Assembly (NCBI RefSeq): GCF_000469585.1
Contig: NZ_AWNK01000005.1
Coordinates: 265,100-329,099, forward strand
DNA length: 64,000 bases
DNA from: Chrysiogenes arsenatis DSM 11915
Lineage (GTDB): Bacteria > Chrysiogenota > Chrysiogenetes > Chrysiogenales > Chrysiogenaceae
Reading direction: 5' to 3'
In this document: positions 1 to 64,000 of the stretch, one piece after another
Numbering within the stretch: position 1 is the stretch's first letter
Layout of the letters: the number at the start of each line of letters is the position of its first letter
Program-made: the position numbers and the translations under genes
Notes under the pieces: model-generated
Database searches by the model: none
Seen by the model: only the letters and a program-made list of their open reading frames with translations
Told to the model about the DNA's origin: nothing

Positions 1-602
1 ACAGGCGTCGGTTCCGGCTGATCATGCAGAAAAAGCTCCAGCTTGCCCATACACTCCAGCACTTCATGCGCTGGAGGCGGAACAAAGGCGGCATTGCCAG
101 GCCGTGTGCCACCGATCCAGTTTTGACTGCGCCGAAACTCACCCGGTGTCAGACCGCTCCCGCGCCCTTTCGCTAAAAGTACACCGTGAATCTCGCGGAG
201 CAGCCGGAGCGAAAGCGGTAATCCTTTTTCCAGTAATCCCAGACCGTGCTCAAGAGCAGCAACATAGTTGCTGACCTCGCGCACATCGTCGAGCGGAACA
301 CCCGGTTCCTGATCTAACTCAAAAAGCAACAAGTCTGATAGCGACGACTGTGTCCCTTCTATCATCGAAGAAAGCACCGCTTCTTTGCGAACGTACATGT
401 AAATAAAGAGCGAAGTATCTGGCAACAATGCTGAAACACTATCCAAGCGCCCAAGCGATAGCAACGCTTGATCGAACTTGTTGCGTAGCTCAGGTGTCCA
501 GTTTATAGGCGGACATGGTGGCAGCGGTGCCGGCACAAAAGCCTGCGCTTTCTCGCCAACAGTCGATATGGTCACATACTTCCCTTGGAGTTTCCGCTTC
601 AT
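1..602 (-). CDS. Fic family protein, N-terminal part (runs off left edge)
   Basis: Fic proteins usually transfer AMP from ATP onto target proteins. This is the first ~200 residues; the rest lies outside the window. Residues 78-83 read SSMIEG, which fits the inhibitory helix motif (S/T)xxxE(G/N) found N-terminal to the Fic fold in class II enzymes. Further on are SLRLLREIHGVLL and PGEFRRSQNWIGG, typical of the Fic_N/Fic junction. The catalytic HPFxxGNGR loop is not reached. The ATG at 602 begins the conserved region cleanly. No partner gene is visible on this side, so whether it acts alone or in a toxin-antitoxin pair cannot be judged. Confidence 0.85.
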   Translation of the reverse strand, partial: MKRKLQGKYVTISTVGEKAQAFVPAPLPPCPPINWTPELRNKFDQALLSLGRLDSVSALLPDTSLFIYMYVRKEAVLSSMIEGTQSSLSDLLLFELDQEPGVPLDDVREVSNYVAALEHGLGLLEKGLPLSLRLLREIHGVLLAKGRGSGLTPGEFRRSQNWIGGTRPGNAAFVPPPAHEVLECMGKLELFLHDQPEPTP

Positions 603-1025
603 CCAGCCCCCGAACCTATAATAAGAATCTTGCTTAATTTATCTTTATTGACTTTCATAAATTAAAGGTCGAGGCAATTAAAATCAAGATGATATATTAT
701 GAGCCTAGCATCGTTGGCTTTAAGGGACTCCGAGTTAAAATACTTGAAGCAACAAACTTTAATATTACTTACCAAATCATCAACGACTTCAATGATTGAC
801 GGCATGATCTGAAAATCTGTTCTGTGCGATTATGCTGACACATGACGAACAGAAGGTACGCTTTCCCTCGGTAAGCTTTTGCCCCTGCAGTGCGCGGCCT
901 GCTCTCAGCACCACCCTGTCGCTACGCGACACCCCTTCAAAAGAGGGGAATAAAGCGCGAGGGAACTTTTCTTTGGTTCTTGCAGCTAACTTCAAAGTTG
1001 CCGTGAAGCGTTGCTGTTTTCACCC

Positions 1026-1078
1026 GTCATCTCGAACGGAGTAAGAGACCTGAGATCTCTCGCTTCGCTCGAAATGAC
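1026..1078. repeat. Dispersed intergenic inverted-repeat element, copy 1
   Basis: The element starts GTCATCTCGA and ends TCGAAATGAC, so its ends are near-perfect inverted repeats. The inner segment contains GAGATCTCTCGCTTCGCTCG. A related sequence occurs at 15372-15406 inside the polyene operon. Such 'cgctgcgctcg-tcgaaatgac' elements are common in intergenic DNA of many bacteria; their function is unknown. Confidence 0.6.
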
Positions 1079-1119
1079 AAGAGTTCGTGTTTATTATTAC
1101 CGCTGAGGGTGGCAGAGCG

Positions 1120-1143
1120 CTTTCTTTTGGTGCCAAAAGAAAG
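1120..1143. repeat. Perfect 11-bp inverted repeat downstream of the BamE-like gene
   Basis: CTTTCTTTTGG (1120-1130) and CCAAAAGAAAG (1133-1143) are perfect complements around a 2-base centre. It lies 15 bases beyond the stop of the minus-strand gene ending at 1158. It could end transcription of the polyene operon, but there is no clean T-run, so it may simply be part of the neighbouring repeat cluster. Confidence 0.5.
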
Positions 1144-1157
1144 AACAAAAATCACTC

Positions 1158-1910
1158 CTATGGATACCCGGTTTCATTCGGGTTTTCGGTCACTTCAAGC
1201 ACACGCCATACCGATGTGTACGCGTTCTCTTGTGAAAAGACGATGCGCCCTTTTCCGGTGTACAGTGCCACTTGTCGCACGGTATCTCCGCCTTTAAAAT
1301 TAAATGGAATAAACGCTTTTCCTGTTTGATGAGCAAAGGTTGACGATGGCTGTCCGATAAGGGCGTTTACCTCATCCATGCTCATGCCAACGCGAATATC
1401 GGAAAATGATGCCCCTTTTGAGTCGCTATTTGCCGGAGCTTTTTGCGGTTTTGGCTTCGCGGTCTCATTGTTCCCTTTGCGATACTTTTCGAGATTCACG
1501 CTCCCCGCGACAAATTTTTTGCCCGTAGCTTGCGGCATATTCTTTGCTGCTTTGCCGCAATGACTTTTGATGTTGCGTTCGACATCGCCATTGGCCACTT
1601 GACTCAAAAGTTCCGTGTAGCGTCCATTGCCGGAATTGCCAATCGCCTTACACAGCCAAGCTACCGCGTCGGTTTCGCTGCGCCCTGCGGCAATTTGATA
1701 GCGCTGCACCAGCACTTCGGCGGCCACATCAAGTACCTCCTCGTTGCGCATTCCGGTTTTGTAAATGCTTTCGGCAGCACTACGGATTGAAGCGGCTCCC
1801 CCCTGAGTCAACTGATCGACATAGCGCTGTTCGACGGCATCAAGCGCGAATGTTGTGGTACTGCCAAGCAAGCAAAAAGCACTGACAGAAACAAGAAACC
1901 CTTTCTTCAT
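1158..1910 (-). CDS. Secreted protein with C-terminal BamE/SmpA-like domain
   Basis: A 250-residue protein with a signal peptide at residues 1-22 (MKKGFLVSVSAFCLLGSTTTFA), so probably periplasmic. Residues ~25-125 are helical and resemble HEAT-type repeats in pattern only. The C-terminal ~75 residues carry IRVGMSMDEVNALIGQPS, the signature of the BamE/SmpA (OmlA) fold, which in BamE helps assemble the outer membrane. The start has a strong Shine-Dalgarno (AAGGAGGG). It is the last gene of the polyene operon, 45 bases after the FabH-like gene. A second secreted BamE-like protein opens the operon at 28021, so the pair may be cluster-specific envelope factors. No lipobox cysteine is evident. Confidence 0.6.
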   Translation of the reverse strand: MKKGFLVSVSAFCLLGSTTTFALDAVEQRYVDQLTQGGAASIRSAAESIYKTGMRNEEVLDVAAEVLVQRYQIAAGRSETDAVAWLCKAIGNSGNGRYTELLSQVANGDVERNIKSHCGKAAKNMPQATGKKFVAGSVNLEKYRKGNNETAKPKPQKAPANSDSKGASFSDIRVGMSMDEVNALIGQPSSTFAHQTGKAFIPFNFKGGDTVRQVALYTGKGRIVFSQENAYTSVWRVLEVTENPNETGYP

Positions 1911-1955
1911 AATCCCTCCTTCGAAATTTGCGACACAATACCAATTCTTGCCAAT

Positions 1956-3113
1956 CTACGCTACGGTAAGTTGCATATAGCACATGGAGAATCTCCCGCT
2001 TTCGGGGATAAAGCAGAGGATTTTTTCCCCTTTTGTCAGCTTGCCGGAGTGAAATAACTCTTCCAAAATAATGTAGATCGAGGCCGAGCCGGTGTTTCCT
2101 TTTTCGCGCAAATTGGTGAACCACTTCTCCTGTGGTACGGCAAAACCGATAGCGTCCATGTGGTCGGCCAGCTCTTGACGGAAATACTCCGACGAATAAT
2201 GCGGCAAAAACCAGTCAACGGTTTCTGCCGCAAGGTGATGTTTGGCAATTAACGGCTGCAAGGTTCGCTCCACTGCGGTGGTAATAACTTCCTGATTCAG
2301 CAGTTTGACATCTTGTTTGATGGGAAACGCACCGGCACGGCAGGCTGCATGAAGTGTCGGGTAGCTACGCCAGCCGCGCAGTTTACCATCGCTTCCTTTC
2401 ATTGCTCCTGCATACATACAGGTTTCCATGTGTCCTGCAAATGAAAGCTGATCAATCCAGTCGATACGCAATGTCAGACCTTCTGGCGGACGCTGAGCAC
2501 TCAAGTAGGCGGCACCAGCGCCATCGGAAAGCATCCAGCGGAGGAAGTCTGCTTCAAAGGCTAATTCAGGCGATTTTTCCAACTGATTGACTTTTTCGGG
2601 GTCATCGGGGCGGCAAAAATCACCCCGCAAATAGCTGGATGCCAATTCCGAACCAACGACTACGGCATTGCTGCTTTGACCAGTAGCGACGCTCATCCAG
2701 CCGTATTTCAACGCCATCATCCCCGACACGCAAATCCCCGCCGTCGACACCACTTCGCACGGCTGGCTCCCCAACTCGCCATGCACCATAGAGGCATGCC
2801 CCGGCATGAGTTGATCAGGCGAAGAGGTGCCGCAGCAGAGCACGTTAATATCGTCAGGTGTAAAGTCAGGGTACGGACGCAGCGCGCGCACCGCAGCGGC
2901 ACTCAGCTCTGCATTCGTATGCGTAGCCATGCCAGTTGTTGGGTCGATAGCGTAATGTCGGCGCAAAATTTTATTGTTGCGCAGAATAATCCGCCGCGAA
3001 CGCGAGGGGGTCGCACCCGCCATGCCCAAAACGGTTTCTATCGAGCCATTTTCTATGGCGGTGCCGGGGAGAAAAATTGCCAGATCGGTAATGTAAACAG
3101 GTTTGATGTGCAT
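1956..3113 (-). CDS. FabH-like beta-ketoacyl-ACP synthase III (DarB-related)
   Basis: A 385-residue thiolase-fold condensing enzyme. The active-site Cys is in STAGICVSGMMALK (about residue 127), the His in LPHYSSEYF and the Asn in EKGNTGSAS, giving the Cys-His-Asn triad of KAS III enzymes, which use CoA-type starters or join two acyl chains. It is closer in layout to the DarB condensing enzyme of dialkylresorcinol pathways than to housekeeping FabH. No DarA-like cyclase is present here, so resorcinol formation cannot be assumed. It follows the fourth radical SAM gene by 14 bases and has an AAGGGA ribosome site. It could load or terminate the polyene chain, or attach a second acyl group. Confidence 0.75.
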   Translation of the reverse strand: MHIKPVYITDLAIFLPGTAIENGSIETVLGMAGATPSRSRRIILRNNKILRRHYAIDPTTGMATHTNAELSAAAVRALRPYPDFTPDDINVLCCGTSSPDQLMPGHASMVHGELGSQPCEVVSTAGICVSGMMALKYGWMSVATGQSSNAVVVGSELASSYLRGDFCRPDDPEKVNQLEKSPELAFEADFLRWMLSDGAGAAYLSAQRPPEGLTLRIDWIDQLSFAGHMETCMYAGAMKGSDGKLRGWRSYPTLHAACRAGAFPIKQDVKLLNQEVITTAVERTLQPLIAKHHLAAETVDWFLPHYSSEYFRQELADHMDAIGFAVPQEKWFTNLREKGNTGSASIYIILEELFHSGKLTKGEKILCFIPESGRFSMCYMQLTVA

Positions 3114-3127
3114 AAAGAATCCCTTGC

Positions 3128-4426
3128 TTATATTTTTGCGTGCTGGTGGCCTGTCGACAGTAATTGCGCGTAACGCTGGTAAAAATGGTGTTCCGGTAAT
3201 CGTGTTGGCACAACGGCATTGGTCAGCGTGTAATAATCGAGGTTCGGTTCGGTAATTTGATGGCGCATCTGAGCGTGAAGCGGTGTTCCAGGTAACGGGG
3301 TCAAAACAGTGAAGATGGGCAAATCGACAGGATGTTGTGCCAAATACTGCTCCAGTCGGTCGAAGTGCGCATCGGAATATTCCGGAGAAAGGATAAAATC
3401 GCCAACAATGGTGATGCCGATTTCGTGCAACATATCAATGGCCTGCGTATTGATAGCGGCATTACTCGCTTTATCCCAACCGGAAAGGGCGTTATCGTCA
3501 ATCTCTTCAAAACCAATAACGACGGAGCGCAGCCCCACCTCCTTCCATTCCCGCATCAGGTCAGGATAGTTGACGACCGTATCGGCGCGAACATCGGCCA
3601 AAAACCCTTTTTGAATGCCATTTTCACGCAGGGCATGGCAAAGCTGGCGCGCATGAGCCACGTTGCCAAAGGTGTTCGCATCAACGAGCCGGATGACGGG
3701 GATATCAGCCGGAAGTAGCGCAATATCCCGCACAACATTGGCTATCGATTGTGTCAAATACTTGCCGCCCGCCTGTCCCGCAATACAGCAAAAACTGCAC
3801 TGAAAGGGGCAGCCATACGCTGACGCAACAAAACCGAGCGAAACACCCAGTTTGGGCAAAAAGTAATGGGAACGGTAGTGTGCTGTAAGATCATAACGCG
3901 GTGCTTTTTCGGGAACGAGATCGTGAGTGGTGTATTGGCGGGACGTCCACTGGAGCGGACTGCCCGGTGTAGTGCGTGCGACACCGGGAATCGTTTGCGG
4001 CGCTTCGACCCGCTCTAGAGCATCAATTAACTCGCGAAAGCTTGCTTTACCAAGGCCGATGGCAACGTAATCAATCGCCTGATGATTGAAAAATTCCGGA
4101 TTGATGCTGGCGTGAATGCCACCAACGACAACGGTTGACACTCCGTACTGGCGTACGTGCTGCGCGAGAGTCAGTACCGTATTGGCCTCGCAGGTGACAG
4201 CGGTGAACCCAACGACCTGTGGTTGGAAGTCTATCAGTGTGGTGTCAAAACTTTCTGGCTCTGCTTTTAAATCGAGAATGCGCACATCGTGATCATCAAG
4301 GTTTCCCGCCAAAACTTCGAGAGCAAGCGGTTCGCCACGAAATATCTGTTTGAGTGAAGTGATGCCATAACGCTCTTCGGGGATCGAACGGCCACAATTT
4401 GGAGGGTTAATCAGGAGAATCTTCAT
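3128..4426 (-). CDS. B12-binding radical SAM protein (polyene operon, fourth copy)
   Basis: A 432-residue enzyme with an N-terminal cobalamin-binding Rossmann-like domain (MKILLINPPNCG start; VVVGGIHAS loop) followed by a radical SAM barrel. The [4Fe-4S] cysteines C206, C210 and C213 form CPFQCSFC. Family members carry out radical methylations, cyclisations or rearrangements at unactivated carbons; the substrate is unknown. The reading frame is open to 4600, but the domain starts at the ATG at 4426 after an AAAGG site, so I use that. The MqsRA module lies immediately upstream in the opposite direction and separates this gene from the rest of the operon, so it probably needs its own promoter. 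Confidence 0.8.
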   Translation of the reverse strand: MKILLINPPNCGRSIPEERYGITSLKQIFRGEPLALEVLAGNLDDHDVRILDLKAEPESFDTTLIDFQPQVVGFTAVTCEANTVLTLAQHVRQYGVSTVVVGGIHASINPEFFNHQAIDYVAIGLGKASFRELIDALERVEAPQTIPGVARTTPGSPLQWTSRQYTTHDLVPEKAPRYDLTAHYRSHYFLPKLGVSLGFVASAYGCPFQCSFCCIAGQAGGKYLTQSIANVVRDIALLPADIPVIRLVDANTFGNVAHARQLCHALRENGIQKGFLADVRADTVVNYPDLMREWKEVGLRSVVIGFEEIDDNALSGWDKASNAAINTQAIDMLHEIGITIVGDFILSPEYSDAHFDRLEQYLAQHPVDLPIFTVLTPLPGTPLHAQMRHQITEPNLDYYTLTNAVVPTRLPEHHFYQRYAQLLSTGHQHAKI

Positions 4427-4527
4427 GGGTTGGTGCCTTTGACGTGAATTGCGCCAATATTGCCATAAACTACGCGGATTGTAAAATTGATACTGAATTT
4501 GGCAGGATATATCATGGATGCTACCAA

Positions 4528-4568
4528 TTGCCATAAAAAAACCTCTTGCTATAATAACCAAGTAGGTT
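4528..4568 (+). promoter_or_regulatory. mqsRA promoter with MqsA-type operator
   Basis: TTGCCA (4528-4533), a 16-base spacer and a consensus TATAAT (4550-4555) form a strong sigma-70 promoter. AACCT lies in the spacer (4540-4544), and AACC-N5-GGTT (4556-4568) follows the -10 box directly. E. coli MqsA represses its promoter through AACCT-N3-AGGTT palindromes, so this arrangement fits autoregulation by the antitoxin. Confidence 0.65.
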
Positions 4569-4579
4569 AACATGGTGAC

Positions 4580-4876
4580 ATGGAAAAACAAAGCCCACAC
4601 TATTGCTTAACCAAGGTGAAATCGTTAATTACTGCGCGCAAAGTTCGAACAACGCATAGCGCCCGTATGGGAGCAGTCGAACTTGGACTTGATTTTGAAG
4701 CAATGCTTAGTGTCATTGCCTCTTTAAAGATGACAGATTTTTATAAAAGTATGACCAGCTACTCTGATCATACAGTCTGGCAGGATGTTTATCGGCCAAA
4801 AACTTTTGCTGGCGATATTTACCTTAAGTTGACAGTAGTTGAAGATGTACTCATTATTTCGTTTAAGGAGCTATAG
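4580..4876 (+). CDS. mqsR: MqsR-family mRNA interferase toxin
   Basis: A 98-residue RelE-fold ribonuclease toxin; E. coli MqsR cuts mRNA at GCU sites. The family pattern is seen in the N-terminal PHYCLTKVKSLI, the central AVELGLDFEAMLSVIASL, FYKSMTSYSDHTVWQDVY and the C-terminal VVEDVLIISFKEL, at the usual length of ~98. The gene is toxin-first, as in mqsRA, and the antitoxin begins 2 bases after its stop. It lies on the plus strand inside an otherwise minus-strand operon, which points to insertion as a mobile stability module. Confidence 0.92.
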   Translation: MEKQSPHYCLTKVKSLITARKVRTTHSARMGAVELGLDFEAMLSVIASLKMTDFYKSMTSYSDHTVWQDVYRPKTFAGDIYLKLTVVEDVLIISFKEL

Positions 4877-4878
4877 CC

Positions 4879-5277
4879 ATGAAATGTCCAAGCTGTAATC
4901 AGAGTCAACTTATTAGCGATACCCGTGATGTTCCCTATACTTATAAAGGCGAACAAACCGTAATTCCTGCCGTAACCGGTGATTTCTGCCCCGCATGTGG
5001 TGAATATTTGCTTGATGCAGTGGAGTCAGACCGCGTAATGGGTGAAATGCAAACTTTTCATAAGCAGGTAAACGCCGCCATCGTTGACCCTAGTTTTATT
5101 GTAACGGTGCGCAAAAAACTTTCTTTAGGTCAGAAAGAAGCCGCTGAGATTTTTGGCGGAGGCGTCAATGCTTTTTCACGGTACGAAACAGGCAAAACCC
5201 GACCTCCATTAGCGTTAATTAAACTTTTTAAGCTTTTAGATCGTCATCCAGAATTGTTCAAAGAGATAGCGTTGTAA
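4879..5277 (+). CDS. mqsA: MqsA-family antitoxin (zinc finger plus HTH)
   Basis: A 132-residue antitoxin. The N-terminal zinc site uses two CxxC pairs (CPSC near residue 3 and CPAC near 37). The C-terminal XRE-type helix-turn-helix contains LSLGQKEAAEIFGGGVNAFSRYE, where MqsA recognises its operator. The N-terminal half binds and neutralises the toxin; the C-terminal half represses the promoter, and the predicted operator is at 4540-4568. Ribosome site AAGGAG. The length matches E. coli MqsA (131 residues). Confidence 0.93.
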   Translation: MKCPSCNQSQLISDTRDVPYTYKGEQTVIPAVTGDFCPACGEYLLDAVESDRVMGEMQTFHKQVNAAIVDPSFIVTVRKKLSLGQKEAAEIFGGGVNAFSRYETGKTRPPLALIKLFKLLDRHPELFKEIAL

Positions 5278-5425
5278 GTGAGGTGTCTGGAACGTCCACT
5301 TTTCTTTCTAATTATTGTGATAATTGAATACAGATGATAAGCTGAAATTTCTGCTTACTTTGCGTTTGAAACTTATTGGTCAAGTTCGAGCAATGTACTG
5401 CCAACGCTACGTTTAGTTGTAAAGC

Positions 5426-6172
5426 CTATTGCTTTTTATGTTCACTATTATATTTTGGCATTTTGACGATAAGTCCATGGTATGCTGTGATTAGATCACC
5501 CATTTCCTTTTCACTTTTCCTATTGCCTATTCCAAGGCATTCTTCTTGGCGTAGCCCCCGTAGCTCGGAACAATATCCAGTTTGTGATTTTAGTTCTTCT
5601 TTGTGTGCGTTAATAAACAGTTTATAGCAGTCCAATGCTCCCCGATAGAGATGAGCTTTGGCAGCTCGGATATTAGTCTCTTTAGTGCTTTTTCTCAAAT
5701 AGGCGGTGAGCATGTGGGATATAAAATTATAAAACTCCACAACCGGTGTTTCAATCGGATTATGTTTGCCAACGGATCTTTCTAGGTAGTCATACGCTCG
5801 AAAAAATAAATGAAACAAAAAGAGCATGCTATTGTCATTTACTAGAGCCTGAGCTTCAGTATCGCTCATTAAGTCTAAGTATTTATTGTTCGAAGGGGTA
5901 GAAGTGTTGATGCTCTCGCGAGCATGATGGATGCCCAAGTCAACATTCAGAATTCTGCCACCCAGATATTTTTTCATAGCAGGTATTTGTTGGCGCAATG
6001 AACCTATATTGTACTTTTCGTCTTTGCTTATCAGAAGGAAAAACTGGTGCAAAAATGCTGTTATTCCATCAAAGTGTCGACCGTGAATCAAATAGCTAGA
6101 TAACTCATACTCTGCATACTCGCCGAAAGTTAGTAGATATTTTATGAAATCATTTTTATCGACTTGATCCAC
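5426..6172 (-). CDS. Hypothetical protein in the operon insert
   Basis: A 248-residue soluble protein that I do not recognise. It is largely helical by residue pattern, with many Tyr, Leu and Phe residues and no signal peptide or clear transmembrane segment. A basic, Glu-rich C-terminus contains GNRKSEKEMGDLI. It is noticeably more AT-rich than the polyene genes on either side, and with the small gene at 6183 and MqsRA it forms foreign-looking DNA between two radical SAM parts of the operon. It converges with mqsA, leaving 148 bases between. A defence or mobile-element role is possible but not shown by any motif. Confidence 0.55.
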   Translation of the reverse strand: MDQVDKNDFIKYLLTFGEYAEYELSSYLIHGRHFDGITAFLHQFFLLISKDEKYNIGSLRQQIPAMKKYLGGRILNVDLGIHHARESINTSTPSNNKYLDLMSDTEAQALVNDNSMLFLFHLFFRAYDYLERSVGKHNPIETPVVEFYNFISHMLTAYLRKSTKETNIRAAKAHLYRGALDCYKLFINAHKEELKSQTGYCSELRGLRQEECLGIGNRKSEKEMGDLITAYHGLIVKMPKYNSEHKKQ

Positions 6173-6182
6173 TCTGCTTAGC

Positions 6183-6413
6183 TCAGCGTAAGTTTTTCGG
6201 TGGGGTAATATGAAGCGCCTTTTTTGCAGCCTCTTTCATCTCAGTGGAATAATCTGTCATGGCACTACCAACAAATCCTTTACCACCACGATCACCTGAA
6301 ACCCAAGTTCTACCAACCTCAAAATTGTAAAGCACTGAATCTCTGCCCGGTGTGTACTTGAAGTTGAACTCTGAGTTACTCACGACAAATACTCCTTTTG
6401 TTATCTTTCTCAT
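6183..6413 (-). CDS. Small hypothetical protein, paired with the 5426 gene
   Basis: About 76 residues from the ATG at 6413 (the frame stays open to 6455). It contains SEFNFKYTPGRDSVLYNFEVGR and ends in PPKNLR. No family recognised. It lies 10 bases upstream of the 248-residue unknown gene on the same strand, so the two probably form a transcript. Codon use is AT-rich like its neighbour. The exact start is uncertain: a GTG further in would give a shorter protein. Confidence 0.4.
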   Translation of the reverse strand: MRKITKGVFVVSNSEFNFKYTPGRDSVLYNFEVGRTWVSGDRGGKGFVGSAMTDYSTEMKEAAKKALHITPPKNLR

Positions 6414-6530
6414 CAATAAACAAAAAATACCGCCTCTCCGCGCGGTCATCTTCAAACGCTGTTCGCATGTTGTATACGATTGCGCAGTGTAAGAGTCAAG
6501 AAAAACTAAAACGAGCCAGCAATTCTCAAA

Positions 6531-7433
6531 TCACTTCCGCCACAGGTCGTAGAAATTATAAAACTGGTACGGGTACGTATCGCAATAGTCCTCTAAAAAT
6601 GCGGCAAACTGCTTCCCATGTTCGATGAAATTCTGTGGGCGGTTCGGTAAATCAGGAGCCACACGGATGACGCCGTACAGCGTTAACTCATACTGCCGTG
6701 CTTCAGTTTTTGCGCTAAGCAAAACGGCGATCGGTGCCTGACTGGCGGATGCGAGTTTATAGGCGCTGAAGGGGAGGAGGATGGTCTCGCCAAGAAACTT
6801 CACTTCCATGCTGTTACGGTCATTGCCCAGCATTCTATCGCCCATCACACTCACGACTTCACCCCGTTTCAGTGCTTGTAAAATTTCCAAGGTTCCCCCC
6901 AGAAAGCCGCGCGGATCAATAATCGTGTACGGGCAGGCCTTCCCCTGATGCTCGAAGTAGTGGCGGTCAACATCGCCAGCTTCCTTTTGCATGAGCAGGT
7001 TGACCGGTTTGCCAAGGCTCTCCAGCGCCGACATCGCGCCTTGCCAGCAACCGACATGCGCTGTCATCAGCAAAAGCCCCTTTTCTTCTTGCAGTAGTGC
7101 CAGCAGTTCTTCGCGACCATGAAGGGTTGCTTGAAACGTTTCGCCACCAAGAATGCCGATGATGGCGCGATCGACCAGTGTTTTGCCAAAGCTGTGACAG
7201 AGCGCAAAACTCTCCCTGATACGTGGTTTCCGCCCAAGGCGACGGTGCAGATAGGGATAGGTGCGCTGGCGAATAGTGCGGCTGAAAAGCACGTAGTACC
7301 AGCTCACCACGTAAAGCAAAGCGTAAGCCAATGGTTGCCCACCGATTTTAATAAAAAGGTAGAAGATCTGATGTTGCCAGTGGCGCGCAAAGCTCCGGCT
7401 GCTCCAAGTGTTATTTTTGGCGGCCATGAGCAA
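6531..7433 (-). CDS. LpxL/HtrB-like lauroyl/acyltransferase family protein
   Basis: A 300-residue membrane-associated acyltransferase of the lipid A biosynthesis family. An N-terminal hydrophobic segment (about residues 38-52) precedes the domain. The HxxxxD-like motif is altered: the first core block reads LMTAHVGCWQGAM, where LpxL enzymes usually have HxGNWE, and a second block reads MGDRMLGNDRNSMEVKFLG. In APE loci, similar enzymes are thought to put the polyene onto a lipid anchor. It overlaps the end of the GT2-DUF2062 gene by 17-23 bases. The ATG at 7427 is an alternative start. Confidence 0.75.
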   Translation of the reverse strand: MLMAAKNNTWSSRSFARHWQHQIFYLFIKIGGQPLAYALLYVVSWYYVLFSRTIRQRTYPYLHRRLGRKPRIRESFALCHSFGKTLVDRAIIGILGGETFQATLHGREELLALLQEEKGLLLMTAHVGCWQGAMSALESLGKPVNLLMQKEAGDVDRHYFEHQGKACPYTIIDPRGFLGGTLEILQALKRGEVVSVMGDRMLGNDRNSMEVKFLGETILLPFSAYKLASASQAPIAVLLSAKTEARQYELTLYGVIRVAPDLPNRPQNFIEHGKQFAAFLEDYCDTYPYQFYNFYDLWRK

Positions 7434-8604
7434 TTCCTTGTTGAATCATGTGGGCGCTCAAATAAATGCTCCCACCAATTATGACCGCAAAAACAGGGGC
7501 AAAAATCAATGAGCCGATAAACCATTCCCACAGGCGGTAATGTGCCTGATATCCCAATGTTTCGATGGTAAATTCTGTTAAAAAATGGCCATGGCGCAAA
7601 TAATAGCCAATTTCAATGCAAATCGCTGGCACCAGCGGTGGCATACACAACTGGCTCGTGCTAACCGCAATGACTTTATTGAGTCGTAGGTAATTGGATA
7701 TCATAAGGATAGCAATGGTGTGCATCGCAATTAAGGGCAACGTTCCCAGCACAATTCCCATCCCTCCCGCAATGGCCAGTTCGCGCGGCGAGTGGTTTTC
7801 GGTCAATAACTGCCGGATTGACTGAAGCGGACGCAACACGCTTACTTTTTGTTGACGTTTTTGGCAGTAAGTGATTTTCCGGTGCGGCCAAGGGAGAACC
7901 GAGCGCATGGTCAAGCCAGTATTTAAAACGGTGAGCCGAGCATTATCCCAAAATTTATCGAAGTGCGATACCCGCTCTTGAGCTGGCGGATAGTAGACCG
8001 CTATTGGTATGCTGCGCAGCCTAATCCCCGCCCACGCTGACTTGACCAGCACTTCGATTTCAAAAGCATACCGGCTTTGCTGAAAGCGGAGGTGTTCAAA
8101 AAGTATCAAAGGATACGCACGGAAACCACTTTGCGTATCCGTAAGGGCTTTTCCGGTCTGGAGGCGGAGCCAGAAGTTTGAAAAGCTGCGGCCAAATTTC
8201 GAAGATTCGGGCACATTAGGGGAGTCGAAATCACGATGACCAACGATAATATCTTCCGGACTCTGTGCAATGGCAGCAAAAAAAGCGGGCAAATCGGCGG
8301 CGCTGTGCTGGCCATCGGCGTCGATAGTGATGATGTGCGACATCCCCTGCTCAAGCGCGGCCTGCGCGGCGGTTTGAATCGCGACCCCTTTCCCTTGATT
8401 TTCGGCGTGTCGTAGCAACGTGATGGGGAGATCGGTAATCGTTTCCGCACCGCCGTCGGTGCTGCCGTCATCCACCACCATGACATGCGGGTGATACGTC
8501 AAAACTTCGGTGACGACGGAGCGGATGGTGTCGCCGTGGTTATAGAGCGGCACCACCACAAGCGTGGTCTTGGCCGTGGATGATGCGGATGATGTGTCTG
8601 ACAT
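7411..8604 (-). CDS. Family 2 glycosyltransferase fused to DUF2062
   Basis: A 397-residue fusion. Residues ~1-235 form a GT-A (GT2) domain with VVVPLYNHGDTI, VVDDGSTDG and the metal-binding DADGQH, related to polyprenyl-phosphate hexosyltransferases. The rest is DUF2062, with two hydrophobic segments (GGMGIVLGTLPLIAMHT and the C-terminal LIFAPVFAVIIGG). This two-domain form recurs in aryl-polyene loci. It likely adds a sugar to the polyene or its lipid anchor at the inner membrane. The start at 8604 lies 1 base after the upstream stop, so translation is coupled; the open frame to 8655 has no domain content. Confidence 0.85.
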   Translation of the reverse strand: MSDTSSASSTAKTTLVVVPLYNHGDTIRSVVTEVLTYHPHVMVVDDGSTDGGAETITDLPITLLRHAENQGKGVAIQTAAQAALEQGMSHIITIDADGQHSAADLPAFFAAIAQSPEDIIVGHRDFDSPNVPESSKFGRSFSNFWLRLQTGKALTDTQSGFRAYPLILFEHLRFQQSRYAFEIEVLVKSAWAGIRLRSIPIAVYYPPAQERVSHFDKFWDNARLTVLNTGLTMRSVLPWPHRKITYCQKRQQKVSVLRPLQSIRQLLTENHSPRELAIAGGMGIVLGTLPLIAMHTIAILMISNYLRLNKVIAVSTSQLCMPPLVPAICIEIGYYLRHGHFLTEFTIETLGYQAHYRLWEWFIGSLIFAPVFAVIIGGSIYLSAHMIQQGIAHGRQK

Positions 8605-8605
8605 C

Positions 8606-10060
8606 TCACTCTTCCATTTCTGCCAGCCGCCGGTTACTCCGGGCAAACTGGGCAAAATCCTTGAAATTCAGCAGAAAACGACGCCAACTATCAGGGGAGC
8701 GCCAGAGCATCGTCACATAATCCAAAAGGACGCTTGGGCGAGTATAATGCCGTTTATAGTATTCGGTAAACAGCGCTTCCAGCTCCTCTTTTTCCATCCC
8801 GTGGGGGATAAAAAGAAAGTGCATGCAGTCCATTTTTGCCCAATCCTCGTGAAAGATTCCCTGATTCTGTATATCTTGATAGATCGGCGACCCCGGAAAC
8901 GGCGTGAATTTGGAAAGGTTAAAATCGTCGATGGGAAGCGAGCGGACATAGTCCATGCTGCGCTGGATGCTGGCACGGCTTTCGCCCGGAAGTCCCATCA
9001 TCAATAGCCCTTTCACACGGATTCCCGCCCCTTTCATGTGACGGATTTTCGTTGCCAGCATGTCAAGATCGGCGTTCTGGCGATGCCTTGCGAGAAGTTC
9101 GGGATCGCCGGTTTCGATACCAAGGCTCACCATCCAGCATCCCGCCGCTTTCATCAATTTCAGCAGCGGTGGATCAACATGCTCCGCACGGACGGCGCAG
9201 TTAAAGGTCATTCCAAGCGGTTTTTGCAGCAGCAGCTGGCAGAATTCTTCGACTCGCTGACGGTGAAAAGTGAACTGGTCATCATAAAAGTTGATATGGC
9301 GAATGCCGAAGCGGCGGCGCAAATAGGCTAGGTGCTCGTACAAGTAGGTGGCAGAGTTGTAGCGAAAGGAGCGACCAAACACGGATCGGTCACAATAACT
9401 GCAGCTATATGGGCACCCACGGCTGGAGATGCAACTGCTGTTGGGTGCTTTGGGATAATTAAAAATTGGTAGTTTATACAAATGCGGGTAGCCGTGAAGC
9501 TTTTCGTAGGCGGGAAATGGCATTGCATCAAGCTCGAGAACGCTTTTGCGGTATCCATTGAAACGGATTTCTTCGCCGTCACGCCACACCAATCCTCCCA
9601 CCGTCGCCGGCTCTTCCAAACCACGGAGCATCAGATCTTCAATCGCCTCTTCCCCTTCGCCAACAATCGCGTAGTCAACGTCGGGGAAACGCTCGAGCAC
9701 TTCCGTTTTGAGGGCAGAAATATGCGGCCCGCCAAAAACCGAACGAATGCCGGGGAGAATGCTTTTGACGAGTTGTGACAGCCGTACCCCATCAAGAAAG
9801 CTTGAAGTTGTGCAGCTAAAGCCAATCCATGCTGGACGGGTACTCAGCAACTGCTCGCGCAGCAACGTTTCTGCCGTGTCGGGTGTGGCGTAGCAATCGA
9901 GCAGGTCGGCATGGAGGCCACGTTTTTCGAGCCATGCGGCAATACTCGCCAGTCCGAGTGGTGGCATCAGGTTCGCCATACGCGAGATATCGCGCCCGGC
10001 AGCTTGCGGGTTATAACCGAGAGGATGAACCAGTAGAATGCGATCATACGCCAGTTTCAT
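8606..10060 (-). CDS. B12-binding radical SAM protein (third of the coupled trio)
   Basis: A 484-residue enzyme with the classic layout: B12-binding domain (RILLVHPLGYN, then FGGPHISAL and VGEGEEA at ~105-140), radical SAM domain with C216, C220 and C223 (CPYSCSYC), and a C-terminal part with FTPFPGSPIY. Close in shape to the BchE/HpnP-like group of cobalamin-dependent radical SAM enzymes. The start at 10060 overlaps the previous stop by 4 nt (ATGA), so it is translationally coupled to the two radical SAM genes before it and to the glycosyltransferase after it. The reaction is unknown; candidates are C-methylation or ring formation on the polyene. Confidence 0.82.
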   Translation of the reverse strand: MKLAYDRILLVHPLGYNPQAAGRDISRMANLMPPLGLASIAAWLEKRGLHADLLDCYATPDTAETLLREQLLSTRPAWIGFSCTTSSFLDGVRLSQLVKSILPGIRSVFGGPHISALKTEVLERFPDVDYAIVGEGEEAIEDLMLRGLEEPATVGGLVWRDGEEIRFNGYRKSVLELDAMPFPAYEKLHGYPHLYKLPIFNYPKAPNSSCISSRGCPYSCSYCDRSVFGRSFRYNSATYLYEHLAYLRRRFGIRHINFYDDQFTFHRQRVEEFCQLLLQKPLGMTFNCAVRAEHVDPPLLKLMKAAGCWMVSLGIETGDPELLARHRQNADLDMLATKIRHMKGAGIRVKGLLMMGLPGESRASIQRSMDYVRSLPIDDFNLSKFTPFPGSPIYQDIQNQGIFHEDWAKMDCMHFLFIPHGMEKEELEALFTEYYKRHYTRPSVLLDYVTMLWRSPDSWRRFLLNFKDFAQFARSNRRLAEMEE

Positions 10061-11412
10061 GCTTGCCTCCGCATTGTTAAGAGTTGATCCCACAAAAGGC
10101 CGGTAAAACCAAAGCGCCGCATAACCGCCAATTTTTCCTGACCTGCCGATGGAGGATAAATACGGGTACGCATCCCTTGAAAAGCGTCTTGAATCCGCTG
10201 ATGCATTGCCGCCTGATCAACCTCTGGCGAGAAATAATAGTGGGGGCGAAGCAAGTCGGTGGCGTCGGTAATTATCCCTTCCTGAATCGCTCGTTGCCGG
10301 ATCGGGGTGTGCGGCAGAATACGAATGCCACAGAAGGCAAAAACTACCGATTGCTCCAGCGCGCTGATATTTTCAAGCCCTTCAATGACGGTGGTGTCGG
10401 TTTCGCCGGGGCCACCAAAAATTACATAGTGGGCGCACGGCAGACCTTCGGCGCGGCAGTTATCATTCGCGTTTTGGACATCGTCGATGGTAAAGCCTTT
10501 CGCCAGGCCGCGCAGTGTGGCGTCGGAAGTAGCATCGGTGCCAAATTCCACCGCGTAGAGACCCGCTCGTTTCAGGAGAGCAAACGTCGAGCGCGAAAGG
10601 GCTTGTGGTCGGAAAAAAGCCGCCCAGCGGATAGTGCATTCCCGTTCGATCAACTGTTCCGCAAAATGCAGGTACGCCTCTTCGGAGTCATTGAAAACCG
10701 AGTCGGTAAAAAAATACGTACCGACGCCATATTCGCGCTTTGTAAACGCAATTTCATCAACCACGCTTTCAAAGTCGTAATGGCGGAAGGAGCGCCCTTC
10801 CAGCACTGGATAACTGCAATAGGTGCAATGGTGGGGGCAGCCGCGTTTGGTTTGCAAGTTCAGCATGCCGGACTCGGCCATGTAAAAATCGACTAAGCGT
10901 TTGACCCGTAAAGGGCGAGCGTACTGCGATCCCTGTAATGGCTGCGGCGAGCTGGACAGCGGTGGACACGGTTGCTTATCCGTCAAACGGGCAATCAGCG
11001 CCGGAAAGGCGGCATCGCCTTCGCCACGAATCCCATAATTGGCTCCAACATACGCCAGAATGCGCTCTGGCATCACGGTAAATCCCGCGCCGCCAAGAAT
11101 CACCGGCGCGCTGCTGTACGTTCTGATCGTTTGTATCAGTGCCTTCACGGCGTCAAGTGCCCAGCGCGAACCATCGGAAAGCGAATCTTCGTCATCAATA
11201 TTGCGCAGAGAAATGCCAATATATTCCGGCTGAAACGTGGTGATAGCATCGGCCAGTTTGAGAGTTCCATGTTTGCCATCGGCCAGCGCATCCCATTGCT
11301 GCACGTCATGCCCCTGTGCATGGAGCGCACCGGCTATCATCGCCATGCCAAGCGGATAGACGGGATAGGGGACGGTATCGAGATTACTGGAAATCAGGAG
11401 GATGCGACTCAA
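10057..11412 (-). CDS. B12-binding radical SAM protein (second of the coupled trio)
   Basis: A 451-residue protein. The N-terminal B12-binding domain starts RILLISSNLDTVPYPVYPLG and carries VILGGAGFTVMP and GIRGEGDAAF. The radical SAM cysteines are C192, C196 and C199 (CPHHCTYC), and GGPGETD marks the later SAM-binding strand. It overlaps both neighbours by 4 nt. It differs clearly in sequence from the flanking radical SAM proteins, so the trio is not a recent tandem duplication; each member probably catalyses a different step. No known product can be assigned. Confidence 0.82.
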   Translation of the reverse strand: MSRILLISSNLDTVPYPVYPLGMAMIAGALHAQGHDVQQWDALADGKHGTLKLADAITTFQPEYIGISLRNIDDEDSLSDGSRWALDAVKALIQTIRTYSSAPVILGGAGFTVMPERILAYVGANYGIRGEGDAAFPALIARLTDKQPCPPLSSSPQPLQGSQYARPLRVKRLVDFYMAESGMLNLQTKRGCPHHCTYCSYPVLEGRSFRHYDFESVVDEIAFTKREYGVGTYFFTDSVFNDSEEAYLHFAEQLIERECTIRWAAFFRPQALSRSTFALLKRAGLYAVEFGTDATSDATLRGLAKGFTIDDVQNANDNCRAEGLPCAHYVIFGGPGETDTTVIEGLENISALEQSVVFAFCGIRILPHTPIRQRAIQEGIITDATDLLRPHYYFSPEVDQAAMHQRIQDAFQGMRTRIYPPSAGQEKLAVMRRFGFTGLLWDQLLTMRRQA

Positions 11413-12674
11413 GCAGGTTGCTCGTTTTTTTTGAAAGCACGTTGTTTACGTGGCTCATAGCGGCGGAAGGTGCCGTCTTCAATTTCACGTTTAATGACCC
11501 GCTGAAACAGATCGCCCATCTTTAACTGATGCCCGCTGCCTGCGTAGAAGGTATCCCACGCATAATAAAAGAGTTCTTGAAGTTTATCCGGTGTCATTTG
11601 TTTTGGTTGAAAGACGACTTTATCGGCACTGTAATGGAGCCAGTTATTGCTGAGGATGCGCCCCTCACGCTCCATCTGGTGACGAATCGGCGACTGCGGG
11701 AACGGGGTGAGAATCGTAAATTCGGCAATGTCGAGTTCAATTTCCAGCAGAAAATCGACGAGCCGTTTGATGTAGGCTTCGTCCTGTTCGTCCGTTCCCA
11801 GAATAATCGTCCCTTCCACGCCGATGCCGTGATCTTTGAGGCGTTGCACACGGCGGCGAATAACGTCGGAAGTGTCGAAAACTGCCTGATAGACGTACCA
11901 ACAACCCGCCTGTGCGGCAAGCGAGAGGATTTCGTCATCGTCCAGAATAGGGTGCGAAACCCACTTCTTTTTCAGCGGAATCATGGCGCTGAACAGCTCT
12001 TTAAGCCAGACTTTATCTTGTGCCAATGAATTGTCGACAACAAAAAGACGATTATTCGGAATGGCTTCCATTTCGGCAATGACTTTTTCGATGGGGCGCG
12101 GGCGGAACTGCTGTCCACCAAGAAAGCCGGTACAGCACGGAAAACAGTTGAATTTACAGCCGCGTGAAGCGTGTACCAGATCAAGCATCTGCACACCACG
12201 ATAGTTGTACAGGTTGCGGTCGAGAATTTCGCGCCGCGCCGTGCCGATCAATTCCGTAGCGGGGTGCTGATTCATGTAATCGTAACGCTTCTTCAGTTGT
12301 CCCATTTCGAGGTCACGCAGCACGTGCTCAAAACGCCCTTCCGCTTCGCCCAGAAAAATAGCGTCGGCATGCAGCGCCACTTCATCGGCATGGAGCATAG
12401 TGGCGATTCCGCCAAAGATAACCGGAACGCCCCGCTCGCGAAATTCCCGTGCGATTTCAAATGCGCGCGGCAGTTGGCAGGTAAGCATCGTCGATATTCC
12501 GACTAAATCAGGTTTGGTCGCAAAATCAATGGTTTGTAAATTCTCATCGGTAAACTTCAGCTCGACCGATGCAGGAACCGTAGCCGCAAACACGACTGGG
12601 CCGTGCGGTGGCAGGTGAAATTCGGTCTGTTGATCAAGCTTTGGCCATTTTGGGTAAATTAAATGCATCTTCAT
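11409..12674 (-). CDS. B12-binding radical SAM protein (first of the coupled trio)
   Basis: A 421-residue enzyme with an N-terminal B12-binding-like domain (VPVIFGGIATMLHADE and FLGEAEGRF) and radical SAM cysteines C173, C177 and C180 in CKFNCFPC. Proline replaces the usual aromatic residue before the last Cys, which is uncommon. The start at 12674 overlaps the chain-length-factor gene by 4 nt, so it is read directly after the ketosynthase pair. This linkage suggests that it works on the acyl chain made by that pair. The extra N-terminal codons up to 12713 lie inside the upstream gene and look non-coding. Confidence 0.82.
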   Translation of the reverse strand: MKMHLIYPKWPKLDQQTEFHLPPHGPVVFAATVPASVELKFTDENLQTIDFATKPDLVGISTMLTCQLPRAFEIAREFRERGVPVIFGGIATMLHADEVALHADAIFLGEAEGRFEHVLRDLEMGQLKKRYDYMNQHPATELIGTARREILDRNLYNYRGVQMLDLVHASRGCKFNCFPCCTGFLGGQQFRPRPIEKVIAEMEAIPNNRLFVVDNSLAQDKVWLKELFSAMIPLKKKWVSHPILDDDEILSLAAQAGCWYVYQAVFDTSDVIRRRVQRLKDHGIGVEGTIILGTDEQDEAYIKRLVDFLLEIELDIAEFTILTPFPQSPIRHQMEREGRILSNNWLHYSADKVVFQPKQMTPDKLQELFYYAWDTFYAGSGHQLKMGDLFQRVIKREIEDGTFRRYEPRKQRAFKKNEQPA

Positions 12675-13390
12675 GGTTGCTCTCCTCGTGCAGGAGCGAT
12701 GGTGTGGCGACACGCCCGCACCAGTTGTTCCCGTGTGGTAATAGTTTGATTGGCAATGGTTATGGTGCCGTTTAGCCCTAACTGCACGCGGACACGCGGT
12801 GGTGCCGGAATGGCTCCCGGCCTAGCGAGTAGGCAAAATAGTGCGCCAGCGGCAGTGTACGGTGAAAAGTGGTCGGGGAGATCGCACCATCCCGCAAGCA
12901 TGGCCGCAGCTTCGCCGTCTGCTAGCATTTCGATGGCCTGAGAGAGCCACGGCAGGGGATCACTCTCTGGCGATGCGATGGTGGCGGCTGGCCCGGTCAA
13001 GCCAAAGCGGATACTTGCTTCGCCAAGAAAACAGGTTGAAAGCGTATACGCGAAAAGTTGTGGACTGGCGGGTTCATCTGGAGCCAGCACGGTCTGGAAG
13101 TACTCGCGATCGGCACTGAGGCTTCCGCTGCGCGTCGCAGCGATCAGGCCAATGTCGCGCTTCTGCTCCCATGCTTCCATTTCAGCATCGCGCAGAGCCA
13201 GCGTGATGGCACTGAGGCCGATTTTGGAGAACAGGTCGAGACGTCCAAAACGGAGATCTGGTTCGTGAAAAATATCTTTGCGTCGCAGAGCGGGAAGCTC
13301 GAGCTGCGAGAAGTCTGGTATTTTGCCACGCTCTCCCCAACCAAGGCCAGCCGCGCTGAGCCAACCAATACCGTAGATATCAGCGTACAT
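12671..13390 (-). CDS. Ketosynthase-like chain-length factor (ApeC-like), active Cys missing
   Basis: A 239-residue short ketosynthase homologue covering only the N-terminal KS half. The block YTLSTCFLGEASIRFGLTGP aligns with the region before the nucleophile, but where active KSs have TACASG this protein has ASPESD, so the catalytic Cys is replaced (by Glu in my alignment). That matches ApeC, the chain-length-factor partner of ApeO in E. coli aryl-polyene synthesis. It overlaps the ketosynthase gene by 11 nt, as expected for a heterodimer made in equal amounts. The start at 13390 is chosen because earlier codons are within the upstream gene. Confidence 0.8.
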   Translation of the reverse strand: MYADIYGIGWLSAAGLGWGERGKIPDFSQLELPALRRKDIFHEPDLRFGRLDLFSKIGLSAITLALRDAEMEAWEQKRDIGLIAATRSGSLSADREYFQTVLAPDEPASPQLFAYTLSTCFLGEASIRFGLTGPAATIASPESDPLPWLSQAIEMLADGEAAAMLAGWCDLPDHFSPYTAAGALFCLLARPGAIPAPPRVRVQLGLNGTITIANQTITTREQLVRACRHTIAPARGEQP

Positions 13391-14519
13391 GCGCCACCTC
13401 CGACTTTTTGAAAAGAAGCGCGGCGTTAATTCCCCCAAACCCGGAGTTAGTTTTGAGGATGGTTGTTCCGGTAAACGGAGTCGTTTGGCGCGTGATCGCA
13501 TTGGCTGCTTCTGTCATAGGCGACTCTACGCCAACCGTTGGCGGCAAGGAATTGTTACGCAAACACTGAATGCTGAGCGCGGTTTCTATCGCGCCCGCTG
13601 CTCCCAAGGTATGGCCAATCGCTCCCTTCACGCCAAAAATTGGTGGTAGAGATTCGGGGAAAAGGTGATGGAAGGCCGTTATTTCCATGGCGTCGTTATA
13701 CACCGTGCCAGTGCCGTGTGCATGAATCGCGTCTATATCAGAAACGTCGCACGCCGCTTTGGCCAAGGCCTTGCGACACGCAAGCTGCAAGCCACACCCA
13801 TCACGGGCTGGTGCGGTAATGTGGTGGGCGTCAGCGGCGACACCCCATCCGGCAATGGTGGCGAGGGTCGGTCGACCTTCGGCGCAAGCACGCTCAGCGT
13901 CCATTAACAGTAAAGCGGCTGCCCCTTCACCCAGGGTCAGACCGCGTCGCTGCTGACAAAAGGGGCGACACGCTTCAGGCGCCAATCCTTGCAACGCGGA
14001 AAAGCCGGAAAAGACAAATTCACTGCACATATCGACGCCGCAGACGAGCACACTGGAAGTACGCCCAGCAGCGATGGTCGCGCTGGCGCGTGCCAGTGCC
14101 AACGTTGACGAGGCGCAGGCGGCGGCAAAAACCTGCCCTGCCCCTTTGCTCGGCCAGAGTCGACGCATTTGCTCAATGAGGGTTGCGCTGTAGAGAGCGT
14201 TAGCATCATACGGCAGTTGGCGGCCAGCGCGTTCGAGCTGGTCAATACCCCATTTAGTCGTTGCCCCGAACAATATGGTATTGGAGGGAACCACACCAAG
14301 ATCGGTGGCAAGGTGCTCCAACAGAGTGATGCTGTGCGACGGCGATACGTCGCTGCTTTGCGGTAGGAGTGCCGCCAGATTGGTGAGGTAATTCGTGGTG
14401 TCAAACCGCGGTAAAGGGGCAATGGCGGATTTTCCGGCACACAACTCCTGCCAGGTGGTGTCAAGATTGCCCAGCGCGGTATGCGCCGCCATGGCAACGA
14501 CGGCGACTTGGTGGCTCAT
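13380..14519 (-). CDS. Beta-ketoacyl-ACP synthase (ApeO-like), partner of the CLF
   Basis: A 379-residue KAS I/II-type condensing enzyme. Nucleophile Cys in AAACASSTLAL, first His in HAHGTGT, second His in GHTLGAAG, and NSGFGGINA near the C-terminus. In APE pathways the ApeO:ApeC pair extends the growing polyene with malonyl units. The start at 14519 overlaps the thioesterase stop by 4 nt. The dehydratase, thioesterase, KS and CLF genes are tightly packed and probably form one elongation unit. Confidence 0.87.
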   Translation of the reverse strand: MSHQVAVVAMAAHTALGNLDTTWQELCAGKSAIAPLPRFDTTNYLTNLAALLPQSSDVSPSHSITLLEHLATDLGVVPSNTILFGATTKWGIDQLERAGRQLPYDANALYSATLIEQMRRLWPSKGAGQVFAAACASSTLALARASATIAAGRTSSVLVCGVDMCSEFVFSGFSALQGLAPEACRPFCQQRRGLTLGEGAAALLLMDAERACAEGRPTLATIAGWGVAADAHHITAPARDGCGLQLACRKALAKAACDVSDIDAIHAHGTGTVYNDAMEITAFHHLFPESLPPIFGVKGAIGHTLGAAGAIETALSIQCLRNNSLPPTVGVESPMTEAANAITRQTTPFTGTTILKTNSGFGGINAALLFKKSEVAHVR

Positions 14520-14977
14520 TGCAATGCTCCTAGACGCCACCACTCCCGAAACGCAGCGAAAAATGGGGGGAGTGTGAGTTGCACGGTGTGATTATTGTCC
14601 ATAAACATCTGCACGGTGTAGCCAGTGGTGGCGACTTCCTGCTGCGCGTTGCGAATAATAAACTCATAGTTCAGACGGGCGGCATCCGACCAGTGTAAAA
14701 TCGCTTCGATCGTACAGGTATCCTGAAATTGGAGCGGACGGTGGTAGTCGATATGTACCTTGCGAATCGGGGCGACGATGCCGCTGTGGTAAAAATCCAT
14801 ATAGCCGATGCCATACTTTTCCCCAAGCGCAACACGGGCATCTTCAAAATAACTGATATAACGACCATGCCACACGATTCCGAGTGGGTCGACTTCTTCA
14901 AAACGGACGGTGCGCTCCACCGTGGCGCGGAGTGGCTGGGGATCATCGGGATTTATCGGGAAGTAAGGGTGTTTCAT
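14516..14977 (-). CDS. Acyl-CoA/ACP thioesterase, 4HBT hot-dog fold (ApeK-like)
   Basis: A 153-residue single hot-dog protein. VDPLGIVWHGRYISYFEDAR is the 4-hydroxybenzoyl-CoA thioesterase signature, with the catalytic Asp in VDPLG. It could release misprimed chains from the ACP or free the finished polyene acid. It overlaps its neighbours by 4 nt on both sides. E. coli and Vibrio APE clusters have a thioesterase at the same place in the gene order, next to the KS gene. Confidence 0.85.
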   Translation of the reverse strand: MKHPYFPINPDDPQPLRATVERTVRFEEVDPLGIVWHGRYISYFEDARVALGEKYGIGYMDFYHSGIVAPIRKVHIDYHRPLQFQDTCTIEAILHWSDAARLNYEFIIRNAQQEVATTGYTVQMFMDNNHTVQLTLPPFFAAFREWWRLGALQ

Positions 14978-15345
14978 ACGTCGACCTTGGCGAGATCACA
15001 GGTCACAGATGCAGCAACCCCTTGTGTCGAAATTATTTGTCCTTTCATGGTGAGCGCACTCTCTTTTTCGGTGATTTGAATTTTGGCCTGTACCTCGGTG
15101 TCCGGCGTGATCATCGCGCTGAATTTGGCCTGCGTAATTTTTTGCAGTTGCAGCGTGGTATCGCACCACGCTTCGGCCAGCGCCAGCAGGGTTTCAATCT
15201 GGATAACGGCGGGGAGCACGGGGTTATCCGGGAAGTGTCCCTGAAAGCCAACAAAAGAAACGGGAAAGCGGTATGGCTGCGTAATCCAATCCTCGTTTTG
15301 TTCCGGAAGTGACTGGGCGCATTGCCGTATTGTGTTGCGAATCAT
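14974..15345 (-). CDS. FabA/FabZ-like 3-hydroxyacyl-ACP dehydratase (ApeI-like)
   Basis: A 123-residue hot-dog protein with GFQGHFPDNPVLPAVIQIE, the dehydratase signature that includes the catalytic His of GHFP. It removes water from the 3-hydroxyacyl-ACP to make each conjugated double bond. I use the ATG at 15345, which has GAGG 8 bases ahead. The longer frame to 15513 runs through a dispersed repeat (15372-15406) and is not conserved-looking. It sits 97 bases from the exporter stop, the widest gap in this part of the operon. Confidence 0.82.
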   Translation of the reverse strand: MIRNTIRQCAQSLPEQNEDWITQPYRFPVSFVGFQGHFPDNPVLPAVIQIETLLALAEAWCDTTLQLQKITQAKFSAMITPDTEVQAKIQITEKESALTMKGQIISTQGVAASVTCDLAKVDV

Positions 15346-15371
15346 ACTTGAGTACCTCGTGATATTTGGAA

Positions 15372-15406
15372 CAGATTTCTCCTCGCTGCGCTCGTTCGAA
15401 ATGACA
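15372..15406. repeat. Dispersed intergenic element, copy 2
   Basis: The segment ends GCTCGTTCGAAATGACA and matches the right half of the 1026-1078 element (GCTTCGCTCGAAATGACA). It fills the gap between the exporter and dehydratase genes, where the 4-nt coupling is broken. It may mark a later insertion or an RNA processing site; the function is not known. Confidence 0.5.
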
Positions 15407-15442
15407 GATATATCTCGATCCTCGTCTTTCGTGGTGCATGGT

Positions 15443-17797
15443 TCATTGCTCCGTCCGTCCCTGATAGACGCGGGGGATAAACACGAGCGCAACCACCAGC
15501 GCGCTACTGACACCGAGCAAGACGGTGATCCCGATGGAGTTCAGTGCCGGATGTTCGGCCAACGCGAGTGCTCCCAATCCCGCAAGGGTCGTGAATCCTG
15601 AAGCCAGAACCGCTTTTGAGACCGAAAAAGCATATCCTTCACTCACCTGGCAAACCATGTAGATGCCATAGTCCACGGCGAGCCCTAAAACTAGCGCGGC
15701 GGCTACGATATTCATCGCGTTACAGGCCATGCCGACGTATCCCATGATGCCGAACATGCACACCGTTCCGCTGAGGGCAGGGAGAAGGGCGTAGAGCGCT
15801 TTGGATACTCGGCGAAACAGGAGCAACAGCATCACAGCGATCATGACGAGGGCAGAAGCAAAGAATCGGATAAAGTCAGACTGAATGGCCTCGCCCACTT
15901 GCTCGGCAAGCTGCGCTTGCGACAGAAACGTCAGTTGAGGGAGTGTTTCGCTCAACTCAATAAAGGTAGCACGGAGCTGTGCGGTATCGGGAGCGAAGGT
16001 CAACACGCGCCAATCACCGTCGCTTGGCAGCAAAAACGGGGCTGCCAGCTCTGCAAGCTCATGGGTGGCGCTCTGCTGCACGTCTATGACTGGCGGTAGC
16101 GCTTGGGTCGTTTGCACAAAAGGGGCGAAGGCGTTAGCCGAAAAGCCGACTTCGCGGGCGTGGCGTTGCAGCCATCCCAGAATTTCTTGCCCTTTACTCC
16201 CCTGCCAGAACATTACCCATGCCTGACGATTTTCTTGCTGAAGCAAAGTCGACGGGAGGAGTGAGCTCAGTGTCATCAGCGGTAATTCCGGTACGGCTAG
16301 CACGAACTGCTCACTCAGGGAGAGTGCCGTATCGAGCGAAGTCGTTTCATCGGTCAAGATCATCGCGCGGTCACGGGTGTTACCCCAGACCGTGCGGAAA
16401 TCGGCTTCCGCCTGCTGAATATCGGCATCGGCATAATTGAGTGCTTGTAGTGAGCCATCAATATTCACGCGTAACACGCCCGGTACGAGCAGCAGCATAC
16501 TGAGAATCCATACGGTAAACAAGAGCGTGCGCCTCTTGCCGGTGGATGCACTTTGCGCGGGTAAGACGGGAGTGGGTGTCGTTGACGGTGGCGTGATGAG
16601 ATGCGGGAGAATGACGAGCGAAAAAAGCGTGCCGCATAGAATACCAACCACGGCAAGTAACGCGAGTTGTTGCTGTCCCGGCAATGACGAAAAGAAGAGC
16701 ACCGCAAATGCGGCCAGTGTTGTGGCGGAACCAAAGAGTACAGGGCGGGAAACAGCGTTGATAACCTGTCTTGGCGGAATATCAGCGTTGTTACGCAGGG
16801 CAAAGTAGACGTGCAGCGCGCTGTCAATCGCAATCCCGATCAAGACGGCACCAAATCCGAGCGCGATGGCGGATGGTGTTGGTACCAACAGTGCAAGAGC
16901 CGCGACGCCTGCGAGTAGCGCGACGAGTGGCGTCAGGAGTGTGAACAGGGCTTGCTTTTGCCGGATGACGACAAAGAAAATAACCCCCATCGCCAACAGC
17001 GAGAGGGTAAAGGTGAACTTTAGGTCATGTTGAATGGCGCTGGCGTTGGCTCTGGTATGGTGGTAGGGGCTGACAACCGTCGCCGAAACCCCGTGCGGCA
17101 GAGCGTCAAGAGCACGTTCGAGCGTTGTCAGTACGTCACTACCGCGCTCGGCGTCGGTAATGGCAACATCACTGCTGACAATCAGTAAAAGATGTTGCCC
17201 GTCGTGGCTGAGCAGTCTGCCTTCCACTATGTCAGTATTGGGCAACACGTTGAGCGAAGTCATGCTTTTGAGGATGATTTCGTGCAAGCTAAGGGGATCG
17301 ACACGCACAGTTGATTTCATGCTGTGCGCGGCGGGGCCAAGCAGCGCTTGGTACTGTTGCTGCAGGGTGGCGGCAACCGTGGCTTCGTCCAGAGACGCCC
17401 CCCACGCAGACAACGCGGATGAGCGGAGCAGGTTGGGGAGATTATTGCGCACATACGGCAGTAGCGTAGCCGTAAAGAGCGATTCGCCACCTTGCATCGC
17501 GACGGTCAAATGGGAAGACGCCAGTGTTTGTGTCACGTGATCGGCGGCCTGAAACAGAAGCTGGCGTTCACTGGCATGCAGTGAAATGAAAATCTTGCGT
17601 GCCAACGGTGATTCGGCCAACAGGGCAAAGTTGGTCGCGTCGAGCGCCTCGGAGCGGGGCACCAAAGCCGAAGCATTGGTTTGGGGTTGAATCTGCAGCG
17701 CAGCATATCCCGCCATACTCACCCCCAACAGGAAAAGCAACGCAAGGAACCTTTTGCGGTATTCAAAATACGCATAGAGTGCGCCAAAGAATGTCAT
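15443..17797 (-). CDS. MMPL/RND-family exporter (ApeM-like)
   Basis: A 784-residue integral membrane protein with two repeats, each an N-terminal transmembrane helix, a large periplasmic loop and a bundle of about five helices. Helix groups are visible around residues 15-35, 235-390, 420-440 and 625-780. The family moves lipids or hydrophobic pigments out of the inner membrane. It lies 1 base after the LolA-like gene, the same pairing as in APE loci, where the two are believed to carry the polyene lipid to the outer membrane. The start is set at 17797 (MTFFGALYAYFEYRKRF); earlier codons fall in the upstream gene. Confidence 0.85.
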   Translation of the reverse strand: MTFFGALYAYFEYRKRFLALLFLLGVSMAGYAALQIQPQTNASALVPRSEALDATNFALLAESPLARKIFISLHASERQLLFQAADHVTQTLASSHLTVAMQGGESLFTATLLPYVRNNLPNLLRSSALSAWGASLDEATVAATLQQQYQALLGPAAHSMKSTVRVDPLSLHEIILKSMTSLNVLPNTDIVEGRLLSHDGQHLLLIVSSDVAITDAERGSDVLTTLERALDALPHGVSATVVSPYHHTRANASAIQHDLKFTFTLSLLAMGVIFFVVIRQKQALFTLLTPLVALLAGVAALALLVPTPSAIALGFGAVLIGIAIDSALHVYFALRNNADIPPRQVINAVSRPVLFGSATTLAAFAVLFFSSLPGQQQLALLAVVGILCGTLFSLVILPHLITPPSTTPTPVLPAQSASTGKRRTLLFTVWILSMLLLVPGVLRVNIDGSLQALNYADADIQQAEADFRTVWGNTRDRAMILTDETTSLDTALSLSEQFVLAVPELPLMTLSSLLPSTLLQQENRQAWVMFWQGSKGQEILGWLQRHAREVGFSANAFAPFVQTTQALPPVIDVQQSATHELAELAAPFLLPSDGDWRVLTFAPDTAQLRATFIELSETLPQLTFLSQAQLAEQVGEAIQSDFIRFFASALVMIAVMLLLLFRRVSKALYALLPALSGTVCMFGIMGYVGMACNAMNIVAAALVLGLAVDYGIYMVCQVSEGYAFSVSKAVLASGFTTLAGLGALALAEHPALNSIGITVLLGVSSALVVALVFIPRVYQGRTEQ

Positions 17798-17798
17798 G

Positions 17799-18446
17799 CT
17801 ATTCCACTTCTCTCTGCCGAAAGATACCCTGCTGCAATGCGCTGTTGAGAACGGTGTCATGATACACCACGCGCGTGGAATCGCCATCGGCATCAAGGAG
17901 GGTCATCTCGGCGAGTGACCTATTCCCTTCGGCAAAAATCACCGTGATTGATGTGATATTTGATGGATCCGCGCGGCGCGGTGTGAGGTGCAATATTGCG
18001 GGGTGTGACTGGCGGATGGCGATGGTGTATTGCTTTTGTATTTGGGCATAGTCGCCACGGAACCATATCAGGAGCTGCTGCGCTACCATCTGCCGCATAG
18101 GGTCGGTTTCACTCTGGAAGTTTTCCGGAGGGGTAACGTCATCATTCCATTTCACCCCCTGTTGACCGCAAAGGGCAAATCCCACGGCATGAGGATGGGT
18201 CAGTTCCCAGCGGATACAGTCGGGTTGTTGATAGTTGATAGTTCCGGAGGAGCGGACAGTATGCTCAAACAGTGAGAGTTTTTTTTCCTGCGTAAAGGCG
18301 CTCGTCAGTGTCGAAATTTCACCAGCGAGCAGGCGTAATTCCTGGAACAGGGGCGGCTCTGTTGCTACCACAGGGGTGGCGACAGATACGACAATCAAAA
18401 ATATGCGAAAATATTTTCGCAAGTATACTTTTAGCGGAGTGCTCAT
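17799..18446 (-). CDS. LolA-like outer-membrane lipid carrier (ApeL-like)
   Basis: A 215-residue periplasmic protein with an N-terminal signal segment (VYLRKYFRIFLIVVSVATPVVA), then the LolA pattern: SAFTQEKKLSLFEHTVRSSGTINY, followed by a Trp-containing strand (DCIRWELTHP). LolA-type proteins shield a hydrophobic cargo while it crosses the periplasm. It overlaps the dehydratase gene by 4 nt and precedes the MMPL exporter by 1 base, which argues for a shared transport job. Confidence 0.83.
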   Translation of the reverse strand: MSTPLKVYLRKYFRIFLIVVSVATPVVATEPPLFQELRLLAGEISTLTSAFTQEKKLSLFEHTVRSSGTINYQQPDCIRWELTHPHAVGFALCGQQGVKWNDDVTPPENFQSETDPMRQMVAQQLLIWFRGDYAQIQKQYTIAIRQSHPAILHLTPRRADPSNITSITVIFAEGNRSLAEMTLLDADGDSTRVVYHDTVLNSALQQGIFRQREVE

Positions 18447-18868
18447 CGGGGAATCCACAGTTTAAGCGTTCCACTCGCGTAAATCGTTTCCAAATGCGAC
18501 ACTGTGCCGGTTGCCACAATAAAGCCGTCAAACGCGCCGGTGATATCAACCGCAATCCGCAGCGTATCGCCCACCACCGGCAAGGTATAAATATTCGCCT
18601 GACGCATCCCGACAAGATACCCTGCGGAAACCGATTTTCCCTGTAGCGTATCAAAATATCCGCGCACCGCGGCATAGGTTTGCGCCATCATTTCCAGTAA
18701 CGCGCTCGCCTGCAACGCTCCCTGCGCGTCAAGAAAAAGATTGTCGGCCGTGAGTGTGGCGTTGGCAGCTCCGGATGTGGCGCTGCATTCGGTAATGGCA
18801 TCAATCAACAACATTGGCTTGCGGTGTGGCACAAAGGCAGCGGCGTCTTGTGGCAAATCAAAACTCAT
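18443..18868 (-). CDS. Hot-dog 3-hydroxyacyl-ACP dehydratase (ApeP-like)
   Basis: About 141 residues. FVPHRKPMLLIDAI is the start signature of the FabZ-like group, which includes ApeP, and ALLEMMAQTYAAVRGYF contains the acidic helix residue. It is a second dehydratase next to the ApeI-like one; in E. coli the two differ in the chain stage they serve. Two ATGs are close together. GGAG lies 6 bases before the second (18868), so I prefer it over 18880. Confidence 0.8.
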   Translation of the reverse strand: MSFDLPQDAAAFVPHRKPMLLIDAITECSATSGAANATLTADNLFLDAQGALQASALLEMMAQTYAAVRGYFDTLQGKSVSAGYLVGMRQANIYTLPVVGDTLRIAVDITGAFDGFIVATGTVSHLETIYASGTLKLWIPR

Positions 18869-18886
18869 GTGTGGCTCCATGCCGTT

Positions 18887-20476
18887 TTAGGCGTTGGTGT
18901 ACGGCTCCAGCGAGTCAAAGAGCTGGCTTGAAAAAAGTAGTTTGCGGAAACGTGTCAGGTCGTCATGGAAAATACGGGTGTTATCATAGACGTGAAATTC
19001 AGCGTTCAGCAGAGAATAGATTTTCCCTGTACCTCGCCCCAGCCCTTCGGCATTGCGGAACGAGAGCGCTTGCAAGACCGCCAGCACTTCCAGTGTCAGA
19101 ATATGCTTGGCATTACTTACCGATTTAAACGCTTTGCGCGCCGCAATGGTTCCCATACTGACGACATCCTGATTGGAAGCGTTGCAGGAGATGGAATGGA
19201 CGCTCACAGGGCCTGCGAGTTGGCGATTTTCGGCGGTCGTGGAGGTCGCCAAGTATTGCGCCCCCATAAATCCCATTGTCAAACCGACAGTACCCGGAAT
19301 AAGGTGTTCGGGAAGCCCTTCATTGATTTTCTTATCAAGATATTTATTGATGCGGCGCTCCGAAAGATTACACAGCGTTGCAATGGCAATGGCCAGTGAG
19401 TCCATGGCAAAACCGATATTTTGACCGTGGAAGTTGCCACCATGAATGATTTTCCGTTTGGCGGGGATGATGATCGGGTTGTCATTCGAAGAGTTGGCTT
19501 CGATGGTGATCACTCTCTCGGCGTAATCCAACGCTTCGGCCACGGGCGAAAGCACCTGCGGCGTGCAGCGAACCGAATACACGTCCTGCACGTTGATGCT
19601 GGTTTCGTAAACGACTCCGTCTTTTTGCTGTTCCCGTACCCGGCTGTGAACATCTTCACGCAGCGTAATGTTCCCTGAACCAGTATACAGACTCCGGATC
19701 ACAGCGGCCACGGCTTGCTGGCCATCGTGTGGTTTGACGAAGTGGAGATCAGCGTCAAAGGCATCGTCAATGCCGCCAAATATTTCCAGCGAAAAGGCAC
19801 CGGTGACGCAGGCCAAATTGAAAAGCTTTCTGGCACCGAAAAGGGCAAACGCTGCCAGAGCGGTCATCGCACTGGTACCGTTGATCAGCGCGATTCCCTC
19901 TTTATACGAGAGTTTAAGTGGAGTGATGCCGAGTTCATGAAAAACATCCGCCGTCGTGCGCAGTTGGTTCTTATAGTAGACGTTCCCTTCGCCAATAATC
20001 GGGAGTGCCATGTGTGAAAGGTGGATCAGATCGCCCGATGCCCCCACGCTGCCGCACTCCGGAATATATGGCGCAATGCCGTGGTTAATCATGTCGCGCA
20101 TAAAGGTGAGGAGTTCCAGACGCACACCGCTGTACCCTTTGGCAAGGGTATTGAGGCGGATGGCAACGACCGCTAACGCGATATACGGCTTCAGGGGATC
20201 GCCCAGTCCGGCGGCGTGACTACGGATGAGATTGGCCTGGAGCGCTTCAATCTGGTTATCTTCGATGATCTGGTTGCACATCGGGCCGAATGAGGTATTC
20301 ACCCCGTAGATAATTTTGCGGGCGGTAATTTCTTCTTCCAGGAAGGTTCGGCTGGCGACGCAAGCTTGCAAGGCGGTTTCGCAGAGTGTAACTTTTTTGT
20401 CGCCAATGCCAATAGCGACAATGTCGGCAATACTCAGCGTGTTGCCATTCAGCAGTGCGGTTGGTGCAGTGATCAT
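18887..20476 (-). CDS. Aromatic amino acid ammonia-lyase (HAL/TAL family)
   Basis: A 529-residue lyase using the self-made MIO cofactor; Ala146-Ser147-Gly148 in GSVGASGDLIHLSHMAL are its precursor. YGVNTSFGPMCNQI has Ser where most members have Gly (YGVNTGFGP). The region before NLIRSHAAG resembles flavobacterial tyrosine ammonia-lyase (GFGPMA type) more than histidine lyases. The likely product is 4-coumarate from tyrosine, which could prime the polyene as in flexirubin. The gene overlaps the acid ligase by 4 nt, supporting a make-then-activate pair. Histidine specificity cannot be excluded without assay, but no other hut gene is present. Confidence 0.85.
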   Translation of the reverse strand: MITAPTALLNGNTLSIADIVAIGIGDKKVTLCETALQACVASRTFLEEEITARKIIYGVNTSFGPMCNQIIEDNQIEALQANLIRSHAAGLGDPLKPYIALAVVAIRLNTLAKGYSGVRLELLTFMRDMINHGIAPYIPECGSVGASGDLIHLSHMALPIIGEGNVYYKNQLRTTADVFHELGITPLKLSYKEGIALINGTSAMTALAAFALFGARKLFNLACVTGAFSLEIFGGIDDAFDADLHFVKPHDGQQAVAAVIRSLYTGSGNITLREDVHSRVREQQKDGVVYETSINVQDVYSVRCTPQVLSPVAEALDYAERVITIEANSSNDNPIIIPAKRKIIHGGNFHGQNIGFAMDSLAIAIATLCNLSERRINKYLDKKINEGLPEHLIPGTVGLTMGFMGAQYLATSTTAENRQLAGPVSVHSISCNASNQDVVSMGTIAARKAFKSVSNAKHILTLEVLAVLQALSFRNAEGLGRGTGKIYSLLNAEFHVYDNTRIFHDDLTRFRKLLFSSQLFDSLEPYTNA

Positions 20477-21798
20477 GGTTGGTGTTCCTTCTCTTTCGTA
20501 GTGCGATAATCAAAAAACGTGATTTTTTTCCTTTTTCCGGGTGGATGCATCTTTTGCTCTAGCTCGGCACATGGTACGCGGCAAACTTCCGGAGTAAAGC
20601 GGAGTGCTGCCGAAAGGTGCTGCGCCACCTGTTGCGGGGTGAGATCGTCGCGCATCGTGGAATACAAGACGCAAAGTCGATCCGAGAGTTGACTCTCTTC
20701 GTACACTTCAAGGCAGAAGTTTTCGATACCGGCGAGCGATTGCAGCAGAGCCAGAACCGCTGAGGGGTACACGGAGGTTCCTTTGACTTTCATCCGCTGC
20801 GATTTGCGGCCAAGCACGGGACTGAGGCGCGGCGAGGTGCGCCCGCAGGGGCAGGGTTCATCAATGATGTACGCAATGTCGCCAGTTTGGTAGCGCAAAA
20901 GCGGCATGCCGCGAACCTGTAATGGCGTCACGACGACTTCTCCTGGCACGCCAGAAGGAAGCGGCTCGCCCTGTTCATTGAGAATTTCCACGGCGATGAG
21001 CTCGGTATTGATGTGTCCTCCACAGCCATGAAGGCAGTCGGTGAACGCGGTTGCCATTTCGGTGCTGGCGTAGGTGCCGAAGACGGGGGCGTTCCAGAGT
21101 TCGCTTAGGCGCGAAGCCAAAGGGAGGAGCGACAGGTCACTGGCGCGAACCGGCTCGCCAATGCAGATAAACCCTTTTATATTAAGACTTGCTGGATTGA
21201 TATTTTCTGCCAGCAACCGTTTGCCAAGTTCGGCGATCAGCGAGGGTACGCCGATGATATAGTCCGGTCGATACTGCTTAACCAGCTGTACAAGGTGGCC
21301 AGTGTTGCTCGAGCCGCCACGGAGAGCGGTGGCACCAATTTTTTGTGCGCCAAGATAGTAAGCGAGTCCAGCCATAAAGCAGCGTTCAATAGCAACAGCG
21401 ACTAAAACACGATCATTCGCGCTGATATTCAAACGCTGAAAGGTAAGGGCTTCGTTAAAGGCGAGCCGCTCAAGATCGTGTGCCGTCAACGGTATTGTAA
21501 CCGGTGTGCCGGTTGTTCCTGAGGTCTGACAAATATCGATGATATCACTCTCTGGACAACACCAGAACGCCGAGGGATTAGCTTCGATATCCTGCTTGCT
21601 CGTCAGTGGTAATGCACTCAACTGCGCGAGCGTAAGGTGAGAGAGAGCCGTATCCGAAAGCACACTCAGTACCGATCGGTAATATGGAGAAATCTCGCGC
21701 AGATAACGCACGTGTTCGCACACCAGTTGTTGCTGTGTTGCCATAATTTCGGCGGGCGTAGCGAATTCCCTTTCACTGGCTTCCTGAAGGTTAAACAT
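20473..21798 (-). CDS. Phenylacetate-CoA-ligase-like adenylate-forming enzyme (ApeH-like)
   Basis: A 441-residue member of the PaaK/adenylate-forming superfamily. The P-loop-like motif QTSGTTGTPV binds ATP, YASTEMATA is the A5 region, and YQTGDIAYI the A7/A8 hinge. CPCGRTSPRL is typical of PaaK relatives. It would activate an aromatic acid (4-coumarate or hydroxybenzoate) and pass it to the ACP as the polyene starter. It overlaps the ammonia-lyase by 4 nt. The ATG at 21807 is an alternative start. Confidence 0.82.
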   Translation of the reverse strand: MFNLQEASEREFATPAEIMATQQQLVCEHVRYLREISPYYRSVLSVLSDTALSHLTLAQLSALPLTSKQDIEANPSAFWCCPESDIIDICQTSGTTGTPVTIPLTAHDLERLAFNEALTFQRLNISANDRVLVAVAIERCFMAGLAYYLGAQKIGATALRGGSSNTGHLVQLVKQYRPDYIIGVPSLIAELGKRLLAENINPASLNIKGFICIGEPVRASDLSLLPLASRLSELWNAPVFGTYASTEMATAFTDCLHGCGGHINTELIAVEILNEQGEPLPSGVPGEVVVTPLQVRGMPLLRYQTGDIAYIIDEPCPCGRTSPRLSPVLGRKSQRMKVKGTSVYPSAVLALLQSLAGIENFCLEVYEESQLSDRLCVLYSTMRDDLTPQQVAQHLSAALRFTPEVCRVPCAELEQKMHPPGKRKKITFFDYRTTKEKEHQP

Positions 21799-22594
21799 AG
21801 CTCTCACCTAGTCGCATCTCCATAATCATCTCCTGCATGGCAGACTTTGCGGCACGCTTCATGTCACGATGATTCGCAAAATCTTCTGGATGTAGAGGTG
21901 GTAACGTCGCCATTCGCACTGTTGACGGAGCCAACCAGTGACGCTTGGGAGGCAATAACGTATCCGTTCCGGTCAGACACAGGGGGATAATTGGGCAATC
22001 TACCGCTTTGGCAAGCTGAAAGGCGCCAGAATAAAAGCGTTGTAACTCACCAGTGCGACTGCGATGCCCTTCAGGGAAAAACAGCACATGACCACCATGT
22101 GCAATGACGGTGCGGGCGTGCGTTAAACACTCGTCAAATGACATTCTTTCGACATCCATGTATCCGGCGAGACGCATAAAAAACGCATACCAAGGCATTT
22201 TAAAGGGCCACGATCTCACAGCAAAGGTGATGTCGCTGCACGGCAACATTGCCATGCAGTAGGTGTCAAAAAATGACAGATGATTCACCACAATAATCGA
22301 GGGGGTATCAAAAACATTTTTCTCAGGAAAAATTCGTTTAAAACTGACAAACGGCGAAACAACTGCCATCCACCCCTTACCATACAACCATACACAGAGT
22401 CGCATTACTTTGGCATTACTCCAGAGCGTGCACCCTTTCAGCAGTGCAAAAGCGGCAGGGAAACAGACAATACTCAAGAGTGTCCACATCACTAAAAGTG
22501 GGTAGACAGTACACGTCATGAGAATCATGGAGAGCGTAGGGTATTGAGACGCAGGGAGTGCTTGTTCATACGGCGCACTATCTTGTGTTTCCAT
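21791..22594 (-). CDS. PlsC-like 1-acylglycerol-phosphate acyltransferase family protein (ApeG-like)
   Basis: A 267-residue membrane acyltransferase. The acceptor motif NHLSFFD matches NHxxxxD and the substrate block FFPEGHRS matches EGxRS. Hydrophobic residues at ~22-52 anchor it. In an APE locus such an enzyme probably transfers the finished aryl-polyenoyl chain from ACP to a lipid or glycerol acceptor. It lies 6 bases downstream of the ACP gene. Confidence 0.83.
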   Translation of the reverse strand: METQDSAPYEQALPASQYPTLSMILMTCTVYPLLVMWTLLSIVCFPAAFALLKGCTLWSNAKVMRLCVWLYGKGWMAVVSPFVSFKRIFPEKNVFDTPSIIVVNHLSFFDTYCMAMLPCSDITFAVRSWPFKMPWYAFFMRLAGYMDVERMSFDECLTHARTVIAHGGHVLFFPEGHRSRTGELQRFYSGAFQLAKAVDCPIIPLCLTGTDTLLPPKRHWLAPSTVRMATLPPLHPEDFANHRDMKRAAKSAMQEMIMEMRLGESYV

Positions 22595-22600
22595 GGAGAA

Positions 22601-22855
22601 TTAACTCAGAGACGATTTTTTTTGAATAATAAACCGGTGAATATCTCCAAGAGTACGTATTTGGCGGACTTCTTCTTCATCGCGTATTTTAAACGAAAAA
22701 GCCTGCTCCAGCACGATAACCATATCGACCATATCTAAACTATCCAACCCGAGGTCATCAAAAATGCTTTGCTCTGGTGTCATCTGCGCCATGTCGAGTT
22801 CAAATTCTTTGGCTAAGGCTGCATTGACGATTTCAATGATCTCGATCTCGGTCAT
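22601..22855 (-). CDS. Acyl carrier protein
   Basis: An 84-residue acidic four-helix ACP. DDLGLDSLDMVDMV contains the Ser that takes the 4'-phosphopantetheine arm. It carries the starter and the growing polyene between the enzymes of this operon. Only one ACP is visible, whereas E. coli ape has two (ApeE and ApeF), so one may do both jobs or a second may be elsewhere. It overlaps the KS gene by 4 nt. No phosphopantetheinyl transferase gene is found in the window. Confidence 0.92.
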   Translation of the reverse strand: MTEIEIIEIVNAALAKEFELDMAQMTPEQSIFDDLGLDSLDMVDMVIVLEQAFSFKIRDEEEVRQIRTLGDIHRFIIQKKSSLS

Positions 22856-24081
22856 ACATATCTCCTAAAAATAAGTGTTGAATTCACACCGCCGAGGGCA
22901 AAGCCATTCTTGACGATGGTATTTATGCTTTTTGTTTCTATCCTTTGCACATAGGCAAGCTTTCCGCAGCGAGGATCTGGAAAACTCAAATTACGCGTAG
23001 GGATAATAGAACCGCTGCGCATCATTTCAAGCGAAACAATACTTTCAAGCGACCCGCTTGCTGCCATAGAATGACCTATATGACCTTTTAAACTACTGAC
23101 CAATACTTGGCTACCGAAAACAGAATAAATAGCCTGACTCTCCGCAATATCCCCCCACTCGGTTGCGGTCGCGTGTGCATTCACGTAGTCGATATCCGCT
23201 GGGAGTAATTGCGCTTCTTCTAATGCAAGGCGCATGCACGACTCAATCGAAGCAGGATCTGGATTCGCAATGCTGCCAGGGTCGCAGACATTTGCGAACC
23301 CCACTACTTCTGCAAGAATATCTGCACCCCGCCCAAGGGCACTTTCCAGCTCTTCGAGCAAAAGAATACCGGCGCCTTCAGAACAAACCACGCCATCACG
23401 ATCAGTATCGAAAGGGCGTGGTGTCATAGTCGAGGAATGGTTAAATCGCGTTGAAGCGGCATTGATCATATCAAATGTTCCGGCAGTGAGTGGGTGGAAT
23501 TCGTCCGCTCCACCACAGAGCATCCGCTTTTGTTTGCCAAGTGTAATCAGTTCATATCCATGACCGATAGCAAGGCATCCGGTAGCGCAGGCCGCGGAAG
23601 GAGCCAGCAGGCGACCGGAAAGCCCGAGCGCCTGTGAAACGTTCGCGGCACACGAATGGTTAGCGATTTGAAAAAAGAGGCTCGACTTCATCCGTTCTAA
23701 ACTATGGTCAGTAAAAAAATCCTGAAAAAAATCTTGTGTGGCCTGCGTGCTCCCGACCGTTGAGCCGATAGAAACACCGGTCAGTCCATCGTGGCATTCG
23801 CTGATATCCAACTTCGCATGCCGCAGCGCTTCTTGACTGGCGAGGAGTGCGTAGACAGACATAGGGGACATGGAACGGCGGTCTTTACGGGGAATCTGCT
23901 TTTCATCTATTCCCTTTACTTTTCCCACAACAAAAGAGCGCAACCCGCCAAGCTGGGTAAGGCTGTGATCGACTTCAATCGCGCTTCGCCCTTCGAAAAA
24001 GCCTGTCATAAGCTCTTTTACCGAATTACCAAAGGGCGAAATGGCACCATAGCCAGTAATAACGACACGCTTTAAAGGCAT
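22852..24081 (-). CDS. FabF-like beta-ketoacyl-ACP synthase
   Basis: A 409-residue complete KAS II-type enzyme starting MPLKRVVITGYGAISPFGN. Catalytic Cys in SAACATGCLAIG, His in NAHATATEWGD and His in KGHIGHSMAASG, with Gly-rich ALGGVNSTL at the end. It overlaps the oxidoreductase gene by 10 nt. As one of three Cys-active synthases in the operon it may start the chain by condensing the aryl starter with malonyl-ACP, as proposed for ApeR-type enzymes, or extend it. The longer frame up to 24243 is inside the upstream gene. Confidence 0.87.
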   Translation of the reverse strand: MPLKRVVITGYGAISPFGNSVKELMTGFFEGRSAIEVDHSLTQLGGLRSFVVGKVKGIDEKQIPRKDRRSMSPMSVYALLASQEALRHAKLDISECHDGLTGVSIGSTVGSTQATQDFFQDFFTDHSLERMKSSLFFQIANHSCAANVSQALGLSGRLLAPSAACATGCLAIGHGYELITLGKQKRMLCGGADEFHPLTAGTFDMINAASTRFNHSSTMTPRPFDTDRDGVVCSEGAGILLLEELESALGRGADILAEVVGFANVCDPGSIANPDPASIESCMRLALEEAQLLPADIDYVNAHATATEWGDIAESQAIYSVFGSQVLVSSLKGHIGHSMAASGSLESIVSLEMMRSGSIIPTRNLSFPDPRCGKLAYVQRIETKSINTIVKNGFALGGVNSTLIFRRYV

Positions 24082-25496
24082 GATGATAACTCCGAATAGA
24101 CGGTTTTTTGTCCAATTATAAGTGCTGCGGTATGCACCGCCGAGGCCATTGCGCCAATCAGACCCGGCGCACCTACACTTTGCCCTGCAAGTAGTAAGCC
24201 CGGTACTCGCGTGAGCGGATGAGGGTTGGTTTGCCCAATGCAATGCTTTGCGCCATACAGCGAACCGGGCGAGGCGTAACTATATCGCGCAAAGGTTTTT
24301 GGCGAAGCTGATTCGGCCCACACGAGGTTTTGTTCAAACTGGGGAAACGTTTGCGCCATGCGCAATTTCATCCGTTCTGTAATCTCTGCTTTGCTGCCAC
24401 TTTCCTCAATTTTGGAAGCAGGAAAAAGTGTAAAGAAAGAGAACCCATTGGGCGCAGTGGTATCTGCGGCACGCCCTTTGGTTACATACATTACGCCCGA
24501 GGTGATGGTGCTATTGCTGGCAGTGACTTCTGCTCTCTCCTCCGGTAACACAATGACATTAGAGGCATGCAGACACTCCAATGGCGTGCGTGTTACCCCA
24601 TAGAGGGCGTAGGCGGATGGTGTTTCCTCAAGATTAGCGACTCGCTCACCATAGGCTGGCCGAAAGGTGGAAGGTGGAACCATCTGAAGTAACGCCTTTG
24701 GATGACCACAATAGACGGCGCAAGAAGTCCGCAAAGTGGTCTGATTTGCCAATGTTACAGCGGTGACACGGCGGCTGGAATCTATCTCGATCGTACTGAC
24801 TTCACTTCCCAGATACTGATCAACCTGCAACTGTTCTAATTTCTCCTGAAGAAGATCGACGAGTGCCTTGCCGCCTCCCTTAAAGGTGTAGGCTTCCTGA
24901 TAATACGGCCCCACCACCATGGCATGAAAGAGAAAACTCGTCTCATCAGGCTCAGTGCCATAGAGTAATGAATGGGCAGAGAGCAACTTGATCAGCAAAG
25001 GGTCGCTGAAATGTTCCTTGAGAATCTCCTGCAGAGACGGTCTTTGGTTGAGCGGTATAGAATAGTCAACAAGGCTGAATTGCTCGCAGACACGCTGGAT
25101 TTGGGCAAGATAGTGGCGAATCCCCTCTGTTTCATGGGGAAATCTTTCACCCAAACGTTGGACAATCGCGGGAATACCCAGAGGGAAATCAAAAGTGAAC
25201 GGGGTGTTTTGAATTTTTACGTGATCAAAACAATCCGCATGGTAGGGCTCAATCTGGAGCTTCCCCGCGATGGAAAAATAGCGCAATAGGGCGCCAAGTG
25301 GATCATTATTCGGGCACCGTCCGGCATAGTGAAAACCAGTGTCGAAATGGTGGTGCTTGCGCGTAAAACCACGGACGATAGGGGCAATTTGATGATGTTT
25401 TTCTACCAATGCCACCCGTTGCCCATATTTTGCAAGCATGAGCGCTACGGTGATTCCGGAGATGCCTGCTCCAATAACAACCGCATCATAGTGCAT
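24072..25496 (-). CDS. CrtI/carotenoid-isomerase-like FAD oxidoreductase
   Basis: A 474-residue flavoprotein. MHYDAVVIGAGISGITVALML is the N-terminal Rossmann fold with GxGxxG, VALVEKHH binds the ribose, and LAGQSVGAPGLIGAMASA is the C-terminal FAD motif of the phytoene desaturase/CRTISO group. Such enzymes introduce or isomerise double bonds in polyenes. That is notable because aryl polyenes are normally built fully unsaturated by dehydratases. It sits between two ketosynthase genes and overlaps both. It might isomerise cis bonds, desaturate or modify the aryl end. Confidence 0.83.
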   Translation of the reverse strand: MHYDAVVIGAGISGITVALMLAKYGQRVALVEKHHQIAPIVRGFTRKHHHFDTGFHYAGRCPNNDPLGALLRYFSIAGKLQIEPYHADCFDHVKIQNTPFTFDFPLGIPAIVQRLGERFPHETEGIRHYLAQIQRVCEQFSLVDYSIPLNQRPSLQEILKEHFSDPLLIKLLSAHSLLYGTEPDETSFLFHAMVVGPYYQEAYTFKGGGKALVDLLQEKLEQLQVDQYLGSEVSTIEIDSSRRVTAVTLANQTTLRTSCAVYCGHPKALLQMVPPSTFRPAYGERVANLEETPSAYALYGVTRTPLECLHASNVIVLPEERAEVTASNSTITSGVMYVTKGRAADTTAPNGFSFFTLFPASKIEESGSKAEITERMKLRMAQTFPQFEQNLVWAESASPKTFARYSYASPGSLYGAKHCIGQTNPHPLTRVPGLLLAGQSVGAPGLIGAMASAVHTAALIIGQKTVYSELSSCL

Positions 25497-26712
25497 GGTG
25501 GTATCGCAAGAGAAGACATGAGTTGGTGCCACCAAATCCCGCTGAATTGCAGAGAATAATTTTTGGAGCACATGCAATCGATTCGGTGAGGATGTTGAGA
25601 CCTTTGCTGGCATGATCCGGCGTCTGAAAATTGGCATTTGCTGCCAGAAACTGATCGTTAGCCATGATGGTGGAATAGACCACCTGGGAAGCGCCCGACA
25701 TCCAAAGCTCGTGCCCCGTTAATGATTTCGTTGAAGAAATATAGGGTTTATGTTCGCCAAACACTTCATGAATCGTATTGGCTTCCGCCTCATCACCCGC
25801 CGGTGTCGAAGTGGCGTGGGCGCACACATAATCGACCTCTTGGGCAGACATGTTGCCATCGGCAAGTGCAGCGTGCATCGCGCGCTTCAATCCATCACCA
25901 CTGGGAACAGAAATGTGAAGCCCATCAGAGCTGAAACCATAGCCAATCACTTCACCAAGGATGACGGCTCCGCGAGCAAGGGCACTTTCATAGCGTTCCA
26001 GAATAAGAGCCGCCGCACCGCCGCTTGGCACAAGCCCATCGCGGTCGGCATCAAATGGACGAGACGCTTTATCAGGTTCGGTGACTCGCGTAGAAAAGGC
26101 ACCCAATCCATCAAAACTGCACATCGATTGCCAATTCACTTCCTGTGCACCACCGCAAATAACGCGATCCTGACGGCCAAGCCGGATCAAATCTGCCGCT
26201 TGACCCACCGCATGCCCACCGCTCGAACAGGCCGAAGAGAGTGTCCAACATGCCCCTTTTGTCCCCAATAATGTGTTTAAATTCATTGTGATAGTCGACG
26301 TCATCGAACGGAACACATATCCGCTACCGATCGACTGTGTATCACGTGCATCGTTGAGGCGCTCCACTTGCTCCACAGCGGCAATACAGCTGGAATCACA
26401 CCCGAAAATAAGACCCGTCTGCTCATTTGCGATATCTGCCATGGATAATCCTGATTGAGTTAAGGCATCATAAACAGCTACATATGCCCATTCGGCAAAG
26501 TCAGGCATAGTTTTCTTTTGCTTACGATTCAGGAACCCCTGAGAAATATCGCTGGGAATAATCCCCGTCAGTGGGCTGCGAAAGCCACGCTGACGACGCT
26601 CTTCATCGACATGCACTCCTGAAATACCCGTGCGCAAGGCATGACTAACGTCAGACCACGATCTTCCTAGCGTTGAAACAAGACCGACACCCGTGATGGC
26701 GACTCTATACAT
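25486..26712 (-). CDS. Beta-ketoacyl-ACP synthase (KAS I/II family, ApeR-like)
   Basis: A 408-residue condensing enzyme with Cys in SSACSSGGHA, His in CAHATSTPAGD and His in KSLTGHELWMSGA, so the full Cys-His-His triad is present. It begins 8 bases after the ketoreductase stop. Its motifs differ from those of the KS at 22852, so it is a separate paralogue. A likely role is chain initiation or a distinct elongation phase. Confidence 0.86.
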   Translation of the reverse strand: MYRVAITGVGLVSTLGRSWSDVSHALRTGISGVHVDEERRQRGFRSPLTGIIPSDISQGFLNRKQKKTMPDFAEWAYVAVYDALTQSGLSMADIANEQTGLIFGCDSSCIAAVEQVERLNDARDTQSIGSGYVFRSMTSTITMNLNTLLGTKGACWTLSSACSSGGHAVGQAADLIRLGRQDRVICGGAQEVNWQSMCSFDGLGAFSTRVTEPDKASRPFDADRDGLVPSGGAAALILERYESALARGAVILGEVIGYGFSSDGLHISVPSGDGLKRAMHAALADGNMSAQEVDYVCAHATSTPAGDEAEANTIHEVFGEHKPYISSTKSLTGHELWMSGASQVVYSTIMANDQFLAANANFQTPDHASKGLNILTESIACAPKIILCNSAGFGGTNSCLLLRYHHAL

Positions 26713-26720
26713 AGATTACA

Positions 26721-27446
26721 TCACACATGCGTACCGCCATTCACCGCCAAGACTTGTCCTGTTATATACGAAGCACGATCGGAGCAGAGGAAACTCACCG
26801 CGTAGGCGACTTCTTCCGGTGTACCTACTCGCCCCATAGGGATCATCGGCAAAATCCGTTCCTTGGGAAGATTTTGAATCATTTCAGTCTCAATAAAACC
26901 AGGAGAGACACAATTCACTAATACGTTCCGCTTGGCAACTTCGACAGCGAGCGACCGCGATGCGCCAATAATACCTGCTTTGGCGGCAGAGTAATTGACT
27001 TGCCCTGCTACGCCGGTTTCGCCGGAAGTAGAAACGATATTGATGATTCTCCCCGCTCTTTGTTTGAGCATTCCGGTCAAAACAGCTTTTGTGACCGAGA
27101 AAAATCCACCCAGATGGACGTCAAGCACAGCATTCCACTCGGCATGTTTCATCCACACCATGAGAGAGTCAGCGGCAAAACCAGCGTTGTTTATAAGGAT
27201 AAAGGGAACGGTCTGATCTATCAGAGGTGCAAGAGTTGCCTCCACAGCGTGGGGGTCAGCAACATCAAATGCCAGTAGCGTGCAACTCCGGCCTTCCGCC
27301 TCTATGTGTCGCGCAACCTCTTGCGCAGCAAGTAAATCTGAACGATAATTCAACCAGATGTCGTAGCCATCTTTGGCAAGTTGTAGGGCAATCGCTTTCC
27401 CTATTCCTTTACTGGCTCCAGTCACGAATGCAATTTTGGGGCTCAT
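26721..27446 (-). CDS. 3-oxoacyl-ACP reductase, SDR family (ApeQ/FabG-like)
   Basis: A 241-residue short-chain dehydrogenase. TGASKGIG binds the cofactor, NNAG follows, and the catalytic Ser and YSAAK (Tyr-x3-Lys) are present; INGTHV-like C-terminus ends at NGGTHV. It reduces 3-oxoacyl-ACP to the 3-hydroxy form that the dehydratases need. Length is normal for FabG. It begins 11 bases after the first gene of the operon. Confidence 0.9.
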   Translation of the reverse strand: MSPKIAFVTGASKGIGKAIALQLAKDGYDIWLNYRSDLLAAQEVARHIEAEGRSCTLLAFDVADPHAVEATLAPLIDQTVPFILINNAGFAADSLMVWMKHAEWNAVLDVHLGGFFSVTKAVLTGMLKQRAGRIINIVSTSGETGVAGQVNYSAAKAGIIGASRSLAVEVAKRNVLVNCVSPGFIETEMIQNLPKERILPMIPMGRVGTPEEVAYAVSFLCSDRASYITGQVLAVNGGTHV

Positions 27447-27457
27447 ATAGTCCTGTC

Positions 27458-28021
27458 TTATCGGCGAATATTCATCAAGATATCATTATCATCGAATGTC
27501 AAGACGAGTGTTTTGAAGCGATTCGTCCAGTAAATCCAAGCTTTGGATTCCAATCGAGGAGTTTTATGTGCAGCAGGGTACCCCAATGCGGCCATGACAC
27601 CCTCCTTACTCATACCAATGAAGGCTTTTCCTTCGCGAATCCCTTGCTGGTCAATTGCGGAAAGATGGTTGTAGTTGACAGGAGTAGTGCTGGTAATAAG
27701 TGCTAGATACTCTTGCGCTTTCATACCCATACGGGGTTCGTGATATTCAAACTGAATATAGGAGTTTTCCTCTTGAGTGTAGATATCAATATGCTTGCGC
27801 GAATGACTTTTTACTGTAATAGCAGTACCGGCAGGGAAAACATGATGGCCACTTCCAGGGTCAGTATAATTAGCGTAGCTCGCCTTAAAAGCTCTTTCGC
27901 CGCTTCGGTCAACAGCAAATTGCGTATGAATATTCACCTTTGTGTACAGAACGTCACTGGCAAAACTGGCACCTGAAAATACGATCATAAAAATGAGAAA
28001 AAAAGCGCGCTTCGTAAACAT
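27458..28021 (-). CDS. Secreted protein with BamE/SmpA-like C-terminus, first gene of the polyene operon
   Basis: A 187-residue protein with a signal peptide (FFLIFMIVFSGASFAS). The middle part is beta-rich and unfamiliar. The C-terminal part carries AFIGMSKEGVMAALGYP, resembling the BamE/SmpA start motif, then WIYWTNRF and LVLTFDDN strands. A strong ribosome site (GAGGGA) supports the ATG at 28021, not the earlier one at 28078, which lies inside the promoter. It opens the operon and resembles in type the secreted protein that closes it at 1158. Confidence 0.6.
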   Translation of the reverse strand: MFTKRAFFLIFMIVFSGASFASDVLYTKVNIHTQFAVDRSGERAFKASYANYTDPGSGHHVFPAGTAITVKSHSRKHIDIYTQEENSYIQFEYHEPRMGMKAQEYLALITSTTPVNYNHLSAIDQQGIREGKAFIGMSKEGVMAALGYPAAHKTPRLESKAWIYWTNRFKTLVLTFDDNDILMNIRR

Positions 28022-28048
28022 AATATCCCTCCATGTATTTTTGAGGCA

Positions 28049-28078
28049 TTTATAGCGGGTATCATAAGCAGAGTTCAA
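28049..28078 (-). promoter_or_regulatory. Candidate sigma-70 promoter of the polyene operon
   Basis: On the minus strand TTGAAC (28073-28078), an 18-base spacer and TATAAA (28049-28054) form a good promoter 28 bases before the first ATG at 28021. No other gap in the operon down to 15345 is long enough for an obvious promoter, so this one may drive the whole main block. Confidence 0.55.
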
Positions 28079-28131
28079 GTGTAATTTCCCCTACTTGATG
28101 TGCGCAAAACGCTACGCACAGCCTTCACACC

Positions 28132-29319
28132 TCACGCTCCCTTCCGTTTCCGTGCATCCGGCAGCAGTATAAGCCCTCCAACCGCCACAGCGATAGCCGC
28201 CGCAACCAGTGGAAGCGTAAAGCTCCCTTCAACTTTTGCCACATACCCCGCGAGCGCCGGCGCAATAATTTGCCCAGCGCCAAAAAGTGCAGTTAAAAGG
28301 CCAACTGCCGCTCCAGCTTTTTCTGGTGCCAACTTGCGACCGTACATCATGGTCAGTGTCACAATACCCATAATCGTGCCACCAAAAAGGATCGAACCGA
28401 CATATGCTCCCGCAAGTGTCGGCCAGAATACCGGGCAGACGATACCAACCGCTTGAATGCCATGTGCCAGCATCAAAGCTCGCGCCTCACCGACCCTAGC
28501 GGCTACCAGTGGCCAAACCGACGTCGAAATTGCCGCTGAAACTCCAACAAGCAGCCATGAAATCGTCCCTGCTAATGGCGAGTCGAGCAACGTGCGTATG
28601 ATTAAAACAAGAAATGTCGCTGAAACAACATACCCCATCCCCTCCAGAAAGTAGGCTGAACCAAGGCGAATAAAGACACCACGTAACGAGGGCGTCGCCG
28701 CCGTATGCTGAACCACCGCCGTATTTACCGGCGCAGCAGCGGGTGCCACTGGGGCTGGTTCGCTTTTTACCCACATCCACGCGAGCACAACCGGCGGGAT
28801 CGAAAGCAATCCAAGCCCGATCCATGCTCCCTGCCAACTCCAATATTCACACAGTGGCGCAACCCCCACCGCCGAAAGCGCAATGCCAACCCCAACACCG
28901 CTGTACATAAGGCCGGAAAGATGGATCGCACTGCGCTGCGCCAACGCTTCCATCACAAGCAGTGACCCGAGCACAAAGATAGCCGCGCTGAGCACCCCCG
29001 CCACAAAACGGAGCAGATACCACACCGCAAGGCTTTCCAGCACGCCCATCGCCGCCGTCACCAACACCATCAGCACTAAGCTCAAGCGAAATCCGGCAAC
29101 ACGCCAACCACGTGGCAAATATCCAAAAACCAGAGCACCCGCCAGATAGCCCGCATAATTGGACGAAGCAATCAACCCCGCAATACTATCGTCAAAGCCA
29201 ACACCGTCTTGCATAAACGGCAACAGCGGCGTGTACGCAAAACGCCCCGCCCCCATCGCCACAATTAAGGCCAATAATCCACCCAGTGCGGGAATATATT
29301 TTCGTTCGCTCCATTTCAT
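28132..29319 (-). CDS. MFS transporter, YbfB/YjiJ family
   Basis: A 395-residue protein with about 12 transmembrane helices. GAGRFAYTPLLPFM is the family's first-helix signature, and the halves are joined by a Pro/Ala-rich loop near residues 190-215. Substrates of this group are poorly known. It overlaps the U32-like gene upstream by 4 nt and ends 111 bases before the polyene operon start; the polyene promoter lies in that gap. It therefore belongs to the U32 operon. Confidence 0.83.
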   Translation of the reverse strand: MKWSERKYIPALGGLLALIVAMGAGRFAYTPLLPFMQDGVGFDDSIAGLIASSNYAGYLAGALVFGYLPRGWRVAGFRLSLVLMVLVTAAMGVLESLAVWYLLRFVAGVLSAAIFVLGSLLVMEALAQRSAIHLSGLMYSGVGVGIALSAVGVAPLCEYWSWQGAWIGLGLLSIPPVVLAWMWVKSEPAPVAPAAAPVNTAVVQHTAATPSLRGVFIRLGSAYFLEGMGYVVSATFLVLIIRTLLDSPLAGTISWLLVGVSAAISTSVWPLVAARVGEARALMLAHGIQAVGIVCPVFWPTLAGAYVGSILFGGTIMGIVTLTMMYGRKLAPEKAGAAVGLLTALFGAGQIIAPALAGYVAKVEGSFTLPLVAAAIAVAVGGLILLPDARKRKGA

Positions 29320-30479
29320 CCGCTTGCTCCTTCAGTCGCTGTGAGTCGCGCGCCAACCGTTGCTCCTTTGAACCAATGCAGACGGACAAACTCACCACGC
29401 TCCGCCTGATCCAACGTCTCACCCCACCACGTGCGTATTTCCGAAAGTGTGGCGCGAAAGACCTTTTGCTCTGGCGTCTTCACCGTATAACACTCGCCTC
29501 GGCGCAACACAGTTGCCACTTCGGCAATCACATATTCGTTGCGCGAAATCGCGACGACAGATGCATTCGCCATCATCACGTCGCCCGAAACATCCTCTTC
29601 TGTAGCAGAGTAGGCCTGCACCATAAACTGAAAATCACTCCGTTTCCAAGATAACATCGCCGGACATTCCGCCGCCCCCGTCACGTATCCAAGCACCGCT
29701 TCCAATGGCGCAACCCCACGGTGATCGACCAAAAAAGAGAATGGCACCTCATCGCGTAATAACGCGGGAACATGCGGCACAAGATCCATGATATGCGAAT
29801 GATATAAAACCGTGCCTGCCCCAGCCTTATGCAATGCAAAACGCTCGTCCGGGCGGGTTGTTTCCTGCAACATCACACTGGCATCATCGCTCACCGTACT
29901 GACAAGATCGCGCGCCGAATGGAAAATCTGCACACGGCCAAAGAGTTGTATCTGCAATAGAAATGCTTCTGACACACAGGATGCTAGTGCACCAATGGCT
30001 TCCCAGTGTAATTCGCGAGATACCAGCGCACCGCAGAAACCCACTTGCTCCATTTCACGATAATAACCACGGTGGTTACCGCCACTTTTTATTTCATGTA
30101 GCACACGAAGCTGCGGAAATCGTCGGCGTAATTCTAGAGCAAGCCCAATATTCTGCACCCGAACGAACGTTACGCCCGCCTCAACACACCGTTGAACCAC
30201 TTCCAGCGTACGGGGAAAATCGTTATCAAACGGGAGAAAGTCGAGCAGGAGCTGACACTCCAACGGCGCGGCACACGCATTGTCAATCAACTGGCACGCC
30301 GTTTCGAGCGCAAGCGTGCCCGACAGGCTGACCTCTTGCGGCGCAACGATCACCGATCTAACACCAAAACGGAGCGCCACCGCAAGGTCATGAGGCGTTT
30401 CAATACAAACGGATAGGCGCGCGGCAATCGGTGCGATATCCTTTGCTACTAGGTCACAGCTCACGGTACACCACCACAT
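29316..30479 (-). CDS. U32-family-like protein lacking the iron-sulfur cysteines
   Basis: A 387-residue protein with the fold pattern of the U32/UbiV group: RVQNIGLALELRRRFP, HEIKSGGNH and LQIQLFGRVQIFHSARD, the counterpart of the usual 'HG..xxSxxxC' motif. The Cys that normally follows is Asp (SARD), and no later CxxxC cluster is seen, so the [4Fe-4S] ligands appear lost. It probably pairs with the canonical U32 protein upstream, as UbiU pairs with UbiV. The start is uncertain: the ATG at 30479 overlaps the upstream gene by 26 nt, and a GTG at 30464 is possible. Confidence 0.6.
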   Translation of the reverse strand: MWWCTVSCDLVAKDIAPIAARLSVCIETPHDLAVALRFGVRSVIVAPQEVSLSGTLALETACQLIDNACAAPLECQLLLDFLPFDNDFPRTLEVVQRCVEAGVTFVRVQNIGLALELRRRFPQLRVLHEIKSGGNHRGYYREMEQVGFCGALVSRELHWEAIGALASCVSEAFLLQIQLFGRVQIFHSARDLVSTVSDDASVMLQETTRPDERFALHKAGAGTVLYHSHIMDLVPHVPALLRDEVPFSFLVDHRGVAPLEAVLGYVTGAAECPAMLSWKRSDFQFMVQAYSATEEDVSGDVMMANASVVAISRNEYVIAEVATVLRRGECYTVKTPEQKVFRATLSEIRTWWGETLDQAERGEFVRLHWFKGATVGARLTATEGASG

Positions 30480-31626
30480 GCGGTTGACTCATCCCGCTTA
30501 CAACGACACCGCTCCCGGGCGAAGCGTGATCGACAGGTTCGCCATCAAGCGTTGTCAAGATGCCGACCGGAAACACCGTTCCATCCGGCAACAGCGCAGA
30601 CAAGCAGTGCTGACTACGTGCTGATTTACGCACTACCAGCAATCCTCGACCATCATGCACACTGACAATATCGCCGATATATTCCACCGCAACATGATAT
30701 CCCGAACGCTCTAACGCGACACTCTCGCGCGCGGCGGGAGCTACCAGAGAGCCTTGTGTAAAGCCACGATTCGAAACCATAGCAATACGCTTTTCTAATT
30801 TTTCCCACGCAACAGGAGCACCACACGCCAACGCATCAAGTGCTTGGCGGTAGCTCGAAATAACCGCCGCCAAATAGAGATTTGATTTCATTCGACCTTC
30901 AATTTTGAGCGAATGGATGCCCGCTTTGCAAAACATGGGAAGCAAGCGAAGTCCCATTAAATCTAACGAATTTAATGGATGACAAAGCGATTCAGAGAGC
31001 GAACCATCGCGCTGCACAACCTGATAGCCCCAGCGGCAACTCTGCACGCATCCGCCGCGATTGGCGTCGCGTCCGGTCGTGAAATTACTGATTAAACACT
31101 TTCCACTGAATGACATACACAACGATCCATGCACAAACATTTCAATTTCTACTCCGCTGCGTGTGGCAAGTTCAGCGGCCGCCTCTATCGAAAGTTCACG
31201 CCCTGGCACAATACGGCTTGCGCCGCGCGCACCCCAAAACTGTGCTTCGGCACTGTTAACGCAACTGGCCTGCGTCGAAATATGCGTGACAAGGCCGACT
31301 TCGTGTGCCTTTCGTTGCAAAACAGGATCCGACACAATAACCGCATCTGCACCAACCTCACAAAGATGGCGCAGGTATTCATCCAATCCATTGAAATCAT
31401 CATTCCACGGGAATATATTCATTACGACATAGACTTTTTTCTGCCTAGAATGCGCAAAAGAACAACCAATGGCAATATCTTCAAGTGTGAAATTACCCGC
31501 ACGATGACGTAGGCCAAACTGTGGGCCGCCGATATAGACAGCATCGGCTCCATACGTAAAGGCAGAATAAAGCTTATCGAGACTCCCCGCCGGAGCCAGC
31601 AATTCAGGAATATACAAACGGTTCAC
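30454..31626 (-). CDS. U32 family peptidase/RNA-hydroxylation-like protein
   Basis: A 390-residue member of the U32 family. PELLAPAGSLDKLYSAFTYGADAVYIGG is split by an N-terminal TIM-barrel start, and EMFVHGSLCMSFSGKC followed by GGCVQSC gives the four conserved cysteines that hold a [4Fe-4S] cluster. Close relatives (TrhP, RlhA, UbiU) take part in oxygen-independent hydroxylation of RNA or quinones; true protease activity is doubtful. First gene of a three-gene operon with the degenerate paralogue and an MFS transporter. Confidence 0.83.
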   Translation of the reverse strand: MNRLYIPELLAPAGSLDKLYSAFTYGADAVYIGGPQFGLRHRAGNFTLEDIAIGCSFAHSRQKKVYVVMNIFPWNDDFNGLDEYLRHLCEVGADAVIVSDPVLQRKAHEVGLVTHISTQASCVNSAEAQFWGARGASRIVPGRELSIEAAAELATRSGVEIEMFVHGSLCMSFSGKCLISNFTTGRDANRGGCVQSCRWGYQVVQRDGSLSESLCHPLNSLDLMGLRLLPMFCKAGIHSLKIEGRMKSNLYLAAVISSYRQALDALACGAPVAWEKLEKRIAMVSNRGFTQGSLVAPAARESVALERSGYHVAVEYIGDIVSVHDGRGLLVVRKSARSQHCLSALLPDGTVFPVGILTTLDGEPVDHASPGSGVVVSGMSQPHVVVYREL

Positions 31627-31751
31627 CTATTCATTTCTACATTGAGTGGCAGGAAAAAAGGGCGTATTATTTTCCTCTGATACAAGAAAATAACGCGCCA
31701 TACGGCCTCGTTTCCATGCTAGAATACACCAACTTTCGGAGGGATACCATC

Positions 31752-32462
31752 ATGTCTGAACAGAGTTTAAAATCACTTCGCGTTTTATACGTAGAAGACG
31801 AACCACTCATCCGCGAAAGCTTGGAACGCTTCTTGCGCAAGCATGTCGGGAAGCTCTATTGCGCGAACGACGGGATAGAAGGGTGCGATCTTTTTACGCG
31901 CCATTCGCCAGACATCATCATCACCGATGCTCGTATGCCACGGATGAACGGCCTTGATATGGTCGTAAAGATTCGCCAGCAAAACGCACAGGTTCCCGTT
32001 ATTCTGACGACTGCTTATAGCGAAGAAGATATGTTTTCCCGCGTACTTGATATGGGGATCGACGCGTATATCATCAAACCCGTTGATCACACCGAACTTT
32101 TGCTGCGAATCGGCACCCTGATCAACCAACAAGCAACCAGCAGCACCCCCACAACAGAATCGTCAGAAGATGTGCTGGTGGTAGGTTCAACCCAAACGGC
32201 TGCTCAAGTACTGCCAGAAGTATTTGCCTTTTTACAAAGCCGGGGAAAAATCGCCGCAGACATAACCCAACAACAGGCCTTTAGCTCTCGTGAGGTGTTA
32301 GAACAATGCATTGCGGCGTTTGATAGACTCTTTCAGGATGGGCAGATTCTTTTGCTTGGCGCCGATGGAATGCCCGTATTCGACACCGTCAGCCCCGTGG
32401 CGCCCTGCGGACAATCAGTCGATCAGGTTGTTCAGCAGTTACGCACACGTATGGCAAAATAA
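31752..32462 (+). CDS. Response regulator with unclassified C-terminal region
   Basis: A 236-residue protein. Residues ~8-125 form a receiver domain with VLYVEDE (acidic pocket), phospho-acceptor Asp in IIITDARMPRMNG, the Thr in ILTTAY and Lys in IIKPVD. The remaining ~100 residues match no output domain I know and contain no HTH. It could be a small-protein binding or dimer module. GGAGGG before the ATG at 31752 decides the start over 31716. No kinase gene is adjacent. The upstream gap has an imperfect inverted repeat near 31661-31700. Confidence 0.82.
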   Translation: MSEQSLKSLRVLYVEDEPLIRESLERFLRKHVGKLYCANDGIEGCDLFTRHSPDIIITDARMPRMNGLDMVVKIRQQNAQVPVILTTAYSEEDMFSRVLDMGIDAYIIKPVDHTELLLRIGTLINQQATSSTPTTESSEDVLVVGSTQTAAQVLPEVFAFLQSRGKIAADITQQQAFSSREVLEQCIAAFDRLFQDGQILLLGADGMPVFDTVSPVAPCGQSVDQVVQQLRTRMAK

Positions 32463-32465
32463 CAA

Positions 32466-32774
32466 CTACGGAAGCGTTGCAACGTAGTTGGCGATGGTGT
32501 TGATCTGCTCATCGCTTAACCCGCGAACATTGGGGCGCATCATCCCTTTGAGGCGTCCGCCGAACGTCGGATCATCACGATATCCCTTCAACGTTTCTGC
32601 GATTTCAGCAGCCCCCTTGCCACGGATAATATTCGCCAGAGTCCCACCGTGCGGGGGCGTTCCGCCATCAGCACCGTGACAAGCAATACACTTTCTATAG
32701 AGCGCCGCTCCGTCAGCCAGCGCTCCCGTCACTCCAAACACCAAGACACAGAACATCACGACTGCATATCGCAT
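32466..32774 (-). CDS. Small periplasmic cytochrome c (class I)
   Basis: A 102-residue protein with a signal peptide (MRYAVVMFCVLVFGVTGALA), then haem-binding CIACH near residue 31 and a distal Met in GMMRPNV. After processing it is ~82 residues, the size of cytochrome c553 electron carriers. It probably shuttles electrons in the periplasm. It ends 3 bases from the convergent response regulator and begins 4 bases after the pyrophosphatase stop. Confidence 0.85.
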   Translation of the reverse strand: MRYAVVMFCVLVFGVTGALADGAALYRKCIACHGADGGTPPHGGTLANIIRGKGAAEIAETLKGYRDDPTFGGRLKGMMRPNVRGLSDEQINTIANYVATLP

Positions 32775-32778
32775 TGGA

Positions 32779-34419
32779 TTACCTCCCGTTCAGTTCCTCT
32801 AACGTCCGGAGAATTTCCGGCAACAGTTGTTTCTTGCGCGACAATACACCCGGAAGGCTGAATTGTCGATCACCTCTACTCGGGTAACGGAGTAATTTCT
32901 CCGCCGCCGTGTACCCTGTCGTAAGCAGCACACTTTCCTCACTGATAATATCAGTAATGAGCAACATAGCCCAATCCAAACCATTCGCCAGCCGTTCCGC
33001 TTCTAATGCTTCGAACAATGCCGGTGCCACTTCTGGCAGGTCGACCACAGTAACAACTTCAATCTGTCCAGCACCGAATTTGACACCAAACTCGGTAAAC
33101 ATTTTGAAATCAGCCGTCACCGCCTGGCGCGGCTCACGCTGCTTTAGCCCGTCGGTTGCAGCAAACAGTTCACGACCATATACCTGCGCGTCAACACCCG
33201 CTAACACGCTTAGCTCTTGAATGGCAGCTACATCCTCTGTTGTCGTCGTTGGCGACTTCATAATAACCGTATCGGCTAATACGCCGGAAAGAAGTAACAG
33301 TGCCATCGCCTGATCAAGCGCCACGCCATGTTGGCGATACAGCTGATACACCAAAGTGCACGTACTCCCGACTGGCTTGGCATAAAACGTGACCGGATTC
33401 TTCGTCCGAATCGTGCCAAGGCGGTGATGGTCGACGATTTCGCAGATTTCGCTATTCTCAGCACCATCGACCGCCTGCGTCATTTCGTTATGATCGACCA
33501 AAATCAATTTTCGCGGCGCCCGTTCAATAATATTCGAACGCGTGACCAAACCAACCAGATGGCCATCGCGCACCACCGGCACCCCTTTATGGTCAACCTT
33601 TAACAGCACGTCACGCGTTTCTTCCATATATTGATCGGGATTGACCGTTGGAATACTCGTGTTCATTACGGCCTTCGCCGGAACGCTTAACGCAAGTAAA
33701 CGCAGTGTTTCCGCCGTATCACGCGCAGAAACATATACCCAACCACGATACGCAGAAAAGTCAATATCAAGATCGTCTTCCCCTTCAATACCCGTCAGGA
33801 TAATCGCGGGAATCCCGATTTTGATAGCATGTTCGATGATATCGCGGCGCTTACCGACAATCATCACCGGCTTATCCGACAACAGTTCAATATGCTTTAC
33901 GACGCGTTCAAACGGCATCGCCGCAACCAGAAACTTCGCCCGGAACTCAGCCGTATCGCCTTCCTGATGAAAGTGCCCTTGTACGACCTGCGGAAAGTTT
34001 GCGGGGCGCAGTAAATAGTCAGGCTTTTGGGCAACTTCTTTCGTCATAAAGAAATTCGCCATTTCTAAAATACTTACGACCCCACGATAGCGCCCTGAAT
34101 CGTCGACGACCGGTGTCATGCGAATTTTGCGTTCATCAATATTCTTCATCACCTGCCAGATGGGCGTATCTTCATGCACCGTCACCACATCTTTCGCCAT
34201 AATGTCGCGCACACGTGGGAAAACATCTGCAATAAATTCTGGTGGGGTAAGTCCTGCACGATCAAAGACAAAGCGGCTTTGCTTCCCGACATTGCCGCAC
34301 CGCTTGGCCTGATAGTCATTGGCACTATCAAGGCGATTTTTTAGCGCGGCATACGCGTACGCGGAACACAGTGAGTCAGTGTCGGGATTTTTATGGCCAA
34401 TAACGTAAATCTCGCTCAT
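32779..34419 (-). CDS. ppaC: Mn-dependent inorganic pyrophosphatase with CBS-DRTGG insert
   Basis: A 546-residue family II pyrophosphatase. GHKNPDTDS at residues 7-15 and DHHRLG (about 330) provide the metal ligands of the DHH domain; the C-terminal half is DHHA2. Between them are two CBS domains ([18 protein letters not shown] and [19 protein letters not shown]) flanking a DRTGG-like region. In relatives the CBS pair binds adenine nucleotides and tunes the hydrolysis of pyrophosphate. It overlaps hemB by 4 nt; haem synthesis does not itself make PPi in this step, so the linkage may be transcriptional only. Confidence 0.9.
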
Positions 34420-35402
34420 CCCTCTTGTGCCTCCCGCTGTAGACGGGCAAACTCTTTGGCATAATAGGTGATGATGATATCGGCGCCTGCCCGCTTAATG
34501 GACAGCAGGGATTCCATCATCACGCGCGTCCCATCGATCCAGCCAAGTTTTTCGCCCGCTTTTACCATCGCGTATTCACCGCTCACATGGTACGCCGCAA
34601 TCGGCGTGCTGAAGTTAGCGCGCAATTTGGCAATAATATCCAGGTAAGGGAGTGCTGGTTTTACCATCAGAATATCGGCGCCTTCTTCATAATCCAGTGA
34701 AGCTTCGATCATCGCTTCACGACTATTCGCCGGATCCATTTGATAGCTTTTACGGTCACCAGACTGTGGTGCCGAATCCGCCGCATCGCGGAACGGGCCA
34801 TAAAATGCCGAGCAATACTTCACCGCATAACTCATAATGGGAATATGCGAAAAACCCGCCTGATCTAAGCCTTGACGAATCGCGCCAATGCGCCCATCCA
34901 TCATGTCGGAAGGGGCAATCATCGAAGCACCCGCTTTAGCATGCGACACCGCTTCGCGCACCAGCAAATCGACGGTAGCGTCGTTGTCGACATCGCCATC
35001 AATCAATACTCCACAGTGGCCGTGATCCGTATATTCGCAGAGGCAGACATCGGTGATAATCATTAAATCGCTGACCGCCGCACGGATCGCCCGTACTGCC
35101 GTCTGTACAATGCCATGGTCGCAGTATCCCTCTTTCCCCAGTGGGTCTTTTTCCGCCGGGATCCCAAAAAGAATAACCGCTTTTATGCCAAGCGCGCGTA
35201 ATTCGGCACACTCTTGCACCGCAACATCCACGCTGATGCGATCCACACCGGGCATCGAACCCACCGCTTGACGAACACCCGTCCCTGGGCAAACAAAAAG
35301 CGGCATAATCAGATCATCGGTTGTCACTATCGTTTCGCGAACCATATCGCGTATCAAATTTCCTTGGCGCATGCGGCGGGGCTTTCTCAAAGAAGGTGTC
35401 AT
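34416..35402 (-). CDS. hemB: Porphobilinogen synthase (delta-aminolevulinic acid dehydratase)
   Basis: A 328-residue enzyme that joins two 5-aminolevulinate molecules into porphobilinogen for haem and corrinoid synthesis. Schiff-base lysines K195 (SYAVKY) and K248 (MVKPALPY) are present. The cysteines C120, C122 and C130 in [13 protein letters not shown] make it a zinc-type enzyme. Tetrapyrrole supply is relevant to the B12-dependent radical SAM enzymes nearby, but that is only inference. A minus-strand promoter (35447-35474) overlaps the aroF promoter. Confidence 0.95.
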
Positions 35403-35422
35403 GATCTCTCCTAAATTTTGGC

Positions 35423-35451
35423 TTGACAGCCATTTTTGGTGCGCCTACTAT
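35423..35451 (+). promoter_or_regulatory. Promoter of the DAHP synthase leader
   Basis: Consensus TTGACA (35423-35428), exactly 17 bases, then TACTAT (35446-35451). Transcription would start near 35458, 21 bases before the leader-peptide ATG. Confidence 0.75.
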
Positions 35452-35474
35452 ACACGAAATTTCGGGAGTACCAA
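35447..35474 (-). promoter_or_regulatory. Candidate hemB promoter, overlapping the aroF promoter
   Basis: On the minus strand TTGGTA (35469-35474), 16 bases, TATAGT (35447-35452). Its -10 box occupies the same bases as the aroF -10 box, so RNA polymerase can serve only one direction at a time. The +1 would fall ~40 bases before hemB. Confidence 0.45.
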
Positions 35475-35478
35475 ACTG

Positions 35479-35547
35479 ATGAGTACAAAAATAACTACGA
35501 AACAACCTCACTCTCTCGCGTTTTTTTGGCAGTATTACTTTAGGTAA
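35479..35547 (+). CDS. Aromatic-amino-acid leader peptide of the DAHP synthase gene
   Basis: A 22-codon reading frame, MSTKITTKQPHSLAFFWQYY plus Phe-Arg, preceded by GGGAG 10 bases upstream. Seven consecutive codons read Phe-Phe-Trp-Gln-Tyr-Tyr-Phe, sensing all three end products of the aromatic pathway. It lies just after a strong promoter and ends 32 bases before the first of two terminators. This is the pattern of ribosome-mediated attenuation, as in trp and phe leaders: stalling when charged tRNA is scarce would disrupt the terminators and allow aroF expression. Confidence 0.8.
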   Translation: MSTKITTKQPHSLAFFWQYYFR

Positions 35548-35578
35548 TCTGCCTGTCGCACCCTGACGAGCCACCCCT

Positions 35579-35620
35579 CGCCGCGAACAGGCCACGTGCT
35601 TGTTCGCGGCGTTTTGCGTT
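35579..35620 (+). terminator. First leader terminator/attenuator of aroF
   Basis: CGCCGCGAACA (35579-35589) pairs perfectly with TGTTCGCGGCG (35601-35611), 11 bp with an 11-base loop, followed by TTTTGCGTTT. It lies 32 bases after the leader-peptide stop. Confidence 0.75.
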
Positions 35621-35631
35621 TATCGACCCAC

Positions 35632-35669
35632 ACGCCGTGAAGCCACCCTTCACGGCGTTTTTTATTTTT
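35632..35669 (+). terminator. Second leader terminator/attenuator of aroF
   Basis: ACGCCGTGAAG (35632-35642) pairs perfectly with CTTCACGGCGT (35648-35658), 11 bp around 5 bases, followed by TTTTTATTTTT. It is a strong intrinsic terminator only ~20 bases before the aroF start codon, in a place where only attenuation makes sense. Confidence 0.85.
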
Positions 35670-35689
35670 GCATTTAAGGAGTCTACACC

Positions 35690-36706
35690 ATGGTTATTGT
35701 CCTCAAGTCCACCGCTACCGTCCAAGACCGCGAAGCATTAGCCGAAAAAGTGACCGCCCTTGGATTCACCCCCCACCTGATTATCGGTGAAGAGCGCACC
35801 ATCATTGGTGCCGTCGGCATCAGTGGTAACCGTGACCAGATTTTCGATCTGATCAAGCATCCTGCTGTCGACAACGTCGTCCCCATTCAAAAACCCTATA
35901 AACTCGCCAGCATGGAAACTCGCACCACGCCATCTGTCATCCAAGTCGGTGAAGCCCGTTTTGGCAATGGATTCGCGTCCATTATTGCTGGGCCATGCAG
36001 CGTGGAAAACGAAGAACAAATGGTGGAAACTGCCAAAGGGGTAAAGCTAGCTGGAGCCAAAGCGCTGCGCGGCGGAGCCTTTAAGCCACGCACCAGCCCC
36101 TACGCCTTCCAAGGCCTTGGCGAAGAAGGGTTGAAACTCCTGAAAGTGGCGTCTCAAGAAACCGGACTTCCCATCGTTACGGAAGTGATGAACCCACGCG
36201 ATCTCGACCTTGTCGAACGGTATGCCGACATCATTCAGATCGGCGCACGCAATGTCCAAAACTTTTCCCTGCTGAAACTCATCGGACAAACACGCAAGCC
36301 AGCACTCCTCAAACGCGGCATGGCGACCAGCATCGAAGAGTTCCTCATGAGCGCCGAATACATCCTTTCGGAAGGCAATCAGCAAGTCATTCTCTGCGAA
36401 CGTGGCATCCGCACATTTGAAACGGCTACGCGCAACACCCTTGACCTGAGCGCCATCCCTGTCTTGCAACAACGGACACACCTCCCGATCATTATCGACC
36501 CCAGCCATGCGACCGGCTACGCATCACTCGTGCCGAGCATGTCGCGTGCGGCCATTGCCGCCGGAGCCGATGGCCTGATCATTGAAGTCCACAACAATCC
36601 CGAAAAAGCTTTGTGTGATGGGCCGCAAAGCCTCAACATTGAACAATTCGCTCAACTGATGCGCGAAATGGAAAAAATTGGTGCGGTTGTCGGAAAAGTC
36701 CTTTAG
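35690..36706 (+). CDS. aroF: 3-deoxy-7-phosphoheptulonate (DAHP) synthase with N-terminal ACT-like domain
   Basis: A 338-residue enzyme of the Thermotoga/Bacillus (type I-beta) group, which joins phosphoenolpyruvate and erythrose-4-phosphate at the entry to aromatic synthesis. Residues 1-~70 form a ferredoxin-like regulatory domain ([17 protein letters not shown]), the site of tyrosine/phenylalanine feedback in relatives. The barrel shows [44 protein letters not shown] and DPSHATG. Ribosome site AAGGAG. It is preceded by an attenuator, so it is probably controlled both by end-product binding and by tRNA charging. It supplies tyrosine, which the polyene operon's ammonia-lyase may consume. Confidence 0.93.
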
Positions 36707-36771
36707 CCGATGGTGTCTGTGAGAAAGCTGCGCTACAATCATCCACATGATCTGTGGAGGTTGTCGCTCGC

Positions 36772-36963
36772 ATGAAAAAAATTGTCCAACTTGATAGTGT
36801 TCGCAAGAAAAAACAAAAACAGCCACCCCAGCAAACCACTGGGGTGGCAATAACAACGTCGTGGCAAGAGTGGTTCCAAGCCATCGGCATTAAAGGGTGG
36901 ATTGTTATCGTTGTCGTGCTTGTCTTCGGATGGCACTTTTTTAGCGGCCTATTGGGGTGGTAA
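36772..36963 (+). CDS. Small single-pass membrane protein
   Basis: A 63-residue protein: a Lys/Gln-rich cytoplasmic start (VRKKKQKQPPQQ), an amphipathic stretch with Trp, then one transmembrane helix (WIVIVVVLVFGWHFF). No family recognised. The ATG at 36772 has GGAGG 11 bases upstream; a GTG at 36754 is possible. It is followed 4 bases later by a zinc-finger-like gene. Confidence 0.55.
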   Translation: MKKIVQLDSVRKKKQKQPPQQTTGVAITTSWQEWFQAIGIKGWIVIVVVLVFGWHFFSGLLGW

Positions 36964-36967
36964 GAAC

Positions 36968-37183
36968 ATGACCGATGCCGAACGATCCCAAATCAAAGCC
37001 AGTATTGCAACCATGGTCACCCAGCTTCAGCACGACATTGACGTGCTCGCGACGAACACCAAAATCGACTCGCCATCCTTTGGCGAATGCCACATCTGCG
37101 CGGACACCCTTGACATGAAACGATTACTCTGGATGCCAGACACGAATACTTGCATCCAGTACGCCCGTGAGCTGGAAAAATAA
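36968..37183 (+). CDS. Small DksA/TraR-like protein with degenerate zinc finger
   Basis: A 71-residue protein. A helical N-terminus is followed by GECHICADTLDMKRLLWMPDTNTCIQYARELE cut into the DksA/TraR pattern 'C-x2-C ... P....C-x2-C': the first three Cys are present, but the fourth is Tyr. DksA-type proteins enter the RNA polymerase secondary channel, but this one lacks the long coiled-coil, so that role is doubtful. It may be cotranscribed with the small membrane protein. Confidence 0.5.
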   Translation: MTDAERSQIKASIATMVTQLQHDIDVLATNTKIDSPSFGECHICADTLDMKRLLWMPDTNTCIQYARELEK

Positions 37184-37198
37184 ACCTCTCTTTTCGGC

Positions 37199-37789
37199 TC
37201 ACTTTAGAGCGTCCTGAGTGAGTTCATCTTCCAGACGCCGGATTGCGGCGACCAAATTACGAAAACTGGGTGAACGTTCGTTCTCTACTCTCAGGTGCTG
37301 GCCAATAGCTCTCGAACCGGCAACTTTTTCATAGCGCTGTTTTGTCAACGCTTTCAGCTCTCTACTTGGACTCCCGAGCTGATCCGGCTCGCGATACTTT
37401 TGGGTCTGCTGCCACTTTGCCAGCCCGCGAAGCTGGAGTGCCTGCTCGACAGCGTGCAAATCTGCAAGGTAAAATGATTCCAATTCCCGACACGCAATAC
37501 GAACAAGGCATTTATCGGCCTTACCCGTCTCACGACAGAGTTCAAGTAATCTTCCTTTGACCGCAGTGCAGTCGGGGTGACTATCTAAGTCGCGTAGAAC
37601 GACAAATCGAGCCTGACTATTCTGGTACGCCCGAATTTTGCGTACCAACTGCTTTTCCAAATCTTGCTTACCTTCAAAGGGGATGCAACGGAACTTAATG
37701 CCGGCATCAGCATTCAGTAAGCGCGGCAACAGCGATTCTAGCAGGGCTTTAGCAGAGGGCTCTTCGAGCAGGAACACTAACTCTTTCAT
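37199..37789 (-). CDS. DUF4276 family protein (TOPRIM-like)
   Basis: A 196-residue protein. KELVFLLEEPSAKALLESLLPRLL has the early Glu of TOPRIM-like folds, and FVVLRDLDSHPDC supplies the D-x-D pair typical of metal-dependent nucleases. C-terminal part: ACRELESFYLAD. It overlaps the ATPase gene by 4 nt and follows it on the same strand. AAA-ATPase plus TOPRIM/DUF4276 pairs resemble OLD- and PARIS-type defence modules, so it is probably the effector nuclease. Confidence 0.72.
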   Translation of the reverse strand: MKELVFLLEEPSAKALLESLLPRLLNADAGIKFRCIPFEGKQDLEKQLVRKIRAYQNSQARFVVLRDLDSHPDCTAVKGRLLELCRETGKADKCLVRIACRELESFYLADLHAVEQALQLRGLAKWQQTQKYREPDQLGSPSRELKALTKQRYEKVAGSRAIGQHLRVENERSPSFRNLVAAIRRLEDELTQDALK

Positions 37790-38979
37790 AGAGGGTCGAC
37801 CCCATCAAAGAAACCTTGTTTCCATAAATACCCGAGTTGATCACCTTCGGCAATATACGCGGCGATCTGATTGTTATCTTTGGCTCGGTGGATATGTGTG
37901 CAACCGTCCACCTTTACGAGCCAGCACACTTCTTCTATTTCTAGTGCATTGAGGAAATCAGGGGAGTGGGTGGTGACAAAGACCTGACCTCCACGGTTGG
38001 CATAACTCCGAAACTCTTCAGCAAGTTCTGACATTAACTGTGGGTAGAGCTGGTTTTCCGGCTCCTCTACACAGAGCAGAGGGTGAGGCTTGGGATCGTA
38101 AAGCAGCACAAGATAGGCAAACATCTTGATGGTACCATCCGACACATAGCGATCAAGAAAAGGGGTTTTAAATGAACCATCCTGAAACTTTAGCGTGAGA
38201 TACCCATCATCCATGAGCTTCGGCTCAACCGACGCGATGCCGGGAACACGTTTCGCCATGATAGCGAGAATACGATCGAAAATAGCTGAGTGTTCCTCGT
38301 GCAGATAGCGCGCCACCAATGGCAAATTGTCACCAGTTTGCGAGAGGTGCTCCGTTTCGCCTGCGGCATCTTTACGGCCGCGTGCCGCGCTAATATGAAA
38401 GTCTGACACATGCCAATTTTCAATGAGGCGGCGAAAGGCATTCGCTGCCTTAAAGCGCTCGAATTGTCCCAGCCCTTTGATTGCGAGTGTTTCAGGCGCA
38501 ACTTTTTGCGTTTCGCGCTCAAGCTCCTCATCGGCTTTACTGAAGTCTTCTTCATTCGTAATCGCAAATCCTTCACCATTTTCAAAGTTAAGGAAATGAA
38601 AAGGACTCCCATATTGACCGCGTTTGTAACGCAATATTTCTTTCAGCACTACAGGGGAACCGCTCTGCTCACCGATTTCCAGCGAGTACGTCACGAGTCG
38701 TTTCTTTTTGGCTATTACCATGCGATACTGAATTTCGATAAGGATAGTATCTGATTGCGGATTGCAGCCACGACTTAATACTTCGACAAAACGTCCACGC
38801 TTATCGAGTGCCTGGCGAACATTTCCTTTCAGACAGTCATGTAAAAAGCCGAAAATGTCAAACAGAGTCGACTTACCTGTACCGTTCGCACCCACAACCA
38901 CAAGAAAAGCTGGAATATCTTTTAAGTGTACGTCGCGGAATGCCTTGAAATTTTTCAAGCGGATGGATTCGATTTTCAT
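37786..38979 (-). CDS. AAA ATPase (AAA_21/OLD-like), partner of DUF4276 protein
   Basis: A 397-residue ABC/SMC-type ATPase. Walker A VGANGTGKSTLFD lies at residues 31-43, Walker B LLCVEEPENQLYP at ~300, and the H-loop VTTHSPDFLNALE near 340. Between them lies a variable sensor region. The start IESIRLKNFKAFRDVHL is typical of overcoming-lysogenisation-defect-like proteins. With the TOPRIM-like partner it likely detects a phage trigger and activates cleavage; this is inferred from gene pairing, not shown. Confidence 0.8.
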   Translation of the reverse strand: MKIESIRLKNFKAFRDVHLKDIPAFLVVVGANGTGKSTLFDIFGFLHDCLKGNVRQALDKRGRFVEVLSRGCNPQSDTILIEIQYRMVIAKKKRLVTYSLEIGEQSGSPVVLKEILRYKRGQYGSPFHFLNFENGEGFAITNEEDFSKADEELERETQKVAPETLAIKGLGQFERFKAANAFRRLIENWHVSDFHISAARGRKDAAGETEHLSQTGDNLPLVARYLHEEHSAIFDRILAIMAKRVPGIASVEPKLMDDGYLTLKFQDGSFKTPFLDRYVSDGTIKMFAYLVLLYDPKPHPLLCVEEPENQLYPQLMSELAEEFRSYANRGGQVFVTTHSPDFLNALEIEEVCWLVKVDGCTHIHRAKDNNQIAAYIAEGDQLGYLWKQGFFDGVDPL

Positions 38980-39152
38980 TCCTTGCTCCTTTATATCCTT
39001 GTGGTGGCTACGTTATTGGTTTTACATTTGGATGACAGGAAAAGAATTTTTAAAATAGCTTCGCGACACCAAACTGTTTTGTGCCTGATTTTGCATGAAT
39101 AATTCTCCTTCGCAAGCAATTCCTTGCAATTTTAGCCATTCCCCACTACGGA

Positions 39153-39815
39153 ATGGCAGCAGTAAAAATATCTGGGCGAAAAAAAGCTAAAATAGAAGGC
39201 AAGCATGTTCATCAACAAACGCATCCGCGAAATCGAAAAGTAAAAACAGTGTTTACATCTCCTTTTCCCGATCACCATTTCGCATTGCTGATGCACCATG
39301 CACAACAGGGCTGTCAAACGCACTATCACCAACTCCTCACAGAAATAGCACCTTATCTGCGCAGCTATTTTGCCACGCGCGTGCCAGAGGGTGAAGGGGA
39401 AGATTTGGTGCAGGAAACCCTGCTGGCTATCCACCGCTCCAGCCACACGTTCAATACTGAACGGTCGTTTAAAAACTGGATGTTCGCCATCGCCAGCTAC
39501 AAGTTGGCCGACTTCCTGCGCGACCATTACCGGCACGAGCGACGACAGGTTAATCTCGACGAAGCCGCAGCAGTGGCAATCCCTTCCGACGAAATGCTTT
39601 TTGATGACCGCGAACAACTCATAAAAATTCTTGCAACTTTACCCGAAAAACAACGAACCATTCTACAGATGCTAAAACTCGAAGGGCATTCCACGCGCGA
39701 AGTCGCGCGCGCACTCGGAATGAGCGAAACAGCAGTGAAAACCGCCGCACACCGAGCCTTACAAGAACTGGCCCACACGGCGATAAAAGAGGAGAAATAC
39801 CATGCGCACCGATGA
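39153..39815 (+). CDS. ECF-type RNA polymerase sigma factor
   Basis: Up to 220 residues. Region 2 reads DLVQETLLAIHRSSHTF ... FKNWMFAIASYKLADFLRD, which melts and recognises the -10 element; region 4 reads LPEKQRTILQMLKLEGHSTREVARALGMSETAVKTAAHRAL for the -35 element. The partner downstream is NrsF-like, placing it with Caulobacter SigF-type factors that answer heavy-metal or redox stress. The start is doubtful: the ATG at 39153 lies in a hairpin (GCCATTCC at 39135-39142 pairs with GGAATGGC at 39150-39157) and the first ~35 residues look non-conserved, so a GTG at 39249 or a later ATG may be used. Confidence 0.85.
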   Translation: MAAVKISGRKKAKIEGKHVHQQTHPRNRKVKTVFTSPFPDHHFALLMHHAQQGCQTHYHQLLTEIAPYLRSYFATRVPEGEGEDLVQETLLAIHRSSHTFNTERSFKNWMFAIASYKLADFLRDHYRHERRQVNLDEAAAVAIPSDEMLFDDREQLIKILATLPEKQRTILQMLKLEGHSTREVARALGMSETAVKTAAHRALQELAHTAIKEEKYHAHR

Positions 39816-40470
39816 CCTGATCGCACAATTAGCTGCTGCTGGCGCTCGTCCGCCACTTCCATCTCCCGCAAAAACCATCACTTACTGGGTAGGCGGGCTG
39901 GGGCTCTATTTCTTGGTGCTCATTTTTTGGCATGGCGCACGACCTGATTTGGCCGAAAAACTCCAACAAACGCTCTTCTGGGGCGAGCTGACGATTATGC
40001 TTGCCATCACCACCAGCGCTCTGTGGGTTGCCGGATGGCTCGCGCTCCCCGATGGCGTGGATAGCCGTTGGAAACGGTTGCTACCACTGTTACCACTTAT
40101 CTTACTTGCGGGAACGCTTCTCTACGCCACCACCGCGCCCGATGCTCTGAGCCTGAGCGAGTGCCTACGCAATCACCATTTCGATTGTCTGGCGCGCGTT
40201 CTCTTGTACGCCATCCTCCCAGCACTTTGGATGACCGTGGCAATTCGTCGGGGCGCACCCACAAAACCACGCTGGGCCGGAGCAATGATCGGCCTCGCCG
40301 CTACTTCCGGTGGCTATATCCTGCTACGCATTACCGAAGCCAGCGACGATCCAACACAACTGATCGTTTGGCACTTTTTCCCGGTGATTCTTCTTACCCT
40401 CCTCGGCGGAGCATTCGGACGCTCTTTGTTTGCGGCAGTGTGGAAAAAAAAGAACCATAAAATTCCTTAA
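39802..40470 (+). CDS. nrsF: NrsF-like anti-sigma factor (DUF1109)
   Basis: A 222-residue membrane protein with six hydrophobic segments, characteristic of DUF1109/NrsF. It overlaps the sigma gene by 14 nt, the usual sigma/anti-sigma order. In Caulobacter NrsF two conserved periplasmic cysteines control the release of SigF under chromate or cadmium stress; here C121 and C129 lie in SLSECLRNHHFDCL between helices. The cytoplasmic N-terminus (MRTDDLIAQLAAA) would bind the sigma factor. Confidence 0.83.
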   Translation: MRTDDLIAQLAAAGARPPLPSPAKTITYWVGGLGLYFLVLIFWHGARPDLAEKLQQTLFWGELTIMLAITTSALWVAGWLALPDGVDSRWKRLLPLLPLILLAGTLLYATTAPDALSLSECLRNHHFDCLARVLLYAILPALWMTVAIRRGAPTKPRWAGAMIGLAATSGGYILLRITEASDDPTQLIVWHFFPVILLTLLGGAFGRSLFAAVWKKKNHKIP

Positions 40471-40515
40471 ATCAGGGTCGCGCATATTTTTAATCCGTTA
40501 CCGTAAAAATATCGC

Positions 40516-40540
40516 GTAACCTTTGCGTGTGTCCCGCGAA
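40516..40540 (+). promoter_or_regulatory. Candidate ECF-sigma promoter of the arsS-like operon
   Basis: GTAACC (40516-40521) and CGAA (40537-40540), spaced by 15 bases, lie 39 bases before the arsS-like ATG. SigF of Caulobacter is reported to use GTAACC with CGAA at about 16 bases, so the sigma/NrsF pair upstream could read it. GTTAC (40498-40502) and GTAAC also form an inverted repeat. Confidence 0.45.
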
Positions 40541-40578
40541 TCACGTTTGAGAAGAGAACATTACTCCGGAGAACCAAT

Positions 40579-41556
40579 ATGACGAACTTGACGGCCACTA
40601 CCCCACTTACATTCAACCAAACTCTTGCGGAACAGATCATTGCGTTGCGCCGAGCCACCATCACCACCATGCAGATCAACCTTGGCAAGACCTGCAATCA
40701 GACGTGTCGACACTGCCACGTCGCGGCGGGGCCACACCGTACCGAAAGCATGAACCGCGAAACTGCCGAACGGATTCTCACCTTGCTTGCGGCCAGCCCC
40801 ACCGTTACCACGCTTGATATTACCGGCGGCGCGCCTGAGATCAACCCCAACTTTCGCTTTTTAGTAAGCGAAGCGCGAAAGCTGGGCAAACATGTGCTAA
40901 ATCGCTGCAATCTCACCGTTCTTTTTGAAGCGGGGCAAGAGGATACGGCGTCGTTTCTCGCGGAACAACACGTGGAGGTCATCGCCTCCCTCCCCTGCTA
41001 TCTCGAAGAGAACGTCTGCCAGCAACGTGGCGACGGCGTGTTTGCCAAAAGCATCGCCGCGCTGCAACTCCTCAACAGCCTAGGATACGGTACGGTTGAT
41101 TCGCTGCTACGGCTGAATCTCGTCTACAACCCCAGCGGTGGATTTTTGCCACCCGCGCAAAATAAACTCGAAGACGCCTACAAAGCGCACCTTGGCGAGC
41201 ACTACGGCATCGTGTTCAATAATCTCTATACCATTGCCAATATGCCCATCACCCGCTACCGCGATCTACTCCAGCATGAAGGGGCGCTCGATGGATATTT
41301 ACAGCTATTGCGCGATAATTTTAACCTCGCCGCTGCGCACCACCTGATGTGCACCAGCCAGATATCCATTGGCTACGATGGCACACTCTATGACTGCGAT
41401 TTTAACCAAGCATTGGAGTTACCCGCCGGAAATCAACTGGCGACGATATTTGATATCGCGTCACTGAACGAAATAACGCACAACATTGCCACCGCCGAAC
41501 ACTGCTTTGGCTGTACAGCAGGAGCGGGAAGCTCTTGCGGGGGAGCGCTGGCGTGA
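40579..41556 (+). CDS. arsS: ArsS-like radical SAM protein (DUF3641 C-terminus)
   Basis: A 325-residue radical SAM enzyme with C39, C43 and C46 in CNQTCRHC; ITGGAPE is the GGE-type SAM motif. The C-terminal DUF3641 holds further cysteines (CTSQISIGYDGTLYDCDFN and the end HCFGCTAGAGSSCGG), typical of proteins annotated 'arsenosugar biosynthesis radical SAM ArsS'. Some relatives are selenoproteins at the terminal SSxGG; here the codon is TGC (Cys). It probably acts on arsenicals or related small molecules. GGAG precedes the ATG. Confidence 0.85.
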   Translation: MTNLTATTPLTFNQTLAEQIIALRRATITTMQINLGKTCNQTCRHCHVAAGPHRTESMNRETAERILTLLAASPTVTTLDITGGAPEINPNFRFLVSEARKLGKHVLNRCNLTVLFEAGQEDTASFLAEQHVEVIASLPCYLEENVCQQRGDGVFAKSIAALQLLNSLGYGTVDSLLRLNLVYNPSGGFLPPAQNKLEDAYKAHLGEHYGIVFNNLYTIANMPITRYRDLLQHEGALDGYLQLLRDNFNLAAAHHLMCTSQISIGYDGTLYDCDFNQALELPAGNQLATIFDIASLNEITHNIATAEHCFGCTAGAGSSCGGALA

Positions 41557-42278
41557 CATTGCGTTTCGCTATTCATGTGAATGTGCGCCACATATTTATC
41601 AAAGCCGTTTTCTTGATTGCTCTGCTGCTCTTACTTGCTCCCCCCGTAGCGTCCGCGCCGCCAGCGAAAACACTCGACTTTGGCGATCAATGGCAGGAAC
41701 AAACCTTCCGCAAGACGGCACCGACAACCTATCAGCAGTTGAACGAAGCCGGGAAACCGATCATGCGAGCGCAAGCAAATGGTGCCGCTTCCGGCCTCGT
41801 CTACGAAATTGATTTTGACCCTGCCGTGTACCCCATCCTGAAATGGCGTTGGAAGATAGATCAGGTGCTTCCGCTGGGCGATGCCCGCACCAAAGCGGGC
41901 GACGACTATCCCGCGCGTGTCTATGTGGTCTTCCCTAAATGGTTTAAACCAGCAACCCAAAGCATCAACTACATTTGGGCAAACCGGCTTCCACAGGGCG
42001 AGGTAATTCCCAACCCATTTTTTGACAACGCCCGCATGGTAGCGGTGCGCAGCGGCAATGGCGATGCGGGAATATGGCACACCGAGTGCCGCAACATCTA
42101 CCGCGACTATCAGGCGATTTTTGGCGAAGCGCCGCCGCGCGCCGGAGCCATCGCGATTATGACGGATGCCGACAATACCGGAGGGACTGCAACAGGATAC
42201 TACGCCGACATTCAACTCCTCACCGCGCCAAAAGAGAGCGATCCAGCGACGTTTTGTGGCCATAAGGACACCCGATGA
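41553..42278 (+). CDS. DUF3047 family secreted protein
   Basis: About 241 residues. A hydrophobic signal segment (FIKAVFLIALLLLLAPPVASA) is followed by the DUF3047 pattern: ILKWRWKIDQVLP, DDYPARVYVVFP, NYIWANRLP and AIAIMTDADNTGG. The function of the family is unknown; it is periplasmic. I choose the GTG at 41553, which forms GTGA with the arsS stop and has GGGGGAG 7 bases before. The ATG at 41535 is the alternative. It overlaps the next gene by 4 nt, so the three genes form one operon. Confidence 0.75.
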   Translation: MTLRFAIHVNVRHIFIKAVFLIALLLLLAPPVASAPPAKTLDFGDQWQEQTFRKTAPTTYQQLNEAGKPIMRAQANGAASGLVYEIDFDPAVYPILKWRWKIDQVLPLGDARTKAGDDYPARVYVVFPKWFKPATQSINYIWANRLPQGEVIPNPFFDNARMVAVRSGNGDAGIWHTECRNIYRDYQAIFGEAPPRAGAIAIMTDADNTGGTATGYYADIQLLTAPKESDPATFCGHKDTR

Positions 42279-44425
42279 AACCACGCTACCGCAATCTACT
42301 CATCGCACTGGTGCTCATCACCCTTTGGTTCGGGCTGTATCATTTTTTCGGCGATCTGCTGACATTTGAAGCCCTGAAAGCCAAGCAACAGGCATGGGCG
42401 GAAATTCACCATGACAATACCGTGGCAACCCTTGCGCTTTACTTTATTGTTTATGTCATTGCCACGGCTATTTCTCTGCCGGGGGCGGTAATCTTGACGT
42501 TAGCAGGGGGCGCACTTTTTGGCTTTACGACTGGGCTGCTGCTGGTCTCCTTCGCTAGCACCATCGGTGCAACTTGTGCTTTTTTACTGGCGCGCACCCT
42601 TTTTCGCGACACCGTACAAAAACAGTTTGGTCAACAATTACAACGCTTGAATGATGGGGTAAAACGCGACGGCGCCTTGTATCTGTTTACCTTGCGCCTT
42701 GTGCCAATCTTTCCCTTCTTTGTCATCAACCTGCTGATGGGGCTGACGCCGATGCGCACAATAACGTTCTATTGGGTCAGCCAAATCGGAATGCTGGCGG
42801 GGACGGCGGTGTATGTCAATGCGGGAACGCAGCTTGGACAGCTTGATTCCTTGCAGGGGATTCTTTCGCCAACGCTGCTTCTTTCATTTGCGCTCATCGG
42901 CGTTCTGCCACTCTTCGCACGGCGTATCGCGGCTCTGGTACAGGCCAAACGCGCCTATGCTGCTTACCCGCACCCCAAAACGTTTGACTATGATCTTGTG
43001 GTGATCGGTGCGGGTGCCGCTGGATTGGTGAGCGCCTACATCGGTGCGGCACTGAAAGCCAAAGTGCTTTTAGTCGAGCGCGAAAAAATGGGGGGCGATT
43101 GCCTGAACACCGGATGCGTGCCGAGCAAATCGCTGCTGCATGCCGCCAAAGTGCGCCATACGCTACGCCACAGCGCTGACATCGGGATTGCTTCACCGGA
43201 AATGGCGGTCGATTTTCCGGCGGTAATGCGTTCCGTCAAACAGGCCATTGCGCACATTGAACCGCACGATTCTGTCGCACGTTATAGCGCCCTTGGGGTG
43301 GAGTGTATTGCTGGAAAAGCCCATATTGATTCGCCGTTTACGGTCGATGTGGCGGGGAAAAAAGTGACGACGCGCAACATCATCATCGCCAGCGGCGCAG
43401 CTCCTGTTCTCCCCAATATTCCCGGTCTGCGCGATGTGCCACACTACACCAGCGACACTATTTGGGGTATCACGGCGCTTCCGCCCAAGCTGATTGTGCT
43501 CGGCGGCGGCCCTATTGGCTGCGAACTGGCACAGGCTTTTGCCCGTCTGGGAAGCGAAGTGACGATTATACAGCGTAATCGTCAGCTTTTACCACGCGAA
43601 GACGATGACGTGGCCACGTTGATACAGCAGATATTTGAACGTGAAGGGATTCGTGTGTTGACCGCCCACACCGCGCTGGAAGTGCGCCCTCACGCTGGTG
43701 GCGATGGCATCCATCACTTCCTTATTCAATCAGCTGACGGCGAAGCCATCACCATCCCTTGCGATGCCGTTTTAATCGCCCTTGGACGTCAGCCGCGCAC
43801 GCAGGGATTTGGGCTGGAGGAGTTGGGAATTACAACCACTCCGGCCGGCACTCTTGCGGTTGATGCCTATTTGCGAACAAAATATCCCAATATTTTGGCC
43901 TGTGGTGACGTTGCCGGGCCGTATCAATTCACTCATACCGCGTCGCATCAGGCGTGGTACGCCGCTGTCAATGCACTGATCCGCCCGCTGCACCAGTTTG
44001 CTGCCGATTACCGCGTGATTCCGTGGTGTACGTTTACCGACCCTGAAGTAGCGCGGGTTGGACTTTCGGAAGCCGAGGCCACCGCGCAGGGGATCGCCTT
44101 TGAAGTGACCCGTTATGGAATTGACGACCTGGATCGTGCCATTGCCGACAACTGCGCCGAAGGGTTTGTCAAAGTGCTAACGGTGCCGGGCAAAGATACC
44201 ATCCTCGGTGTGACCATAATCGGCCCACGTGCGGGGGACATTATTGCGGAATGGGTATTGGCAATGAAGCACAAACTCGGCCTCAATACAGTGCTCGGCA
44301 CGATTCATATCTACCCAACCTACGCCGAAGCGAATCGTTTTGCAGCGGGTAACTGGAAAAAATCCCATGCACCACAAGGGATTTTGCGTGCGGTAGAACG
44401 CTGGCATGCGTGGCGACGGGGATAG
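42275..44425 (+). CDS. TVP38/DedA membrane domain fused to mercuric-reductase-like flavoprotein
   Basis: A 716-residue fusion. Residues 1-~225 are a TVP38/TMEM64 (SNARE-associated) domain with several helices, including ATAISLPGAVILTLAGGALFG in two parts. Residues ~238-716 are a class I pyridine nucleotide-disulfide reductase: FAD motif VIGAGAAG (243-250), redox pair C276/C281 in GGDCLNTGCVPSK, NAD motif LGGGPIGCELA, and dimer motif HIYPTYAE where mercuric reductase or lipoamide dehydrogenase has HAHPT. The N-terminal metal-binding HMA domain of MerA and its terminal Cys pair are absent. It probably passes electrons to a membrane-near substrate. Confidence 0.85.
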   Translation: MKPRYRNLLIALVLITLWFGLYHFFGDLLTFEALKAKQQAWAEIHHDNTVATLALYFIVYVIATAISLPGAVILTLAGGALFGFTTGLLLVSFASTIGATCAFLLARTLFRDTVQKQFGQQLQRLNDGVKRDGALYLFTLRLVPIFPFFVINLLMGLTPMRTITFYWVSQIGMLAGTAVYVNAGTQLGQLDSLQGILSPTLLLSFALIGVLPLFARRIAALVQAKRAYAAYPHPKTFDYDLVVIGAGAAGLVSAYIGAALKAKVLLVEREKMGGDCLNTGCVPSKSLLHAAKVRHTLRHSADIGIASPEMAVDFPAVMRSVKQAIAHIEPHDSVARYSALGVECIAGKAHIDSPFTVDVAGKKVTTRNIIIASGAAPVLPNIPGLRDVPHYTSDTIWGITALPPKLIVLGGGPIGCELAQAFARLGSEVTIIQRNRQLLPREDDDVATLIQQIFEREGIRVLTAHTALEVRPHAGGDGIHHFLIQSADGEAITIPCDAVLIALGRQPRTQGFGLEELGITTTPAGTLAVDAYLRTKYPNILACGDVAGPYQFTHTASHQAWYAAVNALIRPLHQFAADYRVIPWCTFTDPEVARVGLSEAEATAQGIAFEVTRYGIDDLDRAIADNCAEGFVKVLTVPGKDTILGVTIIGPRAGDIIAEWVLAMKHKLGLNTVLGTIHIYPTYAEANRFAAGNWKKSHAPQGILRAVERWHAWRRG

Positions 44426-44519
44426 ACTTTATCGTGATTTTTCAGTATATGCTATCCATGATTGTGCTTAGGCTATGGCGGATCGCTGCCGACAACTGAC
44501 TGCGAAAGGGACATATTCG

Positions 44520-46310
44520 GTGACACCTCAAACAACCACGATTCTGTTGGTGGAAGACGAAGCGCTTATCGCCTTAGTGCAGAAAAGGGTTCTAGAAAAA
44601 CATGGCTACACGGTTCTCCTCGCGACGTCCGGAGCCAAGGCCATTGAAATGGCGGATTCCGAACCCTCCATAAACCTTATTTTGATGGACATTGATCTTG
44701 GTTCCGGGATTGACGGCACCGAAGCTGCCGCGATAATTCTTGCCAAGCACGATTTGCCACTCGTTTTTCTTTCCTCACACACGGCTCAGGCCATCGTTGA
44801 AAAAACCGAAAAAATCACCTCTTACGGATATATTGTCAAAGGTTCTGGCGATACCGTTCTGCTCGTATCAATCAAAATGGCGCTCAAACTATTCAACGCC
44901 AAACTCGAAAGCCGACTTCATGAAGAAAAATTGCAGGCGAGTGAAGAACAACATCGCCGTCTTTTCGAAACGATGTCGCAAGGGGTTATTTATCAATCTG
45001 CACATGGAGAGATTATTTCGGCCAACCTTGCTGCAGAGCGGATTCTGGGATTGACGTTTGAACAAATGGCAGGGCTATCCTCGCTCGATCCGCGATGGAA
45101 GATGATTTGCGAAGATGGCTCACCCGTGGCCGGCGAAGATCACCCAGCAATGGTTTCGCTCCAAACAGGGAAAAAATGTGGGCCGGTGATTCGTGGCGTG
45201 TTTCATCCCGAAAGGAATGACTATATCTGGCTACAAATTACGGCCACGCCCCTCTTTCACGCTGGCGAAACTGCCCCGTATCAAGTCCATGCCACCTTTG
45301 ACGACATCACCGAGCAGCGCAAAGCGGAACATAACTACCGCATGCTTTTCCAGGAAATGATTGACGGATATGCTTTCCATGAAATCATTTGCGATAAGAC
45401 AGGAACGCCCATCGACTTTCGTTTTCTGGACGTCAACCCAGCATTCGAAAAGATGGTTGGCTTGCCCGTCAGTCACGTTGTGGGACGCACCGTACTGGAA
45501 ATTTTCCCAGAAACGGAACCGTTTTGGATTGAAACCTATGGCAGAGTTGCATTAACGGGCGAACCAACGCGGTTTGAAAATTTCTTTGGTGAGCTTGGCA
45601 AACATTTTGAAGTTGCGGCATTCAGCCCCAAACAGGGACAATTTGTCTGCACCTTTTCCGACATCACACACCGCAAACAATCAGAAGAAACCCTCCGCCA
45701 ACAAGTTAAGGAAAAAGAAATTCTGCTGCGCGAAACGCACCACCGGATAAAAAACAATATCGCTTCGATTGCCGCCCTCCTCTCGCTACAAGCCGAAGCA
45801 ACTCCTAATCCCGAAGTCGCCCTAGCGCTGAACGAGGCCATCAGCCGGATTAAAAGCATGAGCAATCTGTACGAAAAAATGCTCATTGCCGATGACTATA
45901 ACAACCTTTATGTTGGCGATTATTTGGAAAACATAGTCAAATCCGTGATCGCACTCTTTGCTGGCGAAAGAATGCTTGATGTTAACACGCAATTTGGCAA
46001 CTTTATGCTCAACTCAAAACAGCTACTTCCGCTTGGCATCATTGTCAATGAACTCCTTACCAACGCCATGAAATATGCTTTTGTTGGACACCGCACCGGC
46101 AAAGTTGAGGTTGTCGTAACACAAACCGAAAACAGAGTTACACTCACACTCAGTGACAACGGCGTTGGGCTCCCGGAAGCATTTGACGCCACACGCAATA
46201 AAGGATTTGGTTTAGTACTGGTAGATATCCTCAGCCAGCAAATTGGTGGACGGTTTTCGATTATAAAGGCAGAAGGCACCCGTTGCTGCCTCGAATTTCC
46301 GATTGCGTAG
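44520..46310 (+). CDS. Hybrid sensor kinase: receiver, two PAS domains, HisKA_2-type kinase
   Basis: About 596 residues. Receiver domain ~5-120 (ILLVEDEALIALVQ, Asp in LILMDIDLGSG). PAS 1 at ~145-270 (YQSAHGEIISANLAAERILG), PAS 2 at ~275-395 (FLDVNPAFEKMVG). The phosphorylation box is RETHHRIKNNIASIAALL, the HisKA_2 type, followed by an HATPase with NELLTNAMKYAF and DNGVGLPE. Soluble, so it senses an intracellular signal, perhaps redox or a ligand. The GTG at 44520 has AAAGGGA at good spacing; the ATG at 44475 has only AGG 2 bases away. The gene ends 3 bases before mutM. Confidence 0.82.
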   Translation: MTPQTTTILLVEDEALIALVQKRVLEKHGYTVLLATSGAKAIEMADSEPSINLILMDIDLGSGIDGTEAAAIILAKHDLPLVFLSSHTAQAIVEKTEKITSYGYIVKGSGDTVLLVSIKMALKLFNAKLESRLHEEKLQASEEQHRRLFETMSQGVIYQSAHGEIISANLAAERILGLTFEQMAGLSSLDPRWKMICEDGSPVAGEDHPAMVSLQTGKKCGPVIRGVFHPERNDYIWLQITATPLFHAGETAPYQVHATFDDITEQRKAEHNYRMLFQEMIDGYAFHEIICDKTGTPIDFRFLDVNPAFEKMVGLPVSHVVGRTVLEIFPETEPFWIETYGRVALTGEPTRFENFFGELGKHFEVAAFSPKQGQFVCTFSDITHRKQSEETLRQQVKEKEILLRETHHRIKNNIASIAALLSLQAEATPNPEVALALNEAISRIKSMSNLYEKMLIADDYNNLYVGDYLENIVKSVIALFAGERMLDVNTQFGNFMLNSKQLLPLGIIVNELLTNAMKYAFVGHRTGKVEVVVTQTENRVTLTLSDNGVGLPEAFDATRNKGFGLVLVDILSQQIGGRFSIIKAEGTRCCLEFPIA

Positions 46311-46313
46311 CCG

Positions 46314-47153
46314 ATGCCTGAACTCCCCGAAGTACAAACCGTCGCCGACGACCTCAATCGCGCCAATCTCACCGGGCTTACCATTACCGTTGCGAATTGC
46401 TATTGGCCGCGTACCTGTGAACCACTCAGCGAAAATGAACTCCAAAATGCCCTTGTCGGCCGCACGATTGTGCGGTTTTGGCGACGCGCCAAATATCTGA
46501 TCGCCGACCTTGCCCCCACAGGACACATCGTCATCCACCTCCGCATGACCGGACGTTTGCATCTTGTGCCACAACACATTCCGCGCGAAAAACATGAACA
46601 CGTGATCTGCACCTTCAGCGATGGTCAAACCCTCCGACTGCACGACACGCGCAAATTCGCCCGTTTCTGCGTATATGAAACGCTGGAAAACGTCCTCGGA
46701 CATCTCGGACGTGAGCCGCTTCAAGAAACGCTTGATAGCACTGTACTGCAAAAACTCTACGGCAAGCGTAGCCGTGCAATCAAAGCACTCCTGCTGGATC
46801 AAAATTTGATTGCGGGCATTGGTAATATCTATGCCGATGAAGCACTGTGGGAAGCACGCATTCATCCGGCAACACCGGGGAACACACTGGAAATCGACGC
46901 ATTTGAACGCTTGGCGCACGCCATACCGGTAGTGCTGCGCCGCGGACTGGCCAACATGGGCACCAGCCTTGGCAGCGGTGCGGGGAACTTTTACTCTGTC
47001 GCCTACCGCCAAGGACGTAACGAAGACGACCTGCGCGTATTCCGCCGCACCGGAATGGCGTGCCCGCGCTGTGGCACCACCATCGTGCGGCTCGTCGTCG
47101 CACAACGCGGCACCCATATCTGCCCAGCGTGTCAGGTGTTCACCGCCGTATAG
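46314..47153 (+). CDS. mutM: Formamidopyrimidine-DNA glycosylase
   Basis: A 279-residue base-excision repair enzyme that removes 8-oxoguanine. The mature N-terminus PELPEVQTV provides the catalytic Pro (after Met removal) and Glu. H2TH region: LLDQNLIAGIGNIYADEALW. C-terminal zinc finger CPRCGTTI ... CPAC holds the beta-hairpin that enters DNA. Full length and all key residues present. It follows the sensor kinase by 3 bases and is likely cotranscribed. Confidence 0.95.
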   Translation: MPELPEVQTVADDLNRANLTGLTITVANCYWPRTCEPLSENELQNALVGRTIVRFWRRAKYLIADLAPTGHIVIHLRMTGRLHLVPQHIPREKHEHVICTFSDGQTLRLHDTRKFARFCVYETLENVLGHLGREPLQETLDSTVLQKLYGKRSRAIKALLLDQNLIAGIGNIYADEALWEARIHPATPGNTLEIDAFERLAHAIPVVLRRGLANMGTSLGSGAGNFYSVAYRQGRNEDDLRVFRRTGMACPRCGTTIVRLVVAQRGTHICPACQVFTAV

Positions 47154-47232
47154 GTGCGGCGTGTTATCTCTCTGCCTCCCCGTAACTATTGGGAGTTATT
47201 TCTTCGGGAATTGCCGCAAAAAGTTCTGTCCC

Positions 47233-47254
47233 TCCTGACACAATGCTGTCAGGA
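47233..47254 (+). promoter_or_regulatory. Palindromic operator upstream of the small 47297 gene
   Basis: TCCTGACA (47233-47240) and TGTCAGGA (47247-47254) are perfect complements separated by 6 bases. The site lies 42 bases before the start codon. CTGACA/TGTCAG palindromes are plausible targets of HTH-WYL (YafY-like) regulators, and one is encoded next door at 47800. Confidence 0.6.
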
Positions 47255-47296
47255 ACATGAAGTACCGTGCGCCTATTCGACACAAGGAGGCACCGT

Positions 47297-47614
47297 ATGA
47301 TTTTGAACGGCATTGAACATTTTGGTGGGCTGGAGTTTGCTCTGTTTAAATTGCGTCAAGGGGTGAGCGAAGCGCAATTGCTGACGTTGGCACGGGAGGT
47401 TGAAGAAAAATTTCTTGCTACCAAAGAAGGGCTTCTCGGGCACTTTCTTCTCAAAGGCGATGGCGGCGTGTATGCTGACGTCGCGCTTGCCAGCACTCCG
47501 GAGATTGCAAAAGCAATCTGTAACGAGTGGATGGAAAACGAAACAACCCTGAAATACCTAGAAGTAATCGACATGGATTCTGTCGAAATGAGCTTCTGGG
47601 AGCGGATCGGGTAA
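47297..47614 (+). CDS. Small hypothetical protein, possibly dimeric alpha/beta-barrel
   Basis: A 105-residue soluble protein. NGIEHFGGLEFALFKLRQGVSEAQLL begins a beta-alpha-beta pattern, and the sequence continues EEKFLATKEGLLGHFLLKGDGGVYADVA and ends EVIDMDSVEMSFWERIG. This is reminiscent of ABM-type monooxygenase or dimeric barrel folds, but I cannot assign it. AAGGAGG 6 bases ahead fixes the ATG at 47297. The upstream palindrome and downstream WYL regulator suggest a small regulated unit. Confidence 0.65.
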   Translation: MILNGIEHFGGLEFALFKLRQGVSEAQLLTLAREVEEKFLATKEGLLGHFLLKGDGGVYADVALASTPEIAKAICNEWMENETTLKYLEVIDMDSVEMSFWERIG

Positions 47615-47622
47615 ATCATGCG

Positions 47623-47658
47623 CCCCTTCGCGGTGCGCACATCGGTGCCGCGAAGGGG
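47623..47658 (+). terminator. Long hairpin after the small 47297 gene
   Basis: CCCCTTCGCGG (47623-47633) pairs perfectly with CCGCGAAGGGG (47648-47658), with a 14-base loop. It lies 9 bases after the stop. There is no T-run, so it may stabilise the transcript or act with Rho, not as a simple intrinsic terminator. Confidence 0.45.
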
Positions 47659-47799
47659 AAGTGCTACGCCACAATGTAGCGTGTTAGAGCATGAAGGCAT
47701 TCCTGCCGACAGCAAATGGCCGCCAGAGAAATGATAAGCGCGATAGAGAAAGCGCAGCTTGCAAAGCGCATTCCGCGTATTCAGTAAAGGGGTCGCAAC

Positions 47800-48486
47800 A
47801 TGCGAAAGTCCGATCGTCTTTTTCAACTCACCAACATTCTTCGAGCATATCAGCCCATCAGTGCCCGAATGTTGTCGGAAAAGCTTGGTGTATCCGAACG
47901 CACCATTTACCGTTACATCGATGACCTTTCCGTGTCCGGCATCCCCATCTACGGTGAACCCGGCGTTGGGTATCGCCTGAGCGAAGGGTTCGAACTGCCG
48001 CCGCTGCAACTCACCCCGTTAGAACTGGAGGCACTTATCCTTGGCGTCAACATGGTGGCGACGCGCACAGGTGATGAATTTGCGAAAGCCGCCCGTTCGT
48101 TGCTCTGTAAAATTGAAGCTGCCGTTCCCGACCACGCCATAACACACGCGCAGCCCGGTGCACCGTCGGCGCAAGTACCAGTGGCGGAACACCACGACAT
48201 TCGGCACATGTGGGGCATCCTCTATCAAGCCATAAAGGAAAAGCAGCATATTTTCCTTATGTACCAATCACTTGCAGAAACACACACCGAAAGAATAGTG
48301 TACCCACTTGGACTTTTCTACTGGGGTGGCAAATGGACACTTGGTGCCTGGTGTACGTTACGGATGGGCTACCGCGACTTCCGCATTGATCGAATCGAGC
48401 ATATAACCCAAACCGCCGCACCCAGCCCACTGCCGCTTGATGTAAACCTCGAAAACTACCTCGCCGCGCAAAACGCAAAAGATTAG
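47800..48486 (+). CDS. HTH-WYL transcriptional regulator (YafY family)
   Basis: A 228-residue regulator. N-terminal winged HTH: LTNILRAYQPISARMLSEKL and VSERTIYRYIDDLSVSGIPIYGE. The WYL domain follows, with IFLMYQSL, VYPLGLFYWGGKWTLGAWC and FRIDRIEH. WYL proteins sense nucleic acid or small ligands and control nearby genes. The palindrome at 47233-47254 is the best candidate site. Confidence 0.88.
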   Translation: MRKSDRLFQLTNILRAYQPISARMLSEKLGVSERTIYRYIDDLSVSGIPIYGEPGVGYRLSEGFELPPLQLTPLELEALILGVNMVATRTGDEFAKAARSLLCKIEAAVPDHAITHAQPGAPSAQVPVAEHHDIRHMWGILYQAIKEKQHIFLMYQSLAETHTERIVYPLGLFYWGGKWTLGAWCTLRMGYRDFRIDRIEHITQTAAPSPLPLDVNLENYLAAQNAKD

Positions 48487-48972
48487 GGGGTAGTCATAAG
48501 AGTATGCAGAACGATAAGTTGCGGCATATGTGCTGAATCTGCTGGTTGTCAGTTTGAGTGCTTGTAGGTGGAAATTATGGTCATTTCGGATGAACGACGT
48601 GCGGAGGGGGGGGACTTCTGTCGAAATAGTTGTGACGACAATTACACCGCAACCACGCTTGCAATCAATTGACCCAAAAACGTAATGACAAAATGTATGC
48701 AGTATGCGATAAGTGCTGCGTTGCAAGCAGGAAACGCAGGTAAATAATATGAGTGAAACTGGCGCGGGTTTCCGTGTTTTTGCCTGTAATATCGGAATAA
48801 ATGGAAAATGCGGCATCTTTCAAGCCGGAAAAATAAGCCTGCTGATTTTCCGTGTTTTGCCCTTCAATATCAGGGTAGACGGAAAATTTTCCATATATAG
48901 GGGTGTGATATGCAGAAAAAATTCCATTTATTGCACTGTTAGGCAAGAAAAACAATGAACGAGTAACCAGCC
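48487..48972. other. Gene-free spacer at the left edge of the accessory island
   Basis: About 486 bases with no convincing gene. It holds the two related hairpin repeats described separately and GTTAGGC at 48938-48944, which matches the GTTRRRY core of integron recombination sites and lies 29 bases before the next start codon. A minus-strand open frame (48665-48955) is just the translated repeat. Confidence 0.5.
48769..48893. repeat. Two imperfect direct repeats able to form hairpins
   Basis: Copy 1 begins TTTCCGTGTTTTTGCC at 48769 and ends GGAAAA at 48808; copy 2 begins TTTTCCGTGTTTTGCC at 48846 and ends ACGGAAAA at 48886. In copy 2 the ends TTTTCCGT/ACGGAAAA are perfect 8-bp inverted repeats, and GGAAAATTTTCC follows as a palindrome. 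Their spacing is 77 bases. Confidence 0.5.
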
Positions 48973-50565
48973 ATGGCCGTCGAGATATTGACGATAATTA
49001 CGAGCTTTCTCTCTGATAACGCAACTACTATCGCGGTTATGTTATTGCTGTACATATATAGAGACGCCGTATCTGGTCTGATTTCAAGAATTAAGTCGTT
49101 TTTCTACGAAAACGGAGATTCGAAAGTTGGCATAGAGACAGTGCCAACGGACCGCGATGAAAAGAAAACCGCGCCATTAGAAGAAGCGATAGAGAAGCCA
49201 GGTTCTTCAGGTGCAGAAGAAAAAATCCAGGATAGGGAAAAAGATCAAAATTGGTTCTTTGAAATGCACACAGCCTTCTCAGATGGTCGCATTGAAGATG
49301 CTGATGCGGCGTTTAAGGCATATGCGCTTGATGAAAAAGATCAGTCTAAGTTAGAAGAAAACAAAGCCATTTATTTATATTTCAAGTTCGAAAAAGGGAA
49401 AGATAACACCGCTATCGAAGAACTTGAAAAGCTAGCCAAGTCCGCAAGCACAGAAGAGTCTAGATTTAGCGTACTTACGTGGCTATCATTTTTCCTGAGC
49501 GATAGCAAGCAACATAAGAAGGCAATTGAAATATGGCGATCCGCAAAAAATGAAGCCAAATCCACGTCATTGATAACTAGGGCTACAGTTAATCTAGCGT
49601 ACGCCCTAAATAAAGACAGCCAAGCTAACGAAGCAAAATCAGAGATCCTGAAGCGGCTTAGGGAAACCGAAGAAGATGAACAGTTGTCGTCTCTTTACGA
49701 AGCGCTCTCAACCATAGAGTCATCGCTGGGGAATAAGACAGTATCTGTATATTGCAAAGACAAGTCGTTGGAGTACGATCCCAGTAATAGAGGCGAGCTT
49801 CTTAACTCTGCGTATGCCGCAAGCAATGAGGATGTGGATGAGATATCGATAAGCAATTACGTAACGCTCCTTAGTATTGATAGCGATAACTCAACCGCAT
49901 TAAATAATCTTGGCGTTCAAGCTCAAGAGGCCGGCCTTAAGGTCATAGCCACAGACAATTATAAAAAGTCAGCTAGGCTAAAAAACACATTGGCGATGGC
50001 AAATCAAGGCTACCTTCTGTTGGATGCCGGATTCGTCAGTGAAGCAGAAGAAATTGCACAGAAAGCACTTGAAGAGAAAGACACCCACCAGAATATCTAT
50101 AGCTTGCTTGCCACAATACACGAACGAAAGGAAAAAGAAGAGAAAAAATGGAGTGAGCTAAGCAGCAAAGCGCTATCTCGCCAAAAATCGATTCGTATTT
50201 ACCTTGAACAGTATTATCTTGGAAAAAGTGAACTACTTGAGGGTGCGTGGGTTCTCAGTGGCAAATACCAAGTAAGCATTAAAATAGAAGATGGCTCATT
50301 TAAGGCAAGCTGGTCAGAGGAGTTAGTCGGCCTTAGCGTTAGCAATTACGCAGTGGAATTGACGGGAAAAGTCACCGGTTCGACGTTTTCCGGCACTTAC
50401 AAACGAAAGAGAACAGATGGAGCACAAACAGGGCTTCTTGGTGTGCCAAGCGATACGCGCATCTCGTGCATCGGCTTTTTGACCCAAGATGAAAAGACAT
50501 TAAATATAGTGGCTTCCAGTCTGAAAGAAAATCTTTGCCTATTTCTTTCAAGGGCGCATCATTGA
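48973..50565 (+). CDS. Membrane-anchored TPR-like repeat protein, function unknown
   Basis: A 530-residue protein. An N-terminal transmembrane helix (TTIAVMLLLYIYRDAV, ~18-33) is followed by a charged linker (35-90) and by helical repeats from ~95 to 425 of TPR/SEL1 style (e.g. HKKAIEIWRSAKNEA, TALNNLGVQAQEAGL). The last ~100 residues are beta-rich (LLEGAWVLSGKYQVSIKIEDGSF ... SGTYKRKR) and look like a separate ligand-binding domain. It is AT-richer than core genes. It overlaps the next small gene by 31 nt. Position between two integron-like core sequences suggests a cassette-borne accessory gene, possibly defence-related, but no motif proves it. Confidence 0.65.
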   Translation: MAVEILTIITSFLSDNATTIAVMLLLYIYRDAVSGLISRIKSFFYENGDSKVGIETVPTDRDEKKTAPLEEAIEKPGSSGAEEKIQDREKDQNWFFEMHTAFSDGRIEDADAAFKAYALDEKDQSKLEENKAIYLYFKFEKGKDNTAIEELEKLAKSASTEESRFSVLTWLSFFLSDSKQHKKAIEIWRSAKNEAKSTSLITRATVNLAYALNKDSQANEAKSEILKRLRETEEDEQLSSLYEALSTIESSLGNKTVSVYCKDKSLEYDPSNRGELLNSAYAASNEDVDEISISNYVTLLSIDSDNSTALNNLGVQAQEAGLKVIATDNYKKSARLKNTLAMANQGYLLLDAGFVSEAEEIAQKALEEKDTHQNIYSLLATIHERKEKEEKKWSELSSKALSRQKSIRIYLEQYYLGKSELLEGAWVLSGKYQVSIKIEDGSFKASWSEELVGLSVSNYAVELTGKVTGSTFSGTYKRKRTDGAQTGLLGVPSDTRISCIGFLTQDEKTLNIVASSLKENLCLFLSRAHH

Positions 50566-50771
50566 AAAAAATCATTAAGGAAGGTCGTGTCTACATGGAG
50601 GACTACGAGAAAGACGGGCAAGTTAAGTCGTTTCTGGTGAAAGGCGACACAAAGGCGATCAAGGATCAACGAAAAGAGCTTGGTGGCCGCTGGAACAATT
50701 CCCTTGGGGGATGGATATTTCCAAAAACCAAGGAGGTTGAAATCGCCGCGTTTATCAAGAAAAACGCCTAG
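50535..50771 (+). CDS. Small protein with GGRW-GWIFPK motif
   Basis: Up to 78 residues. The core VKGDTKAIKDQRKELGGRWN ... GGWIFPKTKE is a short domain seen alone or fused to other proteins in accessory regions, of unknown function; a nucleic-acid-related role is possible. The frame overlaps the TPR gene by 31 nt; the ATG at 50595 (MEDYEKDGQVK) after AAGGTCG is an alternative start and gives 58 residues. The stop codon lies inside the attC-like site. Confidence 0.6.
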   Translation: MPISFKGASLKKIIKEGRVYMEDYEKDGQVKSFLVKGDTKAIKDQRKELGGRWNNSLGGWIFPKTKEVEIAAFIKKNA

Positions 50772-50828
50772 CGGATAAGGTTAGATCGTAATCGCGAAGC
50801 GAGCCACGATCTGAACCGTTTGTTGGAC
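50766..50828 (+). other. Integron attC-like recombination site
   Basis: 63 bases. GCCTAGC (50766-50772) resembles RYYYAAC with one change. GGTTAGATCGT (50779-50789) pairs with ACGATCTGAACC (50806-50817) except for one bulged G, the kind of extra-helical base that orients attC sites. GTTGGAC (50822-50828) fits GTTRRRY. It follows a stop codon, as attC sites do. No integrase gene is present in the window. Confidence 0.4.
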
Positions 50829-51079
50829 AAGCCCAGCGGCTACCGCCATGTTACATGAAAATATCTTTTAGGATCTGGGGTTGCTAGATCAGTAAATTGA
50901 ATCGTCGCGAGGTTGGAAGTAGTTGCGGATTATTTGCTGCCATGATTTTGTTATTTTATCGTTTTTTTATCGCCCTTTTGGTTGTTTTTTAGGCACAGCT
51001 ATCCCATAGCATGTAGGTTGATTGACTCTCTGGCACGTAGTGCGGTTTACATAGATAACGCCTCTTGGTTTGTCCGCTG
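50829..51079. other. AT-rich spacer without a gene
   Basis: About 250 bases between the attC-like site and the broken antitoxin. Runs of T (TTATCGTTTTTTTATCGCCC near 50957) are visible. No open frame or RNA gene could be recognised. Confidence 0.5.
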
Positions 51080-51262
51080 GTACAGGCTCTGGCAAACACC
51101 AAAGTGCTGACTGCACACGTGCCGATGCCACTCGCGGAGAAAGTCGATCAAATAGCCACGCAGCTTGATCGCTCGCGAGGTTAGGTCATAAAACAAGCGC
51201 TTTCAGCTTGGATATTGCAAAAAGAGGAACGCGACCGAATGACCCAAGAGGCACTGGCTAAC
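51080..51262 (+). pseudogene. Broken ribbon-helix-helix (CopG/RHH) antitoxin
   Basis: The frame reads VQALANTKVLTAHVPMPLAE, then KVDQIATQLDRSRG, a stop (TAG 51182-51184), then VIKQALSAWILQKEERDRMTQEALA. This is a textbook RHH antitoxin of the RelB/ParD type, in which the position of the stop is usually Trp (TGG to TAG). The initiating ATG is also lost (GTA). No matching RelE/ParE toxin follows. The C-terminal part runs in frame into the next open frame. Confidence 0.75.
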
Positions 51263-51727
51263 ACGGACAAAATTATTCAAATAAAACAACTTATACGCGA
51301 AATCAACCGCTTGCATCTTGAGTTCTCAAATGATTATTTTGAGACGGGAAGAATCGACAAAATCAACCTCTCCAAAACCATCAAGCATGTGCCAGCGCCC
51401 CATATCTACAAATATCGACTGACGCTACACGAAAGCATCAATGATTACCTGATGACGGCGAATATCGACATCAAATATTTTTACCGTGTCAAAACTCGGG
51501 AAAGTATTGATGACAAAATTGAGCGTTTCTTAACCCGCGACAATCGGTATCCCGTCAATAACTGGCTCAATGACATTTTTGGTGCTCGCATTATTCTAAC
51601 CGCTGATGAAATAAAATCCGTTATGGATTTGCTCGATGACTGGCAAGAAGAATTGAGTCTGAAGAACTGGTATGTACACGATAAAGAAGGCTATCGCGGC
51701 TTGCCTATCAAGAGGCGATTGGTTTAG
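51215..51727 (+). pseudogene. Truncated RelA/SpoT-like nucleotidyltransferase fused to antitoxin tail
   Basis: A 170-codon frame (TTG start) whose first ~15 codons are the tail of the broken antitoxin. From about 51263 it resembles (p)ppGpp-synthetase domains: FYRVKTRESIDDKIERFL, NDIFGARIIL and WYVHDKEGYRGL, matching 'RxKxxxSI..K', 'D..G.RI' and 'GYR'. The domain stops right after GYRGL, losing the last ~third including the conserved Glu region. It is therefore probably inactive, a chimera formed by a deletion between two toxin-antitoxin-type loci. Confidence 0.6.
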
Positions 51728-51800
51728 CCTGCTGTAGCTCGCGCAATATCGTTCGGTTTCAAGCTAATAGCACCTGAGATCTGAGGTAAGAGGAAACACC

Positions 51801-51866
51801 ATGACAAGCACCCAACAGCGCACCGCCCTGCAGCGCCAGATACGGAAATGGAAGGAGCTGAAATGA
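51801..51866 (+). pseudogene. Scrap of hsdM (type I methyltransferase) N-terminus
   Basis: The frame MTSTQQRTALQRQI matches the start of HsdM proteins, which normally continue WQIANDVRGS. Here it changes to RKWKELK and stops, so the gene has been cut after ~14 codons. The remnant keeps its ribosome site (AAGAGGAA). Deletion apparently joined it to the DUF1016 gene, which is often found inside hsd operons. Confidence 0.55.
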
Positions 51867-52903
51867 GCGATCAACCCATCTCCTTAACCGAGCGACCAGA
51901 GGGCTACAGTAGCTGGCTGTCTGAACTGAAAACTCGCATCCACGAAGCCCAGCAACGTGCCACGCTGGCAGTGAATCGTGAGCTGTTACTGCTTTACTGG
52001 CAGATCGGCAGGGATATTTTAGAGCGTCAGGCGGCACAAGGCTGGGGTGCCAAAGTCATCGAGCTGTTGGCGCATGATCTGCGTAACCATTTTCCTGAGA
52101 TGAAAGGCTTTTCGCCGCGCAACCTAAAATACATGCGAGCATTTGCCAAAGCCTGGCCTGACTTGGAATTTGTGCAAGCGGTGCTTGCACAATTGCCCTG
52201 GTACCACCAACTGGCCTTGCTCGATAAACTAAAGAGCAACGAAGTACGCACCTGGTATGCCCAAAAGGCCATAGAAAATAATTGGTCGCGCAATGTGCTG
52301 GTGATGCAGATTGAAACCCGATTATCAGAGCGCCAAGGCAATGCCGTGACTAATTTTGAGCAACGCTTGCCTAAACCAGACTCCGACCTTGCCCGTGAAT
52401 CCATCAAAGACCCCTACCGATTCGACTTTCTAGGTTTGACGGACGAAGCAGAAGAGCGGGAAATTGAAGGCGCACTTATCAAACATGTCACCCAATTCTT
52501 GCTGGAGCTGGGTGCAGGATTCGCCTTTGTAGGACGCCAGGTATTGTTGCAAGTGGGAGAAGAAGAATTTTTCATCGACCTGCTGTTTTATCACCTGAAA
52601 CTTCGCTGCTACGTGGTGATTGAACTGAAAGCGGGAAAATTCAAACCTGAGCATTTGGGGCAACTGGGTTTTTATATGACGGCGGTGGATCGACAAATAA
52701 AAGCCGAACAAGACAGCGCCACCATTGGCTTACTGCTATGTAAAAGTAAAGACAAGGTCGTGGCCGAATACGCACTGGGCGACAAAAGCCAACCGATGGG
52801 CATCGCGGAATACAAGCTGCAACAAGCCTTGCCAGAAATACTGGAAACCAACCTGCCCAGCATTGAGCAAATAGAGCGGGAATTACAGGGAGAAGAAGAA
52901 TGA
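51863..52903 (+). CDS. DUF1016 / YhcG-family PDDEXK nuclease
   Basis: A 346-residue protein. The N-terminal DUF1016 domain (~5-170: NRELLLLYWQIGRDIL, GWGAKVIELLAHDLR, FSPRNLKYMRAFA, WYHQLALLDKL) precedes a PDDEXK nuclease domain with FFIDLLFYH and VVIELKAGKF, supplying the D...ExK catalytic residues. Relatives occur within type I restriction loci or near toxin-antitoxin modules. AAGGAG 6 bases before the ATG at 51863 decides the start. The fragment of hsdM just upstream supports an origin in a former restriction operon. Confidence 0.85.
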   Translation: MSDQPISLTERPEGYSSWLSELKTRIHEAQQRATLAVNRELLLLYWQIGRDILERQAAQGWGAKVIELLAHDLRNHFPEMKGFSPRNLKYMRAFAKAWPDLEFVQAVLAQLPWYHQLALLDKLKSNEVRTWYAQKAIENNWSRNVLVMQIETRLSERQGNAVTNFEQRLPKPDSDLARESIKDPYRFDFLGLTDEAEEREIEGALIKHVTQFLLELGAGFAFVGRQVLLQVGEEEFFIDLLFYHLKLRCYVVIELKAGKFKPEHLGQLGFYMTAVDRQIKAEQDSATIGLLLCKSKDKVVAEYALGDKSQPMGIAEYKLQQALPEILETNLPSIEQIERELQGEEE

Positions 52904-53190
52904 ACTGAGTTTCATGGAAAAGCTGCGGGATGGGGCAGATAATTTCAAAAGTGCAAGAGAAGGGCAAAAATAATCGTGACATTAAAACCGTTTATAATGA
53001 AGCTAAAAAATGCAGGTGTGATATGCCAGTCACCACTGACGATGATGTGAAGTGCGCCGCAACGCAAATGAAGAGGGATTAGCGTTTGTCAGCGACCCCA
53101 ATGGCGCGGACGAAGCGACCATTCAGGATGCCTCGACGGTTGCCCGGTTTCCTGCATTTATTGGGAAGAAACTTAATAACCGCTCTCTTT
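52904..53190. other. Spacer between DUF1016 gene and terminator
   Basis: About 290 bases. Only short open frames occur (for example an 18-codon one from 53022). None resembles a known protein. It probably contains the right boundary of the accessory island, because valS beyond the terminator is a core gene. Confidence 0.45.
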
Positions 53191-53214
53191 GCCCCGCTCC
53201 GGCGGGGCTTTTTT
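53191..53214 (+). terminator. Intrinsic terminator upstream of valS
   Basis: GCCCCGC (53191-53197), loop TCCG, GCGGGGC (53202-53208), then six T. It is a strong hairpin that isolates valS from the island. Confidence 0.85.
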
Positions 53215-53266
53215 ATATTTTCACCTGCCGCCAACCCTGCCACATCCTTTGAGCGTTTGCTCTTGG

Positions 53267-53294
53267 TTGTTTTCTCGAAATCTATCCGTTATAG
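53267..53294 (+). promoter_or_regulatory. Candidate valS promoter
   Basis: TTGTTT (53267-53272), 16 bases, TTATAG (53289-53294), about 50 bases before the valS ATG and AAAGGAG. The -35 box is weak. Confidence 0.4.
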
Positions 53295-53345
53295 TGCAAC
53301 ATTCTGTAAAATCGTAAGAGATTTCATACGCACAAAGGAGTATCC

Positions 53346-55991
53346 ATGGGCTCGCTTCCCAAGTTTTACGAGTTCGCCAAGGCCGAACAGACGTGGTACG
53401 CCCACTGGCACAATAAGGACTATTTCAAGGCTGACAACACTTCGACAAAACCTCCATATTCCATCGTTATCCCACCTCCAAACGTTACTGGCTATCTGCA
53501 TATCGGTCATGCGCTTTGCATGACGCTGCAGGATGTTCTTATCCGTTACAAGCGGATGGATGGTTTCGATGCGCTCTGGCTGCCGGGAACTGACCACGCT
53601 TCGATTGCCACGCAGATTGTGGTGGAAAAGCAGTTGGCGGCGCAGGGGATCAAACGGCACGATCTGGGACGTGAAAAATTCCTCGAAAAGGTCTGGGAGT
53701 GGAAAGAGCACTCCGGTTCGATGATCGTTTCGCAGCTCAAGCGGCTGGGATGTTCGTGCGACTGGAGCCGTGAGCGCTTTACGATGGACGAACAGTGCAA
53801 CCGCGCGGTGATGGAAGCCTTTGTCAAGTTGCACCGCGAAGGATACATCTATCGTGGCAAGCGGCTGGTCAACTGGTGTCCGGTGCAGCAGACGTCGCTT
53901 TCGGATCTGGAAGTTATCCATGAAGATGCCGAAGGGGCGATGCACCACATCGCATACCCTGTGGCGGGGAGCGATGAAAAGATCGTCGTTGCCACAACCC
54001 GACCCGAAACCATGCTCGGCGATACGGCAATTATTGTTCACCCCGAAGATCCGCGCTACGCACACCTGATTGGCAAACAAGCCGTGCTTCCGCTGTGCGA
54101 CCGCACCATTCCGATTCTGGCCGACCCGTATGTTGAGCGTGAATTCGGCACAGGTGCCATGAAAGTGACGCCAGCGCACGACTTTAACGACTTTGAAATT
54201 GGCGAACGCCATAAACTGCCACTCATCAACATCTTTACGCCGGATGCGAAAATCAACGAAAACGGCCCCGTGAAATATCAGGGAATGGATCGTTTCGATG
54301 CGCGCAAAGCGATTCTGGAAGATCTTGAGGCGGCGGCTCTGCTCGTTAAAATCGAAAAACACCCCCACTCGGTTGGTAAAGCCGAGCGCTCCGGCGCGAT
54401 TGCCGAACCGTTCCTGAGCGATCAGTGGTTCGTGAATGTCGAAAAAATGGGGCAGCATGCACGTGACGCCGTTATCAATAAAGAAGTTAAACTGATTCCC
54501 GAAGTGTGGGAAAAAACCTATTTCCACTGGATGGACAACCTGAAAGACTGGTGCATTTCGCGTCAGCTTTGGTGGGGACACCGCATTCCGGCCTGGCACT
54601 GCGGCGAGTGCGGTCACATTACCGTTGTCCACAGTGCGCCACATGGTTGCGAAAAGTGTCAAAGTGCCAACATTGCGCAAGACGACGACGTGCTCGACAC
54701 CTGGTTTAGCTCTCAATTGTGGCCGTTTGCCACGCTCGGCTGGCCGGAAGCGACGGAGGATCTAAAGCGCTACTATCCAACGTCGGTGCTGATTACCGGC
54801 TTTGATATTCTGTTTTTCTGGGTCGCGCGCATGATTATGGCGGGCTACACCTACATGGATGCCAAGCCGTTTGAAGAGGTATATCTCCATGCGCTGGTGC
54901 GCGACAAATACGGGCGCAAAATGTCGAAAACGCTGGGCAATGTTATCGATCCGCTCAGCATTATCGACCAGTACGGTGCCGACGCCCTGCGCTTTACGCT
55001 GATTTCACAAGCCGGTCATGGGCGCGATATCAAACTCGATACCAAGCGTATTGAAGGTGATACAACCTTTATCAATAAAATCTGGAATGCGCTGAAATTC
55101 GCGCGCCATACGGCGGTCGAAGGGATCAAGGCCGAAGTTCCGACCACGCTGGAAATTGCTGATGCGTGGATTCTGAACCGCCTCAACGGCGTGATCAAAG
55201 ATGTGCGCCATAACCTTGACCACTACCATTTCAACGATGCCGCCGCCGCGCTCTACCGCTTTATCTGGCAGGATTTGTGCGACTGGTATATCGAACTGGT
55301 CAAGCATCGTCTGTACAAAGGGGAACCAGAATCACAGCGCACCGCCGCAACGGTGCTCAATTTCTGCTTGTTGCAGGCCATGAAGCTGCTCCATCCGTTC
55401 ATGCCGTTTGTGACCGAAGAAGTCTATCAGCAGCTTGATGGTCATGGCGAGTCGATTATGGTTGATGCCTATCCACGCGAAGTCAATCTCGATCAATACC
55501 GTGACGACATTGCGGTCATGGAAGCGGTGATGAGCGCTATCGAAGCGGTACGCCGCGTCCGTGGTGAAATGAACATTTCGCCAGCCAAAGCCACCGCGGG
55601 CTATCTGCGCACGAATAATGCTGGCCTAGCCGCCGCCGCTGGTGACTACTTTACCTACTTCCAGTCGCTCGCGCGTCTGGAGTCGCTGGAAGTGGTAGAT
55701 GCGTCATTTGTGGCACCGCAGGGGAGCGCAACGGCTGTCTTTGGGGCTGGAGAGATCATTTTACCACTTACGGGAATTATCGATTTTGCCGAAGAGTTTC
55801 AGAGAATTGAAAAAGAGTATAAAAAAATCGAAAAGGACTTTCTGGTGTACGACCGGAAGCTTTCGAACGAAGGTTTCCTGCAGAAAGCCCGCGAAGAAGT
55901 GATTCTAGCCGACCGCGAAAAACGTGACGAACTTGGCTCGATCCTCGAAAAACTGCGTACCAACCTGGAAAAAGTGAAGGAGTACCTGTGA
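53346..55991 (+). CDS. valS: Valyl-tRNA synthetase
   Basis: An 881-residue class I synthetase that charges tRNA-Val. HIGH at residues 52-55 and KMSKT at 525-529 are the ATP-binding signatures. The editing (CP1) domain contains TTRPETMLGDTA, which clears mis-charged threonine. The C-terminal coiled coil (EEFQRIEKEYKKIEKDFLVYDRK) binds the tRNA. Normal length. AAAGGAG before the ATG. It overlaps nadC by 4 nt. Confidence 0.97.
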   Translation: MGSLPKFYEFAKAEQTWYAHWHNKDYFKADNTSTKPPYSIVIPPPNVTGYLHIGHALCMTLQDVLIRYKRMDGFDALWLPGTDHASIATQIVVEKQLAAQGIKRHDLGREKFLEKVWEWKEHSGSMIVSQLKRLGCSCDWSRERFTMDEQCNRAVMEAFVKLHREGYIYRGKRLVNWCPVQQTSLSDLEVIHEDAEGAMHHIAYPVAGSDEKIVVATTRPETMLGDTAIIVHPEDPRYAHLIGKQAVLPLCDRTIPILADPYVEREFGTGAMKVTPAHDFNDFEIGERHKLPLINIFTPDAKINENGPVKYQGMDRFDARKAILEDLEAAALLVKIEKHPHSVGKAERSGAIAEPFLSDQWFVNVEKMGQHARDAVINKEVKLIPEVWEKTYFHWMDNLKDWCISRQLWWGHRIPAWHCGECGHITVVHSAPHGCEKCQSANIAQDDDVLDTWFSSQLWPFATLGWPEATEDLKRYYPTSVLITGFDILFFWVARMIMAGYTYMDAKPFEEVYLHALVRDKYGRKMSKTLGNVIDPLSIIDQYGADALRFTLISQAGHGRDIKLDTKRIEGDTTFINKIWNALKFARHTAVEGIKAEVPTTLEIADAWILNRLNGVIKDVRHNLDHYHFNDAAAALYRFIWQDLCDWYIELVKHRLYKGEPESQRTAATVLNFCLLQAMKLLHPFMPFVTEEVYQQLDGHGESIMVDAYPREVNLDQYRDDIAVMEAVMSAIEAVRRVRGEMNISPAKATAGYLRTNNAGLAAAAGDYFTYFQSLARLESLEVVDASFVAPQGSATAVFGAGEIILPLTGIIDFAEEFQRIEKEYKKIEKDFLVYDRKLSNEGFLQKAREEVILADREKRDELGSILEKLRTNLEKVKEYL

Positions 55992-56842
55992 ACCATCTTG
56001 TCGATACCCTGATCAATATCGCGATTCAAGAAGACGTGGGGACGGGCGACCTGACTTCTGATGCCATTTTTCCGGTGGACAGCGAAGGGCTGGCATACGC
56101 CGTTGCCAAAGAAGATCTGGTGTTCAGCGGTCAGTTTATGATCAACAAAATTCTGCTGAAATTCGATGGCCGCACGGTGTACATCCCGTACAAGCGCAGC
56201 GGCACGTTGTGCAAAAAAGGGGAAAAGCTCTTTGAAGTGCGCGGTTGCATCCGCAAAATTCTAACGGTCGAACGGACGCTGCTCAACTTTATTCAGCATT
56301 TTTCCGGTATTGCCACGCTCACGCGCCAGTTCGTTGATATTGCCGAGCCGTACGGCGTCAAGGTGTGCGATACGCGCAAAACGCTCCCCGGTTACCGCGT
56401 GTTGGAGAAAAAAGCGGTGCGCGACGGCGGTGGACACAATCACCGCATGGGGCTGTTCGACGGCGTGATGATCAAGGACAACCACATCGACTTTTGCGGT
56501 AGCATTACCGCTGCGGTCAAACTGGTTCGCAAAAAAGTGCCGCATACCGTGCGCGTTGAAGTGGAAACCAGAAACCTTGATGAAGTGCGCGAAGCAATTG
56601 ATGCGCGTGCCGACATCATCATGCTCGATAACATGGAACACGCCATGATCGAAGATGCCATCCGCATTGTCGATAAGCGGGCGCTGGTGGAAGTTTCCGG
56701 CGGCATCAATCTGGAAAATATTGAGAGCTACTGTAAATTGCAGCCCGATATTATTTCAACGGGCTACATCACACACTCGGCACGGGCGATGGATATTTCG
56801 CTGCGGGTCAATAAAAGCGGCGATTCGAACGCAATCGCATAA
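55988..56842 (+). CDS. nadC: Quinolinate phosphoribosyltransferase (nicotinate-nucleotide pyrophosphorylase)
   Basis: A 284-residue enzyme that makes nicotinate mononucleotide from quinolinate and PRPP in NAD synthesis. IQEDVGTGDLTSDAIF starts the family pattern; DTRKTLPGYRVLEKKAVRDGGG and HNHRMGLFDGVMIKDNHI are the substrate-binding blocks; VEVETRNLDE and VEVSGGINLENI complete the barrel. It overlaps valS by 4 nt, so the two are coupled. Confidence 0.95.
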   Translation: MNHLVDTLINIAIQEDVGTGDLTSDAIFPVDSEGLAYAVAKEDLVFSGQFMINKILLKFDGRTVYIPYKRSGTLCKKGEKLFEVRGCIRKILTVERTLLNFIQHFSGIATLTRQFVDIAEPYGVKVCDTRKTLPGYRVLEKKAVRDGGGHNHRMGLFDGVMIKDNHIDFCGSITAAVKLVRKKVPHTVRVEVETRNLDEVREAIDARADIIMLDNMEHAMIEDAIRIVDKRALVEVSGGINLENIESYCKLQPDIISTGYITHSARAMDISLRVNKSGDSNAIA

Positions 56843-56860
56843 ATCAATGTAATTTCACTA

Positions 56861-56920
56861 TTCACAAGGCGTGTGAGATGGCAAAAGGTGTCGTCCCGCA
56901 CGCCTTGTGAAATTTTACTT
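56861..56920 (+). terminator. Terminator after nadC
   Basis: TTCACAAGGCGTG (56861-56873) pairs perfectly with CACGCCTTGTGAA (56899-56911), 13 bp, followed by ATTTTACTTT. It lies 19 bases after the nadC stop. Confidence 0.7.
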
Positions 56921-57112
56921 TGAACTCCAAAGCGGTTGCGCGACGCATAAAGTTATGATATCCAGTAGTTGTTGTTGCATTAAGGCGCTTGCGTAGCCCT
57001 TTCCATTCGTTTCTCCTAAGAAATAAATAGATTTGACCGTAAACTCCCTACGCGTGGGGACTTCGTTCACCATTGACGAAACGCCACACAGGAACCAGAA
57101 ACAGAGGACACC

Positions 57113-59104
57113 ATGAAAAATGCAAAAATGAGCGTAAAACTCGGCGGAAGCTTTGGAGTTCTCATATTGATCGCCCTGATTGTCGGCGTGATTGGATATG
57201 GCTCCATTCGAACAATGAGCCACGGAGCAGACATCACACGGCAAACCAATATAGCGGCTACGTTTGCCATGGAAGCCGCCGAAAACATCCAGATTTATCT
57301 ACGCAACGAAACTCCCGAGCAGGCGAAAACAACACTGGAACTCCTGAGTCGAAGTGAAGACGAACTGACAAGCCTACGACAGAACGCCGACAACGATGCC
57401 CAGCGGCAAATCCTGAATGTCGCGATTGATGAAGTAAAGGCAACAAAGCAAGGCTTTCAGACCTACACCCAAGGAGTAGCAGAACGAAATGCTCTCTTTG
57501 ATACTTTGATCAAACTCGGGCTGGAGTCTCGTCAGTCTTCACAACAAATACGTGCCGCACTGAACAGTACAATTGCCGAACAATTGCGCACCACCAGCGA
57601 TTCAGCGCAAATCAACCGATTCCTGCATATGCTCAGCATAGAAGCAGGAATCGTAGAAAGCATCAACCGCGTCCACTTCCTTGTCAGAGAATTTATCATC
57701 AATGGCGACACCCGTTCGATCGGTTCTGCCCATAGACTTATTGAGGGGGAAATTCTCGTTCGTCTCAATGAAATTTCGCGCTGGATGCAGCAAAATCGCG
57801 TTGAACAAAAAGCGCAGGAAAATGTTGACCACTCACTTACCATCATGCAGCAATACATAAAAGCTCTGAACGCGTGGGTAGCCAAAGCTGAATCCTTGAA
57901 CCAGCAGTATGAGGTCATCCGCGAAGATCTACGCGATGTCAACGCAGCCATCTCGCAAGCGATTGCTGCTGGCGATACCGCAATGGAAAACGAAACATCC
58001 AAGGCAGAAAGAATCATCCAGCTGGGCGTTGCCATTGCCGTTGCGATAGGCATTTTCCTAGCGATTACTATCACGCGCATGATTGTCACTCCGCTACGCC
58101 AAAGTGTTAATTTTGCGGATGCCGTCGCCCAAGGCGACTTATCGCAAACATTGGCACTCACACAGCGCGACGAAGTCGGCCAACTCGTAAGAGCATTAAA
58201 TGCGATGGTCGCCAGCTTGCGCGAAACCGTCAGTGAAATTCAGGAGTCGGCCACCGGAGTCGCATCAGCCAGCGAAGAGCTGAGTAGCGCCTCAGTACAA
58301 ATGAGTTCCGGCATGGGATTACAATCCGAGCGGGTATCACAAATTGCTTCGGCATCGCTCGAAATGTCACAAACATCAACCGAAATTGCCCGTAATATGA
58401 ATAACATTCAGGAAAATACCACTGACGCATTGAACCTTTCGCGCGAAGGTGGCGTAAAAGTCAAACAATCAGCACAGGAAATGGTGACCATCGCCAACGA
58501 AGTTGAAGGAGCCTCAGGACACGCCCACGCCTTGGAAGAAAAGGCGGGACGGGTGCAGGAAGTTATTCAGGTTATCAACGACATTGCCGACCAAACTAAT
58601 TTGCTGGCGCTCAATGCCGCGATTGAAGCCGCACGGGCGGGTGATGCCGGGCGCGGATTCGCCGTAGTAGCCGATGAAGTCCGTAAACTTGCCGAACGCA
58701 GTGCCGCTTCTGCCGATGAAATCAGCGCTATCGTGCAAAGTATACAAGGCGGAGTAGATCAGGTGGTTCAGGCGATGGCACAGGTCAATAACCGAGCGCA
58801 AATCGGCAATCGGCTGGCTCAAGAAACCGATAGCGCTTTTGCCGAAATCATTGGCGGCATGGAAAACCTGCAAGAATTGATCGTGCAAAACGCGGCGGCT
58901 ATCGAAGAGATGTCGTCCACCGCCGACCAAATTACCGAAGACATTCAAGCCATTTCGTCGGCATCCGAACAAACAGCAAAATCATCGGAAGAAGTGTCCC
59001 GCGCGTCGAGCGATCTGGCAATGCTGGCAACCAATGTTCAGGAAAGCGTTTCCATCTTTTGCCTTGAAGGAAAACAAGCGCACGTACGCCAAATATCGCA
59101 ATAA
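57113..59104 (+). CDS. Methyl-accepting chemotaxis protein
   Basis: A 663-residue chemoreceptor. Transmembrane 1 at ~14-34 ([17 protein letters not shown]), a large helical periplasmic sensor (35-~300), transmembrane 2 at ~302-322 ([16 protein letters not shown]), then HAMP and a signalling coiled-coil whose hairpin tip is [20 protein letters not shown] near residue 485. Sensor type looks like the helical-bundle group; the ligand is unknown. No CheB/CheR-binding pentapeptide at the C-terminus. No other chemotaxis gene is nearby. Confidence 0.93.
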
Positions 59105-59119
59105 TCGACGGGAAGGACG

Positions 59120-59524
59120 TTAGCCATCCGCGCGGGAAGCAGCTCCACTTTGATAGCGGCTAATGGTTGGCACAATGCCGATATCAAAAGGGCTTCCCGC
59201 TTCCTGCCATTGCTGCAGATACCGCTCTGCCCGTGCCACATCGTCCAAAAGCTGCGTAACGTCGATGCCCATTGTGTGCGGCACAAATGGGAGGAGCTTT
59301 CCGCGGGCACTTGAGAGAAGTCGCAGCGCACCCGTGTAATTGGGCGGAAGCTTTAAACAATGAAGAAACGCGACCGCCACCTGTAGTATCCCCTGATAAA
59401 ACAGACGATCCGGCTCCGGTAACTCCATCCAGATATCTTCCAGAACCTCATGACACTCGTAAAAATCGTAACTGTGGTACAGGTCGAGCGCCTGGGCGAA
59501 GCGCTCGGTGATATCGTTTTCCAT
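59120..59524 (-). CDS. DUF309 family protein
   Basis: A 134-residue helical protein with the DUF309 signature: YECHEVLEDIWMELPEPDRLFYQGILQVAVAF, of which the HE...W and QG.IQ.A parts are the hallmark. The family's role is unknown; the conserved His and Glu suggest metal binding. GGGAGGG 6 bases before the ATG at 59524 decides the start. It converges with the chemoreceptor gene and lies beyond the terminator of the glutamate synthase operon. Confidence 0.85.
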   Translation of the reverse strand: MENDITERFAQALDLYHSYDFYECHEVLEDIWMELPEPDRLFYQGILQVAVAFLHCLKLPPNYTGALRLLSSARGKLLPFVPHTMGIDVTQLLDDVARAERYLQQWQEAGSPFDIGIVPTISRYQSGAASRADG

Positions 59525-59540
59525 AAGAATCCCTCCCAAT

Positions 59541-59570
59541 AAAAAAGGGGAGAAGCTTTCACTCCTCCCC
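59541..59570 (-). terminator. Terminator of the glutamate synthase operon
   Basis: On the minus strand GGGGAG (59565-59570) and CTCCCC (59547-59552) form the stem, with AAGCTT in the loop, followed by six T. It lies just after the stop codon at 59586. Confidence 0.8.
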
Positions 59571-59585
59571 GATACTCATTATACG

Positions 59586-61916
59586 TTACCCTTCCACAAA
59601 CTTCTGTAAATTATCTTCCATCACCCAAATACCGCACGGGCATACTCCGGCGCAAATCCCGCAGCCGATACACTTGGCATCTTCGCTGAAATATTCAAAC
59701 GTACCGTCCGGGTTTTCCTTGCGGCCAATGGCCTGCTCTGGGCAAATATCTTCACAAAAGTGACAGTCACGGCAGTAACCGCAACTCATGCAGCGGTCGG
59801 TCTCTTCGGCCACTTCTTTTTCCATTACCCGCTGAGCGTTCATGGGATGGTAATACTCATCGCGTACCCGATCCTGTGGAATCATCGGCGCTTTCGCAAA
59901 GGTATCAAGCGGCAAGCTATGAAGCGCACGCATGACATTCAGCGCCACATTACGCCCGTCGCCAAGGGCATGAGTAAAGAGCCCTTGCACAACTGCATCT
60001 CCCGCAATAAAAACACGTTGATTCGCTTCACACTGGAGATATTCGTTGCGTGCTACCAGCCCTTTTTCATCCAGATATTCCATAGGAAGAAAACCAAAGT
60101 CAGGACGATCGCCAACCGAAATAATTACGGTATCGGCTTCGAGCAACGTGCCATCTTTGAGATGTACTCCCCGCTCGGAAATGCGCTCGGTAAAGGCTGG
60201 CCAGAGGATTTTTGCGCCAAGTTTCCGCGCATGCGCTAGTTCGTGCTCGAATGCTGCCGGCTTCTGAATATCAATCGCCGTAACGTCCTGCGCACCGCAC
60301 TGATACGCGCCAATCACCACGTCCATCGCCGCGTTCCCCGCACCGATCACGACCACTTTTTTCCCGACAGACGGCAGGTTCCCCTTGTTGATCTGTTTCA
60401 GGAAATCAAGCCCTTTGACCAGCCGTTCATTGCCCGCAAACGGAATAACAACGGGATTATGCGCCCCAATCGCGATGACAACGGCGTCATACTCTTGCGT
60501 CAATTGGCAAAATTTTTCCTGATCGACTTCCGCGCCGCAGTGCAGGCCAATGCCGATCTGTGCTAACCGTTCCAACTCAGCACGCATCGCCTCCTGATCC
60601 AGCCGATCAGCAGGAATAACCTGACGCAACTTGCCACCGATTTCGGAGTCTTTTTCATATATATCAACCTGATAACCTTTACGGCGCAAATGCCATGCTG
60701 CCGCAAGTCCAGCGACGCCAGCACCAATCACCGCAATACGCTCCACGAGTTCCTGCGATGGCAGCGATACGCGCAGATCGCGGCTCAGGCTCCCCAACTG
60801 TCCGATTTTCACCGGCTCGTCAACATGAACCCGGTTACAGTCGTCAAGACAGAGATTCGGACAAACCTGCCCGCAAACCGAAGCGGGGAAAGGACTATAA
60901 TCAAGTACCAATGCCAATGCTTCAGCCACTTTCCCCTGACGCAACAGTGCGATCCGCTTTTGTGTCGGAATACCGATTGGACAACGATATTCACACGGTG
61001 CAGAATACGCTGCGTTGTGCCATTCGGGGTGGCGCAGACGCAGTTCGTCTTGCTCAATAAAGTCGGCAACGTAGTAATCGTCGTCATACAGCTTGCCAAA
61101 AATCCCACCACTGACCCATTTTTCCGCACGGAAATCGGCAATCGGCATCAGCGAATGCGTCACCCGTTCGGCATATGTTTTCGCAACAACTTTTTTCCAT
61201 TGCGAAAAATCACTGAGCGCCGGAATAATTTCAGGGCGCCCCAACCGTGCCGCAAATCCGGCAATCCCTTTCACCAGAAATTCGCGATCATTTTCGCCAA
61301 GATCAAGTACCCACACATCTTCAGCCAGATCAGCGACTTTGCCGCGCACGTAGACGGTGCCACCAACCATGCCGACACAACTGCGGTGGCCAAGCACAGA
61401 ATCAAGGTGTTCGCACCCGTAGCCGCATACAACGCCAATGCCGCCGCCCATAAATTCGAACGAAAAGGATCCGGCACTTTCCAGTACCCAGAACTCTGGT
61501 GGAGTAAAGCGGGGGTCGTATTTCATCAACGCGCCGGAACGGGTGCCAACCCGTCCGCCGACATAAATAGTTCCTGTCGCCGCACAGTGCGCGGTACTGT
61601 CGCCGCTATCGCCCTTCACAACAATTTCGGCGCCGGCATTGAGCCAGCCGACATCAGCTGGAGCGGGGCCATCGACAATAATCGTTGTACCGCTCATCCC
61701 CATCGATCCTAAGCGTTGCCCAGGATTATTGACGTGAAACGTGATGGGCGAGCCGTCACCGCTCCAGAGCGGACCGCCAATGTTATATTGGCCGGAAGCA
61801 TCTATCGTAAAATGGCGCACTCCAGCTTCCATTGCTTCATAAATTTGCTGCAGCAGAGCCTGGCTTGATATCCGCTTGCCATCAACAATGCCATTCAGGT
61901 GAAGTGTTGTTGTCAT
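59586..61916 (-). CDS. Glutamate synthase GXGXG domain fused to GltD-like FAD/4Fe-4S oxidoreductase
   Basis: A 776-residue fusion. Residues ~1-245 are the GltB-type GXGXG beta-helix (SGQYNIGGPLWSGDG, GGRVGTRSGALMKYD, GGTVYVRGKVADL). Then comes a Cys-rich linker (CEYRCPIGIPTQKR, CGQVCPNLCLDDC), the GltD-like region with FAD motif AVIGAGVAGLAAAW (~395) and NADPH motif VVIGAGNAAMD, and a C-terminal ferredoxin domain with two [4Fe-4S] sites (CMSCGYC, CIGCGICAGVCP). The GXGXG part and the electron-input part are usually separate proteins. The start is at 61916 (GGGGGC before ATG). Confidence 0.87.
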   Translation of the reverse strand: MTTTLHLNGIVDGKRISSQALLQQIYEAMEAGVRHFTIDASGQYNIGGPLWSGDGSPITFHVNNPGQRLGSMGMSGTTIIVDGPAPADVGWLNAGAEIVVKGDSGDSTAHCAATGTIYVGGRVGTRSGALMKYDPRFTPPEFWVLESAGSFSFEFMGGGIGVVCGYGCEHLDSVLGHRSCVGMVGGTVYVRGKVADLAEDVWVLDLGENDREFLVKGIAGFAARLGRPEIIPALSDFSQWKKVVAKTYAERVTHSLMPIADFRAEKWVSGGIFGKLYDDDYYVADFIEQDELRLRHPEWHNAAYSAPCEYRCPIGIPTQKRIALLRQGKVAEALALVLDYSPFPASVCGQVCPNLCLDDCNRVHVDEPVKIGQLGSLSRDLRVSLPSQELVERIAVIGAGVAGLAAAWHLRRKGYQVDIYEKDSEIGGKLRQVIPADRLDQEAMRAELERLAQIGIGLHCGAEVDQEKFCQLTQEYDAVVIAIGAHNPVVIPFAGNERLVKGLDFLKQINKGNLPSVGKKVVVIGAGNAAMDVVIGAYQCGAQDVTAIDIQKPAAFEHELAHARKLGAKILWPAFTERISERGVHLKDGTLLEADTVIISVGDRPDFGFLPMEYLDEKGLVARNEYLQCEANQRVFIAGDAVVQGLFTHALGDGRNVALNVMRALHSLPLDTFAKAPMIPQDRVRDEYYHPMNAQRVMEKEVAEETDRCMSCGYCRDCHFCEDICPEQAIGRKENPDGTFEYFSEDAKCIGCGICAGVCPCGIWVMEDNLQKFVEG

Positions 61917-61926
61917 AGTTGCCCCC

Positions 61927-63567
61927 TTAGCATGCATACGGAATGTTCAGCTTGTCGGCAATTGCTCTATCGGTCGTAATCAGGGCGTCGGAACGCCCGA
62001 CCGGCAGAGTGCTGTTGCCAATTGGTGCCATCAGTTTTTTCAATTCCTGATCAGTCGCAATAAAGTAATTGACGACATTTTCGGCCACCTTATCGATATC
62101 AAGCCGTTTGACGAGCACCGGGTTTTGCGTACAAATGCCCACCGGACACAAACCAGTATTACAGGCATTACACTTGCCATTATCCTGACCAACACAACCC
62201 GCAATTTGCAGCATCAGCTTGCCCGTGAAAATCCCATTGGCACCAAGGCAGATCATCTTGAACGCATCGGCCGCGAGATTCCCCGCCTGCCCCATGCCGC
62301 CACCAGCCCACAGCGGGATTTGCCCCTGTTTCCCCTGATGTACCGCCGCCAGATAGCAATCGCGCAGCTTGGAAACAATCGGATGGCCGGTATGGTCAAG
62401 CGAAATATCCTGCGCCGCACCCGTGCCACCGCTGATGCCGTCGATGAAAAACCCGCCGACAATATTGTACGGATCGCGCAGCAGGTTATTGTAAACCGAA
62501 ACACTGGTGACGCTGGCGGCGACTTTAATCGCTACCGGCACACGGAACTTAAAGGCGGCGTTCAGCGAAAGGAACATCTTCTGAACGCTTTCTTCAATTG
62601 AATACAATCCTTGATGATTTGGCGGGCTCAGTAAATCGGCCTTGGGCACGCCGCGAATTTCCTGAATGTGGCGTGCCACTTTTTTGGCCTGCAACATACC
62701 ACCATCGCCCGGCTTGGCGCCCTGACCTATTTTAATCAACACACCCGCCGGATCGTCCTGCATGTGCGCCATATTGTTGACAATACGGTTCCAACCAAAA
62801 TGGCCGGAAGCGATTTGCAAAATCATATAGCGGACAAAGCGCGAACGGAGCAGCGGCCCCGGCACGCCCCCTTCGCCAGTGCACATGCGAACGGGCAGGC
62901 CAACTTCTTCGTTCAGATAGGCAGTGGCAATCGCCAAGGCTTCCCACATGCGGGTCGAGAGCGCACCAATCGACATATCGCCAATAATAATCGGGTACAT
63001 CCAGTTCATCGGTGGCATCGGGCGCGAAGTGATGAGCTTGCCATCTTTCAATTCGAGCCCCAAGCCTTGCGGCGGAAGCACGCGACCAAGCGGTGAAAGC
63101 ATGTCGAACGTGTGGCGCTGCGCATCGAGCGAAGGATCGGTCATTTGCGAAATACGGCCAATGACTATTTTATCGAGCGTACTGCCCGTTGGGTTCAAAT
63201 TCGAGCGGCCCCCGCGCTTGTATCCGTCAGCCGTCGCACTGCGATATTTAATTGCCAGCCGCCCGTGCGGATTAAGCATCGGGGCAATGGCTTCGTTCGG
63301 GCATACCTTTTCGCAAATTCCGCAACCACGGCAAGCGTCTTGGTGATTGATCACTTGGCGGATCACCGGCACACTCTGGAACAACACCTTGGGTTGTGGC
63401 GTTAAGTGATCGCTAATGACCTTACGCCGCTTTTCGACTCCAGCGGTAATGGAGCCAAACGGGCAGGACGCTAAGCAACGGCCACACATCGTGCAGCGAT
63501 CATGTTTATAGACAATACGCCATTGCAGGTCGTCACGCGCAATGGCATTTACCCTCATTGTTGCCAT
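61927..63567 (-). CDS. Glutamate synthase FMN-binding central subunit with N-terminal ferredoxin domain
   Basis: A 546-residue subunit of the archaeal-type glutamate synthase. Two 4Fe-4S motifs lie at the N-terminus (CTMCGRCLASCP near 25 and CRGCGICEKVCP near 78). The FMN/3Fe-4S barrel follows: MSIGALSTRMWEALA, GEGGVPGP, KIGQGAKPGDGGM, GISGGTGAAQDIS and CNACNTGLCPVGICTQ with the 3Fe-4S cysteines. It forms glutamate from 2-oxoglutarate with ammonia from the amidotransferase subunit. It overlaps the amidotransferase gene by 13 nt. Confidence 0.9.
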   Translation of the reverse strand: MATMRVNAIARDDLQWRIVYKHDRCTMCGRCLASCPFGSITAGVEKRRKVISDHLTPQPKVLFQSVPVIRQVINHQDACRGCGICEKVCPNEAIAPMLNPHGRLAIKYRSATADGYKRGGRSNLNPTGSTLDKIVIGRISQMTDPSLDAQRHTFDMLSPLGRVLPPQGLGLELKDGKLITSRPMPPMNWMYPIIIGDMSIGALSTRMWEALAIATAYLNEEVGLPVRMCTGEGGVPGPLLRSRFVRYMILQIASGHFGWNRIVNNMAHMQDDPAGVLIKIGQGAKPGDGGMLQAKKVARHIQEIRGVPKADLLSPPNHQGLYSIEESVQKMFLSLNAAFKFRVPVAIKVAASVTSVSVYNNLLRDPYNIVGGFFIDGISGGTGAAQDISLDHTGHPIVSKLRDCYLAAVHQGKQGQIPLWAGGGMGQAGNLAADAFKMICLGANGIFTGKLMLQIAGCVGQDNGKCNACNTGLCPVGICTQNPVLVKRLDIDKVAENVVNYFIATDQELKKLMAPIGNSTLPVGRSDALITTDRAIADKLNIPYAC

Positions 63568-64000
63568 CTGAGCACCTCCAGATCATTGTTGATCACTACC
63601 GTTTCCCGTTCATGCGGATAAATATCCTGCTTCCAGTCACGGTTCGGGAGGATCTCATTGATGCCGTTGACTTCGGAACTAATCGCCACCATCGTATCCG
63701 TGCGGCCAACAACAACGGGGCGCAACTTTTTGGAGTCGCACAGGGTGAACATCGTCCCGTCAGGAAGGACGCCGATGATGGTATTCGGCCCATTGATTTC
63801 CAGATGAGCCAGCGACGAGCGGATGCGCAGCAAAACATCACGATCGGCTCTTTTTTCGATTTCATCAAACGGCAGCGGCGTCGCGGTATGTTTATAGTAT
63901 TCCAGCGGCCAGCCCAACTCGCGATGAATATAATGTAGCGTATACAAGAAGCACTGCGAATCGGATTCAAAGCCGATATACCCGCGATTCAGCCCTTGCT
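63555..64000 (-). CDS. Glutamate synthase amidotransferase subunit (partial, 5' end beyond window)
   Basis: The last ~148 codons of a class II glutamine amidotransferase domain, as in GltB domain 1. Visible blocks: GYIGFESDSQCFLYTLHYI, AHLEINGPNTIIGVLPDG, FTLCDSKKLRPVVVGRTD and VAISSEVNGINEIL. The N-terminal catalytic Cys is outside the window. The frame is open to the right edge. It is the first visible gene of a three-gene operon with the FMN subunit and the GXGXG-reductase fusion. Confidence 0.87.
   Translation of the reverse strand, partial: QGLNRGYIGFESDSQCFLYTLHYIHRELGWPLEYYKHTATPLPFDEIEKRADRDVLLRIRSSLAHLEINGPNTIIGVLPDGTMFTLCDSKKLRPVVVGRTDTMVAISSEVNGINEILPNRDWKQDIYPHERETVVINNDLEVLRWQQ

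Follow-up and report, generated by a model that had tools for sequence, protein, structure and literature searches.

The window analysed here, a 64-kb stretch of the Chrysiogenes arsenatis genome (C3:265100-329099; the genome searched comprises 2,825,161 bases in 22 contigs), carries a gene pair for an ECF sigma factor and an NrsF-type anti-sigma factor, followed by a promoter-like element and three further genes (Table 1). All five genes lie where an earlier note had placed them, and the family profile scores agree with the identities given there. The sigma factor and NrsF genes overlap by 14 bp, in the order of ECF16/SigF-NrsF systems (ECF sigma gene, then DUF1109/NrsF gene). Because similarity to the homologue of Desulfurispirillum indicum (50.5% identity, L144:8264-8809) begins at residue 36, GTG 39249 is the probable start of the sigma factor. 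Downstream, the stop codon of arsS overlaps the start of duf3047 by 4 bp (GTGA), and duf3047 in turn overlaps the TVP38/reductase gene (ATGA), so that the three genes form one translationally coupled operon; the start of duf3047 is probably GTG 41553, within the GTGA overlap. C. arsenatis comes from gold-mine mud, is strictly anaerobic and reduces arsenate to arsenite in its respiration (PMC3828317).

Table 1. Features of the C. arsenatis locus, in coordinates of the window.
Feature	Position	Strand	Evidence and remarks
ECF sigma factor, SigF/ECF16-like	39153..39815	+	Sigma70_r2 and r4_2; likely true start GTG 39249
NrsF (DUF1109) membrane anti-sigma factor	39802..40470	+	PF06532, E=2.7e-34
SigF-type promoter GTAACC-N15-CGAA	40516..40540	+	CGAA end 38 bp 5' of the arsS ATG; like sites before homologous operons
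arsS, radical SAM protein with DUF3641 C-terminus	40579..41556	+	TIGR04167, 435.6 bits
DUF3047, predicted exported beta-sandwich protein	41553..42278	+	PF11249, E=9.7e-63
TVP38/VTT membrane domain fused to FAD disulfide reductase (Lpd/MerA-like)	42275..44425	+	VTT_dom, Pyr_redox_2, Pyr_redox_dim

The arsS product scores well above the curated TIGR04167 cut-off (435.6 against 300 bits) and combines the radical SAM CX3CX2C motif with the C-terminal cysteine set, all eight cysteines that are invariant in the family alignment being present (39, 43, 46, 258, 273, 309, 312 and 320). For DUF3047, no convincing relative was found in the PDB by sequence, and a fold search with the AF2 model (pLDDT 79) returned weak beta-sandwich/jelly-roll matches (query TM <0.5). 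The nearest solved chain to the reductase domain is dihydrolipoamide dehydrogenase 2eq6, and the domain has the disulfide motif CLNTGC. A full-length mercuric reductase MerA was considered and rejected (TIGR02053, 373 bits against a cut-off of 454). The description of these effectors as an unusual set did not hold up: ArsS with TVP38/reductase is a widespread combination, often accompanied by DUF547, two glycosyltransferases (GT4283 and GT4282) and DUF3047.

The earlier note had also called the arsS-like gene 'arsenosugar-type'. Membership of the ArsS family (TIGR04167) is clear, but no ArsM was found above the NF008823 cut-off in the genome (best match 49.8 bits against 263, which reads as a UbiE-type methyltransferase), nor in any of the three members of the family Chrysiogenaceae that were searched. 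Since ArsM is missing at this cut-off, 'arsenosugar' is better taken here as the name of a family than as a demonstrated function. The glycosyltransferases TIGR04282 and TIGR04283 are encoded elsewhere in the genome by one fused gene that exceeds both cut-offs; this gene is unlinked to arsS and has no motif nearby.

The candidate sensor is the product of the only NrsF gene in the genome. The cysteine equivalent to Caulobacter C131 (here Cys129) is present in 24 of 24 aligned proteins. The equivalent of C181, the second of the two conserved cysteines of Caulobacter NrsF, is missing from C. arsenatis, D. indicum, two Alphaproteobacteria and three Burkholderiales. On account of this absence, the window protein is classed from its residues as a variant of the NrsF kind and not as a SigF-NrsF orthologue; its score against the NCBIfam equivalog NF042994 is 61.9 against 300. 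Both Chrysiogenota proteins carry an extra cysteine (Cys121) eight residues before the first signature cysteine (SECLRNHHFDC). By hydropathy, Cys121 and Cys129 lie in or beside the loop between hydrophobic segments three and four, a loop predicted to be periplasmic if the N-terminus is cytoplasmic. A sequence search of the PDB gave no convincing relative of NrsF.

The element GTAACC-N15-CGAA reported ahead of the arsS-like gene is indeed present (40516-40540) and is the single exact match in the window. Both of its parts are exact with respect to the published SigF consensus GTAACC-N16-CGAA (PMC3511200), with a spacer one base shorter (15 against 16); a second published consensus is (T/C)GTAAC-N17-CGAA (PMC8315932). 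No exact motif was found upstream of sigF within the window. The bare match is weak, since at least one match also occurred in 33 of 100 shuffles of the whole 64-kb window. The genome-wide search that the earlier note had proposed gave a divided answer: by count there was no enrichment (22 matches with spacers of N14-17 against 40 for a reversed-pattern control), but by position the arsS site is unique. Of the 22 matches, 20 fall within ORFs of 104 aa or more, and another, in an intergenic region, is some 200 bp away from an ORF, so that the arsS site is the sole match both outside large ORFs and less than 200 bp from a gene start. The chance of finding an N15/16 site on the plus strand of the 108-bp gap before arsS is about 2e-4.

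In D. indicum (G002), the genes of the cluster are rearranged and split. A sigF-nrsF pair stands in divergent orientation to a TVP38/reductase gene (65% identical), which is followed by GT4283 and GT4282 (the TIGR04282 match, at 133.1 bits, lies just under the cut-off of 134). The divergent region holds an exact GTAACC-N15-CGAA site, GTAACCTTTTCCATCCCACGGCGAA, pointing at the TVP38/reductase gene. At a distance of about 8 kb lies an arsS-duf3047-AhpD group preceded by GTAACT-N16-CGAA. Judging from these sites, the promoter class is kept with the module despite the changed gene order. In G001, the third genome of the family, no match to either NrsF or ArsS exceeded the cut-off.

We compared 80 named ArsS loci and 60 Burkholderiales TVP38/reductase loci using home-made profiles. 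Most ArsS clusters among the surveyed loci belong to genomes without NrsF, and no NrsF was found on plasmids. In two Alphaproteobacteria (L066 and L182), a GT4282-TVP38/reductase-arsS-MTAP-GT4283 cluster is preceded by an exact N15 site whose spacer letters differ, the NrsF genes being located elsewhere in the genome; NrsF adjoining arsS was not found outside Chrysiogenota and Burkholderiales among the surveyed loci. Three Burkholderiales (L222, L256 and L263) carry sigF-nrsF and arsS-TVP38/reductase in divergent orientation, and exact GTAACC-N16-CGAA sites point both ways. In two others (L189 and L298), sigF-nrsF is divergent to TVP38/reductase, an arrangement like that of D. indicum, and L298 carries an exact GTAACC-N16-CGAA site on the sigF side.

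The 60 Burkholderiales loci contain 13 exact N15/16 sites, seven of which lie upstream of an ArsS or TVP38/reductase start at a distance of 350 bp or less, a space that makes up 2.2% of positions. The remaining six belong to the sigF side or, in the case of L269, point away from arsS in the same gap. Permuted motifs (n = 400) gave on average 0.05 such cluster-upstream sites, with a maximum of two, and none reached seven. NrsF was found in 15 of the 59 Burkholderiales genomes surveyed: it is present in all seven motif-bearing genomes and in eight of the 52 others (Fisher p=1.9e-5, a value that overstates independence because five of the seven motif loci fall in one clade with L189). In these eight, NrsF is present but the cluster lacks an exact upstream site. 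At least five changes of the motif are needed on the TVP38/reductase tree. Among phylogenetically independent pairs (n = 5, an underpowered test), NrsF went in the same direction as the motif in 2.3 and in the opposite direction in none, on average. Absence of the motif upstream of orthologous operons had been named beforehand as evidence against the proposed unit; the motif is present there in several NrsF-carrying lineages.

The gene content, the promoter, its conservation and the association of the motif with NrsF, as read from these genomes, make it likely that the locus is an ECF16-type (SigF/NrsF) regulon with the ArsS-type operon as effector. The idea that the SigF/NrsF pair and a SigF-type promoter go with the arsS operon is thus borne out. 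The combination is shared by D. indicum, by two Alphaproteobacteria and by several Burkholderiales, which gives good support, as a genomic prediction, to SigF/NrsF as a recurrent regulator of ArsS clusters.

As to release, signal and chemistry, we infer the following course. NrsF would keep SigF at the inner membrane until a periplasmic thiol-reactive stress (metal, metalloid or oxidant) acts on it via Cys129, the equivalent of Caulobacter Cys131, and probably also via Cys121 close by. Freed SigF would then initiate transcription at GTAACC-N15-CGAA, 38 bp before arsS, giving a single translationally coupled arsS-duf3047-TVP38/reductase message. The operon would most likely modify a soft, thiol-reactive element, with arsenic as the leading candidate: the membrane-anchored reductase may be the source of reducing power, ArsS may add a deoxyadenosyl-derived sugar, and the exported DUF3047 protein may handle the product outside the cytoplasm.

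The identity of the signal separates two explanations, each of which we hold at somewhat below even chances. The first, a serious contender, is a general thiol/metal stress regulon: the SigF that controls genes for bufferin (a copper chelator) in other bacteria would also have ArsS clusters as effectors, against copper, gold or oxidants and not against arsenic. In several cluster-bearing Burkholderiales (L183, L184, L300, L301, L303, L304 and L308), NrsF has DUF2282/DUF692 bufferin genes as neighbours, bufferin-1 clusters carry SigF/NrsF (PMC12452194), and SigF mediates the copper response of Caulobacter (PMC8224329). An ArsM-type methyltransferase is near none of 11 motif loci and near 34 of 133 other ArsS loci, a difference that points the same way but is not significant (p=0.067, a tendency only). 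Against this explanation, the sigF-nrsF pairs of C. arsenatis and D. indicum showed no neighbouring bufferin gene.

The second explanation, suggested by the earlier note and by the names of the families, and plausible if slightly more tentative, is a dedicated arsenic response in which NrsF senses arsenite from arsenate respiration and the operon makes arsenosugars. The host indeed lives on arsenate and produces arsenite (PMC3828317), a cyanobacterial cluster unites TVP38, a mercuric-reductase-like protein, ArsM and ArsS, C. arsenatis possesses the TIGR04282-TIGR04283 fusion, and the NrsF cysteine pair, eight residues apart, could bind As(III). However, ArsM is missing above cut-off in all three family members, the glycosyltransferase fusion lies apart from the operon with no motif close to it, and motif loci in lineages with no known arsenic tie suggest a broader signal. 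In the respective reports, NrsF systems answer Cr/Cd (PMC3511200), Cu (PMC8224329) and HOCl (PMC8315932), and arsenic is not named as an inducer in their available text. Because of these responses, and of the NrsF genes beside bufferin genes, thiol-reactive envelope stress is on present analysis the safer signal to assume, with arsenic one candidate.

A fortuitous association, with arsS lying by chance after sigF-nrsF, the motif a chance match and the SigF target elsewhere, would fit the unenriched genome count and the matches in one third of window shuffles, but is very improbable given that motif and gene pairing, with spacers that have diverged, are also seen in D. indicum, Alphaproteobacteria and Burkholderiales, that the enrichment is position-specific, and that every motif-bearing genome has NrsF.

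With the SigF/NrsF-controlled ArsS operon as the preferred reading, a more speculative extension, which we regard as rather unlikely as a whole, is that ArsS enzymes in SigF/NrsF clusters without ArsM constitute a functional branch of their own, in which a pathway of radical SAM chemistry, glycosyl transfer and membrane-bound reduction would answer envelope thiol/metal stress and yield a product other than a classical arsenosugar. Its trigger in Chrysiogenota would be the rearranged NrsF cysteine pair, which could sense arsenite.

No paper joining NrsF or DUF1109 to ArsS, arsenosugar or TVP38 was found in the literature searched, mostly open-access papers, and SigF/NrsF control of an ArsS-type operon appears to be undescribed; the papers searched made no mention of such control in Chrysiogenota. 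The pairing across distant bacteria suggests an undescribed control circuit. ArsS-family proteins being widespread, a promoter-defined SigF link yields a testable list of inducers, offers a means to switch the ArsS pathway on in tractable Burkholderiales, calls for a second look at the 'arsenosugar' label wherever a genome lacks ArsM, and would add ArsS operons to bufferins and MsrPQ as a target class of ECF16.

Among known systems, the locus resembles SigF-NrsF of Caulobacter crescentus (ECF16; PMC3511200, PMC8224329) in its adjacent sigma and DUF1109 anti-sigma genes, its GTAACC/CGAA elements and the first NrsF signature cysteine. It differs in its target (arsS here, bufferin-type genes and msrPQ there), its spacer (15 against 16), and an NrsF that lacks the second signature cysteine and has an extra one, eight residues ahead of the first. 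The ECF16 system BcrS-AbcS of Brucella melitensis (PMC8315932) likewise has a DUF1109 anti-sigma factor, a (T/C)GTAAC...CGAA promoter and a small adjacent target operon, but responds to HOCl and controls msrPQ, whereas here a strict anaerobe has an arsS operon as target. The arsenosugar cluster of the Pseudanabaena plasmid pPg_02 shares ArsS with TVP38 and a MerA/Lpd-like reductase; unlike the present locus, it includes ArsM, has no sigF-nrsF nearby and encodes TVP38 and the reductase as separate genes. Finally, ArsS genes of B. glumae and of Acinetobacter plasmids also adjoin an ECF sigma factor; unlike here, they have no NrsF (the anti-sigma factor in B. glumae is a zf-HC2 protein) and have CcdA and thioredoxin genes nearby. 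These clusters suggest repeated origins of ECF control over ArsS.

In one Burkholderiales genome, an exact GTAACC-N16-CGAA site is carried on both the + and - strands of the locus where sigF-nrsF is transcribed divergently from the copper-chelator (bufferin) genes (L301), and the site precedes arsS too at another locus of the same genome (L280). In Desulfurispirillum indicum, the genes listed for this species below lie between the module's sigF half and its arsS half. The stop codons interrupting ArsS in one relative possibly reflect a pseudogene or an assembly error.

Features in the window and at surveyed loci (L-numbers)
Feature	Position	Strand	Remark
TIGR04282-TIGR04283 glycosyltransferase fusion, single gene	L165:9305-11434	-	C. 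arsenatis contig C1
Extended series of ORFs on one strand	window ~1-28000	-	from ORF starts
AAA ATPase and DUF4276 pair	window 37199-38979	-	upstream of sigF
ArsR-type regulator, cysteine desulfurase, DsrE-like protein, small methyltransferase	L144:13182-15611	-	D. indicum
ArsS frame with internal stop codons	L061:8909-9807		one relative (G018)
sigF-nrsF and bufferin genes (DUF2282, DUF692) in divergent orientation	L301:6996-9499		Burkholderiales

The C. arsenatis glycosyltransferase fusion is a protein of 479 aa with a Lys/Arg-rich N-terminus, and its gene adjoins one for a small membrane protein. Within the window, the AAA ATPase/DUF4276 pair weakly resembles MAD3/MAD4 of a methylation-associated defence system, with scores under the cut-offs of the family profile search, and the long ORF series looks, from ORF starts alone, like a fatty-acid/aryl-polyene-type biosynthetic cluster.

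On plasmids of B. glumae and Acinetobacter (L176 and L310), arsS clusters adjoin CcdA/thioredoxin genes and also an ECF sigma factor without NrsF, a zf-HC2 anti-sigma being present in B. glumae; ECF control over ArsS may therefore have more than one origin.
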